Of a stretch of DNA of 64,000 bases, positions 1 through 64,000 are shown piece by piece. The position numbers and the translations under genes were made by a program. Each line of letters opens with the position of its first letter. Positions within the stretch are counted from its first letter, which is position 1. Under the pieces are notes generated by a model that saw nothing but the letters and a program-made list of their open reading frames with translations, was not told the origin of the DNA and did not search any database. The stretch comes from Roseburia hominis (lineage in GTDB: Bacteria; Bacillota; Clostridia; Lachnospirales; Lachnospiraceae), in the NCBI GenBank assembly GCA_021771815.1, contig JAETOE010000010.1, positions 1-64,000 of the forward strand, written 5' to 3'.

Positions 1-2
1 TC

Positions 3-818
3 TACGGTCATCCCGATGAGAGTCTGCGGCAAGTGCCGATACCGCACGATCGGAGAGATGTTATTGCCGAAATCAAAGTGCGGTTTGCCCCTCCCACAAT
101 GTGCCGTCTAACACTCTTAGCGCACCGTGCAGTAGAAAATGAATTTGCATTCTACATCGCGATTGCCGATGGCAATATAGACTATGTAAAAGATAATTGT
201 TATAGTAAAACATTTGTCAACCCAGATGGAATGGGTATTTTATCAAAAAACCCGATACAAAATATGCGCTATCACTTTGTCATTACGACGGCGATGACCA
301 CACGCTATTGTGTTTACAGCGGCATGGAACAGGAAAAAGCTTACAGCTTAAGCGATTTCTATATCCAAAAGATGGACAAGCTTCACACCGTTGCCGAAAT
401 CGCTGATCTGCACGACAAAATGTGTCTTGATTTTTGCAATCGGATGCTGATTATCCGCAAAAGTGAAGTTCTTTCAAAGCCGATTGTATTATGTATGGAC
501 TATATTTATAGTCATATTCATTGCCGGATTACCATAAAAGACCTTGCCGCACACTTAAAACTGTCCGAAAGCTACGTATCTAAGCTTTTTCACAAGGAAA
601 TTGGTATTCCTATCAGTGAATACATCTTAAACCTCAAAATAGAAAAAGCAAAAAATCTACTGCAATACTCTGATTACAGCATTGTTGACATCTCAAACTA
701 TCTTGCATTTTCTTCACAGAGCCACTTTATTCAGGTATTTCAGAAAAAGACGGGAACCACACCACACAAATACCGTACAAAGTATTTTCGCAGCAACTGG
801 CACCCGTCTTCCGTTTAA
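3..818 (+). CDS. AraC-family transcriptional regulator, 5' end cut off by the window
   Basis: The reading frame is open from base 3, so the true start lies outside the window; a GTG at 33 is in frame but has no ribosome-binding site and is probably internal. The last ~100 residues form an AraC-type DNA-binding domain with two helix-turn-helix units: the first around IKDLAAHLKLSESYVSKLF, the second around IVDISNYLAFSSQSHFIQVF, ending in the usual TPHKYR. The N-terminal part should be an effector-sensing domain, but I cannot tell which ligand. It converges with the GH94 genes (11-bp gap), so it may control them; that is inference from position only. The family call is firm from the C-terminal domain. 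Confidence 0.85.
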   Translation, partial: YGHPDESLRQVPIPHDRRDVIAEIKVRFAPPTMCRLTLLAHRAVENEFAFYIAIADGNIDYVKDNCYSKTFVNPDGMGILSKNPIQNMRYHFVITTAMTTRYCVYSGMEQEKAYSLSDFYIQKMDKLHTVAEIADLHDKMCLDFCNRMLIIRKSEVLSKPIVLCMDYIYSHIHCRITIKDLAAHLKLSESYVSKLFHKEIGIPISEYILNLKIEKAKNLLQYSDYSIVDISNYLAFSSQSHFIQVFQKKTGTTPHKYRTKYFRSNWHPSSV

Positions 819-829
819 ATATAAAATGA

Positions 830-3244
830 TTATGACATTATAAGTTCTATCCTATTTTCTTCCACAAGCAACTGCTCTGGAATGTAATTACTTTCCATTT
901 CTTTGCCATTTAAAATAAGCTGTTTACAGCCTGATTCCACATGACCTGGGTTTTTTACCGTAATATGTAGATGCTTTCCTCTAAACTCCTTGTCTATTTC
1001 AAAAAATTCCCATGTCTCTGGAACAGACGGTGCAATTTTAAGCCCGTAGAAGTCTGGTCTCATACCAAGGATACCCTCCACACAACCGACCATGATTGTA
1101 GATGCTGTACCGGTCAGCCAATGCACATGAGAACGGCCAAATTCGGGACTTGCCTTTCCTTCCGTAAACTGTCCATAGCAGTATGGCTCTAACACACGTA
1201 TTTCCGCTCTGTCGTTCTGTGCCGCCGGCGCATTTTCAATAAAATAGTTAAATGCACGATTTCCATGTCCGAGCAACGCTTCCGCCAAAATAATCCACCC
1301 TTGGGATTGAGAAAAAATTCCTGCATTTTCTTTTGTTCCGGCATTATAAATCACTGCCAAAGCACCATCAAATGCATGCTCATGATATGGCGGGTCCATC
1401 AGAATTGCACCGTATTCCGTATTCAGCTTTTCATATACGTTATTCAATGCCGCATCTGCCTGTTCCCCAGAAGCATATCCGCTGATTACACTCCAGCTCT
1501 GCGGATTTAGCCACAGATTTGCCTCCGGTGCTTTGCGCTCACCGATCACTTCTCCAGCCTCCGTAAAGCCGCGAATAAATCGATCTTCATTCCAGCAGAA
1601 TTCCTCAATCACTTTTCCTAATGCGGTCTGTCTCTCATCCAAATAACGAATATATTCCGCATCGTTCTTATACTCCGCAAATTTTTTCAAAATCGTCATC
1701 GCATAGTAGAACTGAAACGCCACAAAAGAAGATTCTCCATTTTTTCCTAATCGCAGACAGTCATTCCAATCTGCATATAAGCCTGCCGGCATTCCGTGAG
1801 GTCCCAAATGCTTCATTGAGAAATTAATTGCACGTTTCAAGTGCTCATATACCGTTCCTTCATCCTTGTTCGCAAAAGGAATTACCTCATCAATAAAAGA
1901 AAGGTCACCCGATTCCGCAATATATTTGTATACAGTCGGGAACAGCCACAGTGCGTCATCTGCCCGGTATGCAGGATGGCCGGTCTCCTTCACATACGAA
2001 GCGTCATCCGGCGTATCTTCATATCCCGGATTATGTGTAAACTTCACGAGAGGAAGCCCCGCACCGTTGTCAACCTGTGCTGAAAGCATAAAACGGATCT
2101 TTTCCACAGCCATTTTTGGCGCAAGATGAATTACTCCCTGAATATCCTGCACGGTATCGCGGTATCCGTATCCATTGCGGAGTCCGCAATAGGTAAAGGA
2201 TGCAGCGCGGGACCAGATAAATGTCATGAAACAGTTATATGCGTTCCACGTGTTTATCATGGTGTCAAATTCTTTACTCGGTGTTTTTATCTGGAAATGT
2301 GAAAGCTTACCATGCCAGTAAGAAATCAATTCCTCTAACTCTCTGTCGCAAGCTTCCTTTGGATTTTCATAACACGCCAAAATTTCTGCTGCCTGGGCAC
2401 TCGATTTCATACCAAGCACAAATGCGATCGACTTACTCTCATTCGGCTGTAATTCAATGATACATGAAAGTGCGCCACAGCCGTTGCCGTTATAGTTCAG
2501 TTCGCCACCGAGTGTGCCATTCTCAACACCGACCGGATTTCCATAGCCATGATAATGACCAAGAAATTTTTCTTTGTCACCACAATAAGAATCTACATTG
2601 TTTCCCGTCAAGCCAAAGAAACGTTCTTCGACAATCTTGTTGTCGACGTCTTTACCATCTTCCAAACCATCCAGATTTCCATGTATCATCTGACAGATAC
2701 GATTGCTACAAAATACGGTCCTTGTAATGAACTGGGAATACTGCAGATTTACCTGGTCTTGTTCGTAGTTGCTGTTGTTGGTAAATTCCGCATAGCCGGT
2801 TACACTTAAGTTGCGCACCTGATCAGACTCATTTTTCAAAATAAGATTCCATACTTCGTAGGACTTGTTCAGCGGAACATAGTAGCGCACCTCCGAATGA
2901 ATCCCGCTGTAATCCGCCATCATTCTGGTATATGCCGTACCATGACAACAGGTGCTTTTGTAATCCTCCAGATTTTTACCGACCGGCTGCCATGACGCAG
3001 ACCAATAGTCTTTGTTATGATTATCCCGAATATAAATGTAACGACCCGGCTGATCAAAATGATTAAAAATATAGCGCAGAATTCGTCCGTTTGCACCTGA
3101 TTTTGCAAAGCTGTAGCCTCCTGCATTATTTGATATAATTGCGCCATACTCCGGCGAACCCAAATAATTAGCCCAGGGGGCCGGCGTGTCCGGTCTTGTA
3201 ATCACATATTCCTTTTTTTCCTCATCAAAATGTCCGTATTGCAT
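830..3244 (-). CDS. GH94 cellobiose phosphorylase-like enzyme
   Basis: This 804-residue protein matches the cellobiose phosphorylase type of family GH94, which splits a beta-1,4 glucose disaccharide with phosphate into glucose 1-phosphate and glucose in the cytosol. It begins with the typical N-terminus (YGHFD..., then YVITRPDTPAPWANYLG), giving the beta-sandwich domain, followed by a helical linker and an (alpha/alpha)6 barrel. The catalytic acid lies in YADWNDCL at about residue 492, close to the position known for characterised cellobiose phosphorylases. Length is normal. The start has a GAGGAG ribosome-binding site. It lies 40 bp downstream of a second GH94 gene in the same direction, so the two are probably cotranscribed. 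There is no signal peptide. Cellobiose is the likely substrate but is not proven. Confidence 0.88.
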   Translation of the reverse strand: MQYGHFDEEKKEYVITRPDTPAPWANYLGSPEYGAIISNNAGGYSFAKSGANGRILRYIFNHFDQPGRYIYIRDNHNKDYWSASWQPVGKNLEDYKSTCCHGTAYTRMMADYSGIHSEVRYYVPLNKSYEVWNLILKNESDQVRNLSVTGYAEFTNNSNYEQDQVNLQYSQFITRTVFCSNRICQMIHGNLDGLEDGKDVDNKIVEERFFGLTGNNVDSYCGDKEKFLGHYHGYGNPVGVENGTLGGELNYNGNGCGALSCIIELQPNESKSIAFVLGMKSSAQAAEILACYENPKEACDRELEELISYWHGKLSHFQIKTPSKEFDTMINTWNAYNCFMTFIWSRAASFTYCGLRNGYGYRDTVQDIQGVIHLAPKMAVEKIRFMLSAQVDNGAGLPLVKFTHNPGYEDTPDDASYVKETGHPAYRADDALWLFPTVYKYIAESGDLSFIDEVIPFANKDEGTVYEHLKRAINFSMKHLGPHGMPAGLYADWNDCLRLGKNGESSFVAFQFYYAMTILKKFAEYKNDAEYIRYLDERQTALGKVIEEFCWNEDRFIRGFTEAGEVIGERKAPEANLWLNPQSWSVISGYASGEQADAALNNVYEKLNTEYGAILMDPPYHEHAFDGALAVIYNAGTKENAGIFSQSQGWIILAEALLGHGNRAFNYFIENAPAAQNDRAEIRVLEPYCYGQFTEGKASPEFGRSHVHWLTGTASTIMVGCVEGILGMRPDFYGLKIAPSVPETWEFFEIDKEFRGKHLHITVKNPGHVESGCKQLILNGKEMESNYIPEQLLVEENRIELIMS

Positions 3245-3284
3245 TGTATTCTCCTCTTTATAAATTTATCGTCTTACTTCTTTC

Positions 3285-5984
3285 TTACATAAGCTTCACT
3301 AAAATCCTGTTTATCTGACCGCTGAACTTTTGCACATCTGCCCCATAAAGCACTGCTCTTTTTCCATCGCTGCAAATCTCTGCCGGAACCTCGGAAAGAA
3401 TCTCCGAAATTTTATATTCTCCTGCATCCTTACCTGTCGGATTTTCATAACGAATTTCCAGCCGCTTCCCTGCAAATCCCAGTTCAACGCACGCCACACC
3501 ATCCTTGTCAAACTGCTCCTTCACAAGCTTCGGCTCCAGAATGAGATTGCCAAGTTCCCCTTTTGCTCCAAATACCTCCGTAATTAGGGTCAGCATATAC
3601 CAGCTGGCCGCACCGGTAAGATAAGAATACATACCGCGGCCTTCCCCGTTAAAATATTCGGGAATTCCCGGATACATGCGGCTCACCTCAAATCGAAGCG
3701 CCGTGTCCGCAAGCGTCTGCAATGCCTTATAGCCTTCGCGCATAAACCCTCTTTGATACAAGGCATTAGCATACATAACCGTCATGTGCGAGAAAACAGC
3801 TCCGTTCTCTTTTTCTCCGTAAGCAAATCCAAACATTCTTCCCAGATCAAATTTTGTCTCATGGAAGTCGGTATTTAAGCGATACCCGCCGATTTCCTTT
3901 TCATAAAGATACTTGTCTGCGCTCCTGCAGATTGCAGTCACCTGATCTTCTTTTGCTGTACCGCTCATAATCGCAAAAACCTGACCGGTAAGCATCATGC
4001 GCACGCTCTGCTCAAATTTTCCTTCCACTACTCCGCCGCTGTTATCATAGTAGCTGTTAAACCACTCATTTCCCTCTCCGTCATTTATCCACTCGTTCTG
4101 ACGAATATGTTCCATCATCCAGTCCGCTTTATTTTCTAAACCAGTAATTACAGCTTTCACGTCCAGCATAACTTTTTTTCCGCTGATATTATGCGCGCAG
4201 CTTGCCGCATAGGTTGCAAGAAGTTCCTGTTTCGCACGAATATCTTCATAGAGAGCAGCATCATCTGTAAATAATATCTGCATTCCCTCCTGCACTTCGA
4301 TTTCTTTACAGCCGGATTTTTCTGTCATCACCTTTAAATATTTTGCCAGCTGCTTTAAATTACCCGCATAAGCGCAGGTAAATGCAACGCTCTCGCCGCG
4401 TTGCTCTGCCATATCCAACGCATCGTTCCAGTCTGCCCCGCGAAGTCTTATGATATTATGTTCTCCCACTTCATAGAACGCGCATAGATTCTGCAGCAAC
4501 AGATGCTCCAGGACGCTTCCATAATAGACATCTCCCGACTCTGTTTTCTGCTGATTTCCATAATTTTCTGTCCATGCACGATCAATACCAGTTCCACGTT
4601 CAATCTGACGATCCTTGAAATAAGACACTTCCTTATTAAGGATCCCGATATCCCCGGTCTGGTCAATATAAAGCTTCGTTGTTAAAAACGGCCAAAAACC
4701 ATGATCCATCCACACACGTGTAATGTTGTTTCGATCCGCAATAAACTCACCCTGATTCTCTCCGATAATGGTTGCATTTGTACCATCCATTCTGACGCCA
4801 CCATAATTGTCAAGGATCATCTGTCCAACACCGGAAGGATTCATCAGGAGAAGTGCCAGACAATCCTGCCACAAGTCGCGCCAGCCTCTTCCGCCTTTTC
4901 CGTAATCATGATGGGGCAGGAAAGAGCAGCCATAAATTCTTCGCAAAATCGGTTGAAAGCTGACCCAGCGCATATAGTTGTCAAAATCCTTCTGACCGGT
5001 ATAGTATCTGACATTCACTTTTTTCTGCCAGTGTTCCTGCATTTTCGTGAGCGACTCATCGACTTTTTCTGCTGTCTTATATTCCGCCACCGCCTGTGCA
5101 ATCCCGGACTTCTGGTCGGTAACTCCCATGATTAGCGTGTAAGACGCGCTCGCCCCCGGCTGCAGTGTCATCTCACGAAAACGTATTCCGCCAACCGCTT
5201 CTTTTCCCTCCATGCAGTTTCCCGCCGGAATCCCGGCTGTCTCTGCAAGCACTGCACGCGGATGCGTATAACTGCCACCCTCACCGAGATAGCAGTCCAC
5301 CGTCGGATAAAAATCAATCGGCGCCTCTCCTTCTCCGGTCATTCCACAGACAAAATAAGTCAATTCATTTTTTTGATGTCCGCGCTCGTCAAAAGACATC
5401 GTAGGTTTTACACAAACCCCATAATCAGTTGTGGAAATCCGATGCAGCAGTGATGTTACATGTCTGTGATCTCTGATATTGTCAGCACTTCTTCCATATA
5501 TCGGAATTGCAGCAATCGGTGTAATTGTTTGAACATCTGCTCCAATATTACAAATTTTCACCTGCATGAGTTCTACCTCATGCTCTAACGGCGCAAAAAC
5601 AGTCACCTCTGCTTCCAGTTGATATTTCGCAGATTTTCTTGTCACTGTCTGCCACATAAAACCGGCTTTCAGCTTGCTTTCATCCTGATCGGCAGTAAAC
5701 TTTTTGGCTTCCTCCTCCGCGGACGCCCCCACAACAGACCAGCTTCCGTTATTCTTTACCCGACACCAGAAATTCCTTCCTGCCCGGTTATTATGAAGAT
5801 TCTCAGCACTCACCGGTTCCATCAAAAAAGCATTTTGATTTCGTTTACAATCTCCGCCAAAATTCGGCGTTACTGCCCCTTTTAATCCCATTTCCTGTGC
5901 AATCGGAAAATACAGATAGTTGTAATTCTCCGGCTTATCTAATGTAAACGTGCCGTTGTTATCTAAAAACCGTACTGTTTCCAT
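3285..5984 (-). CDS. GH94-type glycoside phosphorylase, acceptor unknown
   Basis: The start is placed at METVRF because AGGAGG sits four bases before that ATG; the frame is open further upstream to 6017 without a better site. The resulting 899-residue protein has the GH94 layout: an N-terminal beta-sandwich, a linker, and an (alpha/alpha)6 barrel with the catalytic aspartate in RGADWNDALD near residue 518. Sequence and length differ clearly from the neighbouring cellobiose phosphorylase, so it probably handles another beta-glucoside (laminaribiose, sophoro-oligosaccharide or cellodextrin are candidates). It should release alpha-glucose 1-phosphate in the cytosol. It is the first gene of a probable two-gene operon. 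Family assignment is strong, substrate is open. Confidence 0.8.
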   Translation of the reverse strand: METVRFLDNNGTFTLDKPENYNYLYFPIAQEMGLKGAVTPNFGGDCKRNQNAFLMEPVSAENLHNNRAGRNFWCRVKNNGSWSVVGASAEEEAKKFTADQDESKLKAGFMWQTVTRKSAKYQLEAEVTVFAPLEHEVELMQVKICNIGADVQTITPIAAIPIYGRSADNIRDHRHVTSLLHRISTTDYGVCVKPTMSFDERGHQKNELTYFVCGMTGEGEAPIDFYPTVDCYLGEGGSYTHPRAVLAETAGIPAGNCMEGKEAVGGIRFREMTLQPGASASYTLIMGVTDQKSGIAQAVAEYKTAEKVDESLTKMQEHWQKKVNVRYYTGQKDFDNYMRWVSFQPILRRIYGCSFLPHHDYGKGGRGWRDLWQDCLALLLMNPSGVGQMILDNYGGVRMDGTNATIIGENQGEFIADRNNITRVWMDHGFWPFLTTKLYIDQTGDIGILNKEVSYFKDRQIERGTGIDRAWTENYGNQQKTESGDVYYGSVLEHLLLQNLCAFYEVGEHNIIRLRGADWNDALDMAEQRGESVAFTCAYAGNLKQLAKYLKVMTEKSGCKEIEVQEGMQILFTDDAALYEDIRAKQELLATYAASCAHNISGKKVMLDVKAVITGLENKADWMMEHIRQNEWINDGEGNEWFNSYYDNSGGVVEGKFEQSVRMMLTGQVFAIMSGTAKEDQVTAICRSADKYLYEKEIGGYRLNTDFHETKFDLGRMFGFAYGEKENGAVFSHMTVMYANALYQRGFMREGYKALQTLADTALRFEVSRMYPGIPEYFNGEGRGMYSYLTGAASWYMLTLITEVFGAKGELGNLILEPKLVKEQFDKDGVACVELGFAGKRLEIRYENPTGKDAGEYKISEILSEVPAEICSDGKRAVLYGADVQKFSGQINRILVKLM

Positions 5985-6120
5985 TTGTCCTCCTTCTGGC
6001 AGATGATAGCTTCTCATCTGTTCCTGTCATACTGCTTGACTTTGTACAATCATATCCGAAATAACTTCCTCAAAAAATCAAAATCATTGTAAAAATATCA
6101 TTTTCATGACCAATTAAAAA

Positions 6121-6170
6121 TAAAAGAAACCATATTTGCTATGTTACCTTCGCAAATATGGTTTCTTTTA
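6121..6170 (-). terminator. Strong hairpin terminator
   Basis: A perfect 19-bp inverted repeat (arms 6121-6139 and 6152-6170) is followed on the minus strand by a T-rich stretch. It lies between the end of the DUF2752 gene and the upstream region of the GH94 operon, so it most likely ends the DUF4190-DUF2752 transcript and insulates the GH94 promoter. Confidence 0.85.
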
Positions 6171-6253
6171 TTCTTATATTCTATTTTCCTAACAGACTCC
6201 CATCATTAACTTCAATAGACGATAGCGTTGTATCTGCTTCACCTATTTCGGGG

Positions 6254-6670
6254 CTACATCGTAATTCCAAAGCAAAACTTCAGCACATTTTTCATTACGA
6301 CATTCACAACCAATATAACGATTGCTCCATATAAGTACCAATTATGGAATCTCAACCCCTTTACGCGCGCCACTCCAATCTTTTCTAATGTATGCGTCAT
6401 CATAAACGCCCCAAAAAGAACTGCTGAATACAATACGATCGGATGATACCACACGGACTTCAATATTTCTCCATGGCACAGGGCTCTTACAGCTCTTGTA
6501 CCTCCGCATCCCGGGCAATATACCCCAAGTATCGAATACATCACGCACGGCGGTACTTTTACGTTTGGCAAGATAAGCTTGAAATATACAAAAATTCCAC
6601 TCACTCCGATTATCAAAAACCAGATTCCAATTCTGTAAAGCTCATCCTCCAGCGAAAGCTCCTTTTTCAT
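6254..6670 (-). CDS. DUF2752 family membrane protein
   Basis: This 138-residue protein has about three hydrophobic segments (around residues 14-32, 75-93 and 108-130) and the hallmark CPGCGGTRA motif of DUF2752 proteins at about residue 53. The family is widespread in Firmicutes and Bacteroidetes and has no settled function; the paired cysteines may bind metal or undergo redox change, which is inference. It begins three bases after the stop of the DUF4190 gene with only a weak ribosome-binding site, suggesting translational coupling. A strong terminator follows. Confidence 0.85.
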   Translation of the reverse strand: MKKELSLEDELYRIGIWFLIIGVSGIFVYFKLILPNVKVPPCVMYSILGVYCPGCGGTRAVRALCHGEILKSVWYHPIVLYSAVLFGAFMMTHTLEKIGVARVKGLRFHNWYLYGAIVILVVNVVMKNVLKFCFGITM

Positions 6671-6673
6671 AAT

Positions 6674-6976
6674 TTACATATTATAAAGAGCTTCTGTTAA
6701 AGCGGCACCGAAAACAATTCCTACAATAATCATGATGATGGAAAGCACAATACCGATGATAGAGCAAACGATACCCGCTGTTGTAACACCATTCTTTTGC
6801 TTCTTATTCGACATGAATCCTAAAATTACACCTACAATACCGCATCCAAGACCGATATATGTAATGCAGCATGACATAACGATTGCAACAATACCTAATA
6901 CAAGGCTGGCAATTCCCATTCCGTCAGCCTTTCCCGGCTCATTCATCCCATTATTCTGTAAATTCATGTTATCCAT
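6674..6976 (-). CDS. DUF4190 small membrane protein
   Basis: A 100-residue protein with two long hydrophobic segments (roughly residues 20-52 and 66-93) separated by a short basic loop (SNKKQKNGV). The pattern of GMGIASLVLGI followed by GCGIVGVILG is typical of DUF4190, a family of small membrane proteins of unknown function, often in operons with other membrane or septal proteins. The first 18 residues are polar and rich in Asn and Gly. It shares a transcript with the downstream DUF2752 gene and has a good promoter at 7043-7071. Confidence 0.8.
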   Translation of the reverse strand: MDNMNLQNNGMNEPGKADGMGIASLVLGIVAIVMSCCITYIGLGCGIVGVILGFMSNKKQKNGVTTAGIVCSIIGIVLSIIMIIVGIVFGAALTEALYNM

Positions 6977-7042
6977 TTTTCTCTCTCCTGTCTTTTTATA
7001 AATTTTTAATAAAAATTTTATGATGTTTATTAAACTGTTATA

Positions 7043-7071
7043 ACTATAATAGAATTATTTTTTCTTGTCAA
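7043..7071 (-). promoter_or_regulatory. SigA-type promoter for the DUF4190-DUF2752 operon
   Basis: On the minus strand TTGACA (7066-7071) and TATAGT (7043-7048) are separated by exactly 17 bp, about 70 bp before the DUF4190 start. The surrounding DNA is very AT-rich and contains two small GTCAA/TTGAC inverted repeats. Confidence 0.75.
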
Positions 7072-7134
7072 TAATTTTTTGACTGTCAAAGTATTATTTT
7101 GACTATTTTATTACTTTTCTGGCTTCCAAAGTAT

Positions 7135-9774
7135 TTATTCGTCTTCTTCTCCGTCTTCCCCGGCACGCTTCAACAATTCTTCCATCAGTTCTTCGTCCGT
7201 CTCCGTGTTGTCTGTTTTTCCTGCGGCTTTCTTCGCATTCTCCGCCGCAAGCGCCGCGCTCTTAGCTTCCTCTTCGTCCGTCAAAAGTTCCGAAGTATCT
7301 GCATTTTCCATGAGAGTCTTATCCTCTCTGACTTTCGCGATACTCGCTACGGTAACATTTTCGTCCAGATTGATGAGCTTCACACCGGAAGTAATACGCC
7401 CCAGAATCGCCGTATCATTCACCTTTATACGAATGATGATACCTTCCGTCGTTATAAGCATGACCTCATTATCTGCATTGACCGCCTTCACACCAACGAT
7501 ATTTCCGGTCTTTTCGGTAATCTTGTAACACTTCACGCCTTTGCCGCCGCGATTCTGCGTCGTAAACTCAGAAATATAAGTGCATTTTCCAAGACCTTTC
7601 TCCGAGACGATCATCAGGGATTCTCCCTGGGACTCCATCTGCATACCAATCACTTCATCCCTGTCCGCCAGATTCATACCGATCACTCCCATAGAAGTTC
7701 TTCCGGTCTTTCTTACATCTGTCTCCTTAAACCGGATACACTGACCGTATTTCGTGACAAGAAAAATATCCTGATTATTGTCGGTCTTCTTGACCTCGAT
7801 CAGTTCGTCGTCCTCCCTGAGATTGATTGCAGCAAGTCCGGTCTTCCTCACATTCGCGTAATCCGTAATGGGTGTCTTCTTAACGATTCCCTTCTTGGTC
7901 GCCATGAAAAGAAAATGCCCTTCGGTGTACTCCTTGATTGGAATGACCGCCGTTATTTTCTCGCCCGGCTGAAGCTGTAAGAGGTTGATAATCGCCGTTC
8001 CACGCGCCGTACGGCTCGCCTCCGGAATCTCGTAAGCCTTCATGCGGTATACACGTCCCGTATTTGTAAAGAACATCAGGTAATGGTGCGAGGTCGTCAT
8101 CAAAAGCTCCTCGATGTAGTCGTCCTCGATTGTCTCCATTCCCTTGATTCCCTTTCCGCCGCGGTTCTGCGAGCGGAAATTGTCAAGGCTCATACGCTTG
8201 ATATATCCAAGCTTCGTCATTGTGATCACGGTATTTGTCACCGGAATCAAATCTTCCATGGAAATATCGTACTCGTCAAATCCGATTGCCGTTCTTCTGT
8301 CGTCGCCGTATTTATCGGAAATCGCAAGAATCTCCTCGCGGATGACGCCGAGCAGCTTCTTTTCATCCGCTAAAATTGCCTTTAATTCCGAGATACGCTC
8401 CATCAATTCCGCGTATTCTGCCTCAAGCTTCTCCCGTTCCAATCCGGTCAGCGCGCGCAGACGCATGTCCACGATTGCCTGCGACTGTACTTCTGTTAAA
8501 GAGAAGCGCTCCATCAAACGCTCTTTTGCTTCCTGCGTGTTCTTACTGCTACGGATAATGTTGATAACTTCATCAATATTGTCAAGTGCTGTTAATAAGC
8601 CCTGTAAAATATGAGCGCGCTCTTCCGCTTTGTTCAGATCGTATTTCGTTCTTCTGGTGACTACCTCTTTCTGATGCATCAGATAGTAGCCGAGCATTTC
8701 ACAAAGATTTAAAACTTTCGGCTGGTTATCCACAAGCGCGAGCATAATCACTCCAAATGTATCCTGAAGCTGCGTATGCTTATAGAGCAGGTTCAATACG
8801 ACATTCGGATTCACGTCACGGCGCAGCTCAATACAGATGCGCATACCCTGACGGTCAGACTCATCACGCAGATCGGTGATTCCGTCGATCTTCTTATCTC
8901 TCACCAGTTCCGCCATCTTCTCAATCAGACGCGCTTTGTTTACCATGTAAGGAAGCTCCGTCACGACGATACGGTTCTTGCCGTTTTGCATCGGCTCAAT
9001 ATCCGTGACCGCACGGACTCTGATCTTGCCGCGTCCGGTGCGGTAAGCCTCGTTGATTCCGGCAGTTCCTAAGATCGTACCTCCGGTCGGGAAATCCGGT
9101 CCCTTCACAATTGCTAGCAGTTCATCTATATCCGTCTCGCGGTTCTCAAGTATCTGATTGTCGATAATTTTTACCACGCCATTAATTACCTCGCGGAGAT
9201 TATGTGGTGGAATGTTCGTAGCCATACCGACTGCAATACCTGTCGTACCGTTTACGAGAAGATTCGGAAAACGAGACGGAAGCACGGTCGGTTCCTTTTC
9301 CGTCTCATCGAAGTTTGGAACGAAATCAACGGTATCTTTTCCTATATCTGCAAGCATTTCCATGGAAATCTTAGATAAACGCGCCTCTGTATATCGCATT
9401 GCCGCGGCGCCGTCGCCGTCCACAGAACCAAAATTTCCATGACCATCTACAAGTGTATAACGAAAAGACCAGTCCTGCGCCATATTTACAAGCGCTCCGT
9501 AGATAGAACTGTCACCGTGCGGATGATATTTACCCATCGTATCACCGACGATACGCGCACACTTACGATGCGGCTTGTCCGGCCCGTTATTCAGCTCGAT
9601 CATGGAATAAAGGACACGTCTCTGTACCGGTTTCAGTCCGTCTCTTACATCCGGCAGAGCTCTCTGTGCGATAACGCTCATGGCATAATCTATATAAGAG
9701 CTTTCCATTGTCTTCTTTAGATCGACATCATGTATCTGGTCAAAAATTTTGTCATCCATAGGACTATTCTCCAT
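7135..9774 (-). CDS. gyrA: DNA gyrase subunit A
   Basis: An 879-residue GyrA. The subunit cuts and religates DNA in the A2B2 gyrase that introduces negative supercoils. The winged-helix domain holds the catalytic tyrosine in [10 protein letters not shown], and the C-terminal beta-pinwheel contains two QNRGGKG boxes in place of the common QRRGGKG. It ends in a long acidic tail ([20 protein letters not shown]). The quinolone-region stretch is [11 protein letters not shown]: the serine is kept, but glycine stands where E. coli has Asp87. It lies 112 bp behind gyrB, a normal origin-proximal arrangement. A second in-frame ATG at 9759 (MDDKIF) with GGAG upstream is a possible alternative start. Confidence 0.98.
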
Positions 9775-9782
9775 TTCTCTCC

Positions 9783-9800
9783 GAAGGAATCTATTCCTTC
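9783..9800 (-). promoter_or_regulatory. Palindrome just upstream of gyrA
   Basis: GAAGGAAT and ATTCCTTC form an 8-bp stem separated by only two bases, directly before the gyrA ribosome-binding region on the minus strand. In RNA it could hide or expose the GGAG that follows. No function is known; reported as a visible structure. Confidence 0.45.
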
Positions 9801-9818
9801 CATCGGAATCACACTTAT

Positions 9819-12947
<3,129 letters not shown>

Positions 12948-12951
<4 letters not shown>

Positions 12952-13163
12952 CTGACTATCTTCACCGTCTCACCGTTGTAGGAAACAAGCTCCCCGCCGT
13001 GCAGCTTCTTGCCGCGCTGTACCTCGACCTCCCCGTTCACCGTAACGAGTCCGTCCTGAATCACCATCTTGGCATCCACGCCGGAATCCACAAGACCGGC
13101 TTTCTTTAACGCCTGCCCCAGCTTGATGAATTCATCCTCTGCTCTGATACTTACTTCAATCAT
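12948..13163 (-). CDS. yaaA: S4-domain RNA-binding protein, YaaA type
   Basis: The start MIEVSIRAEDEFIKLGQ is preferred because a GGGAGA site precedes it; the upstream in-frame extension is unlike the family. The 71-residue product is a single S4 domain (LGQALKKAGLVDSG, later GLVTVNGEVEVQRGKKL), the RNA-binding fold found between dnaN and recF in Bacillus and relatives. Its RNA target is unsettled, with links to ribosome assembly in related proteins. It overlaps recF by four bases. Confidence 0.92.
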
Positions 13164-13281
13164 AAATCTCCCATCTGACGACACGCTGCCATCACATAAT
13201 TTTTGGCATATGACAGACTGCCGGACTGTCATGACACAATTTCCTGCCCCAAAACCTACCTTTGGATTTCAACGCAAAGAT

Positions 13282-14394
13282 TTACACGGTACCTGCATTA
13301 AAGTTTACCGGAAGTATCAGGTAGATGAATTTGCCCTCATCATCTTTGATAAAACACGGAGCCTTTGGATTAACCATATAGAGAATGACCTCCTCCTCAT
13401 CGATGACACGCAGCGCATCGATAAAGAACTTCGGATTAAATCCGATCATAATATCCTTACCTTCTTTTGCAATATCAATATCCTCATTCATAGAACCGAT
13501 AAAGGAATTGATCTTAAGTTCCATATTGCCGTCCGTCACATTCATGATAATCGGCTTCTTGTCTCCCTCTTTCACAAGGAGCGTCGCACGGTCGATACAG
13601 TTAAGCAGTTCCCGCTTGTTAATTTTGATCTTTGTCTCATAGTCAGAGGAAAGCATCTGCTCTATCTTAAAGTACTCGCCCTCGATCAGTCTCGAGACAA
13701 CTGTCGTATTATCAAATTCAAACACAATGTGATTGTCTGTCAGGAACATGCTGACATCTTCCTCCGCGCTGCCCGGTAAGATTTTGCTTACTTCCTGCAG
13801 CGTCTTTCCCGGAACAACGACTTTCTTGTGGTCGTATTGATTCTTGAGCTCGATATTACGGATGGATATACGGTGACCGTCGAGAGATACCACTTTGAGA
13901 TGATTCTCCTCAATTTCGAAAAGCTCTCCGGTCATCAACTTATTATTATCATTGTCCGCAATAGAGAAAATCGTCTGACGGATCACTTCTTTCAAAGTGA
14001 ACTGAGATATCGTGATCGATTCATTTCTCTCAATATAAGGAATATAGGAAAAATCATCCCCGGATTTTCCTACGATATTGAACTTAGCTTTCTCACAGGT
14101 AATTGTTGTCTTAAAGGAAGCATCTGTCTCAATCACCACATCGCTGTCCGGAAGTTTGCGGACAATTTCGGAAAAAATCTTAGCGTCTAGGGCTATCACG
14201 CCCCTCTCTGCGATCTCTCCTTCAATCTTTGTCTCGATTCCCAGTTCCATATCATTTGCGGTAAGCTTAATTTCATTTGCAGAAGCATCAATAAGTATAC
14301 ATTCTAAGATCGCCATGGTGGTTCTGGTTGGAACCGCTTTTGATACGATATTAACACCGTGCAGTAAATTTGATTTCGAACAGATCAATTTCAT
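13282..14394 (-). CDS. dnaN: DNA polymerase III beta subunit (sliding clamp)
   Basis: The start MKLICSKSNLLHG is chosen because GGAAGGAG lies upstream and sliding clamps begin this way; the longer reading (to 14442) adds 16 unrelated residues. The 370-residue protein forms the ring that tethers the replicative polymerase. The three similar clamp domains are recognisable, and the C-terminus (ILPVNFNAGTV, corresponding to the usual LPMRL-type end) closes the protein-binding pocket. It lies downstream of dnaA across a 329-bp gap that contains origin-like repeats. Confidence 0.97.
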   Translation of the reverse strand: MKLICSKSNLLHGVNIVSKAVPTRTTMAILECILIDASANEIKLTANDMELGIETKIEGEIAERGVIALDAKIFSEIVRKLPDSDVVIETDASFKTTITCEKAKFNIVGKSGDDFSYIPYIERNESITISQFTLKEVIRQTIFSIADNDNNKLMTGELFEIEENHLKVVSLDGHRISIRNIELKNQYDHKKVVVPGKTLQEVSKILPGSAEEDVSMFLTDNHIVFEFDNTTVVSRLIEGEYFKIEQMLSSDYETKIKINKRELLNCIDRATLLVKEGDKKPIIMNVTDGNMELKINSFIGSMNEDIDIAKEGKDIMIGFNPKFFIDALRVIDEEEVILYMVNPKAPCFIKDDEGKFIYLILPVNFNAGTV

Positions 14395-14723
14395 AGTTGT
14401 TAATAACTCCTTCCTGTGATTCGTGGAACATGCAGTGTGCACGCCGTGTATGTTATTTATGAAAAGATATTAAAAGTAATATTATTAGAGGGTGTGAATA
14501 TGTTTATAACCCTCCAAACCCTTCATCCTTAAGAGGTTTAAAAAAATTGAAGGGTTAAAACCCGGTGAAAAGTCTGCGGATTGGATTTGGATAAGTTGTG
14601 AATGAATGATTATGTAAACAATAAAGGAAAAGAATAAAAAAATTATTTAGTGTTTACATAATGTAGCTTGTCCATATTTTTGCACAGAGCTTTAACATAA
14701 TTTCAACATGCTGATGTTCATAT
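14395..14723. other. dnaA-dnaN intergenic region, probable unwinding part of oriC
   Basis: 329 bp without a gene. It holds an AT-rich core (14621-14650) flanked by a perfect 12-bp inverted repeat (14609-14620 and 14651-14662, containing TTATGTAAACA), a 9-bp inverted repeat (14517-14525 and 14548-14556), and two weak DnaA-box matches (TTTGGATAA at 14586-14594 and TTGTCCATA at 14669-14677). In Bacillus the unwinding element lies in this gap, so an origin role is likely by analogy. No strong DnaA box is seen here. Confidence 0.6.
14517..14556. repeat. Inverted repeat in the dnaA-dnaN gap
   Basis: AACCCTTCA (14517-14525) and TGAAGGGTT (14548-14556) are perfect complements around a 22-base AT-rich loop. 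On the minus strand it could act as a weak attenuator between dnaA and dnaN; there is no clear T-run. Confidence 0.5.
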
Positions 14724-16079
14724 CTAGTTCGGGTTAATCTTTTTCTTGATGGTATCGATCAGACTACGTGTCGTTGCGTCGGATTCGTATTCATCGGAAA
14801 TCTTCTGCACGCCGTGAATGATCGTCGAATGATCTCTTCCTCCGAGCAGCGCTCCAATGGAATCAAGCGGAGTATCCGTCATATTCTTGCACAGATACAT
14901 CGCAATCTGTCTGGGTCTGGCGATATCCTTGCTGCGGTTCTTCGAAATCATCTGATCCAGTGAAATCTGGAAATGTTCGGACACTACTTCGATGATGAGC
15001 TGCGGTGTGATTTCCTTTGGCTTGTCCGGTGTAATGATATTCTGCAGCTCCTTCTGTGCAATTTCCATCGAGATATCTGTCTTCTCGAGGTTGGAGTAAG
15101 CTAAAAGCTTATTTAATGCGCCCTCCAGCTCACGGATATTCGACTTGATGTTCGTCGCTATATAATTAAGAATATCATCGCTTAGATGCATCTCGTCCGC
15201 TTCTATTTTCTTTCGGAGAATTGCCATTCTCGTCTCGTAATCAGGCGTGCCGATGTCTGCCATGAGACCCCATTCGAAGCGTGAACGAATACGTTCTTCC
15301 AATGTCTCCATCTCTTTCGGCGGTTTATCGGAAGTCAAAATGATCTGTTTTCCGGCAGAATGAAGGGCGTTGAACGTGTGGAAAAACTCTTCCTGTGTAC
15401 TTTCTTTTCCTATAATAAATTGTATATCGTCAATCATCAGTACATCGATGGTGCGGTACTTCTCGCGGAACTTGTTCATTGCTGAGGCGTTACCGCTTCG
15501 AATCGACTCGATGACCTCGTTGGTAAATTCCTCAGAGGTGACGTAGATGATATTGGCGTTCGGGTTCTTTTCTAATATAAAGTGACCGATGGAATGCATC
15601 AGGTGCGTTTTGCCGAGTCCGGGTCCTCCGTAAATGTAAAGAGGGTTGTAGGCTTCTCCCGGGGATTCTGCAACTGCGAGGGATGCGGAATGTGCAAAAC
15701 GGTTATTGCTTCCTACGACAAAAGTATCAAAGGTATAATTGGAATTCAGATTTGACCTTGCGGCATTCTCTGAATAGATCGGCTTATTTCCTTTTTTGAC
15801 ACCAATGGAAACCTGGTTGGTCTGTTCCGGCAGGATAAATTTAATTTCGTATTCCGTGCCGGTGATCTCCGTGATCGCCACCTTTAACGGGAGATAGTAT
15901 TTCTTGGAAATATAGCTGAGTCCAAGCTGCTCGGATGGGACAAGGATATATACAGTGCCGTTTTCCACACCATAAAATTCAAGAGGACGTAAAAAGGTAT
16001 TAAAAGCAATATCGCTGATGTCATGCTCTGTCTTGACGGTCATCAGGATCTCGTCCCATTTTTCTAAAATCAAGTCCAT
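14724..16079 (-). CDS. dnaA: Chromosomal replication initiator DnaA
   Basis: The start MDLILEKWDEIL is preferred (451 residues); the longer reading adds 25 residues unlike DnaA. DnaA binds DnaA boxes at oriC and opens the origin. Domain I covers about residues 1-85, a short linker follows, and the AAA+ domain has Walker A GGPGLGKTHL at 151-160 and Walker B LMIDDIQF near 215. The C-terminal DNA-binding domain contains the signature GGRDHSTIIHG. Box-like sequences upstream suggest autoregulation. The promoter is at 16126-16154. Confidence 0.98.
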   Translation of the reverse strand: MDLILEKWDEILMTVKTEHDISDIAFNTFLRPLEFYGVENGTVYILVPSEQLGLSYISKKYYLPLKVAITEITGTEYEIKFILPEQTNQVSIGVKKGNKPIYSENAARSNLNSNYTFDTFVVGSNNRFAHSASLAVAESPGEAYNPLYIYGGPGLGKTHLMHSIGHFILEKNPNANIIYVTSEEFTNEVIESIRSGNASAMNKFREKYRTIDVLMIDDIQFIIGKESTQEEFFHTFNALHSAGKQIILTSDKPPKEMETLEERIRSRFEWGLMADIGTPDYETRMAILRKKIEADEMHLSDDILNYIATNIKSNIRELEGALNKLLAYSNLEKTDISMEIAQKELQNIITPDKPKEITPQLIIEVVSEHFQISLDQMISKNRSKDIARPRQIAMYLCKNMTDTPLDSIGALLGGRDHSTIIHGVQKISDEYESDATTRSLIDTIKKKINPN

Positions 16080-16125
16080 GTAAACGCTCCAATTTCTATA
16101 CATTCTAAAAAAATCTACTTTCTTT

Positions 16126-16154
16126 ATCATACACCATTTTAAAGCTTTAATCAA
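16126..16154 (-). promoter_or_regulatory. Probable dnaA promoter
   Basis: On the minus strand TTGATT (16149-16154) and TATGAT (16126-16131) are spaced by 17 bp, about 50 bp ahead of the dnaA start. It reads away from the DnaA-box cluster at 16265-16404. Confidence 0.6.
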
Positions 16155-16264
16155 TGTCTAATTTGCCATAGAAAGGGTGGGGCGTAGGGGATATTGTTAA
16201 TGAAAAAAAATGGCTATTTGGGCAAAATACAGCGTTTTGGATTCATGAAATAGGGTTTTGTGTG

Positions 16265-16404
16265 TTATACACGGGTTGTCCGTCTATTATCCATATATTA
16301 TCCACAAGTTATCCACATTTTGGGGATAACTTATGTAAACACTGTTTTTACCCTATAGTTTGGTGTATATGGCCTTGAATTTTTTGTGGAAAAATTGTGG
16401 AAAG
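16265..16404. other. oriC: oriC DnaA-box cluster
   Basis: The 516-bp gap between dnaA and rpmH contains two perfect TTATCCACA boxes (16298-16306 and 16309-16317), a near match TTATCCATA (16287-16295), one inverted box with one mismatch (16321-16329), a TTATACACG (16265-16273) and two weaker inverted boxes (16385-16393 and 16396-16404). This is the classical signature of a Firmicutes origin. The 11-mer TTATGTAAACA at 16331-16341 directly abuts the cluster and also occurs twice in the dnaA-dnaN gap. Confidence 0.9.
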
Positions 16405-16527
16405 TATTTTTACAAGATATAGTTGAAATGAGTTTCTTCCTTATATATATAGTGGTTATTTTTTTTCACAGGCAGATCAATGTGGACATGTAGACAGTTC
16501 CGGGCGTCCTGCTATGCGATTTTTTGC

Positions 16528-16555
16528 TTGACTTGGCGGCTTTTTCTGATATAAT
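16528..16555 (+). promoter_or_regulatory. Promoter of the rpmH operon
   Basis: TTGACT (16528-16533) and TATAAT (16550-16555), spaced by 16 bp, lie about 40 bp before rpmH. The position at the right edge of oriC is typical. Confidence 0.75.
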
Positions 16556-16595
16556 TGAGAATGATGTTTTTTAATGTAGAGGAGGTGAATGCGAT

Positions 16596-16730
16596 ATGAA
16601 GATGACATTCCAACCAAAAAAGAGACAGAGAGCGAAAGTTCACGGTTTCAGAAGCAGAATGAGTACAGCAGGCGGAAGAAAAGTATTGGCTGCAAGAAGA
16701 TTAAAGGGTAGAAAGAAATTGTCAGCTTAG
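16596..16730 (+). CDS. rpmH: 50S ribosomal protein L34
   Basis: A 44-residue, highly basic protein beginning [18 protein letters not shown] and ending GRKKLSA, which is the universal L34 pattern. It is a structural component of the large ribosomal subunit. GGAGGTGA precedes the ATG with normal spacing. It is the first gene of the rpmH-rnpA-yidD-yidC-jag series to the right of oriC. Confidence 0.98.
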
Positions 16731-16757
16731 GCCACATCATATGTGGTCTTTTCTTCT
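16730..16757 (+). terminator. Attenuator-like hairpin between rpmH and rnpA
   Basis: A short stem (16730-16737 pairing with 16741-16748, one G.U pair) is followed by the T-rich run TTTTCTTCT and lies immediately after the rpmH stop. It looks like a leaky terminator that would make L34 mRNA far more abundant than RNase P protein mRNA. Confidence 0.5.
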
Positions 16758-16778
16758 ATTAAAGGGCATGAATCGGGA

Positions 16779-17123
16779 ATGAAATATTCGGAGTCATTGA
16801 AGAAAACCAGAGATTTTCAGAACGTATATCGCAAGGGGAAGTCTTATGCAAACAGGTATCTGGTGATGTACGTTCTTGACAATCAGACAGAAGGGAATCG
16901 TTTGGGGATTTCCGTCAGCAAAAAAGTAGGAAACAGTGTAATAAGACATCATCTGACCCGGTTGATCCGGGAAAGCTATAGGCTGCATGAGGACATGTTC
17001 AATAGTGGTTTGGACATTGTAGTCGTCGCAAGGAGCACGGCGCGTGATATTTCGTATCACGAAGTGGAGAGTGCGCTGCTGCATCTTGGGGGTCTTCACA
17101 AGATTATCAGCAAAGAATCATAG
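16779..17123 (+). CDS. rnpA: Ribonuclease P protein component
   Basis: The start MKYSESLKKTRDF is chosen to match the family; the frame extends to 16743 but that would overlap the attenuator hairpin. The 114-residue basic protein is the RNase P subunit that assists the catalytic RNA in maturing tRNA 5' ends. Family features are RDFQNVYRKGKSYANR and the RNR-like segment GNSVIRHHLTRLIRESYR (the usual AVxRNxxKRxxRE is partly changed to IRHHLTRLIRE). The ribosome-binding site is weak (GGGA). Confidence 0.95.
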   Translation: MKYSESLKKTRDFQNVYRKGKSYANRYLVMYVLDNQTEGNRLGISVSKKVGNSVIRHHLTRLIRESYRLHEDMFNSGLDIVVVARSTARDISYHEVESALLHLGGLHKIISKES

Positions 17124-17156
17124 TTTGTATTTCAGAAAAAAGAAGATGGAATCATT

Positions 17157-17366
17157 TTGAAAAAAATATTGATAGCATTGATTAAATTTTATAGAAAGTA
17201 TCTTTCTCCGATGAAGACGACTAAGTGTCCGTATTGTCCGACCTGTTCGTTGTATGGGTTAGAAGCCGTTGAGAAGTATGGTGCGATAAAGGGCGGGGCA
17301 TTGGCGTTATGGAGAATCCTAAGATGTAATCCTTTTTCAAAAGGTGGATATGATCCGGTTCCATAG
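17157..17366 (+). CDS. yidD: Membrane protein insertion efficiency factor YidD
   Basis: A 69-residue protein with a TTG start. It has the YidD features: an amphipathic N-terminal helix ([16 protein letters not shown]), paired cysteines ([20 protein letters not shown]) and the end [17 protein letters not shown]. It is thought to help YidC insert membrane proteins. It sits between rnpA and yidC as in most bacteria. Confidence 0.95.
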
Positions 17367-17380
17367 TGGAGGTATTTTAA

Positions 17381-18694
17381 GTGTCAGAAATGTTATTAAC
17401 AGCGTATGACGGTGCAATTCTTGGACCGATTGCACGGTTACTTGGATGGATGATGAACGGAATCTACTATCTGATGGATTTGATCGGTATCGGAAATGTA
17501 GGTCTGTCTATTATCTTGTTTACAATCATAATCTATCTGTTATTGTTCCCGCTTACTTATAAGCAGCAGAAGTTTTCTAAGCTGTCACAGAAGATGCAGC
17601 CGGAGCTTAATGCAATCAATAAGAAGTATCAGGGGAAAAAGGATCAGGCGTCTATGATGGCGATGCAGGAAGAGACACAGGCTGTATATGAGAAATACGG
17701 CGTTTCCATGATGGGAAGCTGTGTGCAGATGCTTGTTCAGATGCCGCTTTTATTCGCATTGTACCGTGTATTTATGAATGTTCCTGCTTATGTAAGCGGA
17801 GTCAAGAATCTGTTTATAAAGCCGATTGAAGGAAATGCAACCTCTCTCGTAGACGGCATCATGGCAACGAGCGGTTACCAGCAGACTATGACAGATCTTG
17901 CTGCGGAACTTAAGATTGTGACATCGCCTATGGCAGATTTTATGTCTTCCGATACCAGTGCGATTGCAAATTCTATCGTCGATGTTATCTATAAGATGAA
18001 TTCTGCCGGATGGGATACATTAAGGGAAGCATTTCCATCTCTCTCTGATGTGGTTTCGTCCACGTATGAGGCGGTATCTCATGTGAATAATTTTTTCGGG
18101 ATGAACATTTCCGATACGCCATGGCACATTATTACGACGAATTTTCAGAATCATTCTTATCTGCTTGTAATTGCAGCACTCTTGATTCCGATTATTTCTT
18201 ATATTACACAGGTGCTTAATATGAAGCTGATGCCGCAGTCGACTTCATCCTCAGGAAATGAGCAGAGTGATGCGATGGCGCAGCAGATGAAGATGATGAA
18301 TAAGACGATGCCGTTGTTCTCACTGGTAATGTGTTTTACAGTTCCGGTCGGTCTTGGTGTTTACTGGATTGCCGGCGCTGTCGTTAGAAGCGTACAGCAG
18401 TATTTATTAAATAAGCACTTTGAGAAGATTAATCTCGAGGATATTATTAAGAAGAATCAGGAAAAGGCAAAGAAGAAGCGGGAGAAGATGGGAATCGCAC
18501 AAAATCAGATTTCCAATGCGGCAAGAATGAACACCAGACAGATGGTGGATGCAGATAAGAAGCAGATGACTTCTGCGGAGAAGGAACTTGAACTTGAGAA
18601 AGCAAATGCTGCAAGAGCGAAAGCTAAAGCAGGAAGTATGAGCGCGAAAGCGAATATGGTTCGCGAGTTTAATGAAAGAAACAGCAGAAAATAA
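17381..18694 (+). CDS. yidC: Membrane protein insertase YidC/OxaI
   Basis: This 437-residue protein starts with GTG after a clear GGAGG. Hydrophobic segments lie at about residues 38-60, 110-130, 260-285 and 315-340. The conserved insertase core is visible in FPLTYKQQKFSKLSQKMQPE and MPLLFALYRVF. A loop of about 100 residues between the second and third core helices, and a charged C-terminal tail rich in Lys, Ala and Glu, are longer than in Bacillus SpoIIIJ. There is no lipobox, so it is not a lipoprotein. It is cotranscribed with yidD and jag. Confidence 0.95.
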   Translation: MSEMLLTAYDGAILGPIARLLGWMMNGIYYLMDLIGIGNVGLSIILFTIIIYLLLFPLTYKQQKFSKLSQKMQPELNAINKKYQGKKDQASMMAMQEETQAVYEKYGVSMMGSCVQMLVQMPLLFALYRVFMNVPAYVSGVKNLFIKPIEGNATSLVDGIMATSGYQQTMTDLAAELKIVTSPMADFMSSDTSAIANSIVDVIYKMNSAGWDTLREAFPSLSDVVSSTYEAVSHVNNFFGMNISDTPWHIITTNFQNHSYLLVIAALLIPIISYITQVLNMKLMPQSTSSSGNEQSDAMAQQMKMMNKTMPLFSLVMCFTVPVGLGVYWIAGAVVRSVQQYLLNKHFEKINLEDIIKKNQEKAKKKREKMGIAQNQISNAARMNTRQMVDADKKQMTSAEKELELEKANAARAKAKAGSMSAKANMVREFNERNSRK

Positions 18695-18727
18695 ATTTGG
18701 GGTGGAACAATCAGAAAGGGTATGGTG

Positions 18728-19363
18728 ATGAAAATGGAATATATCGAGATTTCAGCGAAAACAGTGGATGAAGCAATCACAGAAGCCATCATCAAATTGG
18801 GGACAACCCATGATAAGATTGAATACGAGGTAATTGAGAAGGGCAGCGCAGGCTTCCTTGGCATTGCAAGAAAGGATGCCGTCATTCGTGCAAGAAAGAA
18901 GAATGATGTTGTTGATAATATCCGTGAATTCTTAGAGAAGGTTTTTAACGCAATGGATATAGATGCGGAAATCTTAATCGAGAAGGAAGAGAACAGTAAC
19001 GTTATTAATGTAGAGTTAAAGGGAAGTGACATGGGGATTCTGATCGGAAAGAGAGGACAGACCTTAGATGCACTCCAGTATCTTGCAAACCTCGCAGTCA
19101 ATAAGAATGCGGAAGAGTATGTAAAGATTAAGCTTGACACAGAGAATTATCGTAAGCGCAGAAGAGAGACTCTTGAGAATCTTGCAAAGAATATCGCTTT
19201 TAAGGTTAAGAGAACGAGACGTCCTGTTTCTTTGGAGCCGATGAATCCGTTTGAGCGCAGAGTCATTCATTCAACACTGCAGAATGATAAGTTTGTTACC
19301 ACACACAGCGAAGGTGAAGAACCGTACAGACATGTTGTTGTGACACCGAAGAGAGATCGTTAG
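18728..19363 (+). CDS. jag: Jag/KhpB RNA-binding protein
   Basis: The ATG at 18728 (MKMEYIEIS) has AAAGGG at good distance; an ATG at 18722 is too close. The 211-residue protein has the Jag N-terminal domain (ISAKTVDEAITEAI ... KGSAGFLGIARKDA), a KH domain with LIGKRGQTLDALQYL, and an R3H region ending FERRVIHSTLQ. KhpB partners with KhpA as an RNA chaperone tied to cell elongation. It follows yidC by 33 bp, the usual pairing. Confidence 0.95.
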   Translation: MKMEYIEISAKTVDEAITEAIIKLGTTHDKIEYEVIEKGSAGFLGIARKDAVIRARKKNDVVDNIREFLEKVFNAMDIDAEILIEKEENSNVINVELKGSDMGILIGKRGQTLDALQYLANLAVNKNAEEYVKIKLDTENYRKRRRETLENLAKNIAFKVKRTRRPVSLEPMNPFERRVIHSTLQNDKFVTTHSEGEEPYRHVVVTPKRDR

Positions 19364-19387
19364 TTTATACATAGGAAAGATAAGATG

Positions 19388-19416
19388 GGGTTGTCGTATG
19401 ACAACCCTATTCTTAT
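19388..19416 (+). terminator. Hairpin terminator after jag
   Basis: GGGTTGTC and GACAACCC form an 8-bp stem with a four-base loop, followed by TATTCTTAT. It separates the rpmH-jag block from mnmE. Confidence 0.65.
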
Positions 19417-19517
19417 AAGAAGAAAATCTAAGACATGCCGCCATAGGATGTCATGGCTGTATTTCTAAATTTTGTATGGAAAGACGCAGAAGCAACGTCT
19501 TTCGGAAGGGAGAAAAT

Positions 19518-21002
19518 GTGAGGACAGATACAATTGCGGCTATCGCTACGGCAATGGCGGGTTCGGGAATTGGAATTGTGAGAATCAGCGGAGAAGATGC
19601 AGTATCTATTACAGACAAGATATTCCGCATGCCGGGCGGCGGACTTTTATCTGAGAAGCCGTCGCATACTATTCATTACGGGCATATCTGCGACGGCGAC
19701 GAGGTGGTTGACGAAGTCATGGTGCTTTTGATGTGCGGTCCGCGCAGCTATACCAGAGAAGATACCGTTGAAATTGATTGTCACGGCGGCGTCTATGTGA
19801 TGAAGCGGATTTTGGAGACGGTCATCAAGTATGGTGCAAGATGCGCAGAGCCGGGAGAGTTTACAAAGCGAGCCTTTTTGAACGGAAGAATAGACCTCTC
19901 GCAGGCGGAGTCTGTGATTGACGTTATTAATGCGAAGAATGAATTTGCGTTAAGAAGTTCGATGAGTCAGCTTTCAGGCGTTGTCTCGGAAGCAGTGAGA
20001 AAAATCCGGGGAGAAATCCTGCATGAGATCGCCTTTATTGAATCTGCACTTGACGACCCGGAGCATATCAGCTTGGATGGTTATCCCGAAAAGCTTGCAA
20101 AAATTGTTTCCGTTGAGGCAAAAAACGTGGAAAAGCTTTTAGCGACCAGCGATAACGGACGGATTCTAAAAGAAGGAATTTCCACGGTTATAGTAGGTAA
20201 ACCGAATGCGGGAAAGTCCTCTCTTCTCAATACTCTTGTCGGGGAGGAGCGTGCGATTGTCACGGATATTGCCGGAACAACGCGCGACGTCTTAGAGGAA
20301 CAGATCAATTTGAACGGTATTCTCTTAAATGTCATTGATACGGCCGGGATCCGTGAGACGGAGGATGTGGTAGAGAAAATAGGTGTGGATAAGGCGAAGA
20401 AATATCTTGGAAATGCGGATTTAATTATCTACGTGGTGGACGCTTCCACGAGGCTCGATGAAAATGACTTTGAAATTATGGAGCTTCTTACCGGACGTCA
20501 GGCCATTATCCTTTTGAACAAGTCGGATTTGGAGACGGTGACGGATTTCGAGGATATACGGAAATATATGGATAAGATGGATGAAGATAAATCTGTGTCT
20601 TGTGCAGAACAATCCGTAAATGAGGATGTGTGTGGAAATATAAGAGAAAAAGAAACCGCTTTAAATGATAATGAGCGGAAAAAATATAGTATAATTTCCG
20701 TATCTGCAAGAGAGCAGACGGGAATTGAAGAATTGGAAGAGACAATCAGAGAAATGTTTCTGACAGGAGAGATTTCCTTTAATGATGAAGTGCGTATTAC
20801 AAATGTTCGTCACAAAGCGGCTTTACAGGAAGCGCTTTCTGGTTTACATTTAGTAGAGAAAAGTATTGAAGATGGGATGCCGGAGGATTTCTATTCGATT
20901 GACCTGATGAATGCATATGAAGCGCTTGGAAGTATTATCGGGGAAGCGGTAGAGGATGATCTCGTAAATGAGATATTCAGTAAGTTCTGTATGGGAAAGT
21001 GA
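19518..21002 (+). CDS. mnmE: tRNA uridine-5-carboxymethylaminomethyl modification GTPase MnmE
   Basis: The GTG at 19518 is chosen because GGAAGGGAG lies five bases upstream and the protein then begins MRTDTIAAIATAMAGSGI as in homologues. The 494-residue GTPase works with MnmG to modify the wobble uridine of several tRNAs. The N-terminal tetrahydrofolate-binding domain is followed by the G domain with GKPNAGKSSLLN, DTAG and NKSD, and the protein ends in FCMGK, matching the conserved C-terminal Cys motif. Between G4 and G5 it carries an insert of ~35 mostly polar residues. Position near mnmG is classical. Confidence 0.97.
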   Translation: MRTDTIAAIATAMAGSGIGIVRISGEDAVSITDKIFRMPGGGLLSEKPSHTIHYGHICDGDEVVDEVMVLLMCGPRSYTREDTVEIDCHGGVYVMKRILETVIKYGARCAEPGEFTKRAFLNGRIDLSQAESVIDVINAKNEFALRSSMSQLSGVVSEAVRKIRGEILHEIAFIESALDDPEHISLDGYPEKLAKIVSVEAKNVEKLLATSDNGRILKEGISTVIVGKPNAGKSSLLNTLVGEERAIVTDIAGTTRDVLEEQINLNGILLNVIDTAGIRETEDVVEKIGVDKAKKYLGNADLIIYVVDASTRLDENDFEIMELLTGRQAIILLNKSDLETVTDFEDIRKYMDKMDEDKSVSCAEQSVNEDVCGNIREKETALNDNERKKYSIISVSAREQTGIEELEETIREMFLTGEISFNDEVRITNVRHKAALQEALSGLHLVEKSIEDGMPEDFYSIDLMNAYEALGSIIGEAVEDDLVNEIFSKFCMGK

Positions 21003-21041
21003 TATAAGAAAATTTAATAAAAAGGCTGAGAGGAGATTAAG

Positions 21042-21335
21042 ATGATCAGACACATTTGTATGTTCAAGTTGAAGGAAGAAAACAAGGAGGCAAACTTAAA
21101 GGAAGCGTTGGTACGTGTAGAAATGTTGCGCGGAATTGAGCAGATTCAGAGATTTGAAGTGGTTGTAAATGACAGTGAGGCACCGGAGAGCAATTATGAG
21201 ATTTCTTTGATTTTTGATTTTAAGAATATGGATGACCTCATGATATATCAGAAGGATGAAAGACATATCGCATTCGGAGATTTTATCAAACAGATCAGAG
21301 AGAGCAGGGCTTGTATTGATTACAGATTTTCCTAA
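21042..21335 (+). CDS. Dabb (stress-responsive alpha/beta barrel) protein
   Basis: A 97-residue protein beginning MIRHICMFKLKEE, which fits the Dabb family of small dimeric alpha/beta barrels. Members bind or modify small aromatic molecules or protect against stress, but most have no known substrate. AGAGGAG precedes the ATG. It is inserted between mnmE and mnmG, which are normally neighbours, with gaps of 39 and 21 bp, so all three are likely cotranscribed. Confidence 0.85.
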   Translation: MIRHICMFKLKEENKEANLKEALVRVEMLRGIEQIQRFEVVVNDSEAPESNYEISLIFDFKNMDDLMIYQKDERHIAFGDFIKQIRESRACIDYRFS

Positions 21336-21356
21336 AGGAAAGGATGAGGACAGAAG

Positions 21357-23318
21357 ATGTCTATAGAAGCAAAAAGTGAGACAATAAATCGCAATCTTTT
21401 AGAAGAAACATATGACGTAGCGGTGGTTGGTGCAGGTCACGCCGGATGTGAGGCGGCGCTTGCCTGTGCGAGACTCGGACTTGAGACGATTCTTTTTACT
21501 GTCAGCGTGGACAGTATTGCACTCATGCCCTGCAATCCGAACATCGGAGGAAGTTCGAAGGGGCATCTGGTACGTGAGATTGATGCGCTCGGCGGACAGA
21601 TGGGAATCAATATTGATAAGACGTTCATTCAGTCGAAGATGCTGAACAAATCAAAGGGCCCGGCGGTTCATTCTCTCCGCGCGCAGGCGGACAAAGCAAA
21701 CTACAGCATGGAGATGCGGAAAACGCTGCAGAGTACAAAGCATTTGACAATCCGCCAGGCGGAGGTTTCGGAGATTCTTACGGAGGATGTGACGGGGGCA
21801 CCCTCTTTGAAAAAGAGGATTATAGGTGTTAGAACAGTCTCCGGCGCAGCCTATCACTGTAAGGCGGCGGTTCTCTGTACCGGAACATATCTTCGCGCGC
21901 GTTGTCTGACCGGAGAAATGATTACCTACACCGGACCGAACGGTCTTCAGGCAGCAAATCATCTGACAGACTCTTTACTTGCAAATGGAGTAGAAATATT
22001 CCGCTTTAAGACTGGTACTCCGGCAAGAATAGACAAAAGATCGATTGATTTTTCCAAGATGGAGGAGCAGAAGGGGGATGAGCGCGTCGTTCCGTTTTCC
22101 TTTACGACAGACCCGGAGGATGTGCAGATTGATCAGGTTTCCTGTTGGCTGACTTATACGAACGAGCGGACGCATGAGATTATAAGAAATAATCTGGATC
22201 GTTCCCCCATCTACGCTGGAATTATTGAAGGGACCGGTCCGCGTTACTGTCCTTCGATCGAGGATAAGGTCGTGAAGTTTGCGGATAAAGACAGACATCA
22301 GATTTTCATTGAACCGGAAGGAATCAATACAAATGAGATGTACATCGGCGGTATGTCATCTTCTCTTCCAGAAGATGTGCAGCATGAGATGTACCGGACT
22401 TTGCCGGGACTTGAGAATGCGCAGATTGTTCGAAACGCTTATGCAATCGAGTATGACTGCATCAATCCGAATCAGCTCTATGCGTCGTTGGAGTTCAAGA
22501 AAATCAAGGGACTTTTTTCGGGAGGACAGTTCAACGGGAGCAGCGGTTATGAGGAGGCGGCATGTCAGGGATTGATTGCCGGGATCAATGCAGCGATGGA
22601 GATTCTTGGAAGAGAGCCGTTGGTGCTCGATCGGTCGGAAGCTTATATTGGAGTTCTGATCGACGATCTTGTGACCAAAGAAAACCACGAACCTTACCGC
22701 ATGATGACTTCACGAGCGGAATATCGTCTCATTTTACGACAGGATAATGCGGATTTGCGGCTTACAAAGAAAGGGTATGAAATCGGTCTAATTTCGAAGG
22801 AACGCTACGACTGGGTATGTAAAAAAGAAGAATTGATTCAGAAAGAAATTGAACGTGTCGCGAACGTACATATCGGAGCGAACAAAGAAGTGCAGGCATT
22901 ATTGAATAGTTACGGCAGTATTCCGCTTAATACCGGAGTGACACTGACGGAATTGATCCGCAGACCGGAGCTTGATTATGAGAAGCTTGCCCCAATTGAT
23001 AAGGAAAGACCAGAACTTCCGGAACAGGTGAAGGAGCAGGTTAATATTCTAATTAAGTATGACGGTTACATTTCCAGACAAATTAAGCAGGTGGAAAATT
23101 TTAAGAAGTTAGAGAAGAAGAAGATACCGGAAAATTTCAATTATGATGAAGTGCCGAGTCTTCGAATCGAGGCGCGTCAGAAGTTAAAGACCTACAATCC
23201 GATTTCCATCGGACAGGCTTCACGTATTTCCGGTGTATCTCCGGCAGATATTTCTGTGCTGCTCGTATATATGGAGCAGATGAAGTATCATGAGAAGGAT
23301 GAAGGGAAACAGGATTAA
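21357..23318 (+). CDS. mnmG: tRNA uridine-5-carboxymethylaminomethyl modification enzyme MnmG
   Basis: A 653-residue FAD enzyme. The dinucleotide fold appears as [19 protein letters not shown] near residue 25, and further family signatures are [22 protein letters not shown] and [21 protein letters not shown]. With MnmE it installs carboxymethylaminomethyl at U34 of tRNAs. The C-terminal helical domain that contacts MnmE and tRNA is present, and total length is slightly above the usual ~630. Confidence 0.98.
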
Positions 23319-23339
23319 GATTTTTTAGGGGGAATTGAT

Positions 23340-23399
23340 ATGCTTGAAAAAGAGGAAATGAAAATATCAGTGGTAGAAGCAGGAAGAAGAAAAAAATAG
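23340..23399 (+). CDS. Possible 19-residue leader peptide before rsmG
   Basis: ATG at 23340 with GGGGG nearby opens a 19-codon frame (MLEKEEMKISVVEAGRRKK) in the 121-bp gap between mnmG and rsmG. There is no homology to support it. It could be chance or a translated leader. Confidence 0.15.
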   Translation: MLEKEEMKISVVEAGRRKK

Positions 23400-23439
23400 A
23401 ATGCAGTAACCATATGAAAGATATGAGGAAAATATATTT

Positions 23440-24171
23440 ATGAAATATAATCTGGAAAAATTCAAACAGGGTCTTGCCGACTTGAGTCTTACTTTAACAG
23501 ATGAACAGTTGAATCAATTTATTACTTATTATGAACTTCTGGTTGAAACAAATAAGGTCATGAACCTGACCGCCATTACGGAATTTGACGAAGTGATCGA
23601 AAAACATTTCCTCGACAGCCTTTCAATCTGCCGTGTCTATGATTTTAAGAAAGTGTCCGGGGAGGCTGGCGAAGTCAAAGTACTTGATCTTGGAACGGGA
23701 GCAGGCTTTCCGGGAATCCCTCTTAAGATTGCTTTTCCGGAAATTGAGTTCGTCCTTGCGGATTCCTTAAATAAGCGAATCCGCTTTCTGCAGGATGTGA
23801 TCTCGCAGCTTGGACTTAGGAAAATTGAGGCTGTTCATGCGAGAGCGGAAGAGATTGCGAGAAATAAAACATATCGTGAACAATTTAACCTCTGTGTATC
23901 GCGTGCTGTGGCAAATTTATCCACATTAAGCGAATACTGCATCCCATTTGTTAAGGAAGGCGGCAAGTTTATTTCCTACAAGTCAGGTGAAGTTGATGAG
24001 GAAGTCGAGCAGGCAAAGAGGGCAATTTTTTTGCTTGGAGGAAAAGCGGAGGACATCTATAAATTCAATCTATATGAGCAGAAAAGGTCATTTGTGATTA
24101 TTGATAAGGAAAAGAAAACGCCGAAAGCGTATCCGAGAAAGGCGGGAACGCCGACGAAGGAACCATTGTGA
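23440..24171 (+). CDS. rsmG: 16S rRNA (guanine-527-N7)-methyltransferase RsmG
   Basis: A 243-residue class I methyltransferase. The SAM-binding loop is VLDLGTGAGFPGIPLKIAFP, and FVLADSLNKRIRFLQDV and CVSRAVANLSTLSEY are RsmG signatures. It methylates G527 in the 530 loop of 16S rRNA. It ends the mnmE-mnmG-rsmG series and is followed by a strong terminator. In many Firmicutes soj/spo0J or noc come next; here they are displaced by about 4.4 kb. Confidence 0.97.
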   Translation: MKYNLEKFKQGLADLSLTLTDEQLNQFITYYELLVETNKVMNLTAITEFDEVIEKHFLDSLSICRVYDFKKVSGEAGEVKVLDLGTGAGFPGIPLKIAFPEIEFVLADSLNKRIRFLQDVISQLGLRKIEAVHARAEEIARNKTYREQFNLCVSRAVANLSTLSEYCIPFVKEGGKFISYKSGEVDEEVEQAKRAIFLLGGKAEDIYKFNLYEQKRSFVIIDKEKKTPKAYPRKAGTPTKEPL

Positions 24172-24210
24172 AAATTATATTTGGGAGAATATTTCTATGT
24201 GAAGATAGAG

Positions 24211-24262
24211 AAATATCCCGCCGCAACCTTGTATGTTAGATCAAGGTTATGGCGGGATATTT
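24211..24262. terminator. Bidirectional terminator between convergent genes
   Basis: AAATATCCCGCC pairs with GGCGGGATATTT, and an inner CAACCTTG pairs with CAAGGTTA after one bulge. A- and T-runs occur on both sides, so it can serve both rsmG and the converging hydrolase gene. Confidence 0.85.
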
Positions 24263-24271
24263 TATCAGGTA

Positions 24272-25237
24272 TTATTTGTCGTTTAAGAACATGTTGATAA
24301 TTCCAAGCAGCTTATCCGGAACTTCAAGCTGCGGGGTAAGTCCTGCATTGGAGATGTAGGATGTTTCGACATAAGAATTCTTGTGCGTATAGGAATCTGC
24401 AATCGCTACCGCATCCTTCATATTGCGGCTTTCGATGATGTAAAGAGGAATTTCAATTTTCTTCAGAGCATGTGTAATCGCGTTGTCTGTGTAGTGACCC
24501 TCAATACTTGCCATCAGATATTTGCCGTGACTCTTGTCCATATGAGCAGATTCATAATAGGCATCGAGCATCTTACTGGAAACAAGCTGCGGTTTGGCAA
24601 AATATGTCTCGCGCAGAATCTTCTGGATATTCATCTCATGTGTCCTTATATTATAAATAAATGTACCGATAATCGGAAGTTCTAACAATATTTTTTTCAC
24701 GGATGAGTACTTGTCCGGATTCCGTTCAAAAGTGCCAAGCGCCGGAGGGTTGATCGCGATGATTCTGCGAATCAGGCTTCTGTCCATATTCTGGGAAAGA
24801 ACTGCAAATGATATGGAATTATTTGTTGTAATAACATCCGGGCTTTCTCCGATGATATTATGAATGAAATCAGTAAGAAGCTGCACATACAGATAATTGG
24901 TATATGTCAGACAAGGCTTATCCGAGCGACCACATCCTAACAGATCAAGTGTGTAGACGGTATGAGTCTTTTCCAACTTTTTCACAAGCCTGCACCACTC
25001 ATAGGAAGATGCGATAGGATTCAACTCATGAACCAGAAGGATCGGTGAACCTGATCCGCGTTTGGAATAGAAAATCCTTCCATTTTTCCAGTCGTAATAT
25101 TCGCCGTTCTGAGATTTTAATATGTTTTTCATTTCGGCAGTCATGTCGATAAAGCGGTTCACAAAATGAATCGTCCCGGCGGCAAAAGCAGTCAAAATGA
25201 AAAAATGTTTGATATTTTTTTTCATTGAATGATTCAT
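24272..25237 (-). CDS. Alpha/beta hydrolase-fold protein, membrane-anchored
   Basis: A 321-residue protein; AAAGGAG precedes the ATG. Residues 8-27 are hydrophobic and preceded by lysines, suggesting an uncleaved N-terminal anchor. The alpha/beta hydrolase fold is indicated by ILLVHELNPIASSYEW (oxyanion region), VYTLDLLGCGRSDKP, and a late Asp/His region. The expected nucleophile elbow GxSxG is replaced by TTNNSISFA, so the serine may be kept while the small glycines are lost. Substrate unknown. It is one of the few genes on this strand right of the origin. Confidence 0.75.
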   Translation of the reverse strand: MNHSMKKNIKHFFILTAFAAGTIHFVNRFIDMTAEMKNILKSQNGEYYDWKNGRIFYSKRGSGSPILLVHELNPIASSYEWCRLVKKLEKTHTVYTLDLLGCGRSDKPCLTYTNYLYVQLLTDFIHNIIGESPDVITTNNSISFAVLSQNMDRSLIRRIIAINPPALGTFERNPDKYSSVKKILLELPIIGTFIYNIRTHEMNIQKILRETYFAKPQLVSSKMLDAYYESAHMDKSHGKYLMASIEGHYTDNAITHALKKIEIPLYIIESRNMKDAVAIADSYTHKNSYVETSYISNAGLTPQLEVPDKLLGIINMFLNDK

Positions 25238-25430
25238 AGAATTCTCCTTTGAACAAGCATGGATTTATAGTTATATTATAGCCGCTTTTCCATTGTTATA
25301 CAAATTAAATATTTGGATAACCAAAAAAATTTTTCTATGGGAAATATTTTACTTTTCATAGTAAATTAATTGTTATAAAATAATGATGATATATTATTTT
25401 ATAATGCAAACATATATTCGGTGGAGAAAT

Positions 25431-26447
25431 ATGGTAATTACATATCTGGATAAGCTTCGGGAAGAATATTTACAGGAGAAGCTTGAGAGTGAAAAAGAAT
25501 TAAATCGTCTGCAGATTACAGCTCGGGAGACAGAACAATTTATCCTTTTGCTTGAGGAGACAAATGATCCAAACTACGAATCGTTTACTCCGAGGGAAGT
25601 CAATTCCAAGAATAAGAAGAAGATTACTGAATTGAGGGAAGAGCAAAAGGAAATACAGGAATCGATTGTACAGGCGCGTACATATTATGAAACTTGTGAA
25701 AAGAAACTCACGGAGTTGGAACAGGTTTTAAAAGAAGCAAAGAAAGAAGCTGCCAGAAATGCGCAGAACGCTTTCAATAATGAGAAATATCGGACTTCTG
25801 TTTTGGAAACGCAGGAGAATGAGAGAAAGCGTATATCAAGAGAGCTTCACGATTCTACCGTCCAGAATCTGACGAGTCTGGTACATAAAACAGAACTTTG
25901 TAGTAAGCTTGTTGAGATGGATCCTCTTCGCTGCAAGTTGGAGTTGACTACCATGTCAAAGACGCTGCGGGAAATTATTAATGATATGCGGCAAATGATT
26001 TATAATCTACGTCCAATGTCATTTGATGATATTGGTCTGGATATCACGATTGAACGTGCGCTTGATAAGTTGGAACGGAGTGAAACAAAGAAAATACATT
26101 TTTCCGTGGAAGGTGAATCTTATCAGATTAAGTCTATTATCGGGATTACTCTTCTTCGTATTATTCAGGAAGCATGCAGCAATGCAATTCGTCATGCAGA
26201 TCCGACTATGATACAGGTTATTTTAAAGTATGAGGAAGATAATGTTTCAGTTGTGATCAGAGATGATGGATCAGGATTTGATGTCGAAGCGGATGATACG
26301 ATGTCCAGAGAAGATAATTCCGGTTTTGGATTACCGATGATGAAAGAAAGAGTTTATTTTTTATCAGGTACAATTTCTATAGAATCTGAAATAGGAAAGG
26401 GTACGACAATAAATGTACAGGTACCGATTAATAAGGAGGATATTTAG
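25431..26447 (+). CDS. DegS-like cytosolic sensor histidine kinase
   Basis: The ATG at 25431 (MVITYLDKLREEY) is preferred because GGTGGAG lies before it; 338 residues. No membrane segment is present. The first ~140 residues are strongly predicted coiled coil, rich in Glu, Lys and Gln. The dimerisation/phosphoacceptor helix is ENERKRISRELHDSTVQNL (HisKA_3 type), and the ATPase domain shows EACSNAIRHADPT, RDDGSGFD and GFGLPMMKERV. This is the DegS-like layout. The response regulator starts three bases downstream, so both are translated from one message. The signal sensed is unknown. Confidence 0.88.
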   Translation: MVITYLDKLREEYLQEKLESEKELNRLQITARETEQFILLLEETNDPNYESFTPREVNSKNKKKITELREEQKEIQESIVQARTYYETCEKKLTELEQVLKEAKKEAARNAQNAFNNEKYRTSVLETQENERKRISRELHDSTVQNLTSLVHKTELCSKLVEMDPLRCKLELTTMSKTLREIINDMRQMIYNLRPMSFDDIGLDITIERALDKLERSETKKIHFSVEGESYQIKSIIGITLLRIIQEACSNAIRHADPTMIQVILKYEEDNVSVVIRDDGSGFDVEADDTMSREDNSGFGLPMMKERVYFLSGTISIESEIGKGTTINVQVPINKEDI

Positions 26448-26450
26448 TTT

Positions 26451-27095
26451 ATGGCAGTAAAAGTAATGATTGCAGATGATCATTCTATGATTCGTGAGGG
26501 ATTAAAACAGTTGCTTGAGTTGGAGGGAGATTTTGAAGTAATTGCTGAAGCATGTGACGGTATAGATTGTCTTAATAAATTAGAAGATATTTATCCTGAC
26601 GTTTTGTTGTTGGATATCAATATGCCAAAGAAGAATGGACTGGAAGTTCTTGAATCATTAAAGCGGCGGAGAAATAAGGTTAAAGTTCTTGTTCTTACCG
26701 TACACAATGAAGTGGAATATCTGCTCAAAGCAGTTGATATCGGAGTGAACGGATATCTGCTCAAAGATTCAGAATCCTCTGAACTTAAGAAAGCAATTCT
26801 TGCAGTTGTCGGCGGAGATGATTATATACAGCCTAGTCTGATTCCTGTCTTGAATGCAAAGATGATTGACCGTGATAATGACAGTGAGAAATTAAACAAG
26901 CTTACAAAGAGGGAGTTAGAAGTATTAAAGCTTCTTGCATTTGGTATGTATAATAAGGATGTTGCAGAACGATTAGAAATCAGTGAGCGTACAGTTAAGA
27001 ATCATGTATCAAATATCTTTAAAAAGATTTCTGTTACAGACCGTACACAGGCAGCAGTATTTGCTATTCGTAATAATCTGATTTCAGTTCATTAA
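26451..27095 (+). CDS. DegU-like response regulator, NarL/LuxR family
   Basis: A 214-residue regulator. The receiver domain begins KVMIADDHSMIREGL and carries the phosphoacceptor aspartate in VLLLDINMPKKNGLEVL. The C-terminal LuxR-type helix-turn-helix is LTKRELEVLKLLAFGMYNKD followed by SERTVKNHVSNIFKKI. It pairs with the upstream kinase. Targets are unknown; proximity to the repeat region and parS sites does not by itself imply a link. Its terminator contains a parS-like palindrome. Confidence 0.92.
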   Translation: MAVKVMIADDHSMIREGLKQLLELEGDFEVIAEACDGIDCLNKLEDIYPDVLLLDINMPKKNGLEVLESLKRRRNKVKVLVLTVHNEVEYLLKAVDIGVNGYLLKDSESSELKKAILAVVGGDDYIQPSLIPVLNAKMIDRDNDSEKLNKLTKRELEVLKLLAFGMYNKDVAERLEISERTVKNHVSNIFKKISVTDRTQAAVFAIRNNLISVH

Positions 27096-27105
27096 TTGAT
27101 TAAAA

Positions 27106-27147
27106 ATCCGGAGATGTTTCATGTGAAACAATTCCGGATTTTTTTAA
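27106..27147 (+). terminator. Terminator of the two-component operon with a parS-like loop
   Basis: AAAATCCGGA pairs with TCCGGATTTT and is followed by a run of T. The loop between the arms is itself a near-perfect palindrome resembling parS. Confidence 0.8.
27115..27130. promoter_or_regulatory. parS: parS-like site, one mismatch
   Basis: TGTTTCATGTGAAACA differs from the Spo0J/ParB consensus TGTTTCACGTGAAACA at one central base. It lies inside the terminator hairpin of the response-regulator gene, 1.3 kb left of two perfect sites. Confidence 0.65.
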
Positions 27148-28409
27148 TCAATGGAATTCTATTTAGATTGTCTTTTGAACTTTTTCTGTTCATATTCCAT
27201 ATTTCTTACACAAAATGATGTGTGATGGTTTGCTGATGTGTTTTCATGAACAGAGGATAATAGAGCAAATTTTTTCGGAAGTATTAAGCCGATTTTTTAA
27301 AAAAATTATGATAAAACAGCACAGCTTTGAATCTTTTGCTATTAAAATCCATGCGTAAGATCTGTGTCTCAAAGATTTATGCAGTTACACTTTTGTTTAG
27401 AAATCCACCAAGTATTGCCCGGAAGTTCATAATATCTGCTACTCATGAAATGCGTTTAGGCGGAGTGACAATTCATTGAAAAACAGGGAATTAAAGAGAC
27501 GGAATGCTGTCCGTTGGAATTTCAGAAATATGTGACCAGAAAACTCTTAAAAAAACAGAGCCATGCAAGGATTTTATTGAAGAAACACAGTGTTAAAGAG
27601 ATGAAACACAGTTGGCTAGAAATATGCGAGCAAAAAATTATTGAAAAAATAAAGTATCAAAGAGACGGAATGCTGCCCGTTAGAAATTCAGAAATATGGG
27701 AAAAAACTGTAAAGATCAGATTCATGCGATAATTTATTGAAGAAACGAGTATCAGAAAGACGGGATACTGCCTGTTAGAAATTCAAAAATATAAGACCAG
27801 AAAACTGCAAAAAATCGGATTTATACGACGGTTTATTAAACAAAGAGTATCAAAGAGAGGGGATGCCGCCTGTTAGAAATTCAAAAATGTAAGATCAGAA
27901 AACTTGTGAAGAATCAGATTCATGCGACGATTTATTGAAAAAACGGAGTATCAAATAGATGGAATGCTCCCTGTTAGAAATTCAAGAATGTAAGATCAGA
28001 AAACTTGTGAAGAATCAGATTCATGCGACGATTTATAAAAACCAGAGTCAAATAGATGGAATGCTGTCCGTTAGGAATCCAGAAATATGCGACCGAAAAC
28101 TGCTGAAGAATCAAATTAATGCGAAAAATTTATCGAATACAAAATAGTAAGGAGAGCATAAAGCGGTCGGTAATTATGGATAAAATTTGTATGTATATGT
28201 GGTAATAGAATAATAGAATATCAGAATAGATGTGTTAGCGAAATCTTTTATAAAAAAGAAGTTATCTAAATGTGTTACACAGAATATGGATTTTATTATA
28301 TACATAAGAGTATTCCAAATCATTATAGATGCATTGGTATTTTCTAAAACAAAGCAATAATCAAGCTTTCAGATATAATAATGCCCTTTTTTGAACTAAA
28401 AAAAGAAAA
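27148..28409. other. Non-coding region between the two-component operon and parAB
   Basis: About 1.26 kb with no credible gene. Bases 27148-27490 are AT-rich and show nothing recognisable. Bases 27495-28146 are a tandem repeat array described separately. Bases 28147-28409 are again AT-rich without repeats or promoters I trust. Two frames inside the array (27514-27732 and 27959-28147) are open but differ in frame from repeat to repeat, so they are unlikely to be genes. Confidence 0.6.
27495..28146. repeat. Seven degenerate ~100-bp tandem repeats
   Basis: Units containing AGAC/AGAT-GGAATGCT followed by GTTAGAAATTCA begin near 27497, 27599, 27663, 27758, 27856, 27957 and 28054, so spacings are 102, 64, 95, 98, 101 and 97 bp. 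Units five and six share a stretch of about 65 bp with a single difference (from 27871 and 27972), which indicates recent duplication; the outer units are more diverged. The period is not a multiple of three throughout and stop codons interrupt all frames, so the array is non-coding. Confidence 0.85.
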
Positions 28410-28425
28410 TGTTTCACGTGAAACA
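28410..28425. promoter_or_regulatory. parS: parS site, perfect consensus
   Basis: TGTTTCACGTGAAACA, the exact Spo0J/ParB consensus, with the palindrome extending to 22 bp (AAA on the left, TTT on the right). A half site TGTTTCAC lies at 28440-28447. It is about 200 bp before parA. Confidence 0.95.
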
Positions 28426-28514
28426 TTTATTTTCAAAATTGTTTCACACCTAAATCCACAAGATTTTGTATTTACAAAAAATAAGAAATACAACAATTAG
28501 AAATAAAGAGGAAA

Positions 28515-28530
28515 TGTTTCACGTGAAACA
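28515..28530. promoter_or_regulatory. parS: parS site, perfect consensus
   Basis: A second exact TGTTTCACGTGAAACA, 105 bp after the first and about 34 bp upstream of the parAB -10 element. ParB bound here could repress its own operon. Confidence 0.95.
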
Positions 28531-28560
28531 TTTTTGGGTGTAGCAATGAGAATGTAGAAG

Positions 28561-28569
28561 TGATATAAT
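28561..28569 (+). promoter_or_regulatory. Extended -10 promoter of parAB
   Basis: TGATATAAT gives an extended -10 (TGn plus TATAAT) about 41 bp before the parA start; no good -35 is present at the usual distance. The adjacent parS makes autoregulation likely. Confidence 0.55.
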
Positions 28570-28610
28570 GGACAAGTAAACGATAAAAGAGGATGAAAAG
28601 AGGAAAAGAT

Positions 28611-29369
28611 ATGAGTAGAATTATAGCAATCGCAAACCAAAAAGGAGGAGTTGGTAAGACAACAACGGCAATTAATTTATCTTCCTGTCTTGCCGAAGCG
28701 GGAAAAAGAGTACTGACAATCGATCTCGATCCGCAGGGAAATATGACAAGTGGTTTAGGTGTAGATAAAGCGGAATTAGAATATACTGTTTATGAACTAA
28801 TGCTTGATGAGTGTTCCATAAAAGAGAGTATGACAGACACCGTTGTTGAAGGAATGAAACTTATTCCATCTAATGTAAATCTCGCCGGAGCGGAGATTGA
28901 ATTGTTGGGTATCAACGAGAAGGAATATATTCTGAAGAATGCAGTAGATTATATCAGAGATGATTATGATTTTATTATCATTGATTGTCCACCATCTCTG
29001 AACATGCTCACAATCAATGCAATGACGACAGCAGATTCCATATTGGTTCCGATCCAGTGTGAGTATTACGCACTTGAAGGATTAAGCCAGTTGATACATA
29101 CCATTGATCTTGTACAGCAGAGATTGAATCCCGAATTGAAAATAGACGGAGTGGTATTTACCATGTACGATGTCCGCACGAATCTTTCCAATCAGGTCGT
29201 TGAGAACGTAAAAGAAAATTTGGACACGAAGATTTATGAGACATTAATTCCGAGAAATATACGATTAGCGGAAGCACCATCTCATGGACTTCCAATTAAT
29301 ATGTATGATGCAAAGTCTGCCGGAACAGAGAGCTATCGGTTATTGGCAAAAGAAGTTATGGAAAGGTAG
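28611..29369 (+). CDS. parA: Chromosome-partitioning ATPase ParA/Soj
   Basis: The start MSRIIAIANQKGGVGKTTT is preferred for its AGAGGA site; an ATG 18 bp upstream lacks one. The 252-residue deviant-Walker ATPase has KGGVGKTTTAINL (with the signature lysine), DLDPQGNMTSGLG and IIDCPPSLNMLTINAM. Soj moves with ParB-parS complexes and also modulates DnaA. It lies 11 bp ahead of parB. Confidence 0.96.
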   Translation: MSRIIAIANQKGGVGKTTTAINLSSCLAEAGKRVLTIDLDPQGNMTSGLGVDKAELEYTVYELMLDECSIKESMTDTVVEGMKLIPSNVNLAGAEIELLGINEKEYILKNAVDYIRDDYDFIIIDCPPSLNMLTINAMTTADSILVPIQCEYYALEGLSQLIHTIDLVQQRLNPELKIDGVVFTMYDVRTNLSNQVVENVKENLDTKIYETLIPRNIRLAEAPSHGLPINMYDAKSAGTESYRLLAKEVMER

Positions 29370-29380
29370 GGATATCGAAT

Positions 29381-30304
29381 ATGGCAGGTGCGAAAAAAGG
29401 CGGGTTAGGAAAAGGTATCGATTCCCTGATTCCAAATAAAGTAAATAATACGAAGCCGGTGGAGAAAACAGAGGAACCAAAAGTTGAAAATGAAAAAGTG
29501 GTTGAGGGTGTTCTTGTCAGCATTAATAAAGTAGAGCCGAACAGAGAACAGCCACGTAAGAATTTTGATGAAGATGCTCTCTTAGAACTTTCTGAATCCA
29601 TCAAACAGTTCGGAGTGTTACAGCCGCTTCTCGTACAGGACAAAAAAGATTATTATGAGATCATTGCCGGAGAGCGTAGATGGCGTGCGGCAAAGCTTGC
29701 AGGATTGAAAGAAGTTCCGGTTATTATTAAGAATCTCACAGAGCAGGAAGTCGTTGAAATTTCTTTGATCGAGAATATACAACGCGAAAACTTAAATCCG
29801 ATTGAAGAAGCGATTGCGTATAAGAGACTTCTTACAGAGTTTAATCTTAAGCAGGATGAAGTTGCAGAGCGTGTGTCGAAGAGCCGAACAGCTGTTACAA
29901 ATTCCATGCGTCTCCTCAAACTGAATGATAAAGTGCAGCAGATGGTAATTGATGATATGATTACCACAGGACATGCGAGAGCTCTTCTCGGTATCGAGGA
30001 TTATGATAAGCAGTACACGACTGCGCAGAAAATATTTGATGAAAAGCTGAGTGTTCGTGAGACGGAGAAGCTTGTTAAGAAAATCCAGCAGGAAAAGGAT
30101 CAGCCGACTGCGAAAGAGGAGACAAAGCTTGACCCGAAGTTGGAAGCCATTTATCATGATCTGGAAGAAAATTTAAAAGCGATTCTCGGTACAAAGGTCG
30201 CTATCAATCAGAAAGATGACAAAAAAGGAAAAATCGAGATTGAGTATTATTCCATGGATGAACTGGATCGTATCATTGATATGATCCGCACAATTAGAAA
30301 ATAG
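29381..30304 (+). CDS. parB: Chromosome-partitioning protein ParB/Spo0J
   Basis: A 307-residue ParB. It has the CTPase motif region (SIKQFGVLQPLLV and AGERRWRAAKLAGLKEVPVI), the helix-turn-helix (QDEVAERVSKSRTAVTNSMRLL) and a C-terminal dimerisation domain (YYSMDELDRIIDMIRTI). It binds parS and spreads as a CTP-dependent clamp, recruiting SMC. The starting lysine-rich stretch GLGKGIDSLIP is the conserved segment that stimulates ParA. The cognate parS sites lie just upstream. Confidence 0.96.
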   Translation: MAGAKKGGLGKGIDSLIPNKVNNTKPVEKTEEPKVENEKVVEGVLVSINKVEPNREQPRKNFDEDALLELSESIKQFGVLQPLLVQDKKDYYEIIAGERRWRAAKLAGLKEVPVIIKNLTEQEVVEISLIENIQRENLNPIEEAIAYKRLLTEFNLKQDEVAERVSKSRTAVTNSMRLLKLNDKVQQMVIDDMITTGHARALLGIEDYDKQYTTAQKIFDEKLSVRETEKLVKKIQQEKDQPTAKEETKLDPKLEAIYHDLEENLKAILGTKVAINQKDDKKGKIEIEYYSMDELDRIIDMIRTIRK

Positions 30305-30356
30305 AATCATCATTTAAATAAGTACAAACATATGTTCTAATAGAAAGAGGAAGTAT

Positions 30357-30860
30357 ATGATAGCAAAATATTTGGGAATTGATTCTGATTACATTATTCT
30401 TGGTCTTGCGGCGGTGGTATTGATTTTGTTGGTGCTCACCATTATCAATATTTCCCAGATGCGAAAATTAAAAAAGAGCTATAAAGTTTTTATGACGGGG
30501 CAGAACGGTAAAAATCTTGAGGAGACACTGATCAAACGATTAAATCAGGTAGATTCACTTCTTACCGCAAACAGTGAAAACGAGAAAAATATTGAAGAGC
30601 TGTTTGATGATATGCAGCACACCTATCAAAAGATGGGATTGATCAAGTACGACGCGTTCAATGAGATGGGCGGAAAACTCAGTTTTTCTCTCGCGATGCT
30701 CGACGTAAAAAACAATGGATTTATCATCAACGCGATGCATACGAGAGAGGGCTGCTATACATATATTAAAGAAATTGTTGATGGAAATTCCATTATCGTA
30801 TTATCCGAGGAGGAAAAAGAGGCGTTAAGCAGGGCCATGGGAACGAAAACAGATAAATAA
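30357..30860 (+). CDS. DUF4446 family membrane protein
   Basis: A 167-residue protein with one membrane helix at about residues 11-31 and a cytosolic domain containing the DUF4446 features (KYDAFNEMGGKLSFSLAMLD and GFIINAMHTREGCYTYIKEI). Members of this family are regularly found directly after parB in Clostridia and have no known role. AGAGGAAG precedes the ATG; it is 52 bp behind parB and 13 bp before the HD-GYP gene. Confidence 0.88.
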   Translation: MIAKYLGIDSDYIILGLAAVVLILLVLTIINISQMRKLKKSYKVFMTGQNGKNLEETLIKRLNQVDSLLTANSENEKNIEELFDDMQHTYQKMGLIKYDAFNEMGGKLSFSLAMLDVKNNGFIINAMHTREGCYTYIKEIVDGNSIIVLSEEEKEALSRAMGTKTDK

Positions 30861-30873
30861 ACGGGGAAAAAAA

Positions 30874-31911
30874 ATGAGAATACAACTGGTAAAGACACTG
30901 CAGGGGGGGGAGCGACTTGCAGGGCCGGTAATCACAGAAGAAAAAGAAGTTCTCATAGCAAAGGGAACTGTGTTAAAGACAGAATATCTGGATCTCATTT
31001 CCTTTTTGGGAATAGAGACGGTCTGTATCGAAGATCCCTACGAAGCGGAAGAAAAACCGCAGCGGATCATCAGTAGATCCAGCTATGAGAAATATTTTGA
31101 TAAAGTACAGAAAACATTAGAGAATCATATTTATCATGGAAAAAATTCGCTCCGTGAAATGGAACAGATAGCGCGTAATATATTACAGGACGTACTGCAG
31201 GCGGATGAAAATATCATCGTTGATATGGAAGAGCGGAACGGAAATCTTTACGACCACACACTGTCGGTTACAACGCTGGCATTGATGGTTGCGAGAAAAC
31301 TGGACATCGAAGAAGAAAAGCTTTTTTCGATTGCATTAGGCGCACTGCTTCACGACTTGGGACTGCGTTACATTACAGTACCGTATCTTAATTATGAAAT
31401 GGATATACTGCCGTCATCGGAAATCTTTGAATTCAGAAAGCACCCAATTCTTGCGTACTCCGCATTGGAGGAAGAGAAATGGATCGATCCGCTGGCAAAG
31501 AAAATCATTCTCTCACATCACGAGCGCAGAGATGGATCTGGATTTCCTTTGAAACAGAAGACGCGGGATTTTAATTGTGAAATCGTGCAGGCATGTGATG
31601 CGCTTGATTGTTTTATCAGCGGAATGGAGTGCAGACGTATCGGCGTACAGCAGGCGTTGGAGTATCTTGTAGAGACTTCGGATGTATTGTTTGAGCGGAA
31701 AATCATAAAAGTGATTGAAGGTCTGGTGGCGCGTTATCCGGTCGGAACAAAGGTTACACTAAATACGGGAGAGTCTGGGGTCGTACTGATGCAGTCAAAA
31801 AATTCCACGCGTCCCATCATCGGCGTACTGAATGAAAAAGATGAACTGACAGAAATCAGATATGACCTGAACGAGAATAAAGAAGTATTTATTCTTCAGG
31901 TAAATCGCTAG
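30874..31911 (+). CDS. HD-GYP domain protein
   Basis: A 345-residue protein. The N-terminal ~100 residues are an uncharacterised domain; the HD domain shows ALLHDLGLRYI near residue 160 and HHERRDGSGFPL near 214, the latter being the GYP-type motif in the form GSGFP. HD-GYP proteins often hydrolyse cyclic di-GMP, others only bind it; the metal-binding His/Asp are present, activity is inference. No sensor or membrane segment. An EAL protein occurs elsewhere in the window, so the organism probably uses c-di-GMP. Confidence 0.82.
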   Translation: MRIQLVKTLQGGERLAGPVITEEKEVLIAKGTVLKTEYLDLISFLGIETVCIEDPYEAEEKPQRIISRSSYEKYFDKVQKTLENHIYHGKNSLREMEQIARNILQDVLQADENIIVDMEERNGNLYDHTLSVTTLALMVARKLDIEEEKLFSIALGALLHDLGLRYITVPYLNYEMDILPSSEIFEFRKHPILAYSALEEEKWIDPLAKKIILSHHERRDGSGFPLKQKTRDFNCEIVQACDALDCFISGMECRRIGVQQALEYLVETSDVLFERKIIKVIEGLVARYPVGTKVTLNTGESGVVLMQSKNSTRPIIGVLNEKDELTEIRYDLNENKEVFILQVNR

Positions 31912-31952
31912 AAATTTATTTGAAAAATCAAGAAATGAAGGGAGGATAGTAA

Positions 31953-32831
31953 ATGCACAAATATTTAAGAGCCATCGGTTTTTCCGGAATGAAAAAAGAA
32001 GAACTTGAAAAAATATTTGAACAGATTATAAAAGCGCCGACGGTTCAGAAAGTAGCTGTCGATTCAGAAGGCAACGAATTTGCGGAATTGTCTAAAGAAT
32101 TTGGAGAATTTTTTGGAATATCGGTTCGCGGTATATACCGGGAAGATGATACATTCGAAATGGAGTATTACTATCCGTATTTATATGGGAGAAGTATTTC
32201 TACGAGAGAGCCGGCAGAGGTAGAAAAGCATGCAGAGAAAGAATCTTATGCGGGAATCTGCGACGAAGTGCGCATCGGCGTTACCTTGATCTTTTATCTG
32301 CAAAATATAGTTGATTATCTTGCTGTCAAAAACAGCAAAGGATATATGAATCTGGCGGATGGTATCATTTTGGGAGCATTGTCTACCGAAGGGAAAATTT
32401 TGCTTCCGGTCAATAAGACGGAGAAGAAACCTGCCTCAACGAAGAAAGAGAGTAAGGACCGCAACTGCCTGATCGCTGCGGCGCGGGACGGTGATGAAGA
32501 TGCAATTGAGAATCTCACTTTGGAGGATATCGACACTTATTCACTGCTTTCCAGACGAATTGCACACGAAGACGTGCTTAGTATTGTGGATTCCTATTTC
32601 ATGCCCTATGGAATTGAAAGCGACCAGTATTCCATCCTCGGAGAAATCATGGACGTTGCGCTTTTACAGAATAAGCTTACGCAGGAAAATATTTATTCTA
32701 TGGAAATTCTCTGCAACGACATCGTATTTGATGTGTGCATCAATCAGAAGGATCTGCTGGGTGAGCCGGAGGTTGGCAGGAGATTCAAAGGAAATGTGTG
32801 GATGCAGGGCAGTATTCGTTACAGAGAATAA
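31953..32831 (+). CDS. DUF3881 family protein
   Basis: A 292-residue cytosolic protein starting MHKYLRAIGFSGMKKEELE after a GGGAGG site. It matches DUF3881, a family largely limited to Lachnospiraceae and relatives and of unknown function. The first ~170 residues form one conserved domain (YYPYLYG, IGVTLIFYLQN, NLADGIILGALSTEGKILLP), followed by a Lys/Glu-rich linker and a second domain. It seems to belong to the parAB-DUF4446-HD-GYP transcription unit. Confidence 0.82.
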   Translation: MHKYLRAIGFSGMKKEELEKIFEQIIKAPTVQKVAVDSEGNEFAELSKEFGEFFGISVRGIYREDDTFEMEYYYPYLYGRSISTREPAEVEKHAEKESYAGICDEVRIGVTLIFYLQNIVDYLAVKNSKGYMNLADGIILGALSTEGKILLPVNKTEKKPASTKKESKDRNCLIAAARDGDEDAIENLTLEDIDTYSLLSRRIAHEDVLSIVDSYFMPYGIESDQYSILGEIMDVALLQNKLTQENIYSMEILCNDIVFDVCINQKDLLGEPEVGRRFKGNVWMQGSIRYRE

Positions 32832-32876
32832 AATAAACTCTGGTCTTTTTGGAAATAGTGTGATAAAATAATAAAG

Positions 32877-32906
32877 CTGTATGCAGTAGACCTATGCTGC
32901 ATACAG
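32877..32906 (+). terminator. Hairpin after DUF3881
   Basis: CTGTATGCAG and CTGCATACAG pair perfectly around a 10-base loop, followed by TGTGTTTGTTG. It lies just before tRNA-Arg and may end the upstream transcript, though the T-run is poor. Confidence 0.5.
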
Positions 32907-32913
32907 TGTGTTT

Positions 32914-32987
32914 GTTGCTGTAGCTCAGTAGGATAGAGCGTCCGCCTCCTAAGCGGAAGGCCGCTGGTTCGACTCCAGTCAGCAACG
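32914..32987 (+). tRNA. tRNA-Arg (anticodon CCU)
   Basis: A 74-nt cloverleaf: acceptor GTTGCTG with CAGCAAC, D-arm TAGCTCAGTAGGATAGAG, anticodon stem TCCGC/GCGGA with loop CTCCTAA, and T-arm CTGGTTCGACTCCAG. The anticodon CCU reads AGG. The CCA end is not encoded. Confidence 0.95.
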
Positions 32988-32993
32988 TTTTAG

Positions 32994-33036
32994 AAATCTG
33001 AAGCTCATAAAAGAAAGGCTTCAGATTTTTTTATGA
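32994..33036 (+). terminator. Terminator after tRNA-Arg
   Basis: AAATCTGAAGC pairs with GCTTCAGATTT around a 13-base loop and runs into a T-tract. Confidence 0.85.
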
Positions 33037-33072
33037 AAAAATTTGCTGCATTAATAGAATTTCACAACAAAA

Positions 33073-33125
33073 ATCACAAAATAATAAGAATTATCATTTG
33101 AGTTTTGTGAATTTTGTGATAATAT
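33073..33125 (+). promoter_or_regulatory. Promoter with inverted-repeat operator for the acidic repeat protein
   Basis: TTGAGT (33098-33103) and TAATAT (33120-33125) are spaced 16 bp. An inverted repeat ATCACAAAAT (33073-33082) and ATTTTGTGAT (33111-33120) spans the -35 and ends at the -10; a second pair TTCACAA/TTGTGAA lies beside it. This looks like a repressor or activator site. Confidence 0.45.
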
Positions 33126-33179
33126 AAAGTTAGATTGATGCGCATTTAACGCAGAAAGAAATGCATGGAGGATATGACT

Positions 33180-35210
33180 ATGGATAAGAAGGATTCATTA
33201 GCACCAAAGGAGAAAAAGGGTAAGAATCAGACAGTTGCCGCTATTTCCATATTAGCTGCTGCTGCGTTGCTTGTTGCGGATCTGTTTGTACTGATTCGTA
33301 TGCCGGAAGATAATCTGGCTCCTATCGTTATTACTGTTCTGATGCTTGCCGGAGTCTACTTATCTGTCAATGCGATTCTTAAAGAAATACGTGAAAGTAA
33401 ACATCAGGCAGAAGAGCAGTACGATATGATTTTTAAATCGGGAAAAGCTTCTTATCTGATGATGAAGAAAGCGCTCGAACAGCTCGATGGGATTGAAGGT
33501 AGTATGGATATACCTGCGGATGATCTGATCACGACACAGAAGTCGATTGCCAAGCTGACCATTACAAGAAGCAAGGAAAATGCGATGGCTATCATGAATT
33601 CTAATGAAAGACTCTTAGATCATATATTGGAATTTAAAGATAAACTGGATACGAACCAGATCGAGTTTTTAGAGAAGAATCAAAGTATACTTGACGCTTC
33701 CATAAATGAGATATTGGAAAAGCAGCAGGAGATTTTCTCAAGTATTATGGATATGCAGAATTCTGCCGGGAAAGATTCTGCCGAGACAGCAGATGAGGTC
33801 ACGGAAAATTTGGCGCAGGCGATAGAATCTGTTTTGAGCATGAAAGAAGAGCTGTTACAACAGAACTCGCAGATAAAGGAAGAGCTGATGCAGCAGAACT
33901 CGCAGATAAAGGATAATTTACTGCAGCAGAATGTACAGATGAAGGAAGAACTGATGGCAGCCGTGGCTCAGGTACAGCAGGCGGTTCCCGCAGCTTCTCC
34001 GGTTGTGCAGATGCAGCCACCTGTTGGAGAAGATATTGGTTTTGTTGAGAGTTTTGGAGACACAGAATCAGAAATGGGACTGACGGGGATCGGAGACATT
34101 GATTTTGTAGAGGATTCCGGAGACACAGAATCAGAAATGGGACTGACAGGGATCGGAGACATTGATTTTGCGGAGGATTCCGGAGATACAGAATCAGAGA
34201 TGGGATTGACGGGAATCGGAGACATTGATTTTGTAGAGGATTCTGGAGACACAGAATCAGAAATGGGACTGACAGGGATCGGAGACATTGATTTTGCGGA
34301 GGATTCCGGAGACACAGAATCAGAAATGGGACTGACAGGGATCGGAGACATTGATTTTGCAGAGGATTCCGGAGACACAGAATCAGAAATGGGACTGACA
34401 GGAATTGGGGATATTGATTTTGTAGATAGTCTTGGAGATACAGAACCGGAAGTCGGATTGACAGGAGATGAAGATATAGATTTTGCGGATAGCCTTGGAG
34501 GGGCAGAAGAAGAAGAGGGATTGACCGGTCTTGGAGATATAGACTTTGCGGATAATCTCGGAGAGGCAGAAGAAGAACTGGAAATGGGGCTTCCTGAAAT
34601 TGGAGATGTAGAGTTTACGGATAGTCTCGGAGATACAGAGAAAGTTGAGATCACAAGTGATTATAAAGATGAAGAGAAGAATGAAGAACTGAGCTTCTTG
34701 GATGACATGAATCTGGAAGCGGAAATGGAAGCCGAGGATATCGAATTTGCAGACAGTATTGGAGAGGCAGAAAAGATTGAAATTTCAGACGACTTCGAAG
34801 AAGAGGAGAAAGAAGATTTAAGCTTCTTGAATGATATGAATCTGGAAGCGGAGTTGGAAGCCGGAGTGGAAGGAGCCGGAGAGATTGATTTTGCAGACAA
34901 TTTAGGCGAGATAGAAAGCACAGAGATCACGGAAGGCTCCGGAGAAGAGGAGGAGAAAGAAGATTTAAGCTTCTTGAATGATATGAATCTGGAAGCGGAG
35001 TTGGAGTCAGAACCAGAATTAGTATCAGAACCGGAACATATATCAGAACCGGAGTTAGTATCAGAACCCGAGAAGCCGGCAGCTTCCAATGTGATTCCAA
35101 TGACAGTTCCGGAACCGGAAAAGAAAGAAGAACCGGCAAAAGCAGCGGCATCCGATCCGCATAAAATGATGACGCCGGATGAGATTGCAGCATTGATTGC
35201 AAGTATGTAA
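33180..35210 (+). CDS. Membrane-anchored protein with acidic 21-residue repeats and FliM/FliN-like C-terminal peptide
   Basis: The ATG at 33180 has GGAGG eight bases before it (676 residues). Two hydrophobic segments at about residues 20-40 and 46-66 form a hairpin anchor; residues 70-280 are predicted helical/coiled coil, including two QQNSQIKEEL-type heptad repeats. From about residue 290 come six 21-residue units (core GDTESEMGLTGIGDIDF) and then more diverged acidic units with DLSFLNDMNLEAE motifs. It ends DPHKMMTPDEIAALIASM, resembling the EIDALL peptide of FliM/FliN that binds phosphorylated CheY. I do not recognise the family; the whole C-terminal half is probably disordered. It could be a scaffold at the membrane. 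Confidence 0.75.
   Translation: MDKKDSLAPKEKKGKNQTVAAISILAAAALLVADLFVLIRMPEDNLAPIVITVLMLAGVYLSVNAILKEIRESKHQAEEQYDMIFKSGKASYLMMKKALEQLDGIEGSMDIPADDLITTQKSIAKLTITRSKENAMAIMNSNERLLDHILEFKDKLDTNQIEFLEKNQSILDASINEILEKQQEIFSSIMDMQNSAGKDSAETADEVTENLAQAIESVLSMKEELLQQNSQIKEELMQQNSQIKDNLLQQNVQMKEELMAAVAQVQQAVPAASPVVQMQPPVGEDIGFVESFGDTESEMGLTGIGDIDFVEDSGDTESEMGLTGIGDIDFAEDSGDTESEMGLTGIGDIDFVEDSGDTESEMGLTGIGDIDFAEDSGDTESEMGLTGIGDIDFAEDSGDTESEMGLTGIGDIDFVDSLGDTEPEVGLTGDEDIDFADSLGGAEEEEGLTGLGDIDFADNLGEAEEELEMGLPEIGDVEFTDSLGDTEKVEITSDYKDEEKNEELSFLDDMNLEAEMEAEDIEFADSIGEAEKIEISDDFEEEEKEDLSFLNDMNLEAELEAGVEGAGEIDFADNLGEIESTEITEGSGEEEEKEDLSFLNDMNLEAELESEPELVSEPEHISEPELVSEPEKPAASNVIPMTVPEPEKKEEPAKAAASDPHKMMTPDEIAALIASM
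34051..34430 (+). repeat. 63-bp in-gene tandem repeats
   Basis: Six near-identical 63-bp units encode GDTESEMGLTGIGDIDF plus four variable residues. Neighbouring units differ by a few silent changes and a Val/Ala exchange, so copy number has probably changed recently. Confidence 0.9.
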
Positions 35211-35233
35211 CAATTCCAAATTTATAAAGAACG

Positions 35234-35293
35234 GACGGGGTTGCCCATCGACGTAAATAATCATTACGTCAATGAACAACCCCGTCTGTTTTT
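35234..35293. terminator. Bidirectional terminator between the repeat protein and pepT
   Basis: GACGGGGTTG pairs with CAACCCCGTC and an inner GACGTAA pairs with TTACGTC; a T-run follows on the plus strand. It lies between convergent genes. Confidence 0.85.
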
Positions 35294-35308
35294 GTAATGG
35301 ATAGCGGA

Positions 35309-36547
35309 TCAATTCATTTCCGCCGTAATAGAAACAATATTGCGAATGATTTGTACTGCTGTCTGCATTCCCTCAACGCTGATATGCTCATAAGGCCCGT
35401 GGAATCCATACCCTCCGGTGCCAAGATTCGGGCATGGAAGTCCCATGAAAGTCAGGCGTGCACCGTCAGTGCCGCCGCGGATCGGACGGGAAAGCGGTTC
35501 TATCCCGGCTGCAGAGATTGCTTTTTTAGCAATGTCCACGACATGAGGATGTTTCTCGATGATTTCCAACATGTTGGAGTAAGAGTCCGTAATGGTAAGG
35601 GAAACAGTACCGGAGCCGTATTTTTGATTCGTCTCAATTTCCAATGTGCGAAGCTTATTAAGGCGCGTTTCAAAGATATTTTTGTTGTGGTCGCGGATAA
35701 TATAGGAAAGAGACGCGGACTCCACGTTTCCTTTCATGTCAGTCAGATGATAGAAACCCTCCCTGCCTTCTGTGTGCGCAGGTGTTTCGTCTGACGGGAG
35801 TAAGGATTGGATTTCACATGCAACGAGAGCCGCATTTACCATAATATCTTTTGCTTCGCCCGGATGCACATTGATACCATTGATCGTAAAAGTCGCGCTG
35901 GCAGCGTTAAAATTTTCATAAGCGACTTCGCCCTCATAGTCCCCATCGACAGTATAGGCAAAATCTGCCTTGAAATAGTCCAGATCAAAAAGGTCTGCGC
36001 CGCAGCCGACCTCCTCATCGGGAGTAAATCCTACCCAGACATCACCGTGCGGCTGTCCGGATGAAATGATTTCTTCCAATGCAGTGATAATTTCTGCAAT
36101 GCCCGCTTTGTCGTCTGCGCCGAGCAGCGTTGTCCCGTCGGTCGTAATAAGCGTTCTGCCCTTCAAGGATTTAAGACTCGGAAAATCAGAAACTTTCAAA
36201 TAATTCCCGTTTCCTTTTAATAGAATGTCCTCTCCGTCATAATCCGGGATAATCTGCGGTTTAACGTTTTTGCCAGAGTAATCGGGCGCTGTGTCCATAT
36301 GGGAGATAAATCCGACTGCTTTTCGGTCCTCATATCCCGGGGTCGCAGGCAAAAGTCCGTAAACATAGCAGTGATCCGTCAGTGTTACATTTTCAAGACC
36401 TAATTGGGTCAATTCCTCTTCTAACACTTTGCCGAGTTCAAACTGACGGTCTGTAGAAGGAATGCGCGTGTTTCCATCTGTGGTATGATCCTCATCAGAG
36501 GTTGTCCAATAAGAGACATATTTCAAAAATCTCTGTTCAATTTGCAT
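35309..36547 (-). CDS. pepT: Peptidase T (tripeptide aminopeptidase)
   Basis: A 412-residue M20B metallopeptidase that releases the N-terminal residue from tripeptides in the cytosol. Zinc ligands and catalytic residues are seen in SHMDTAPDYSGKNV, GADDKAGIAEI, TPDEEVGCGAD and TVDGDYEGE; the last histidine is in GGYGFHGPYEHIS. RGGTDGARL is also family-typical. Length is normal and GGAGG precedes the ATG. It stands alone between a terminator and tRNA-Lys. Confidence 0.96.
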   Translation of the reverse strand: MQIEQRFLKYVSYWTTSDEDHTTDGNTRIPSTDRQFELGKVLEEELTQLGLENVTLTDHCYVYGLLPATPGYEDRKAVGFISHMDTAPDYSGKNVKPQIIPDYDGEDILLKGNGNYLKVSDFPSLKSLKGRTLITTDGTTLLGADDKAGIAEIITALEEIISSGQPHGDVWVGFTPDEEVGCGADLFDLDYFKADFAYTVDGDYEGEVAYENFNAASATFTINGINVHPGEAKDIMVNAALVACEIQSLLPSDETPAHTEGREGFYHLTDMKGNVESASLSYIIRDHNKNIFETRLNKLRTLEIETNQKYGSGTVSLTITDSYSNMLEIIEKHPHVVDIAKKAISAAGIEPLSRPIRGGTDGARLTFMGLPCPNLGTGGYGFHGPYEHISVEGMQTAVQIIRNIVSITAEMN

Positions 36548-36678
36548 AAAAAACCTCCTTTACAATGCACTTGATATCTATAAAATAACATAATTAAATA
36601 AAAAATTGAAGTTTTTTAAAAAAAATGTTGCATTTCTAAAATTTTTATTATATAATAACTTTCGTGTTCAAGAGATAT

Positions 36679-36751
36679 GCGCCACTAGCTCAGCTGGCAG
36701 AGCACCTGACTCTTAATCAGGGTGTCCAGGGTTCGAACCCCTGGTGGCGCA
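36679..36751 (+). tRNA. tRNA-Lys (anticodon CUU)
   Basis: A 73-nt cloverleaf: acceptor GCGCCAC with GTGGCGC, D-arm TAGCTCAGCTGGCAGAG, anticodon stem CCTGA/TCAGG with loop CTCTTAA, and T-arm CAGGGTTCGAACCCCTG. Anticodon CUU reads AAG. CCA is not encoded. The 297 bp after it hold a terminator and otherwise nothing I recognise. Confidence 0.95.
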
Positions 36752-36755
36752 TTTA

Positions 36756-36803
36756 AAGTACCGATTTTGCAGCAGTGACTGCGGGGTTGGTGCTTTTTTT
36801 TTG
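36756..36803 (+). terminator. Terminator after tRNA-Lys
   Basis: AAGTACCGA pairs with TTGGTGCTT (one G.U pair), with GCAG/CTGC inside, and is followed by a long T-run. Confidence 0.8.
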
Positions 36804-37048
36804 TGCTCAAATAGTTATAATAAACAGTATATGCGGGAACAGGAAGATTTATAGTAATATTGTATGAGAATTACGAAAAAGTATATAAAATTGCAGATAT
36901 TTATTAACATGTAATACAAAATAGCCGATATAAACATATACAAGAAATATGGAGTAAATAACATAGATAGGAATATTTCATGCGATATACACAGGAAAAT
37001 GTCTGTCAGTGCTATTGAAAAATTAAGTAAACTAAGGAGAATTACACA

Positions 37049-38782
37049 ATGGAGCAGGAGAAGATCGTATTGGAGAAGAAAAAGGGCTTGAACCTGATGA
37101 TGAAGATCCTTGTAATATCGGTTATTCCATTGATCATTTTGGTCTTCATGGCAGGTCTCGCCATCCGGTCTGTCGGAATATCAGTCTCGGAGAAGTGCGT
37201 GCAGCATGAGCTCAATGCTTCTATCTATGCATTAGAGCAGACGCTTTCCATGTTGTCGGACGGAGATTGGAGTTACGATGGAAATGCGTTATACAAAGGG
37301 GAGTATAACATTTCAGACAGTCAGGGATTTATGGATGCATTCAAAGAAAATACGGACGTTGACGTAACTATTTGCTGGGGAACAACACGGATGGCGACCA
37401 GTATTGTGGATAAAAACGGTAATCGTGCCGTGGGAACAGAGATTTCTGACAAAGTCAATGAGGAAGTAAAAAAGAACGGTTCGTATTTTACTTCGGATAT
37501 TGTGATCGAGGGAAAGGATTATTTCGGATATTATGAAGCGCTATACAACAGCGACGGCACACAGATCGGTGTTTTGTTTGTCGGTATGGATGCTACTTCT
37601 GTGCAGGCGATTTATAAAAAGCTGATGATAAATAATATTCTATTTATGATTGCCATTGCAGTTGCATCCTGCGTCTTGATCGGAATAGTGATGAAAGTAA
37701 TTGTAAAGGCAATGACTTCTATGATCCATCACCTGGATGATGTTGCGAGCGGCGATCTGAGCAGCACGATCAGCAACCGTATGATTACAAGAAGCGACGA
37801 GATCGGAAATATCGCACGTGCGCTGCATTCTCTGATAGGCGGTCTTGTAACAATCGTCAAGAATATTCATACATCGGCGACGTCGCTGGATGATTTCAGC
37901 GGGAAGTTCCAGACAAGCTTTAATACAATCAATGAATCCATTCATAATGTAAATACAGCCGTAGAGGAAATTGCGAACGGCGCGACGAGCCAGGCAAGTG
38001 AGATGCAGAGAGTAAATGAGCAGATCGGCGATATGGGTGGAGCAATCACGGAGACAACGAAGAACGTTGATACGCTGGTGGAGAGTACCGAGGAGATGAA
38101 GAACCAGAACGTCAAGCTCCGTGGAACTCTTGTAGAGTTAATTGAAATCAGTAACCGGACCAGAAATTCGATTGATGAAGTCAATCGTCAGACAGATATT
38201 ACAAATAAGTCCGTTATGGAAATCGGCAGTGCGGTTGATATGATTACGGACATTGCAAGCCAGACGAATCTTCTTTCCTTAAATGCGAGCATTGAGGCGG
38301 CAAGAGCCGGTGAGCACGGAAGAGGTTTTGCAGTTGTTGCGGATGAAATCAGACAGCTTGCGGATCAGTCGAGTGAGTCTGCAAAGAAGATTGGAGAGAT
38401 TGTAGAAGAGTTGATTGCAAATTCCAATCGCAGCGTACAGACCATGAACGGCGTTCTTACGGAAATCAACGAGCAGAACGAGATGCTGGATACGACGAGA
38501 AATGTTTTCCGTGAGTTAAATGAAGAGGTTGGAAACGTAGTTGTCGCCATCGACAATATTCAGCGTGAAATCAATTACGTTAATCAGGCGAAGGATGGTG
38601 TCTTGAACAGCATGGACAGTCTTGCGGCGATTGCACAGGAGAATGCTGCGAGCACCGAGGAAACTTCAGCTTCCATGATGGAACTTGGCAATATTGTCAA
38701 TGACTGCTATAACGCGACACAGGACCTTGTGGATATTGCGGGTGATATGAACGATAATGTAAACAGATTCCAGATTAAATAG
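37049..38782 (+). CDS. Methyl-accepting chemotaxis protein
   Basis: A 577-residue chemoreceptor. Membrane helix 1 is at about residues 15-40 and helix 2 at about 192-222; between them is an extracytoplasmic Cache-like sensor domain ([43 protein letters not shown]). A HAMP domain follows. The signalling hairpin tip contains [20 protein letters not shown] and [20 protein letters not shown]. It signals to CheA/CheW. The ligand is unknown; the Cache type is often found for small carboxylates. AAGGAGAATT is a good ribosome-binding site. No che or fla genes lie in this window. Confidence 0.93.
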
Positions 38783-38840
38783 GAATTTCGGGTCAGAGAG
38801 AAAGAAAAAGCGTAGAATTACGCATCAATAGGTTCAAAGA

Positions 38841-38886
38841 AAACATCGAACTGCTTTGATACAGGAAAAGCAGCCCGATGTTTTTT
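38841..38886. terminator. Hairpin between the chemoreceptor gene and trmB
   Basis: AAACATCG pairs with CGATGTTT, and inside CTGCTTT pairs with AAAGCAG; the T-run suits the plus strand, the A-run the minus strand. Confidence 0.75.
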
Positions 38887-38938
38887 ATAATAAGAAAAAG
38901 AGTTCTATTGCATAAAAGTACTTCGCATCTGTGCAATT

Positions 38939-39595
38939 TCAACGGGATGCGATCAGCTTGCAGATTGGATTGCCGAGAGAAGAAAATTTCTCCTCGTATT
39001 CTGTCATAATATTCCCCTCGTTCAAGACAGGATCGTGATGCAGATCTCTTGTAAAGGAATCAAGACGCCAGCCGGCGGCGGGAATCTCCTCGAGAGAGAA
39101 GGTAAATAAATCCTGATTGTCCGTTTTGAATTCCAACCGCCCGTCCGGTGCAAGAATTTCGTTATATCTCGCAAAAAACTGCCTCGATGTGAGACGTCTT
39201 TTAGCGTGGCGGTCCTTCGGCCATGGGTCGGAGAAATTGAGGTAGATCCGATCGACTTCGCCAGGAGCGAAGACGTCCGCGACATCGGCTGCATCCATGC
39301 AGATAAAACGAAGATTCGGAAGAGGATTCTGTTCCATTTTCTGAAGCGCACGTAGCAGCACGCTCGAGTAGCGCTCGATTCCGAGATAATTAATATCTGG
39401 ATTTGCAGCAGCCAGGTCCATGATGAAGCGCCCTTTTCCCATGCCGATCTCAATGTGCAGGGGCTGTGTCGTCTCAAATGCTTCCTGCCAGTATCCTTTA
39501 TGTGTCTCCGGCTCTTTGACACAATAGACGCTCTGTTCAATCGCGTCATCCGCGCCTGGTATATTTCGAAGTCTCATTGTATACATCCTTTCCAT
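38939..39595 (-). CDS. trmB: tRNA (guanine-N7-)-methyltransferase
   Basis: A 218-residue class I methyltransferase that makes m7G46 in tRNA. Family features are HIEIGMGKGRFIMDLAAANP (SAM loop), YLGIERYSSVLLRALQKM, and the catalytic segment YLNFSDPWPKDRHAKRRLT. Start is ATG at 39595, with a second in-frame ATG (MRLRNIPGADDAIEQS) at 39577 that may be the true one because TrmB proteins begin MRxRxxP. It is transcribed against the neighbouring genes. Confidence 0.95.
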   Translation of the reverse strand: MERMYTMRLRNIPGADDAIEQSVYCVKEPETHKGYWQEAFETTQPLHIEIGMGKGRFIMDLAAANPDINYLGIERYSSVLLRALQKMEQNPLPNLRFICMDAADVADVFAPGEVDRIYLNFSDPWPKDRHAKRRLTSRQFFARYNEILAPDGRLEFKTDNQDLFTFSLEEIPAAGWRLDSFTRDLHHDPVLNEGNIMTEYEEKFSSLGNPICKLIASR

Positions 39596-39771
39596 AAAAT
39601 CCTAAGTTATCAACTATTCTACAATAAAACTGTGGATAAAAAAAGAGTTTTGGGAAGAAAAGTTGTTGCATGTATTTTTTTGAAATATTATACTGATACT
39701 AGCTATATGAATGGGAAAATGTGTCTGTGCTTATATTACGCACGGATTTTGATAGAATGGAGCACAATGTA

Positions 39772-41157
39772 ATGTCTAAGAGAGCAAATTGGAAAAGGGT
39801 AGTTTGTCTGATGACGAGCTTTTTGTGTCTGCTGCAGATGAAGCCAGCGGAAGTTTCTGCGGCGGAATATTGGCCGGAAGGACCGGAAGTAGAGTCGCCG
39901 TCTGTCATTTTAATGGAAATGTCTACGGGAACGGTGCTTTATGAGAAGAACTGTGACGAGCAGAATTATCCGGCAAGTATCACGAAGATCATGACGACAC
40001 TGCTCGCGCTCGAGAATTCTAAGATGGATGAGATCGTCACCTTTTCGGATGATGCAATTAACAATACCGAAGGTTCCGGCATATACCGCGATTACGGCGA
40101 ACAGATGACGATGGAACAGTGCCTTTACGCGGTCATGCTCAATTCCGCAAACGAATGCGCCTATGCAGTTGCGGAGCACGTCGGGGGAACAGTCGACAAT
40201 TTTGTAAAAATGATGAATGACAAGGCGGCGGAGCTTGGCTGCACAAATACACATTTTGCCAATCCGCATGGTCTGTTTGATGAAAATCATTATACGAGTG
40301 CGCACGACATGGCGCTGATTGCGAAGGCGGCTTATGAGAATGAGACGTTCCGCATTATTACGGGGACGGCGCGCTACACCATTCCGCCGACGAACAAGCA
40401 TGACGAGGAGACAAATCTGCAGAATCATAATGAAATGCTCTATCCGTTTAAGACACTGAATTACCGCTACGAATATTGTACCGGAGGCAAGACGGGGTAT
40501 ACGGATGTGGCGAGAAGTACACTTGTGACATACGCGGAAAAGGATGGCATGAATCTGGTGTGCGTTGTGATGCATACAGAATCACCAAGCCAGTGGACAG
40601 ACAGTATCAATTTGTTTGATTATGCATTTGATAATTTTCAGGTGTTTAATATCGCGGATAACGAGACGCGATATAATACTTCGGAGGCAGTGGAAGTCGG
40701 GGCGCTTAATAATAATAAGGCATTTGTAGATATTGATAAGAACGCCAAGATCGTTATGCCTAAGACGACGGAATTCGGGGATGCGGCTTCCCAGATTGTA
40801 TATGATGATATTGATGAGAACGTAGTAGGATCGATTGTATATAACTATGCAGGACGCGAGGTAGGAAGGGCGGACATTGTAAAAACAGGCGCAGAGATTG
40901 ACGGCTTCGTGTTCGACAACGAGGAGGATATGGAGAGGGAGATGAAGGAGCAGGAGAAGTCTACCGTGCACATTAATCCGTTTACGATTATTCTCGTTGG
41001 TCTTGGAATCATTGCCATTGCTGTGTTTGGATTTGCGATAAAGAAGGTCGTGGACAATTACTACATCATCAAGCACAATATGGAAGTAAAGAAGAGCCGC
41101 AGAGAGCAATTCAAGAAAATAAAGCCGAAGAGACATCGCAGGCGGCGTAGGAGATAA
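39772..41157 (+). CDS. D-alanyl-D-alanine carboxypeptidase (DacF-like)
   Basis: Start MSKRANW is chosen because GGAG lies nine bases before it; 461 residues. A signal peptide covers about residues 1-30 (cleavage near VSA-AEYW). The S11 active-site motifs are SITK at 69-72, SAN in LNSANECAYA, and KTG in CTGGKTGYTD. It trims the terminal D-Ala from peptidoglycan stem peptides outside the membrane. A C-terminal membrane helix (PFTIILVGLGIIAIAVFGFA) and a very basic cytosolic tail ending in RHRRRRRR anchor it, unusual compared with amphipathic-helix anchors. Confidence 0.9.
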   Translation: MSKRANWKRVVCLMTSFLCLLQMKPAEVSAAEYWPEGPEVESPSVILMEMSTGTVLYEKNCDEQNYPASITKIMTTLLALENSKMDEIVTFSDDAINNTEGSGIYRDYGEQMTMEQCLYAVMLNSANECAYAVAEHVGGTVDNFVKMMNDKAAELGCTNTHFANPHGLFDENHYTSAHDMALIAKAAYENETFRIITGTARYTIPPTNKHDEETNLQNHNEMLYPFKTLNYRYEYCTGGKTGYTDVARSTLVTYAEKDGMNLVCVVMHTESPSQWTDSINLFDYAFDNFQVFNIADNETRYNTSEAVEVGALNNNKAFVDIDKNAKIVMPKTTEFGDAASQIVYDDIDENVVGSIVYNYAGREVGRADIVKTGAEIDGFVFDNEEDMEREMKEQEKSTVHINPFTIILVGLGIIAIAVFGFAIKKVVDNYYIIKHNMEVKKSRREQFKKIKPKRHRRRRRR

Positions 41158-41352
41158 AAGTAAGAGAAGAAAGAAAAGCCAGAAAAGCCGGGGAGGAAGT
41201 ATCACAAACAGCGCCGGAGATGAAAGAAAGAGAAGAGAGAAAAAGCAGAGAAGTCAGAAAAGTTAGAGAAGAAGAATTACGGACGGCGCAGAAGAAAATG
41301 GTGGAAATGATATAAAACGACAGTAAGAATTACAAAATTATAATATCAGAAT

Positions 41353-41397
41353 AAAAACGACAATATTTTTTTGAAAATATTGTCGTTTTTTACTATA
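41353..41397. terminator. Bidirectional terminator
   Basis: AAAAACGACAATATTTT pairs perfectly with AAAATATTGTCGTTTTT around a short loop. It separates the carboxypeptidase gene from a converging small gene. Confidence 0.88.
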
Positions 41398-41422
41398 TAG
41401 ACATAGTATAAATTGTGTTAAA

Positions 41423-41935
41423 TTATCTGACAATTAAGCTATTTAAAAGGACTTCAAGCTGTGTCGGGTTCTTTGAGTAAAAGAGAATCCCGCCTGCCGT
41501 CGTGTGTGCCGTCAGATATTTTCCGTCAAAAAAGGGCGAACGACGGATTACGTCGAGCAGATAGGATGCAATAGCGTCGTCCGCTTTTAAGAACAGGGGT
41601 TTGTAATCTTCCATGGAACAGACTGCCGCGCCCGCTTTCTGAAAAAGGTATTGAAGTTCTTTTTCCTGCGTGAGCTGCTCTGCCGTCTTGTTCGGAATGA
41701 AATAACCGAATTCGTCCTTTGGCATATCGAGGGCGCGGATGGCGCGCTGTACCTGTTTTGTCAGAGCGTTGGAGGCAGGATAGAGTGATTCAAAATAATT
41801 CATGAAATCTGCGGCGGTGCGGAAATGCTCGTTCTTACCCTTTTCGAGGATCTCGGTCATTAGAATTCGTTTGATGATTCCCTCGCATGTCTCGCGGGAG
41901 GGGTTTTTGCGCAGAGTTGTTTTTTCGTATTCCAT
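41423..41935 (-). CDS. Unknown protein, possibly winged-helix regulator
   Basis: The ATG at 41935 (MEYEKTTLRKNPSRE) has AAAGGA in good position; 170 residues. I do not recognise the family. The N-terminal ~80 residues are basic and helical (CEGIIKRILMTEILE, ALTKQVQRAIRALDMPKDEFGYFIP) and could be a winged helix; the C-terminal ~75 residues (LFLKADDAIASYLLDVIRRS, LTAHTTAGGILFYS, LEVLLNSLI) look like an alpha/beta ligand or dimer domain. The overall order faintly resembles ArgR-type regulators, which is speculative. It is divergent from the AbiE-like pair, with a palindrome near its promoter. Confidence 0.55.
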   Translation of the reverse strand: MEYEKTTLRKNPSRETCEGIIKRILMTEILEKGKNEHFRTAADFMNYFESLYPASNALTKQVQRAIRALDMPKDEFGYFIPNKTAEQLTQEKELQYLFQKAGAAVCSMEDYKPLFLKADDAIASYLLDVIRRSPFFDGKYLTAHTTAGGILFYSKNPTQLEVLLNSLIVR

Positions 41936-42009
41936 GGTGATTCCTTTCATAAAAGTATCTTCCAAAATTTCACATATTATATTTGGAAATTATCTTAAGG
42001 TTCACAAAA

Positions 42010-42062
42010 GACATCTATATATGTCCTTATACAATTATAAGACAACATATTATTCAAAACAA
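42010..42062 (-). promoter_or_regulatory. Promoter and palindrome for the unknown small regulator-like gene
   Basis: On the minus strand TTGTTT (42057-42062) and TATAAT (42034-42039) are 17 bp apart. A GACAT...ATGTC palindrome (42010-42025) covers the expected transcription start. Confidence 0.55.
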
Positions 42063-42088
42063 GCGCAAAAAAAGACAAAAATGATAAA

Positions 42089-42117
42089 TTGACAAATGCT
42101 TGCAGATAACTTATAGT
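42089..42117 (+). promoter_or_regulatory. Promoter of the AbiE-like pair
   Basis: TTGACA (42089-42094) and TATAGT (42112-42117) are spaced by exactly 17 bp, about 84 bp ahead of the antitoxin-like gene. Confidence 0.75.
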
Positions 42118-42200
42118 AGAATTAAGAAATAAGTACCACAAAAATGTGCATGGAGCGGAGAAATTATACCAAATATTGGCACGGAAAGGTATGGAAAAAC

Positions 42201-42830
42201 ATGTCGGATTCATATGTAATAAATGAAAAAAGAGAGCTGATCTTAGACCGTGTGAAGGAGTTCATTTATCAGCATGGCGGCGTTGTGAAGAAGAGCCAGT
42301 TGAATGAACTTGGAATTGACTATCGCAGAATTTTGGATTTCGTGGAGAAGGGCGATCTTATCAGAATCAAGAACGGTTATTATTCGGTGCGGCTCAGTGA
42401 TTTTTCTGAGGAGGAATTGATCGCGCGCCTGTTTCCGGACTGTGTGCTCAATCTTGAGACGGCGCTTTACGCATATGGCTATCTGGAGCGTAAACCGTTC
42501 GGGTATAAGCTGTCGGTGGACAAGAATACGTCAAAATCGAGGTTCCGTCTGGATTTTCCGCAGGTGACGCCGCTTTACGCGGAGCCGGAGACGCTTACGC
42601 TTGGCGTGTCAGAAATTGCGTACGGCGGGGCGAGGATGAAGATTTTTGACAAAGAGCGTCTGGTCTGTGAGTGTCTGAAATATGAGGATAAGATGGAACG
42701 CGAGTGTTTTAAGGAAGGGCTGCTTGCCTATATCAGAGATCCCAAAAAGGATGTTGCGAAGTTGATGAAGTATGCAAGAGAACGGAGAGTCGTAAAAAAA
42801 GTACAGACGATGATAGGAGTATGGCTTTAA
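42201..42830 (+). CDS. AbiEi-type antitoxin / transcriptional regulator
   Basis: MSDSYVINEKRELIL at 42201 is the likely start (209 residues); the frame is open from 42144. The N-terminal ~65 residues form the winged helix typical of AbiEi (VKEFIYQHGGVVKKSQLNEL, then LDFVEKGDLIRIKNGYYSV). The C-terminal domain has YAYGYLE, the beta-rich ETLTLGVSEIAYGGARMKIFDKERLVCECLKY block and a helical end with AYIRDPKKDVAKLMKYA, all AbiEi-like. AbiEi represses its own operon and neutralises AbiEii in type IV toxin-antitoxin systems. The stop codon abuts the next ATG. Confidence 0.82.
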   Translation: MSDSYVINEKRELILDRVKEFIYQHGGVVKKSQLNELGIDYRRILDFVEKGDLIRIKNGYYSVRLSDFSEEELIARLFPDCVLNLETALYAYGYLERKPFGYKLSVDKNTSKSRFRLDFPQVTPLYAEPETLTLGVSEIAYGGARMKIFDKERLVCECLKYEDKMERECFKEGLLAYIRDPKKDVAKLMKYARERRVVKKVQTMIGVWL

Positions 42831-43742
42831 ATGAAACATACAATCATAGAAAAGGCTGCGCTTAAGGCGAAGAGTGAGGAGCTTAAGATTCCTTTTTCAA
42901 ATCTGCTTGCCGGGTATGTGCTTGAAGAACTGATGTATTTGATTGAGGATTCGCCGTTTTCCCTTTTTCTCTGGCTGAAAAACAGCAGCGTGCTTGGAAT
43001 TGAACAATACAGCAAAAAGAATATCCTGACTTTGGACTTTGCCTACACAACGGACAAGCTTGCCATGAAGAAGGAAGGCATCGTGCCGGGGCAGAAGCTG
43101 TCGCTCAAGATGGGTTATGTTATGCTGGCATATATCCTCAAGGTCGAGAAAGTGCCTGAGATTTCATGGAAGGGCAGAGCGACCGCCGGAGAAAATACGG
43201 TGGAACTTGAGATTACCGGTGAATTTGAGGAAATGCTTGTACCGATTCGGATTCGGATCACGGAGCTGGAGGAGCAGGGGCTTGTTCCGGTGAGGCGGTC
43301 ATTTCCGCTTTTCATGGAGACCGGAAAGAAGATTCCTTATCTGGGATATCCGACAGAGAGTATTCTTACGGAACGGCTATTCTATATTATTAAGAATATG
43401 GAATTGATTCCTGAGATGGGCGCCTACGATACTGCGTATCAGATTCTTTGCACGGAGGCAGTCGACGGACGTCATATTCGTGATATGCTTGGTGAGTTCT
43501 GTGAGAAGGAACTGCTTATCCCGGAAATGGCACGTGCGGAAGAGATTATTTCCTATCAGAATTACAGCTATATGAGGAAGCGTTGGGAAAAATATCTGCG
43601 CCATCGCAGCAGGAAGGAACCGTCATGGCAGGAGGTCATGACAGTGTTGGAAGGTTTTCTGCCGCGAATATGGAAGTCACTATGCGAGGACGAGGTGTTC
43701 TTCGGAGACTGGATGCCGGAGCTAGGAAGATTTTTAGATTAG
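42831..43742 (+). CDS. Divergent AbiEii-like protein, nucleotidyltransferase motif apparently lost
   Basis: A 303-residue protein whose ATG touches the stop of the AbiEi-like gene. The helical N-terminus (KAKSEELKIPFSNLLAGYVLEELMYLI) matches the usual AbiEii layout. Where AbiEii toxins have LKGGT/M...R.(S/T)xDxD, this protein reads LWLKNSSVLGIEQYSKKNILTLDF, so the glycine pair is NS and the paired acids are reduced to one Asp. Later PYLGYPTESILTERLFYIIK resembles the YxxExxxAEKL helix, with Thr-Glu-Arg in place of Ala-Glu-Lys. I read it as an inactive or altered nucleotidyltransferase fold. It overlaps the converging mobA gene by four bases. Confidence 0.6.
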   Translation: MKHTIIEKAALKAKSEELKIPFSNLLAGYVLEELMYLIEDSPFSLFLWLKNSSVLGIEQYSKKNILTLDFAYTTDKLAMKKEGIVPGQKLSLKMGYVMLAYILKVEKVPEISWKGRATAGENTVELEITGEFEEMLVPIRIRITELEEQGLVPVRRSFPLFMETGKKIPYLGYPTESILTERLFYIIKNMELIPEMGAYDTAYQILCTEAVDGRHIRDMLGEFCEKELLIPEMARAEEIISYQNYSYMRKRWEKYLRHRSRKEPSWQEVMTVLEGFLPRIWKSLCEDEVFFGDWMPELGRFLD

Positions 43743-44356
43743 TGTTTCGGAGGGCAGATGCAGTGCAGATGCCTAAGCGCCTGATAATAGTCCGTCCGTG
43801 TGTCCAGATGCGCAAACTGGACATTGGGCGGAGTTTTGGTATTTTCGGAAAGTTCCTCCTTCGTCCGGTATGAGACACTGCATTTCTCGCGTAGCGTCTG
43901 AAATGTGAACTGGTGCAGCAGCAGGCATTTCCCGATTGAGGGAATGCAGCCTTTGGAGTAGGCGGCGGCAGGTATCTCCTCGTAATTTTCCTCGGCAACG
44001 GTGCAGATGTCGGAATCACTGAGTCCTTCTAAGAGCGTCAGCGCGGTCTGCGGTTCGAGAAAAGGTATGTCGATCGGCAAAAAGAAAGCCCGCTCCTCGT
44101 CCATCATTGCCAGACCCGAGAAAACGCCCGACATTGGGCCGGCGTTCGGATAGAGGTCCGGGATTTCGGTCACCGGAAGGGATAAGGAAGTATAATCTCC
44201 CCTTGTTTTTACGGAGAGGTAGATTTTTGGAAAGTATGGCTGATATTTTTTTACCAGATATGTAAGCAAACATTCTTCTCCGAAGGGAAGAAGCGCTTTA
44301 TCGGTACCCATCCGGCGGCTGCTGCCGCCGCAGAGGATAATAAGTGCGTATTCCAT
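43739..44356 (-). CDS. mobA: MobA-like molybdenum cofactor guanylyltransferase
   Basis: The ATG at 44356 (MEYALIILCGGSSRRMG) has GGAAGGAA upstream; 205 residues. The nucleotide-binding motif LCGGSSRRMGTDKALLPFG and the segment DLYPNAGPMSGVFSGL followed by FFLPIDIPFLEP are MobA signatures. MobA adds GMP to molybdopterin to make the dinucleotide cofactor. No other molybdenum genes are in view, so a related NTP-transferase role is possible. It overlaps the AbiEii-like gene tail to tail. Confidence 0.82.
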   Translation of the reverse strand: MEYALIILCGGSSRRMGTDKALLPFGEECLLTYLVKKYQPYFPKIYLSVKTRGDYTSLSLPVTEIPDLYPNAGPMSGVFSGLAMMDEERAFFLPIDIPFLEPQTALTLLEGLSDSDICTVAEENYEEIPAAAYSKGCIPSIGKCLLLHQFTFQTLREKCSVSYRTKEELSENTKTPPNVQFAHLDTRTDYYQALRHLHCICPPKH

Positions 44357-44507
44357 GGAAATTCCTTCCTGCCGCGTCATGCGGACATGTCATTTGTAAT
44401 GTATACAAGTATCTGATATATGGCGCAAAGTATTTGTATCCATACGGAATCATTTTGCAATATGCCACCTATTATATATGGAAACTTTTGAAAAGGAAAG
44501 TGTGAAA

Positions 44508-46001
44508 ATGAAAAAAGAGCAGCCGCTTTACGATATGCTAATTTCATATGGCAGGACGGATATGTACCCGTTTCATATGCCGGGGCACAAGAGACAGCCG
44601 CTTTCCTTTCCGAATCCCTATACGGCGGATATTAGCGAGATCGACGGCTTTGACAATCTCCATCACGCGGAGGGAATCTTAAAGGAGGCGCAGGAGCGCG
44701 CCGCTGCGGTCTATGGTTCAAAGCGCTGTTATTATCTGGTGAACGGAAGTACCTGCGGGCTGCTCGCGGCAATCTGCGCCGCTGCCGGAAGAGGGGATAA
44801 GGTGCTCGTGGCGCGCGGCAGCCATAAAGCGGTGTATCATGCACTCGCGATTCAGGGACTTAATGCGGAATATCTTTATCCGGTCATCACCGGAAATGAT
44901 TTACAGGGGCAGGTTACGCCGGAGCAGGTGGAAGATGCATTGAAAGAGCATCCCGACATCCGGGCGGTCATTATCACTTCCCCCACCTATGAGGGAATCA
45001 TTTCAGATATTGCCGGAATTGCAGAGTGCGCCCATGCGCACGATGTGCCGCTTATTGTGGATGAGGCGCATGGCGCGCATCTCGGTTTTGGCGGCGGTTT
45101 TCCGGAGAATGCAGTGCGTCTCGGTGCGGACGCAGTTATCATGAGCCTGCACAAGACCCTTCCATCGTTTACACAGACAGCGCTCCTGCATCTGACTTCC
45201 GACAGAATTGCGCCGGAGCGCATCGAGCGTTACCTTGGAATCTTCGAGACAAGCTCGCCGTCGTATTTGTTCATGGCGGGTATGGATGCATGTGTGCGGA
45301 TGGTGGAAAAAGACGGAGAGCGGCTTTTTGCAGATTATAGAAAGAGGCTGGATGCGTTCTATCAAAAGACAGCGGATTTGAAATATTTGCATATCATGAA
45401 AAGAGAGGATTTGACGCCGGAGGAGGCATACGGCTGGGACGACTCCAAGCTTGTGATCTTTGCGAAACGGTTGGGAAAAACAAATATTACAAATGTAAAA
45501 TGCGGCGTTGAAAGTTCGATGTGCGCAGGTGCGGGCACGATGCTTCATGAACGCCTGCTGCACGACTATCATCTTCAGATGGAGATGGTGTCGGCGGATT
45601 ATGTACTCGGTATGACGAGTATCATGGACACGGACGAGGGCTTTGCGCGGCTGTCCGCGGCGCTGCATGAGATTGACCTGGAGCTTGCCGGGGGCATAGA
45701 GGCAGTCAGCACTCCATGTGAGCAGGGGTTCACGGCGCAGATGTACCGCAGCAATCCACGCGAAATGCAGATTTACCAGGCGATGGAACTGCCATATCAG
45801 GAGGTATCCTTTGCGGAGGCTGGGGGTGAGATGTCCGCAGATTATGTGTATCTGTATCCGCCGGGGATTCCGCTCATCGTTCCGGGCGAGGTCATCACGT
45901 CAGAGTTTTTGGAGAGAATCCGGGAATGCATCAGATACGGGCTACGTGTGGAAGGGCAGGCAAATCTTTCCGAGGAGCGGATAAAGATTGTATATTTTTA
46001 A
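44508..46001 (+). CDS. Orn/Lys/Arg decarboxylase-like PLP enzyme (YaaO type)
   Basis: The ATG at 44508 (MKKEQPLYDMLISYG) has AAAAGGAAAG seven bases before it; 497 residues. It belongs to the fold-type I PLP enzymes of the basic-amino-acid decarboxylase group. HMPGHKR near residue 21 and SEIDGFDNLHHAEGIL are characteristic, VDEAHGAHLGFG binds the cofactor ring, and the PLP lysine is in MSLHKTLPSFTQTA. Substrate among Arg, Lys, Orn is unclear. It heads the cluster that matches the Bacillus yaaO-rsmI order. Confidence 0.9.
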   Translation: MKKEQPLYDMLISYGRTDMYPFHMPGHKRQPLSFPNPYTADISEIDGFDNLHHAEGILKEAQERAAAVYGSKRCYYLVNGSTCGLLAAICAAAGRGDKVLVARGSHKAVYHALAIQGLNAEYLYPVITGNDLQGQVTPEQVEDALKEHPDIRAVIITSPTYEGIISDIAGIAECAHAHDVPLIVDEAHGAHLGFGGGFPENAVRLGADAVIMSLHKTLPSFTQTALLHLTSDRIAPERIERYLGIFETSSPSYLFMAGMDACVRMVEKDGERLFADYRKRLDAFYQKTADLKYLHIMKREDLTPEEAYGWDDSKLVIFAKRLGKTNITNVKCGVESSMCAGAGTMLHERLLHDYHLQMEMVSADYVLGMTSIMDTDEGFARLSAALHEIDLELAGGIEAVSTPCEQGFTAQMYRSNPREMQIYQAMELPYQEVSFAEAGGEMSADYVYLYPPGIPLIVPGEVITSEFLERIRECIRYGLRVEGQANLSEERIKIVYF

Positions 46002-46030
46002 AGACTATATTATACTAGAGGGTACAGCGA

Positions 46031-46612
46031 ATGGGAAAAATCTATTGTATGATGGGAAAAAGTTCGTCGGGCAAAGATACATTATATAAGATGCTTCTCC
46101 AGGATAAGGAGTTGTCGTTAAAAACAGTCGTTCCATATACGACACGTCCGATGCGCGCAGGAGAGAGAGACGGTGTAGAGTATTATTTCTGTGACGAAGA
46201 GCGGCTCGCGGAACTTGAGACAGCGGGAAAGGTCATTGAACTGAGGGCATATGATACCGTGCACGGCGTGTGGAAGTATTTTACCGTGAGCGATCATCAG
46301 ATGGAGGATGAGACGCGGGACTATCTTCTTATCGGTACGCTGGAATCCTATCAGAAACTGAAGTGTTACTTCGGAAAAGAGAGGGTTGTTCCGATATATA
46401 TTGAGGTGGAGGACGGCGTTCGCTTAGAGCGTGCCCTGCAGAGAGAGCGCACACAGAAAGAGCCGCGGTACGAGGAGATGTGCCGCAGATTCCTTGCAGA
46501 TTCTATGGATTTCTCGGAGGAGAAGCTTCGGGAAGCGCAGATTACCACCAGATTTGAAAATGAGAATTTAGAAGAAACCGAACAAAATATTAAGAAATAT
46601 ATGTTACAATAA
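46031..46612 (+). CDS. Guanylate kinase-like protein
   Basis: A 193-residue P-loop protein starting MGKIYCMMGKSSSGKDTLYKMLL. TTRPMRAGERDGVEYYF is the guanylate-kinase GMP-binding pattern. The stretch after it and the LID region are less like housekeeping Gmk, and the organism probably has a normal gmk elsewhere. In Bacillus a thymidylate kinase occupies this position, so the nucleotide specificity should be considered open. It lies 29 bp after the decarboxylase gene. Confidence 0.8.
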   Translation: MGKIYCMMGKSSSGKDTLYKMLLQDKELSLKTVVPYTTRPMRAGERDGVEYYFCDEERLAELETAGKVIELRAYDTVHGVWKYFTVSDHQMEDETRDYLLIGTLESYQKLKCYFGKERVVPIYIEVEDGVRLERALQRERTQKEPRYEEMCRRFLADSMDFSEEKLREAQITTRFENENLEETEQNIKKYMLQ

Positions 46613-46650
46613 TATTGTAGGGCGATACTTTTTGGAAAGAGGGTGGCATT

Positions 46651-47091
46651 TTGGACATTAAAGTCAATCAGGCGGCTCCGGTGACGCAGGTGCCGGATAC
46701 GGTCACGACAGAGACGGGCGACGGGACGTTTAAGTTCACGCTGGCGAGTGCCATTACGGATGCGGAGCTTCAGGCGAAGGTAGACAGCCTGTTGTCCGAC
46801 ATTACTTTTCAGGGAAACCGGATCGCCGAGCACATGGATATCCGGGATATGAGGAAATACAGGGAACTGATTCGCGAATTCATGAATGAAGTCGTATACC
46901 GTTCTCACAAGTTTTCGCGGGAAAATTTTCTCGACCGCAAAGGCCGCCACAGGGTCTACGGACTCATTAAGCTGATCGATGCGAATCTGGATGAACTTGC
47001 GCAGGAGCTTGTCAAGGATGAGAAGGATCATATTTCTATCCTGAACAAGATCGGAGAAATCCGGGGACTTCTGTTGGATATCCTGACTTAG
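46651..47091 (+). CDS. YaaR family protein (DUF327)
   Basis: A 146-residue protein with a TTG start preceded by AGAGGGTGG. The C-terminal two thirds match YaaR/DUF327: [20 protein letters not shown], then [22 protein letters not shown] and [16 protein letters not shown]. Function is unknown; Bacillus YaaR lies in the same cluster. The first 30 residues are low complexity, rich in Thr and Val. Confidence 0.88.
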
Positions 47092-47187
47092 GGAAGCTAT
47101 TTCTTCAGAAAGCGGAAGAGTATTATCCGAGGATAGAATTCATCTGTCGGACAACCAATAGACGACAAATATAATATGGAGGGAAAA

Positions 47188-48240
47188 ATGGCAGGATTTA
47201 AGGAAATCGTAGGTCATGAGCAGATTGTCGAGCATTTGCAGAATGCCATTACCATGGATAAAGTATCACACGCGTATATTATAAACGGGCCGGATAAGTC
47301 CGGTAAGATGATGTTGGCGGAAGCGTTTGCAAAGACGCTGCAGTGCGAACGGCTTGACGGGACGATTGCAGCGGCAAAGGCAGCAGCGGATTTTGGTGCG
47401 TCAGAGGCGGGCAGCAGTGCGGTGGAACCCTGTATGGAGTGCCATTCCTGTAAGCAGGCGGACGGCAGGAACCAGCCGGATATCATCTATGTGAAGCATG
47501 AGAAGCCGAATACGATATCGGTGGATGATATCCGCACGCAGGTCAACAATGATATTGTAATAAAGCCGTACAGCAGCAGGTATAAGATTTATATTATAGA
47601 TGAAGCGGAGAAGATGAACGAGCAGGCACAGAACGCGCTTCTTAAGACGATCGAGGAGCCGCCCACATATGCCGTTCTGATACTTCTGACGACGAATGCA
47701 GCCTCATTTCTGCAGACGATACTTTCCCGCTGTGTGACCTTAAACATTAAGGTTGTGCCGGATGAGAGCATCAAAAAGCTTCTGATGAGCAAATATCAGA
47801 TTCCGGATTATCAGGCGGACGTCTGTGTGGCGTTCGCACAGGGAAATGTCGGGAAAGCGATTCAGCTCGCATCCTCGGAGGATTTCAACGAGTTGAAGGC
47901 ATCCGCGCTGCAGCTCATCAAGCGTCTGCGCGATATTGAATTGTATGAGATGACGGAGGCGGTAAAGCAGATCGGCGAGTATAAGCTCACAGTCAACGAT
48001 TACTTCGATCTGATGATGATCTGGTACCGCGACGTGCTGCTTTTTAAGGCGACGGGCGATGTGAACGGCCTTATTTTCAAAGACGAGGTGTATGATATAA
48101 AGAGGCAGGCGGAGAAGAGTTCCTACGAAGGAATCCAGACGATATTGGAGGCGCTGCGCAAAGCGCAGATTCGTCTGAATGCCAACGTGAATTTTGATCT
48201 GGTGATCGAGCTTTTATTGCTGACTATAAAGGAGAACTAA
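47188..48240 (+). CDS. holB: DNA polymerase III delta' subunit
   Basis: MAGFKEIVGHEQIVEHLQN at 47188 has GGAGGG before it and is preferred over an ATG 12 bp upstream; 350 residues. Delta' is part of the clamp loader. The pseudo-Walker A NGPDKSGKMM lacks the hydroxyl residue after lysine, in line with no ATPase activity. VKHEKPNTISVDDIR, EPPTYAVLILLTTN and the arginine-finger motif LSRC are present. The zinc-binding cysteines (LQCERL, then CMECHSC) are split by an extra ~30 residues. Confidence 0.93.
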   Translation: MAGFKEIVGHEQIVEHLQNAITMDKVSHAYIINGPDKSGKMMLAEAFAKTLQCERLDGTIAAAKAAADFGASEAGSSAVEPCMECHSCKQADGRNQPDIIYVKHEKPNTISVDDIRTQVNNDIVIKPYSSRYKIYIIDEAEKMNEQAQNALLKTIEEPPTYAVLILLTTNAASFLQTILSRCVTLNIKVVPDESIKKLLMSKYQIPDYQADVCVAFAQGNVGKAIQLASSEDFNELKASALQLIKRLRDIELYEMTEAVKQIGEYKLTVNDYFDLMMIWYRDVLLFKATGDVNGLIFKDEVYDIKRQAEKSSYEGIQTILEALRKAQIRLNANVNFDLVIELLLLTIKEN

Positions 48241-48241
48241 C

Positions 48242-49153
48242 ATGACAAAGGTAGTAGGAGTCCGTTTTCGGAATGCAGGGAAGATTTATTATTTCGGACC
48301 CGGAGATTTAGATATTCATGCAGGAATGCATGTAATCGTAGAGACAGCCCGCGGGGTGGAGATGGGAACTGTGATGACAGAGCCTAAGACAGTCCCGGAG
48401 GACGAGGTGATCGCGCCGTTAAAGCCTGTCATCCGCATCGCTACAGAAGCGGATGAGAAGACCGTGGAGCGAAATCATGAGAAAGAGAAGGATGCGTTTA
48501 AAATCTGTCTCGAGAAGATTGCCAAGCACAAGCTGGAGATGAAGCTTGTGGAAGCGGAATATACATTTGACAACAATAAGTTGCTCTTTTATTTTACCGC
48601 AGACGGAAGAATTGATTTCCGTGAGCTGGTAAAGGATCTGGCGGCGGTATTCCGCACCAGAATCGAGCTGCGTCAGATCGGCGTCCGCGATGAGACGAAG
48701 ATCATGGGCGGTATCGGTATTTGCGGAAGAGAGCTTTGCTGCAACACGTATCTGTCGGAATTTGTTCCGGTTTCGATCAAGATGGCGAAGGAGCAGAATC
48801 TTTCGCTTAATCCGACGAAGATTTCCGGTGTGTGCGGCAGACTGATGTGCTGCCTTAAGAACGAGGAAGAGACTTACGAATATTTGAACAGCCGTCTCCC
48901 GAACAACGGAGACTACGTGACGACATCTGACGGTTTCAAAGGTCAGGTATCTTCCGTCAACGTCCTTCGTCAGACCGTAAAGGTGTTAATCGAAGTGGAG
49001 GACGAGAAGGAAATTCGGGAATACGGGGTGGACGAGCTTCGGTTCAAGCCGCGGCGCAGAAGGGATAATGTCAAGCTTTCCGCGCAGGAATTAAAGGAGC
49101 TTTCTGCATTGGAGGATAAGGGAGGAAAATCCAAGATCGATGACGCCAAATAA
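48242..49153 (+). CDS. PSP1 domain protein YaaT/RicT
   Basis: A 303-residue PSP1 protein starting one base after holB. The cysteine-rich core is GGIGICGRELCCNTYL and SGVCGRLMCCL, which in Bacillus RicT binds iron-sulfur clusters in the RicA-RicF-RicT complex that supports mRNA maturation and sporulation phosphorelay. It has a basic C-terminal tail. It overlaps the methyltransferase gene by 14 bases. Confidence 0.92.
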   Translation: MTKVVGVRFRNAGKIYYFGPGDLDIHAGMHVIVETARGVEMGTVMTEPKTVPEDEVIAPLKPVIRIATEADEKTVERNHEKEKDAFKICLEKIAKHKLEMKLVEAEYTFDNNKLLFYFTADGRIDFRELVKDLAAVFRTRIELRQIGVRDETKIMGGIGICGRELCCNTYLSEFVPVSIKMAKEQNLSLNPTKISGVCGRLMCCLKNEEETYEYLNSRLPNNGDYVTTSDGFKGQVSSVNVLRQTVKVLIEVEDEKEIREYGVDELRFKPRRRRDNVKLSAQELKELSALEDKGGKSKIDDAK

Positions 49154-49883
49154 TCTTGTCCACGAAAACGAACGGTTAGACGAATTACATCGGAACGGCT
49201 ATTTTATTATTCAGGACCCGGAGCGTTTCTGTTTTGGGATGGACGCGGTTCTTCTCTCCGGTTTTGCCCGGGCAAAAAGAGGAGAGCGTGTGCTTGATCT
49301 CGGTACAGGCACCGGAATTATTCCGATTCTTATGGAAGCCAAGACGGAAGCGGAGGACTTCACGGCGCTCGAGATTCAGGAGGAGAGTGCGGACATGGCG
49401 CGCCGCAGCGTGCTCTACAATCATCTGGAAGATAGGATCAAGGTCGTAACAGGAGATATTAAGGATGCTTCAAAGCAATTTGGAGCATCTTCTTTTGATG
49501 TTATTACCACAAATCCACCTTATATGATCGGGCGGCACGGTTTAAGTTCCGGGAATGAGGCGAAGGCGATCGCAAGACACGAGGTGCTCTGTACGCTGGA
49601 TGATATTTTAAGGGAGAGCGCGAGACTGCTTGTTCCCGGCGGGAGGTTCTATATGGTTCACCGTCCGTTCCGTCTCGCCGAGATTATGAGTAAGATGACG
49701 TTCTGTGGAATTGAACCGAAACGTATGCAGCTCGTGTACCCGTATATCGATAAGGAGCCGAACATGGTACTCATTGAGGGATTGCGCGGCGGGAAGTCGC
49801 GCCTTACGGTGGAAAAGCCCCTGATCGTTTATAAAGAGCAGGGCGTATATACAGACGAAATTTATGACATTTACGGTTATTGA
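49140..49883 (+). CDS. tRNA1(Val) (adenine-37-N6)-methyltransferase, YabB/TrmN6
   Basis: A 247-residue class I methyltransferase with the SAM loop VLDLGTGTGIIPILM and the adenine-N6 catalytic motif NPPY in VITTNPPYM. The N-terminal segment YFIIQDPERFCFGMDAVLLSGF is typical of the YabB/YfiC group, which methylates A37 of tRNA-Val. Start codon overlaps yaaT. It occupies the yabB position of the Bacillus cluster. Confidence 0.92.
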   Translation: MTPNNLVHENERLDELHRNGYFIIQDPERFCFGMDAVLLSGFARAKRGERVLDLGTGTGIIPILMEAKTEAEDFTALEIQEESADMARRSVLYNHLEDRIKVVTGDIKDASKQFGASSFDVITTNPPYMIGRHGLSSGNEAKAIARHEVLCTLDDILRESARLLVPGGRFYMVHRPFRLAEIMSKMTFCGIEPKRMQLVYPYIDKEPNMVLIEGLRGGKSRLTVEKPLIVYKEQGVYTDEIYDIYGY

Positions 49884-49908
49884 CGGATAGGTATGGATAG
49901 GAGGCTTT

Positions 49909-50673
49909 ATGTTTAACGATATTGTGATAGGACCGGTTACAATTCATATGTACGGGGTAATGATTGCGGTGGGATTTCTGGCGGCGCTTATGATGACGCT
50001 GCGCCGTGGCAGGAAAAGGGGCTATAATGAGGATATCATTTGGGGCATTTTTTTCTGTGCGATTATCGGTGGAATGGGCGGAAGCCGTATTCTGTATTAT
50101 ATTGTAGAGATTCCGCATATTATCGAGGACCCGTCGATCCTCTGGAATTTCAAGAACGGTTATGTGGTCTATGGAGGAGTCATAGGGGGAATTCTGACGA
50201 GTTGTATTTACTGTAAAGTGAAAAAAGAGACATTTATGCCGTATTTTGACCTGGTGATGCCGTCGGTTTCACTTGCACAGGGCTTTGGGCGGATCGGCTG
50301 TCTTTTTGCGGGCTGTTGTTATGGAAGAGAGACGGATGCCTGGTATGGTATCGTCTTTCACAATTCAAAGCAGGCGCCAAACGGCGTGAAGCTGATTCCG
50401 ACACAGATTATTTCCTCCGTGGGAGACTTTATTTTCTGTGGCATTCTGTTATGGTACGCGTCGAAGGAGCCGAAGCACGGGCGTGTGGCGTCCATGTATC
50501 TTGTGCTCTATGGTGTAGGACGCTTTGCGGTGGAATTTCTCAGAAATGATTACCGCGGCAGTGTCGGCGCACTGTCCACCTCACAGTTTATTTCACTTGG
50601 AATTATAGCAATCGGTATTGGACTCTATGTTCTTGCACCAAAGGCTTTTTGCGAAAGAGCAGGTGAAGGATGA
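49909..50673 (+). CDS. lgt: Prolipoprotein diacylglyceryl transferase
   Basis: A 254-residue integral membrane enzyme with about seven hydrophobic segments. Lgt transfers diacylglyceryl from phosphatidylglycerol to the lipobox cysteine of prelipoproteins. Signatures: IHMYGVMIAVGF near the N-terminus, SRILYYI, and GFGRIGCLFAGCCYGRETDAWYG with the essential arginine, then FRGxxGALSTSQ-like end (YRGSVGALSTSQFISL). GGAGG precedes the ATG. It is inserted between yabB and the rsmI region, which is unlike Bacillus. Confidence 0.95.
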   Translation: MFNDIVIGPVTIHMYGVMIAVGFLAALMMTLRRGRKRGYNEDIIWGIFFCAIIGGMGGSRILYYIVEIPHIIEDPSILWNFKNGYVVYGGVIGGILTSCIYCKVKKETFMPYFDLVMPSVSLAQGFGRIGCLFAGCCYGRETDAWYGIVFHNSKQAPNGVKLIPTQIISSVGDFIFCGILLWYASKEPKHGRVASMYLVLYGVGRFAVEFLRNDYRGSVGALSTSQFISLGIIAIGIGLYVLAPKAFCERAGEG

Positions 50674-50756
50674 GGCAGCAGAAGAAGAAATGTAGAGCCT
50701 GGGTATGTTTGAAGAGTAAGAGGAGAATCTTGTAGTTGAATCAGGACGGAGGTATT

Positions 50757-51917
50757 ATGCAGGATATCAGAGAACTCTATGCAGCAGTGGAAGAGCGAAT
50801 GGGGAAGATTGATTTTGCAGCGCTCTGGCAGGATTTTCATCAATATGAGTTCGCGCTTTATACGGGTGATACCGTGTATTTAAAGGATCGCGAGATTGCG
50901 TGGGATGAACGATTTCTGGCGAACACCACCATAACGTTTGAGGGCGGGCAGCTTGCCATCTGGAATATCGGAGCGGAATTGTCCGCGCAGAGAGAGGCTT
51001 ACGCTAAAGGGAAGCCGTCCACAGAGAAAGTGCCCTCCGTTGTGGAAAATTTCCCAGAAAACGGACCTGATGTGGATATCCTTACGGCGGGAATGGTGCA
51101 TGAGATGTTCCATGCATTTCAGATGGAACAAGGTGAGATGCGGTTTCCGGATGATATTGAAGTGTTGGATTATCCGATGGAAACAGATAATTTTCGGATG
51201 AAATATGCGGAAAATAAGATTTTGGCACAGACATTTGATGTAACAGACGAGGGAGAACGCCGGGAGCTCTTGCGGGAATTTATGGTATTGCGGGCTGCGA
51301 GACAAAAATGCTTCGGTTCCAAAATCTGCTACGAGGGCAGAATTGAGACGGTAGAAGGAATGGCAGAATATGTAGGGACGAGAGCGCTTTATGTACTTTC
51401 TCCGCGAAAGTACCATGTGCGGGTTGCCGCATATCAGTCTCGATTAAGGGAGCTTTCACAGGATATGTTCGACGTGAGAAACCAGTCATATTATGTGGGA
51501 GCGTTGCTGCTTCTTGCGGCAAAGGAGGCAGGCGTTTCTCTGGCGCATAAGGTCGGCGCAGAGCAAAGGTCTGTCTGGGAGCTCTTAAAGAGTGGGCTTG
51601 ATTGTGAGGACGACTTCATGTCTGAGATTTTGGGACAGCGCAGAGAAAAACAAGAGAAAATAGTTCAGGATTTCATACACAAGGCATCCGCTGAGATGAC
51701 GGGAGATTTTGAAATTTGCGGATATGATCCCATGAATATGTTCAAGGTCGGAAATTGGATTTACGGAAGTAATTTTTTCGCATTGCGTGTGACAGGCGAA
51801 AAGGGGATTGACTGTGCTCATGCGGGGGCGCGGCAGGATGAGATAATGAAGCTGTTCGGAGAGACGGTTCTCTGGACAGATGAGACGGGCAGAGTGAAGA
51901 AGTACTACGTGAAATAA
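50757..51917 (+). CDS. HExxH protein, putative zinc metallopeptidase of unknown family
   Basis: The ATG at 50757 (MQDIRELYAAVEER) has GGAGG five bases before it; 386 residues. I do not recognise the family. MVHEMFHAFQMEQ near residue 118 is a HExxH zinc motif, and VEGMAEYVGTRAL about 90 residues on supplies the glutamate expected for a gluzincin-type site. There is no signal peptide or membrane helix, so it should be cytosolic. It lies between lgt and rsmI with small gaps and is probably cotranscribed. Substrate unknown. Confidence 0.7.
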   Translation: MQDIRELYAAVEERMGKIDFAALWQDFHQYEFALYTGDTVYLKDREIAWDERFLANTTITFEGGQLAIWNIGAELSAQREAYAKGKPSTEKVPSVVENFPENGPDVDILTAGMVHEMFHAFQMEQGEMRFPDDIEVLDYPMETDNFRMKYAENKILAQTFDVTDEGERRELLREFMVLRAARQKCFGSKICYEGRIETVEGMAEYVGTRALYVLSPRKYHVRVAAYQSRLRELSQDMFDVRNQSYYVGALLLLAAKEAGVSLAHKVGAEQRSVWELLKSGLDCEDDFMSEILGQRREKQEKIVQDFIHKASAEMTGDFEICGYDPMNMFKVGNWIYGSNFFALRVTGEKGIDCAHAGARQDEIMKLFGETVLWTDETGRVKKYYVK

Positions 51918-51929
51918 AGGAGAACTATG

Positions 51930-52778
51930 ATGGCAGGAAAGCTGTATCTGTGTGCGACGCCAATCGGAAATTTAGAGGATATTACATACCGGGTCTTGCG
52001 CACCTTAAAGGAAGTGGATCTGATTGCGGCGGAGGACACCAGAAATTCCATTAAGCTGTTAAATCACTTTGACATTAAGACACCGATGACAAGCTATCAC
52101 GAGTTCAATAAAATCGAGAAGGCATATCAGCTTGTTGATAAGCTGTGTGAAGGGCAGAATATTGCACTTATCACAGATGCAGGAACGCCGGGAATCTCCG
52201 ATCCCGGAGAGGATCTTGTACGAATCTGTTATGAGGAGGGCATCGAGGTGACTTCCCTCCCGGGACCTGCCGCGTGTGTTACGGCGCTTACGATGTCAGG
52301 ACTTCCCACGAGACGGTTTGCATTTGAAGCATTTCTTCCGAGGGAGAAAAAGGAACGCGCGGCTGTGCTTGCCGGGCTTGTCAATGAGACGCGCACGATC
52401 GTCCTTTATGAAGCACCTCATCATCTTGTGAAGACCTTAGAGGAGCTTTATGAGGTACTTGGAGAGCGGCGGCTCACCGTCTGCAGAGAGTTGACGAAGC
52501 ACTATGAAGAAAAGACATTAACGACATTCTCTGAAATCCTTAATTACTATAAAGACAATGAACCACGCGGGGAATATGTCTTAGTCATCGAAGGAAAGAC
52601 ATTTGAGGAATTAAAGAAAGAGGAGCAGCAGGCGTGGGAGAATATGTCTATTGAGGATCATATGCAGGTATACGAGGATCAGGGAATCGACCGCAAGGAA
52701 GCGATGAAGCTGGTCGCGAAGGACCGCGGCATCAGTAAGCGGGACGTGTATCAGGCGTTGCTTTTACGTGAAGATTAG
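51930..52778 (+). CDS. rsmI: 16S rRNA (cytidine-1402-2'-O)-methyltransferase RsmI
   Basis: AAGGAG at 51917-51922 suits the ATG at 51930 (MAGKLYLCATPIGNLEDIT) slightly better than the one at 51927; 282 residues. It is a SAM-dependent enzyme of the tetrapyrrole-methylase fold. Family motifs are LCATPIGNLEDITYRVL, AAEDTRNSIKLLNHF, TDAGTPGISDPGEDLV and SLPGPAACVTAL. It methylates the 2'-OH of C1402 in 16S rRNA. It closes the cluster and is followed by an inverted repeat. Confidence 0.96.
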   Translation: MAGKLYLCATPIGNLEDITYRVLRTLKEVDLIAAEDTRNSIKLLNHFDIKTPMTSYHEFNKIEKAYQLVDKLCEGQNIALITDAGTPGISDPGEDLVRICYEEGIEVTSLPGPAACVTALTMSGLPTRRFAFEAFLPREKKERAAVLAGLVNETRTIVLYEAPHHLVKTLEELYEVLGERRLTVCRELTKHYEEKTLTTFSEILNYYKDNEPRGEYVLVIEGKTFEELKKEEQQAWENMSIEDHMQVYEDQGIDRKEAMKLVAKDRGISKRDVYQALLLRED

Positions 52779-52790
52779 GAGAATAGAAAG

Positions 52791-52825
52791 AGGCTGCCAC
52801 ATTAGAATTGTAGATGCGGCAGCCT
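52791..52825. terminator. Inverted repeat between rsmI and the Rpn-like gene
   Basis: AGGCTGCC (52791-52798) and GGCAGCCT (52818-52825) pair around a 19-base loop. A T-rich run follows on the minus strand, so it better serves the Rpn-like gene. Confidence 0.6.
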
Positions 52826-52829
52826 TCGT

Positions 52830-53759
52830 TTACATTGCGGCAATAAAATGTTCAATGGAGTCGGTTTTGGCGGCAAGCTTGAGCCAGCGCTTTAGTGTAT
52901 CGAGATTTGTTTCTTCACAAATTTTTATATTTAATGATTCCGATATCTCTCCCAAATCTTCAAGGAGCTCCAGAACAGACTCTTGCCTTGCCTGAAGTAG
53001 ACCTTCATTTCTTCCGTCTTCTCTCTCGTCACTTCGTATCAGAGCCATCACGGCTTCCTCATCATATTCAAAAATACTCATGGCAACTACCTCCGCTTTG
53101 TTTTTTCTGAGAAAATCTTCCAGTATGCCATTTTTGATACATTCATCAACTGCCAGATTGACAGCATCCTCAATATCCATTCGTGAAGCGTAACTGCGAA
53201 CAAGATCTACATATTCTGTATATTCTCTTAGAATTCTGCATTGATCCATCAGACGGAGGTTGTTTCCGTGATTGATATTTAAAACGAGTACTTTTAATTC
53301 CAACTGAGGATCCTTTTCTCGATGGAAAAAGGCGTTGGACAGCTTTAAGAGCTGCTTTTCCGGCTGTGGTGCAGTCCCGTTATAAAACACGATGAAATGA
53401 GGCGCTGGTATTTTGACCAGATGATTGCGATAGAGCAAATTCTTTTCAACCAGTCGTTCGTACTCCTTTGTCACATATTGCAGGAAACGGAGCGGCATGT
53501 TTGGATTCCCGGTAGACTGATGTTCATAAAGATTCAGTTCAAAATCGATAATAAATGCTAAATCGTTTTTCATGCTCATGTAAATGGCATTGTCCAGGGT
53601 TACAATTTCGAGTTCTTCCGGGTTGTTGTAGGCATTACCACTGACCGCATTGTAGAGAGAGAGGAGTTCGCGCTTATCCTCGAAAAGCTTGCGGAAAACG
53701 GTATCCTTGTAATTGCGGGTGACAGATGGTCTGCTGTTCTTTTGGCGTTTTTTCTTCAT
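52830..53759 (-). CDS. Rpn/PD-(D/E)XK nuclease family protein
   Basis: The ATG at 53759 has AAGGAGG upstream; 309 residues. The N-terminus (NYKDTVFRKLFEDKRELLSLYNA) and the core MKNDLAFIIDFELNLYEHQST are typical of proteins annotated as PD-(D/E)XK nuclease family transposases or Rpn proteins, which are DNA nucleases often present in many chromosomal copies. The acidic residues of the core fit the nuclease fold. The C-terminal 100 residues are variable and helical. No terminal inverted repeats or target duplication are seen, so it is not an obvious mobile element. Confidence 0.82.
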   Translation of the reverse strand: MKKKRQKNSRPSVTRNYKDTVFRKLFEDKRELLSLYNAVSGNAYNNPEELEIVTLDNAIYMSMKNDLAFIIDFELNLYEHQSTGNPNMPLRFLQYVTKEYERLVEKNLLYRNHLVKIPAPHFIVFYNGTAPQPEKQLLKLSNAFFHREKDPQLELKVLVLNINHGNNLRLMDQCRILREYTEYVDLVRSYASRMDIEDAVNLAVDECIKNGILEDFLRKNKAEVVAMSIFEYDEEAVMALIRSDEREDGRNEGLLQARQESVLELLEDLGEISESLNIKICEETNLDTLKRWLKLAAKTDSIEHFIAAM

Positions 53760-54121
53760 GAATCCTCCTTCTTGCACGGATCTCCCGGAAAACCGATACA
53801 AAAAGGAATCACATATTTCTGCCCGGTCCTGGTATTTTAAAGAATTCTGTGCATTTGTAAAAATGGAATAAAAGCACAGATTTCTTAAAAATCAGACTGG
53901 CAGAAAGCCGAATAAGATATGATGTCAAGCATCAAGTATGTGAATTTCAGAATCGATATGCTTTGTGTAGATTATAGCAAATGCCATATGCCATTGCAAG
54001 CATCCACGGTAGTTTTCCCGGTAGTTCTATAGTATAATGTAAAACATGGGATAACTGGCATAAATGCTCGCGGTAACTGGCATTGGCAGTATCAAAATCG
54101 AATGATAAAGGGAAGCGCACA
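53760..54121. other. Intergenic region between divergent Rpn-like and CapA-like genes
   Basis: 362 bp. On the minus strand TTGCAA (53994-53999) and TATAAT (53971-53976) with a 17-bp spacer form a good promoter for the Rpn-like gene. On the plus strand TATAAT at 54033-54038 may serve the CapA-like gene but lacks a good -35. Repeated CATATGCCAT-like and ACTGGCAT sequences are present; nothing else is recognised. Confidence 0.55.
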
Positions 54122-55675
54122 ATGGATAAATCAAAGGTCGTACATCGAATCTGTACTATAACTACAATAACAGTCATATTTAATACCACAATGACCGCAT
54201 GCGATAGGCAGGAGACGATCGCATACTTCAATCACATAGAAGCTACGGAAAGCAATACCCAGACAGCCACAGAAGAATATCAGACAGAGGAGAACCGTCC
54301 AGCGAGACCATCCGGACAGCAGGAAACTGCTGATAAGTCAGGCACGGAATCAGCACAAGAGACAAATAAGGCAGACGCGGCACAGAAATCCAATGAGACA
54401 GAAGGAACGAACCAGACAGATGCGGCGCACAAATCCGGCGAGACGGAAGAGACAGATAGAACAGAAAAAAGTGTCGGAAGTGTATATAATAGTGAATATA
54501 GCGGAAAAGAAGTGTCTGTTATAATGGTTGGAGACATCCTCCTTCATACCCCCGTCGCGGAGAGCAGCATGCAGGAGGACGGAACATATAACTTTGATGC
54601 AATCTTTTCCAATGTAAAGGATGATATTAAGGAAGCCGACCTTGCGCTCGTCAACGAAGAGGTCATTATCGGAGGGGTGGAGCTCGGCGTGTCGGGTTAT
54701 CCGAGCTTTAACGCTCCATACGAGCTGGGGGATGCACTTGTGGATGCCGGATTTGATGTGGTACTTCACGCGACGAACCACGCGCTTGATCAGGGAAAGA
54801 AGGGAGTTAAAAACTGCCTTTCTTTTTGGAAGCAGCATTATCCTGATATAGCGGTGCTCGGTATCAATGAGAGTCAGGATGCGCAGGACAATCAGATATA
54901 TGTCTATGAGCAGGACGGCATCCGCATAGCCATATTGAACTACACCTATGGAACGAACGGGATTGATCTTCCTGCGGATATGCCCTATGCGGTAAACCTA
55001 TTAGAGGAAGAGAAGGTAACGACAGACCTTGCAAAAGCGAATGAACTGGCGGATTTTATAGTGGTCTGTCCGCATTGGGGAACGGAATACCAGCTTGCGC
55101 CGGATGCGAAGCAGGAGTACTGGACGAATCTTTTTCTGGAAAACGGCGTGGATCTGGTGATCGGGACACATCCGCATGTGATTGAGCCCGTGAAGTGGGT
55201 CATGGATGGGAAAGGCAATACAATGCTTGTCTATTATTCGCTTGGCAACTTCGTGAACTGGACGGCGAGCTCTGGGGAGGGTATTGCAAACCGGATGGTC
55301 GGCGGGATGGCGCAGATCACCGTCGGAATGGAAAATGGCGAAGCGTTCATTGTAGATTACGATGTAACGCCGCTTGTCTGTCATGTGTCAGAGGGGATAA
55401 ACGGTGTGACGGTCTACCGCCTGTCCGATTACACGGACGCACTTGCAGCGGAAAATGCGATCGTGCAGCAGGATGGCGCTTTTTCAAAGGAATATTGCGA
55501 GGCACTGTGCGGGGAAGTCTGGGAAGAAATAAAAGAAAAAAAAAAAAGAAACCAATCCTATAGGAGAACCGTATTACAGATAAAGAGATGTAGTGCAGGC
55601 AGCAATAAAATCTTTAAGGGCAGTCGGCACGAAGGAGCGGAGCAGAGCGATGGATACGGTAATAGAATGGAATGA
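54122..55675 (+). CDS. CapA-family metallophosphatase-fold protein, frame disturbed at an A12 run
   Basis: Start at ATG 54122 (MDKSKVVHRICTITT); 517 residues as read. A short N-terminal hydrophobic stretch ends at TTMTAC, a weak lipobox, so it may be a lipoprotein. Residues ~35-120 are a low-complexity Thr/Glu/Asn linker. The CapA domain follows: VIMVGDILLHTPV, LALVNEEVIIGG, HATNHALDQGKKG, VCPHWGTEYQ and VIGTHPHVIEPVKW. The A12 tract (55536-55547) precedes a tail unlike the family that overlaps the next gene; one base less would end the protein at 55583 as KETNPIGEPYYR. CapA proteins act in polyglutamate or cell-wall related processes; function here is open. Confidence 0.8.
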   Translation: MDKSKVVHRICTITTITVIFNTTMTACDRQETIAYFNHIEATESNTQTATEEYQTEENRPARPSGQQETADKSGTESAQETNKADAAQKSNETEGTNQTDAAHKSGETEETDRTEKSVGSVYNSEYSGKEVSVIMVGDILLHTPVAESSMQEDGTYNFDAIFSNVKDDIKEADLALVNEEVIIGGVELGVSGYPSFNAPYELGDALVDAGFDVVLHATNHALDQGKKGVKNCLSFWKQHYPDIAVLGINESQDAQDNQIYVYEQDGIRIAILNYTYGTNGIDLPADMPYAVNLLEEEKVTTDLAKANELADFIVVCPHWGTEYQLAPDAKQEYWTNLFLENGVDLVIGTHPHVIEPVKWVMDGKGNTMLVYYSLGNFVNWTASSGEGIANRMVGGMAQITVGMENGEAFIVDYDVTPLVCHVSEGINGVTVYRLSDYTDALAAENAIVQQDGAFSKEYCEALCGEVWEEIKEKKKRNQSYRRTVLQIKRCSAGSNKIFKGSRHEGAEQSDGYGNRME

Positions 55676-56696
55676 GGAGCGGTTGTCAAATGTGTATTAT
55701 CCCTGGAGAAGATTTTTCGCTAGAATGCTAGACTTTGAGATTTATCAGGTCATCTATCTGCTGTTTTTATGGACGGCTCAGATAAAGTATGAAGGAACCA
55801 TGTTAGAGATATTCGGAGAAATCACACAGTTGGGGCTGACAATACTTGTGGAACCTATTTTACTATGTATTTGGGGAACAACACCTGGGAAGGCGATTTT
55901 CGGCTTGGAAATTCGGGATTTTCAGGGAAATAAGCTTTGCTATAAGGATGCGGTGGACAGAACCGCATATGTTATTACAAAAGGAATGGGCGTGCAGATA
56001 CCGTTTATCCGGCTGATTATGTTGTGGAAGGCGTACAAAAAGTGTAGTGACTGCGAAACGCTGCCGTGGGATGCGGATATTAACTATACGATTCGCGACA
56101 CAAAGGAATACCGGTCATTTCTTTGTGTCAGTGTATATGTGCTTTGTATGCTGATGCCCGCCTTTATCAATACAATGCTTTTGATTCCGCCGAACCGGGG
56201 AACACTCACGGTGGAGGAGTTTGCAGAGAACTATAACTACTATCAGGCGTATTTTAAGCAGGTAGAGCCGTGTCTGGACTCCGATGGCAATTGGATTTCA
56301 CCGAAGGATAAGATGCCAATCAGATTTTATGATATCAGGAATTATATGGAATTCGAGGGTGAATTCGAAATGCGCTTTATGCCTGATTTCGTATACGAGA
56401 CGGAGGATGGGAGAATCAAAAGTATCACAGTGGAAGGCTGTAGAAATGATGACGTGATCTGCGTAACGCTTGCTTCTGTCGCTTACGCGGGCGCAAAAAC
56501 GAATGTCACATCTATGAAAACGGTCTGCAGGGGGGTTGTAGAGACAATACAGAATACGGGATTAGAAGATGTATATGAGTTTGAATGTTCGGGTCTTATA
56601 TTTGCAAACACAGTTTATACAGACGATCATGGTGAGAATTACATAAGCCATCGGAGGGAATATACCATCACGCTCACCCTGGAGACAGAAAAATAG
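55650..56696 (+). CDS. RDD-family membrane protein
   Basis: The ATG at 55650 (MDTVIEWNEERLSN) has GGAG seven bases before it; 348 residues. The RDD domain has RRFFARMLDFEIYQVIYLLFL (with the Arg and Asp for which the family is named), TPGKAIFGLEIRDFQG and YVITKG. A further membrane segment is FLCVSVYVLCMLMPAFINTM. The C-terminal ~170 residues are soluble, predicted extracytoplasmic, and not recognised. It starts inside the terminal part of the CapA-like reading frame, which supports a shorter CapA product. Confidence 0.78.
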   Translation: MDTVIEWNEERLSNVYYPWRRFFARMLDFEIYQVIYLLFLWTAQIKYEGTMLEIFGEITQLGLTILVEPILLCIWGTTPGKAIFGLEIRDFQGNKLCYKDAVDRTAYVITKGMGVQIPFIRLIMLWKAYKKCSDCETLPWDADINYTIRDTKEYRSFLCVSVYVLCMLMPAFINTMLLIPPNRGTLTVEEFAENYNYYQAYFKQVEPCLDSDGNWISPKDKMPIRFYDIRNYMEFEGEFEMRFMPDFVYETEDGRIKSITVEGCRNDDVICVTLASVAYAGAKTNVTSMKTVCRGVVETIQNTGLEDVYEFECSGLIFANTVYTDDHGENYISHRREYTITLTLETEK

Positions 56697-56727
56697 ATAA
56701 TATCATTTTCACGGGATGGGGGATTCC

Positions 56728-56751
56728 CCCGGGGAAGTTTTATTCCCCGGG
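56728..56751. terminator. GC-rich hairpin between convergent genes
   Basis: CCCGGGGAA pairs with TTCCCCGGG around a six-base loop. It includes the last codons of the DUF885 gene. No T-run follows on either strand, so termination is possible but not certain. Confidence 0.45.
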
Positions 56752-58587
56752 AGCCGCTTCCTCCGCCATATAATAATCATCCAGATACTTTTCTACGATC
56801 GAGAACGGTGCGGGACCGATCTCGAGTACCGCCTTATGAAATGCAACATCGCTGTAGGCGCTGCCATAAGTTTCCTTCGCTTTCTCTTTTAAATCACGAA
56901 ATTCCATATATCCTACATAGTATTTCAGATAATGCGACGGTTCTTCTACGATCAGTTCGTAGACATCGCGCAGCGCTTTCTGGTCGGTGATGCCGTAGTC
57001 CTTCCAGAAAGCTACGGTATCGGCGAACGACCAGCCGTCGTAGTGGATGCCGAGGTCGGTCGTGGCATAGAGACTTAGAAGCGCCGACTGATTCAGGGAC
57101 ATGAGTTTTGCCAGATTTTCATCCAGCCCGGCGTAACCGTAGGAAATCATTTCTACATACGTAGCCCATCCTTCCACATAGCCTGGAAAATTAAGGATTG
57201 AGCGGACGGGTGGAAGCCCTGCTTCGTAGGACATGACAGTCTGATAGAGATGACCGGGAAAGCCTTCGTGCGCAAGCGTCGTAAAATACCGCATGGAAGT
57301 AGCGTCTGTTGACGCGTTGATGAAAATGGAATTTTTCTCGTAGTTGTCAATGGGAGACGTAATGTAGAATGCCGGGGCCATATAATCCTCCATGCATTCG
57401 TCGATATAGCTGACCGTAAATTCCGTGTCGGGCGCCGCAGGGAAATCCGCAAGCATAGCGTCCTGCAATGCGTTTAAGGTCGCAATACTGTCCATGCCGC
57501 TTAAGGCGGCGTCGTTTTCCGCAGTCTTTAACTCGGGGTGCTCACTTAAAAGCAGCGCGGCTTCAGTGAGATCGGCGGTTCTTGTTTCACTGATCCTTGT
57601 TTCGAGCTCTTTAGCGTTCGAACTGCTGCCCGTGTTGTGATAGACAAGATATTCATAATAATCTTTTCCGTTCGGGAAATAGCAAAGTCCCTGATCGTTT
57701 TCTCCGCTCCCGAGCAGTTCCGTGAGCGAGGAGGCGAGATTTTCATAGGCGGGGAGAACATGCTCCTTCACAAGCGCAGCGTTCTTTTCCTTGTAAGCCT
57801 CCCGCTCGGCGTCCGTCAGATCGGTCATGGCGTCCACCTTGTGATTGAAGGTCTGAATCAGATAGTGGGAGTCAGGGTTAGCGATAAACGTCTCGCACTG
57901 TGAGATAAGCGTATCGCATGTGAAATCAGACATGAAAAGTCCGGCGTGCGCTTTTTCCTTCTCAAAATCGATGATCTGGGAAAAATAGTCGTCCGTCAGA
58001 GCAATCAGTGCCAGATAATCTTCGATGTCCTGCCTATCATAGAAGCGATATTCCTCATAGAGTACGGGAAGCTGTGCCTGAATTCCGGTCGTCGGGCGCA
58101 GGATTTCATCGTAGAGCGTCAGGTCTGCAGCGGAAAGTTCCGTCTTCAGATAATCCGACAGAATATCGTAGGTGAGCTGCTGCTTTAAAGAGAGCGAGTC
58201 GTAATCGTAGCTTTTCAGCACGGAAATGGTATTTTCCAGAGAAGCCTGCGATTTCGTGATTGCCTCATCGGAGATCACGCCGAGCGTGATCGGTGTTTCC
58301 GTAATACCATAGTTTTCCGGGTTGGAAAGTGTAAAATGCAGGTTGATCGTGTTCGATTGTACTTCCGACCGGAAGAATGTTTCGAGAAAGGAATCGAAAT
58401 CTTCGGCAGATTTATTGCTGCCTGGGTTGGATGCTTCACTGTCCGAAAAACCGGACGATGAGCTGCCGTCCCGTGCGCCGGATGCGCCGCCGAAGGGGAG
58501 CGCGCAGGAGCAGAGACAGGAAGTGCAGAGAGTAAAAAGGAGAAGGATCGTACCGAGCGCGGTACGTTTCGGATGATTATGTTTCAA
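56740..58587 (-). CDS. DUF885 family lipoprotein, putative metallopeptidase
   Basis: A TTG start (58587) with GAGGTG upstream gives MKHNHPKRTALGTILLLF and a 615-residue protein. The signal region ends in SCLCSCALP, so a lipobox cysteine near residue 28 is likely. A Ser/Gly-rich linker follows. The DUF885 domain carries LAHEGFPGHLYQ and VEGWATYVE, the HExxH-like and Glu motifs of this family of putative zinc peptidases. It ends with AFHKAVLEIGPAPFSIVEKYL, also typical. It would act on the outer face of the membrane. Lgt, needed for lipidation, is encoded in the same window. Confidence 0.88.
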   Translation of the reverse strand: MKHNHPKRTALGTILLLFTLCTSCLCSCALPFGGASGARDGSSSSGFSDSEASNPGSNKSAEDFDSFLETFFRSEVQSNTINLHFTLSNPENYGITETPITLGVISDEAITKSQASLENTISVLKSYDYDSLSLKQQLTYDILSDYLKTELSAADLTLYDEILRPTTGIQAQLPVLYEEYRFYDRQDIEDYLALIALTDDYFSQIIDFEKEKAHAGLFMSDFTCDTLISQCETFIANPDSHYLIQTFNHKVDAMTDLTDAEREAYKEKNAALVKEHVLPAYENLASSLTELLGSGENDQGLCYFPNGKDYYEYLVYHNTGSSSNAKELETRISETRTADLTEAALLLSEHPELKTAENDAALSGMDSIATLNALQDAMLADFPAAPDTEFTVSYIDECMEDYMAPAFYITSPIDNYEKNSIFINASTDATSMRYFTTLAHEGFPGHLYQTVMSYEAGLPPVRSILNFPGYVEGWATYVEMISYGYAGLDENLAKLMSLNQSALLSLYATTDLGIHYDGWSFADTVAFWKDYGITDQKALRDVYELIVEEPSHYLKYYVGYMEFRDLKEKAKETYGSAYSDVAFHKAVLEIGPAPFSIVEKYLDDYYMAEEAAPGE

Positions 58588-58774
58588 AAAAGACACCTCA
58601 TATAAGCGTGTGCACAGCGTTGCGGGAGAATATACGGCACTGTCGTGGAGCGCGCTTTGCACACGGACGAATTAGCACATCATATGACACAAAAAACGTA
58701 ATTATTCAAAATTTCATGAATATATATGTATCAAATAAAATGAAGCGTTTCTATGCTTTGGAACGGAGCTATCT

Positions 58775-59380
58775 GTGAATTATCTCTGGGCTTTTATGAT
58801 CTTAATCGGCGTTGTTTTCGCCGCATTCCACGGAACATTGCCGCAGCTTACCACGGCAGCGCTCGATTCGGCGAAGGAGGCGGTAACGCTGTGCATCGCG
58901 ATGATGGGCGTGATGTCGTTCTGGGTGGGTCTGATGAAAATCGCGGAGAAATCCGGCATCATCGAAGGACTCTCAAGGAAGATGCGTCCCGTGCTGCGTT
59001 TTCTGTTTCCCGGCATCCCCGAGGGACATATTGCGAATAAATACATTGCGACGAACATGATCGCCAATATTTTCGGGCTTGGCTGGGCGGCGACCCCGGC
59101 GGGGCTTAAGGCGATGGATGCCCTGCAGGAGTTAAATGTAAGCGACTGTAAGAGGCTTGGCACATCGAAAAGGCGCGCGCCGGATATTGCCACGGATGAA
59201 ATGTGTACATTTTTGATTATCAACATTTCTTCCCTGCAGCTCATTCCGGTCAATATTATTGCCTACCGTAGTCAGTACGGGAGCGTGAACCCTGCGGCAA
59301 TCGTAGGTCCGGCGCTGGTTGCGACAACGTGCAGTACCCTCGCCGCCGTCATTTTCTGCAAAATAAAAAATCATCATTGA
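58775..59380 (+). CDS. spmA: Spore maturation protein A
   Basis: A 201-residue membrane protein with a GTG start and GGAG upstream. It has about four to five hydrophobic segments and the nucleoside-recognition (Gate) type core, including MMGVMSFWVGLMKIAEKSG and NMIANIFGLGWAATPAGLKAMD. In Bacillus SpmA and SpmB are needed for spore core dehydration. Here spmB lies 1.8 kb downstream with a signalling gene in between. Confidence 0.93.
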   Translation: MNYLWAFMILIGVVFAAFHGTLPQLTTAALDSAKEAVTLCIAMMGVMSFWVGLMKIAEKSGIIEGLSRKMRPVLRFLFPGIPEGHIANKYIATNMIANIFGLGWAATPAGLKAMDALQELNVSDCKRLGTSKRRAPDIATDEMCTFLIINISSLQLIPVNIIAYRSQYGSVNPAAIVGPALVATTCSTLAAVIFCKIKNHH

Positions 59381-59454
59381 TGATTTGACGCACAGCAATT
59401 ATAATAAGATATAGAAAAGATGTATCAGCGTGTTTTTAGAAAGACGGTGAGCGT

Positions 59455-61113
59455 ATGGGAAGAAAAAACCATATTTTAATAGTGGACGATGGGAAGTTGG
59501 TCCGGGCGGCGTTTCAGGAAATCTTAAGGGATGAATATTTTATTCTTGAGGCGGAAAACGGAATGGAAGCGCTTGATATTCTCTCCCGTGAGAGCGAGCA
59601 TATCGCGTTGATTATTCTGGATCTTGTCATGCCCGTCATGGACGGTTTTCAGTTTTTGGAGGAATTTGGCAGGATAGACGAATACCGTTTTATTCCGGTC
59701 ATTGTATCAACGACGAACGACGATGCTGACAATGAGTGCAGATGTCTGGAGCTTGGTGCGTGGGATTTTATTCCGAAGGAGTTTCATAAGGAGATTATCC
59801 GGTTTCGCGTGCGCAATGCGATTGAGAAGAGCCGCGTGCGGTTTCTGGAGTATGACTCATTGACGGGCGTCTACAGTCAAATGAAGTTTTATCAGATGAC
59901 AAGGGATATGTTGGATGGCGGCGCAGGACAGCAGTTCGCGTTCATTCATTTCGATATTGATCGTTTCCGTATGATCAATGCATTCTATGGTTCGAGGGAG
60001 GGCGACCGCCTGATCGGAATCGTCGCGAATGCGATCCGCGGCGCGATGAAGGAGTATGGAAGAGGCACGTTCGGCAGGATCGCCGGGGATGTCTTTGGAA
60101 TCTGTATGCCATATGACAGCAGCGACGATATCCATAATGTTATAAACCGTATCCGCCGGGAGATTAAGAGCCATCCGGTACAATATTATCTGGAAACCTG
60201 TTCCGGCATTTACCTGATCGAAGACCGTGAGATGGACGTCGCGGTCATGTACGACAATGCGGCGCTTGCCGCGACGCAGTGCAAGGATCAGTATATGGTG
60301 CACGATGTATTGTACACAAAAGAATTGAGTGAACGGCTGATACAGGAGCAGAATATTATTGACGAGATGGATGTCGCGCTGGAGGAGGAGCAGTTTATCG
60401 TTTATTTCCAGCCGAAGTACGATCTTGAGAGCATGAGCCCGTATGGGGCGGAAGCGCTGGTACGCTGGCAGAGACCCAACGGTACGCTGGTTTCTCCGGC
60501 TGATTTTGTTCCGGTGTTCGAGAAGAACGGTTTTATTACCAAGCTGGACTACTATGTATGGGAGAAGGTCTGTCAGTTCATTCGCGGTGAGTTGGATGGA
60601 GGCAGGGAGCCGGCGCCGATTTCGGTCAATGTTTCCCGTGTGAATCTCTACAATCCGCAGTTTATGGAGACGCTCATCAATCTGGTTGAGAAATATAAGA
60701 TTCCGCCGAGGTATCTGCATCTGGAACTGACGGAGAGCGTATTTTCCGAGGAGGCGAGAACGATTCAGAGCGCGATCAAGTATTTGCATAAAGCCGGGTT
60801 CACGATTATGATGGACGATTTCGGCAGCGGCTATTCGTCGCTTAATGTGTTAAAGGATCTCGATCTGGACGTGTTAAAGATTGACATGAAGTTCTTTTCG
60901 AAGGGAAATACCGCAGAGAAGGGCGCGAAGATCATAGAGGCCGTGATCAAGATGGCGGAGTCGCTCGATATGACGGTGATCGCGGAGGGCGTCGAGGAGA
61001 AGGGTCAGGTCGACATGCTGACGAATCTCGGATGCGATTATATTCAGGGTTACTACTTTGCAAAACCGATGTCGCAGGCGCAGTATGAGAAGCTTACGAA
61101 TGGCATCGAGTAA
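59455..61113 (+). CDS. REC-GGDEF-EAL response regulator, probable c-di-GMP phosphodiesterase
   Basis: A 552-residue protein. The receiver domain (about 1-125) has ILIVDDGKLVRAAF and the phosphoacceptor in LIILDLVMPVMDGFQFL. A GGDEF domain (about 135-290) is degenerate, reading RIAGDVFGI instead of RxGGDEFxI, so no cyclase activity is expected. The EAL domain (about 300-550) keeps YGAEALVRWQRP, LELTESVF, MMDDFGSGYSS, LKIDMKF and EGVEEKGQ, and should be catalytically active. It sits between spmA and spmB in one direction with gaps of 74 and 56 bp, so it may share their message. Confidence 0.92.
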   Translation: MGRKNHILIVDDGKLVRAAFQEILRDEYFILEAENGMEALDILSRESEHIALIILDLVMPVMDGFQFLEEFGRIDEYRFIPVIVSTTNDDADNECRCLELGAWDFIPKEFHKEIIRFRVRNAIEKSRVRFLEYDSLTGVYSQMKFYQMTRDMLDGGAGQQFAFIHFDIDRFRMINAFYGSREGDRLIGIVANAIRGAMKEYGRGTFGRIAGDVFGICMPYDSSDDIHNVINRIRREIKSHPVQYYLETCSGIYLIEDREMDVAVMYDNAALAATQCKDQYMVHDVLYTKELSERLIQEQNIIDEMDVALEEEQFIVYFQPKYDLESMSPYGAEALVRWQRPNGTLVSPADFVPVFEKNGFITKLDYYVWEKVCQFIRGELDGGREPAPISVNVSRVNLYNPQFMETLINLVEKYKIPPRYLHLELTESVFSEEARTIQSAIKYLHKAGFTIMMDDFGSGYSSLNVLKDLDLDVLKIDMKFFSKGNTAEKGAKIIEAVIKMAESLDMTVIAEGVEEKGQVDMLTNLGCDYIQGYYFAKPMSQAQYEKLTNGIE

Positions 61114-61169
61114 GTATATTCGCCTGTTGTTACCAATATAATGTACCAAGAGCGCAAGCCGGGTGCATT

Positions 61170-61694
61170 ATGAAAGTGATGATGTTTTTGTCGGACGTGA
61201 TGATACCGCTTTTGATTTTCGGTATCGTCGGTTACGGTCTGCTGAATAAGCAGAATATTTATGAGGAATTTATCGAGGGGGCCAGAGATGGATTTCAGAC
61301 GGTCATAGGCATCATGCCGACGTTAATCGGGCTGATGGTGGCAGTCGGGATTCTTCGGGCCTCTGGTTTTTTGGAGTTTTTTTCACAGATCTGCGGACAC
61401 TTCACGAAATATCTGGGATTTCCGTCGGAATTGCTTCCGGTCACGGTGGTGAAGATGTTTTCTTCCTCCGCGGCGACAGGGCTGTTACTTGATATTTATA
61501 AGGAGTACGGCGCGGATTCGCTTCTCGGGAAGATGGCGTCCATCATGATGAGCAGCACGGAGACGATCTTCTATACGATGTCAGTCTATTTTATGACTGC
61601 GAAGGTGAAGAAAAGCAGGTATACGCTTGTAGGAGCACTGATCGCGACACTCGCGGGGACGGCGGCAAGCGTCGCGTTGGCGAAATACATGTAG
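61170..61694 (+). CDS. spmB: Spore maturation protein B
   Basis: A 174-residue membrane protein with about four hydrophobic segments. LLIFGIVGYGLLNKQNIYEEF, EGARDGFQTVIGIMPTLIGLMVAVGI and SSTETIFYTMSVYF are SpmB signatures. It works with SpmA in spore core maturation. The ribosome-binding site is weak (CCGGG). It is followed by a cysteine synthase gene 58 bp on. Confidence 0.93.
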   Translation: MKVMMFLSDVMIPLLIFGIVGYGLLNKQNIYEEFIEGARDGFQTVIGIMPTLIGLMVAVGILRASGFLEFFSQICGHFTKYLGFPSELLPVTVVKMFSSSAATGLLLDIYKEYGADSLLGKMASIMMSSTETIFYTMSVYFMTAKVKKSRYTLVGALIATLAGTAASVALAKYM

Positions 61695-61752
61695 GACTCT
61701 TTGGCATGTGGGATGCCCGGACTTTATATTCTGTTTTTAGGAGGAAAAGAAA

Positions 61753-62682
61753 ATGGTTTACAATAATATATTAGAAGCAATGGGACACACGCCGCTGATC
61801 CGGCTGAATTATCTGGCGGAGGAAAATGCCGCCGAGATTCTCGTAAAAGTCGAGGGACTTAACGTTGGAGGTTCTATTAAGACGCGGACTGCATATAATA
61901 TGATCAGAGAGGCGGAGAGACAGGGAAAGATCGGGAAGGGCACAATCATTGTGGAACCGACCAGCGGCAATCAGGGGATCGGCCTTGCTCTCGTGGGCGC
62001 AGTGCGCGGCTATCAGACAATTATCATCATGCCGGATTCGGTCAGTGAGGAGCGCAGAAAGCTGGTGCAGCATTACGGCGCTAAGGTCATTTTGATTCAT
62101 GACGACGGGAATATCGGCGCGTGCATTGAGGAATGTTTAAATACCGCGCTTCGCATGGCGGCGGAGAATCCGAATGTCTTCGTTCCGCAGCAGTTTGAGA
62201 ATCCGGCAAATCCGGCGGTGCACAGAAGCCAGACCGGACTGGAAATTTTAGAACAGGTAAACGGACCGATTCACGGTTTCTGCTCCGGCATCGGAACGGG
62301 CGGTACGATTACCGGAATCGGCGAGGTACTCAAAGAGAAGAACCCGGATATGACGATATGGGCGGTAGAACCGGAACATGCGGCGATTCTTTCCGGCGGA
62401 TCGATCGGCACACATATCCAGATGGGAATCGGCGACGGTATCATTCCCGAGATTTTAAATCAGAAGATTTACGATGAAATCTGCATCGTCACAGACGAGG
62501 AAGCGATTTCTACATCGAAGGCGCTGGCATCGGAGGAAGGAATTATGTGCGGCATATCAAGCGGAACGAATGTAGCGGCGGCGAGAAAGCTTGCGAGAGT
62601 GCTCGGGCCGGGCAAAACGGTAGTCACAGTGCTTCCGGACACTGCGGAGCGGTATTTCTCCACACCACTGTTCGAGGACTAA
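61753..62682 (+). CDS. cysK: Cysteine synthase-like PLP enzyme
   Basis: A 309-residue fold-type II PLP enzyme with AGGAGG before the ATG. The PLP lysine is in NVGGSIKTRTAYNMI, the phosphate-binding loop is GIGTGGTITGIGEVL, and FVPQQFENPANPAVH is O-acetylserine sulfhydrylase-like. The substrate loop reads PTSGNQGIGLA rather than PTSGNTGIGLA. Most likely it makes cysteine from O-acetylserine and sulfide; the loop change leaves room for a related beta-replacement reaction. Confidence 0.85.
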   Translation: MVYNNILEAMGHTPLIRLNYLAEENAAEILVKVEGLNVGGSIKTRTAYNMIREAERQGKIGKGTIIVEPTSGNQGIGLALVGAVRGYQTIIIMPDSVSEERRKLVQHYGAKVILIHDDGNIGACIEECLNTALRMAAENPNVFVPQQFENPANPAVHRSQTGLEILEQVNGPIHGFCSGIGTGGTITGIGEVLKEKNPDMTIWAVEPEHAAILSGGSIGTHIQMGIGDGIIPEILNQKIYDEICIVTDEEAISTSKALASEEGIMCGISSGTNVAAARKLARVLGPGKTVVTVLPDTAERYFSTPLFED

Positions 62683-62851
62683 GCGCGCCGGATGGCGGGA
62701 CTGTTCCAAGCGTGGGAAAAGCGGTATTGTCTGCCGGCAGCGAAGAAGGTCACGGATGTGTCATGCCTGTCAAATCGCAAGAAAATATGGGATATCAGTG
62801 TATAATATGGAAGGTCCTGTCAATAACGCGATAAAGTATGAAAGTAAGGGT

Positions 62852-62880
62852 TTGACAAGTCGGTATAAAAGGGTTATAAT
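62852..62880 (+). promoter_or_regulatory. Consensus SigA promoter of the initiator tRNA
   Basis: TTGACA (62852-62857) and TATAAT (62875-62880), both perfect, with a 17-bp spacer, 20 bp before the tRNA. The strongest promoter by eye in this window. Confidence 0.9.
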
Positions 62881-62899
62881 GCATTATGTCAACAAGCAG

Positions 62900-62973
62900 C
62901 GCGGGATGGAGCAGTCTGGAAGCTCGTCGGGCTCATAACCCGAAGGTCACAGGTTCAAATCCTGTTCCCGCAA
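62900..62973 (+). tRNA. Initiator tRNA-fMet (anticodon CAU)
   Basis: A 74-nt cloverleaf with the initiator hallmarks: an unpaired C1-A72 at the acceptor end, and three G-C pairs in the anticodon stem (TCGGG/CCCGA) next to loop CTCATAA. T-arm is ACAGGTTCAAATCCTGT. CCA is not encoded. Confidence 0.93.
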
Positions 62974-62983
62974 CTATTAAGAG

Positions 62984-63018
62984 GCAGTAAGCACGAAAGT
63001 GTTTACTGCTGTTTTTTT
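62984..63018 (+). terminator. Terminator after tRNA-fMet
   Basis: GCAGTAAGCAC pairs with GTGTTTACTGC (one G.U) around a GAAA tetraloop, followed by TGTTTTTTT. Confidence 0.88.
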
Positions 63019-63235
63019 GCTCTACAGGAAATACCGTGCTGCCGCAAAGCGTGAAAGTAATGATTCCTATAGAGGAACAAAAGTGCGCTTCGCACACTTT
63101 TGCATTCCAACCCGTCTGCCATCATTTGAAACTGTTTTCCAAGCAATGAATTCTATCGGGTATCTTCTCAAAAACGGTCAACGGATTTATACTATATTCA
63201 GTATTAACCGATACGGTCAACAAGGAGATTGTGAT

Positions 63236-63850
63236 ATGAATGACAAGTTCTTCGAACTCCCGTTGGATAAACAGCAACGGATCATAAATGCCGCATATAA
63301 GGTGTTTTCTCAAAACAGCTACAAGAAAGCTCCCATGTCAGAAATCGCGGATGAAGGCGGTATTTCGAAAGCATTGCTCTTTCATTACTTTGGAAACAAA
63401 AAGGAATTATATATATACCTATGGTCGAACGCCATTGAGATGACAAGAAAAGCGGTTAGAGAATATAACACTTTGGGAACAAATGATTTTTTTGAAATGC
63501 TTGGGAGAAGTTTGTTGTCAAAATGTTCCCTGATGCGCGATTACCCGTATATGTACGCATTTTCGTTGAGGGCATATTACGAAACCATCCCGGAAATTCA
63601 GGAAGCCATTCAGGAGAATTATTCAGACGTCAGTAACGCGAGCAAAAGAATCATATTTGAAAAGATGGATCTGTCGGAATTTCGGGACGATATTGATCTG
63701 GAAATGATGTATGATGAGATTTTCTATGCAGTCGACGGGTATATGCTGAAAAAATATCGTTTGGACCGTGTTATCCCGGATGAAATTGAGCGGGAGCTTC
63801 TTAAATTAATCGATCTTTGGAAAAAGATTTATACGAAAAAGGGGGCGTAA
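63236..63850 (+). CDS. TetR/AcrR-family transcriptional regulator
   Basis: The ATG at 63236 (MNDKFFELPLDKQQRII) has AAGGAG eight bases before it; 204 residues. The TetR helix-turn-helix is in IINAAYKVFSQNSYKKAPM, MSEIADEGGISKALLFHYFG and NKKELYIYLW. The C-terminal ligand domain is typical helical but its ligand unknown. It lies five bases before an alpha/beta hydrolase gene, which it probably controls together with itself. Direct repeats of CGGTCAAC (63175-63182 and 63214-63221) lie upstream and may be its operator. Confidence 0.9.
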   Translation: MNDKFFELPLDKQQRIINAAYKVFSQNSYKKAPMSEIADEGGISKALLFHYFGNKKELYIYLWSNAIEMTRKAVREYNTLGTNDFFEMLGRSLLSKCSLMRDYPYMYAFSLRAYYETIPEIQEAIQENYSDVSNASKRIIFEKMDLSEFRDDIDLEMMYDEIFYAVDGYMLKKYRLDRVIPDEIERELLKLIDLWKKIYTKKGA

Positions 63851-63855
63851 TTCAA

Positions 63856-64000
63856 ATGCAGCACAGGACAATTTCGGCAAAAGGCGGAACGGTACATTAT
63901 TGGATCGACAAAAAAGAGAGTGCGGCGGACTGTATTGTTTTTACGCATGGGGTAACGGCAGACCATACAATGTTTGAAAAGCAGGTAGAGTATTTTGCAG
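63856..64000 (+). CDS. Alpha/beta hydrolase, 3' part beyond the window
   Basis: Only 48 codons are visible (MQHRTISAKGGTVHYWIDKK...). The segment CIVFTHGVTADHTMFEKQV is the first strand and oxyanion-hole turn of an alpha/beta hydrolase. The nucleophile and the rest of the triad are out of view. It follows the TetR gene by five bases, so they are one operon. Confidence 0.75.
   Translation, partial: MQHRTISAKGGTVHYWIDKKESAADCIVFTHGVTADHTMFEKQVEYFA

Follow-up and report, generated by a model that had tools for sequence, protein, structure and literature searches.

In chromosome centromeres of the ParABS (Spo0J/Soj) type, 16-bp parS palindromes with the consensus TGTTTCACGTGAAACA lie beside parAB, which encode a ParB of the TIGR00180 family. 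Excerpts of two papers describe ParB as loading at parS and sliding as a clamp, which tightly bound proteins can block in vitro (PMC10387095, PMC9242446). The titles and abstract openings listed in searches of the open-access literature mention neither a terminator-embedded parS nor tandem arrays in chromosomal parS intervals, a weak indication of novelty. Here we describe a parS region of Roseburia hominis with a tandem array and with a parS in a predicted terminator. On our analysis it is a variant of the ParABS type, and it has the look of a bacterial equivalent of the centromere that changes rapidly.

The window is a stretch of 64,000 nucleotides (R. hominis, GCA_021771815.1, contig JAETOE010000010.1, positions 1–64,000, forward strand) from an assembly of 3.74 Mb in 85 contigs. 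Around the locus the gene order is mnmG, rsmG, an alpha/beta hydrolase gene on the minus strand, a histidine kinase gene, a LuxR-type response regulator (RR) gene, a gene-free stretch, parA and parB (Table 1). A homologue of the RR lies upstream of parA in 27 of 39 loci of the genus set described below. The first-pass annotation had placed one near-consensus parS on the left of the gene-free stretch and two perfect ones on the right, and these proved to be the sole sites with at most two mismatches in the assembly (starting at 27115, 28410 and 28515; a reversed control pattern gave one). All three are within 1.5 kb upstream of parA, and the TIGR00180 ParB is encoded adjacent to it, as in a ParABS centromere.

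Table 1. Features of the source locus (positions in the window).
Feature	Position	Strand	Basis
Sensor histidine kinase gene	25383..26447	+	Pfam HisKA_3 and HATPase_c
LuxR-type RR gene, last before the gene-free zone	26451..27095	+	Pfam Response_reg and GerE
Predicted intrinsic terminator of the RR gene, built around parS	27097..27150	+	RNA fold
Left parS, one mismatch	27115..27130	n/a	pattern scan
Tandem array, seven units	27472..28128	+	TRF, self-alignment, sequence model
Array units (second a fragment)	27472-27573, 27574-27637, 27638-27732, 27733-27831, 27832-27931, 27932-28032, 28033-28128
Youngest duplication, 67 bp (27869-27935 to 27970-28036), one mismatch	27869..28036	+
Perfect parS	28410..28425	n/a	pattern scan
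Spacer of the parS pair (start to start 105 bp), with CCACAAGATTTTGTATTT motif partly conserved in the genus	28426..28514	+
Perfect parS adjoining the parA promoter	28515..28530	n/a	pattern scan
TATAAT, putative -10 box of the parA promoter (TGATATAAT)	28564..28569	+	sequence; TGATATAA/GATATAAT recurs upstream of parA
parA (soj)	28611..29369	+	best NCBIfam match ParA_partition, under its curated cut-off
parB (spo0J)	29381..30304	+	TIGR00180, 200.6 bits, cut-off 58.45

The stretch upstream of parA is gene-free, as first annotated, but longer than the 1.26 kb then given: from 27096 to 28592, ~1.5 kb, there is no ORF of at least 100 aa, our definition of a gene-free interval throughout. The longest ORFs listed within it (72 and 62 aa) have no NCBIfam or Pfam match. 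In a sample of 464 kb, comprising the window and 400 kb from four genomes including the source genome, it is the longest gene-free interval and, among those of at least 400 bp, the most repetitive. These ranks apply to the 100-aa cut-off; at 120 aa, one longer interval (1526 bp) appears in another genome of the same sample. The putative -10 box of parA is absent from the listing of our promoter scan.

Two parS sites spaced 103–115 bp start to start, as next to parA here, occur in 21 of the 39 genus-set loci, mostly just upstream of parA (spacings of 95–125 bp were searched). A motif within the spacer is partly conserved, as CCACAAGATTT then ACTAGATTTTGA or as the inverted GTATTT..AAATAC; across the 164 loci of genus and family in which a parS lies no more than 400 bp from parA, ACAAGATT was found in 20 and the reversed control in one. 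This motif may be a candidate site of some partner protein.

Seven ~100-bp tandem repeats had been noticed beside parAB, and TRF, self-alignment and a sequence model of the units all find them. TRF gives a period of 101 with 5.0 copies and 80% matches (27638–28124), the model recovers seven copies (27473–28126) in the 3.74-Mb genome, and the best off-diagonal self-match scores 353 bits, whereas 25 dinucleotide shuffles reach 29 at most. The likeness extends over the whole ~100-bp unit, with a mean column identity of 76% and units ~76–81% alike, and some columns are invariant in all seven. A CRISPR array, which needs near-identical repeats and unrelated spacers, was rejected on this ground. The unit lengths are 102, 64, 95, 99, 100, 101 and 96 bp, so that the 64-bp unit is a fragment and no single reading frame is held from unit to unit, in agreement with the different frames reported earlier. 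The recent duplication reported within the array also exists, although it spans 67 rather than 65 bp, with one mismatch to the copy 101 bp downstream. No kinship of the array with the 105-bp parS-pair spacer was found by eye or in self-comparisons. Elsewhere in the window, the gene at 33165–35210 encodes a protein with 21-residue (63-bp) repeats of 85–88% matches and a 33-bp repeat (33846–34554), which are unrelated to the array.

The unit was found in this one place only. All seven significant matches of the model in the source genome lie in the array, the next three being noise (E 0.097, 0.15 and 0.82), so the unit is not scattered through the genome and a dispersed repeat of the REP, ERIC, BOX or MITE kind was rejected. 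BLAST of the array (E <= 0.001) against 60 genomes, a set without the sister species, found a match in the source genome only, and the model matched none of 38 genus-mate parA loci; the unit therefore does not serve as a marker of parS in relatives, a role that the first-pass annotation had proposed to look for. That annotation had also considered that the array might be the remnant of a known gene or insertion element. Nothing beyond the repeats themselves favours a decayed gene, insertion element or prophage piece, and against it stand the lack of a family match for the ORFs and of any match in phage and plasmid collections, the single place in the genome and unit lengths that are mostly not multiples of three. 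We regard this origin as very improbable.

A transcribed array that functions as a repeated RNA, another of the early proposals, is just as improbable. The units do have one short hairpin in common, with six pairs, two of them with compensatory change. Their consensus fold is weak at -3.5 kcal/mol, though, Rfam gave nothing at gathering score, a simple scan placed no promoter-like site inside the array, and the unit had no match in the 38 genus-mate loci, while other parS intervals carry unrelated arrays (see below). Tandem repetition adjoining parAB and the invariant columns would also suit units that, like those of iteron-type plasmid centromeres, are each bound specifically by a protein, be it ParB, SMC or a protein of the nucleoid or of replication. 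This reading, too, we consider improbable, if a little less so. The best parS-like word in the array has 6 mismatches, and the mean of shuffled sequences is 6.0, by which both decayed parS copies within the units and an iteron-type centromere with a parS word in its unit were rejected; the unit has no match at the locus of the sister species; and A-tract phasing is not significant, 8 of 100 shuffles being as strong (13 of 100 for the whole interval), so curvature of the array was rejected as well.

The sister species (G071, locus L034) is the closest genome on a FastTree tree of MnmG, RsmG, ParA and ParB, with a parA 99% identical. Its layout is that of the source: the RR gene is followed by a hairpin that contains a one-mismatch parS, and then come an interval of 1.74 kb and a matching parS pair. 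The interval likewise contains an array, of ~143 bp units (period 134–154 bp), whose self-match scores 169 bits against at most 33 in shuffles and which was not found elsewhere in the G071 genome. Profiles of the two arrays do not match in either direction (best E 3.6 and 1.8). The arrays thus differ in period and have no detectable kinship at the sequence level, which falls short of proven independent origin: four-fold degenerate sites of the two species agree at only 491 of 841 positions (0.58), so that neutral DNA would align poorly anyway. By the same measure, source units that are ~76–81% alike would be younger than the split of the two species, or homogenised since, if they evolve at the pace of four-fold sites.

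We then compared parS intervals across the genus and the family. The genus set comprises 39 loci, the source locus and 38 others, from the 39 of 62 genus genomes with a ParA match at E <= 1e-90; gaps to parA were counted in the 35 that have a recognisable homologue of the source's upstream neighbour (L055, L060, L062 and L067 were left out). The wider set starts from 396 family genomes, at least 373 of them with a ParA match, listed nearest ParA first; 100 loci were fetched among the listed matches, omitting genomes already used and nine rows near a contig start. To these were added named loci examined earlier (L072–L134, with titles mostly of Lachnospiraceae or Clostridia and a few other labels), while L135–L151, mostly Bacillales, were excluded. 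Minus duplicates and genus members, this leaves 159 distinct loci (1.93 Mb), 60 named and 99 new.

In the genus, the gap between upstream neighbour and parA ranges from 150 to 4306 bp, and long gaps are scattered over the FastTree tree; three close relatives of the source have short ones (L035, 269 bp; L036, 437 bp; L037, 295 bp). Some long gaps contain ORFs of 127–533 aa (L041, L068, L054, L039 and most of L050). In seven of the 18 gaps longer than 400 bp, the self-match reaches 58 bits or more and exceeds all shuffles (the source, L034, L044, L050, L069, L040 and L071); L036 is marginal, and ten do not exceed shuffles. Among these seven, five are tandem arrays with at least three copies, with periods of 101 bp in the source, ~143 bp in L034, 42 bp in L044 (G061) and 10 bp in L050 (G064), and with three ~355-bp units in L069 (G016), at offsets of 336–375 bp, each adjoining a parS. 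The G016 unit was rejected as a mobile palindromic element, since at E <= 0.001 it occurs only at parS in that genome. The other two, L040 and L071, are two-copy duplications. Diverged pairs of palindromic-looking elements lie in the parS intervals of L071 (G030; -1591..-1490 and -861..-760) and L040 (G025; -578..-484 and -355..-277). The 10-bp period of L050, about one helical turn, runs from about -748 to -469 relative to parA with strong A-tract phasing (0 of 100 shuffles), which suggests possibly curved DNA near parS.

In the family, an array in L227 (122-bp units, -1780 to -1085 from parA as oriented) has six parS in 5.7 copies, a site in nearly every unit, and is a case of parS amplification through tandem duplication; further arrays follow in the same 1.8-kb interval. 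L219 has 105-bp units with three parS. Repeats that bear parS were seen only in some relatives, namely L227, L219, L069 and L052, the last with a two-copy repeat. The two L052 (G082) copies are 94% alike and lie at a distance of 215 bp in a 2431-bp gene-free interval away from parA, a parS adjoining each of them. The array of L129 (Coprococcus sp. RGIG9131), with 38-bp units, is without parS. Long AT-rich intervals without repeats also exist, as in L086 and in L127, where 1251 gene-free bp upstream of parA contain nine parS (at most one mismatch). The source unit is thus, as judged from these comparisons, one of several unrelated arrays in unusually long gene-free parS intervals and no conserved centromere element. 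This argues against the suggestion that the array is a centromere-like landing zone in the sense of a conserved, sequence-specific site.

Long gene-free intervals are in excess at parS. Among intervals of at least 50 bp in the 159 loci, 12 of 150 with parS and 1 of 562 without reach 1 kb (p 6e-8), where the controls are gene-free intervals of every kind and not just those between a terminator and a promoter. The excess is present in the new loci (7/92 vs. 1/353, p 9e-5) and in the named ones (5/58 vs. 0/209), and over all interval sizes the counts at 1000 bp or more are 12 of 155 and 1 of 1132. At a threshold of 600 bp they are 28/150 and 19/562 (new loci 18/92 and 12/353). Most parS intervals are nevertheless short, with a median of 307 bp adjoining parA outside the genus set. 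Nearness to parA does not by itself account for the length effect, because parA-adjacent intervals without parS are short (0 of 11 reach 600 bp) and non-adjacent intervals reach 600 bp more often with parS (4/35) than without (19/551, p 0.04).

Repeats themselves are not significantly commoner among intervals of at least 600 bp with parS (7/28) than without (5/19), nor in the new loci alone (4/18 vs. 1/12), and so seem to track long gene-free DNA rather than parS. Promoter-like motifs are not depleted where parS intervals are long: 320 occur and 287.6 are expected (z 1.9), and in 19 other long intervals 51 occur and 36.7 are expected (z 2.3). Selection against promoters within the interval was rejected. 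These results, together with the wide range of genus gap lengths and the short gaps of close relatives, speak for a wholly neutral account, in which DNA near the origin that is framed by a terminator and an outward promoter simply tolerates insertions and duplications, and arrays come and go there as junk with no selection on length or emptiness. This account has to contend with the rarity of kilobase intervals elsewhere in the same loci, given above against controls of all kinds, and with the 1.5–1.7 kb interval present in both sister species despite four-fold sites just 58% alike. We put its probability somewhat short of even; since promoter-like motifs are not depleted, it is nearly as likely for the array itself as the reading preferred below.

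The left parS begins 19 bases past the stop codon of the RR gene, inside a predicted terminator hairpin: arms TCCGGA / TCCGGA enclose the parS palindrome, a T run follows at 27139–27145, and the fold has -24.4 kcal/mol (z -6.8). A simple terminator scan did not list this hairpin because its loop limit of 3–8 bases excludes the nested stem. Similar composites recur. At the first parS after the upstream gene in 33 genus loci, 154 of 264 flank positions are paired, against 83.1 (sd 7.8, maximum 109) when right flanks are dealt among species in 2000 rounds, a permutation that ignores kinship, and stem positions show several pair types. The parS nearest parA shows no excess (81/264 vs. 93.1, sd 6.0). 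The 33 loci are the gaps with parS, 2 of 35 having none, and loci with a single parS count in both sets.

Outside the genus, first parS sites after a gene end have 406 of 840 flank positions paired, against 261.7 (sd 12.7) in the same kinship-blind permutation, and 30 of 105 sites have at least seven of eight flank pairs complementary, where 1.5 (maximum 5) are expected. In the new loci the values are 254 of 488 positions at 61 sites (158.0, sd 10.1) and 21 of 61 sites (mean 1.1, maximum 6), and for the genus 9 of 25 sites (mean 0.8, maximum 4). Other intergenic parS show a weaker excess (genus 7/57 vs. 1.4, maximum 7; family 24/227 vs. 2.5, maximum 11). Few parS fall within ORFs of at least 100 aa (3/86 in the genus, 29/371 in the family). 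As predicted hairpins, parS-terminator composites with compensatory stem changes thus recur across the family.

The first-pass annotation had further proposed that the array is a spacer keeping transcription out of the parS zone. The anatomy agrees with it, with the left parS in a predicted terminator and the parA promoter pointing outward, whereas the undepleted promoter-like motifs do not; as the unit is unique and the long gene-free interval recurs with unrelated arrays, the spacer idea remains. The reading that we prefer, and to which we give an even chance, is that a gene-free interval for ParB loading can expand here and that the array filling it is a tandem repeat specific to the locus and quick to turn over, descriptively a minisatellite or satellite; the filler sequence would be immaterial and would change as satellite DNA does. 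Upstream transcription would be expected to end at the terminator whose hairpin contains the left parS, and the putative parA promoter on the right is directed away from the interval, which would leave it free of transcription. ParB clamps loaded at the flanking parS could then slide over geneless DNA, and SMC could be loaded with little interference; such a zone may be favoured, and its length may be of benefit. What is retained would be the gene-free stretch between the parS sites, the sequence being free to change, and because the stretch and not its sequence is kept, slippage and unequal exchange could build and replace repeats freely; in some relatives parS would duplicate along with the unit. 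In an excerpt of a modelling paper, transcription leaves the ParB profile of Caulobacter largely unchanged (PMC10387095). This counts against the preferred reading, as do the unconserved gap lengths, the ORFs in several gaps, the shortness of most parS intervals, the undepleted promoter-like motifs and the similar share of repeats in long intervals with and without parS.

More tentatively, and on the unlikely side in our judgement, the centromere of Lachnospiraceae would be 'regional' on a small scale: parS sites would enclose a gene-free zone insulated from transcription, and the first of them would double as the terminator of the upstream operon. The zone would be selected for emptiness and its sequence would evolve in a satellite-like way, with species-specific arrays in which parS itself is sometimes multiplied. 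Were this so, the centromere region of a bacterium would resemble eukaryotic centromeres in combining a conserved role with an unconserved, repeat-prone sequence, and one could test whether a track free of transcription helps ParB to slide and SMC to load: natural intervals of 0.15 to 4 kb, with and without arrays, coexist in one family. Independently of the regional centromere, parS sites that act as terminator hairpins would, in many genera, place ParB loading where a transcription unit ends.

Compared with other ParABS centromeres, the source locus stands apart by its long gene-free interval with a species-specific array and by the fusion of its first parS with a predicted terminator hairpin. 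Like intrinsic (Rho-independent) terminators, the hairpin follows a gene end and has a stem, a loop and a T run; it differs from them in that its loop-proximal stem is the parS palindrome. REP/ERIC/BOX intergenic repeats are likewise short, non-coding units; the source array differs in occupying a single place in the genome. Iteron-type plasmid centromeres also have direct repeats beside par genes, while the repeats here are without a parS-like word and are not conserved. Eukaryotic regional centromere satellites differ in that the source array is shorter than 1 kb, ParB loading depends on the sequence of parS and not on the array, and a role in segregation is putative. In the descriptive sense the array is nonetheless satellite-like, being tandem, non-coding, locus-specific and different between sister species, and in L129 the likeness to eukaryotic satellites extends to 38-bp units organised within a 152-bp higher-order unit.
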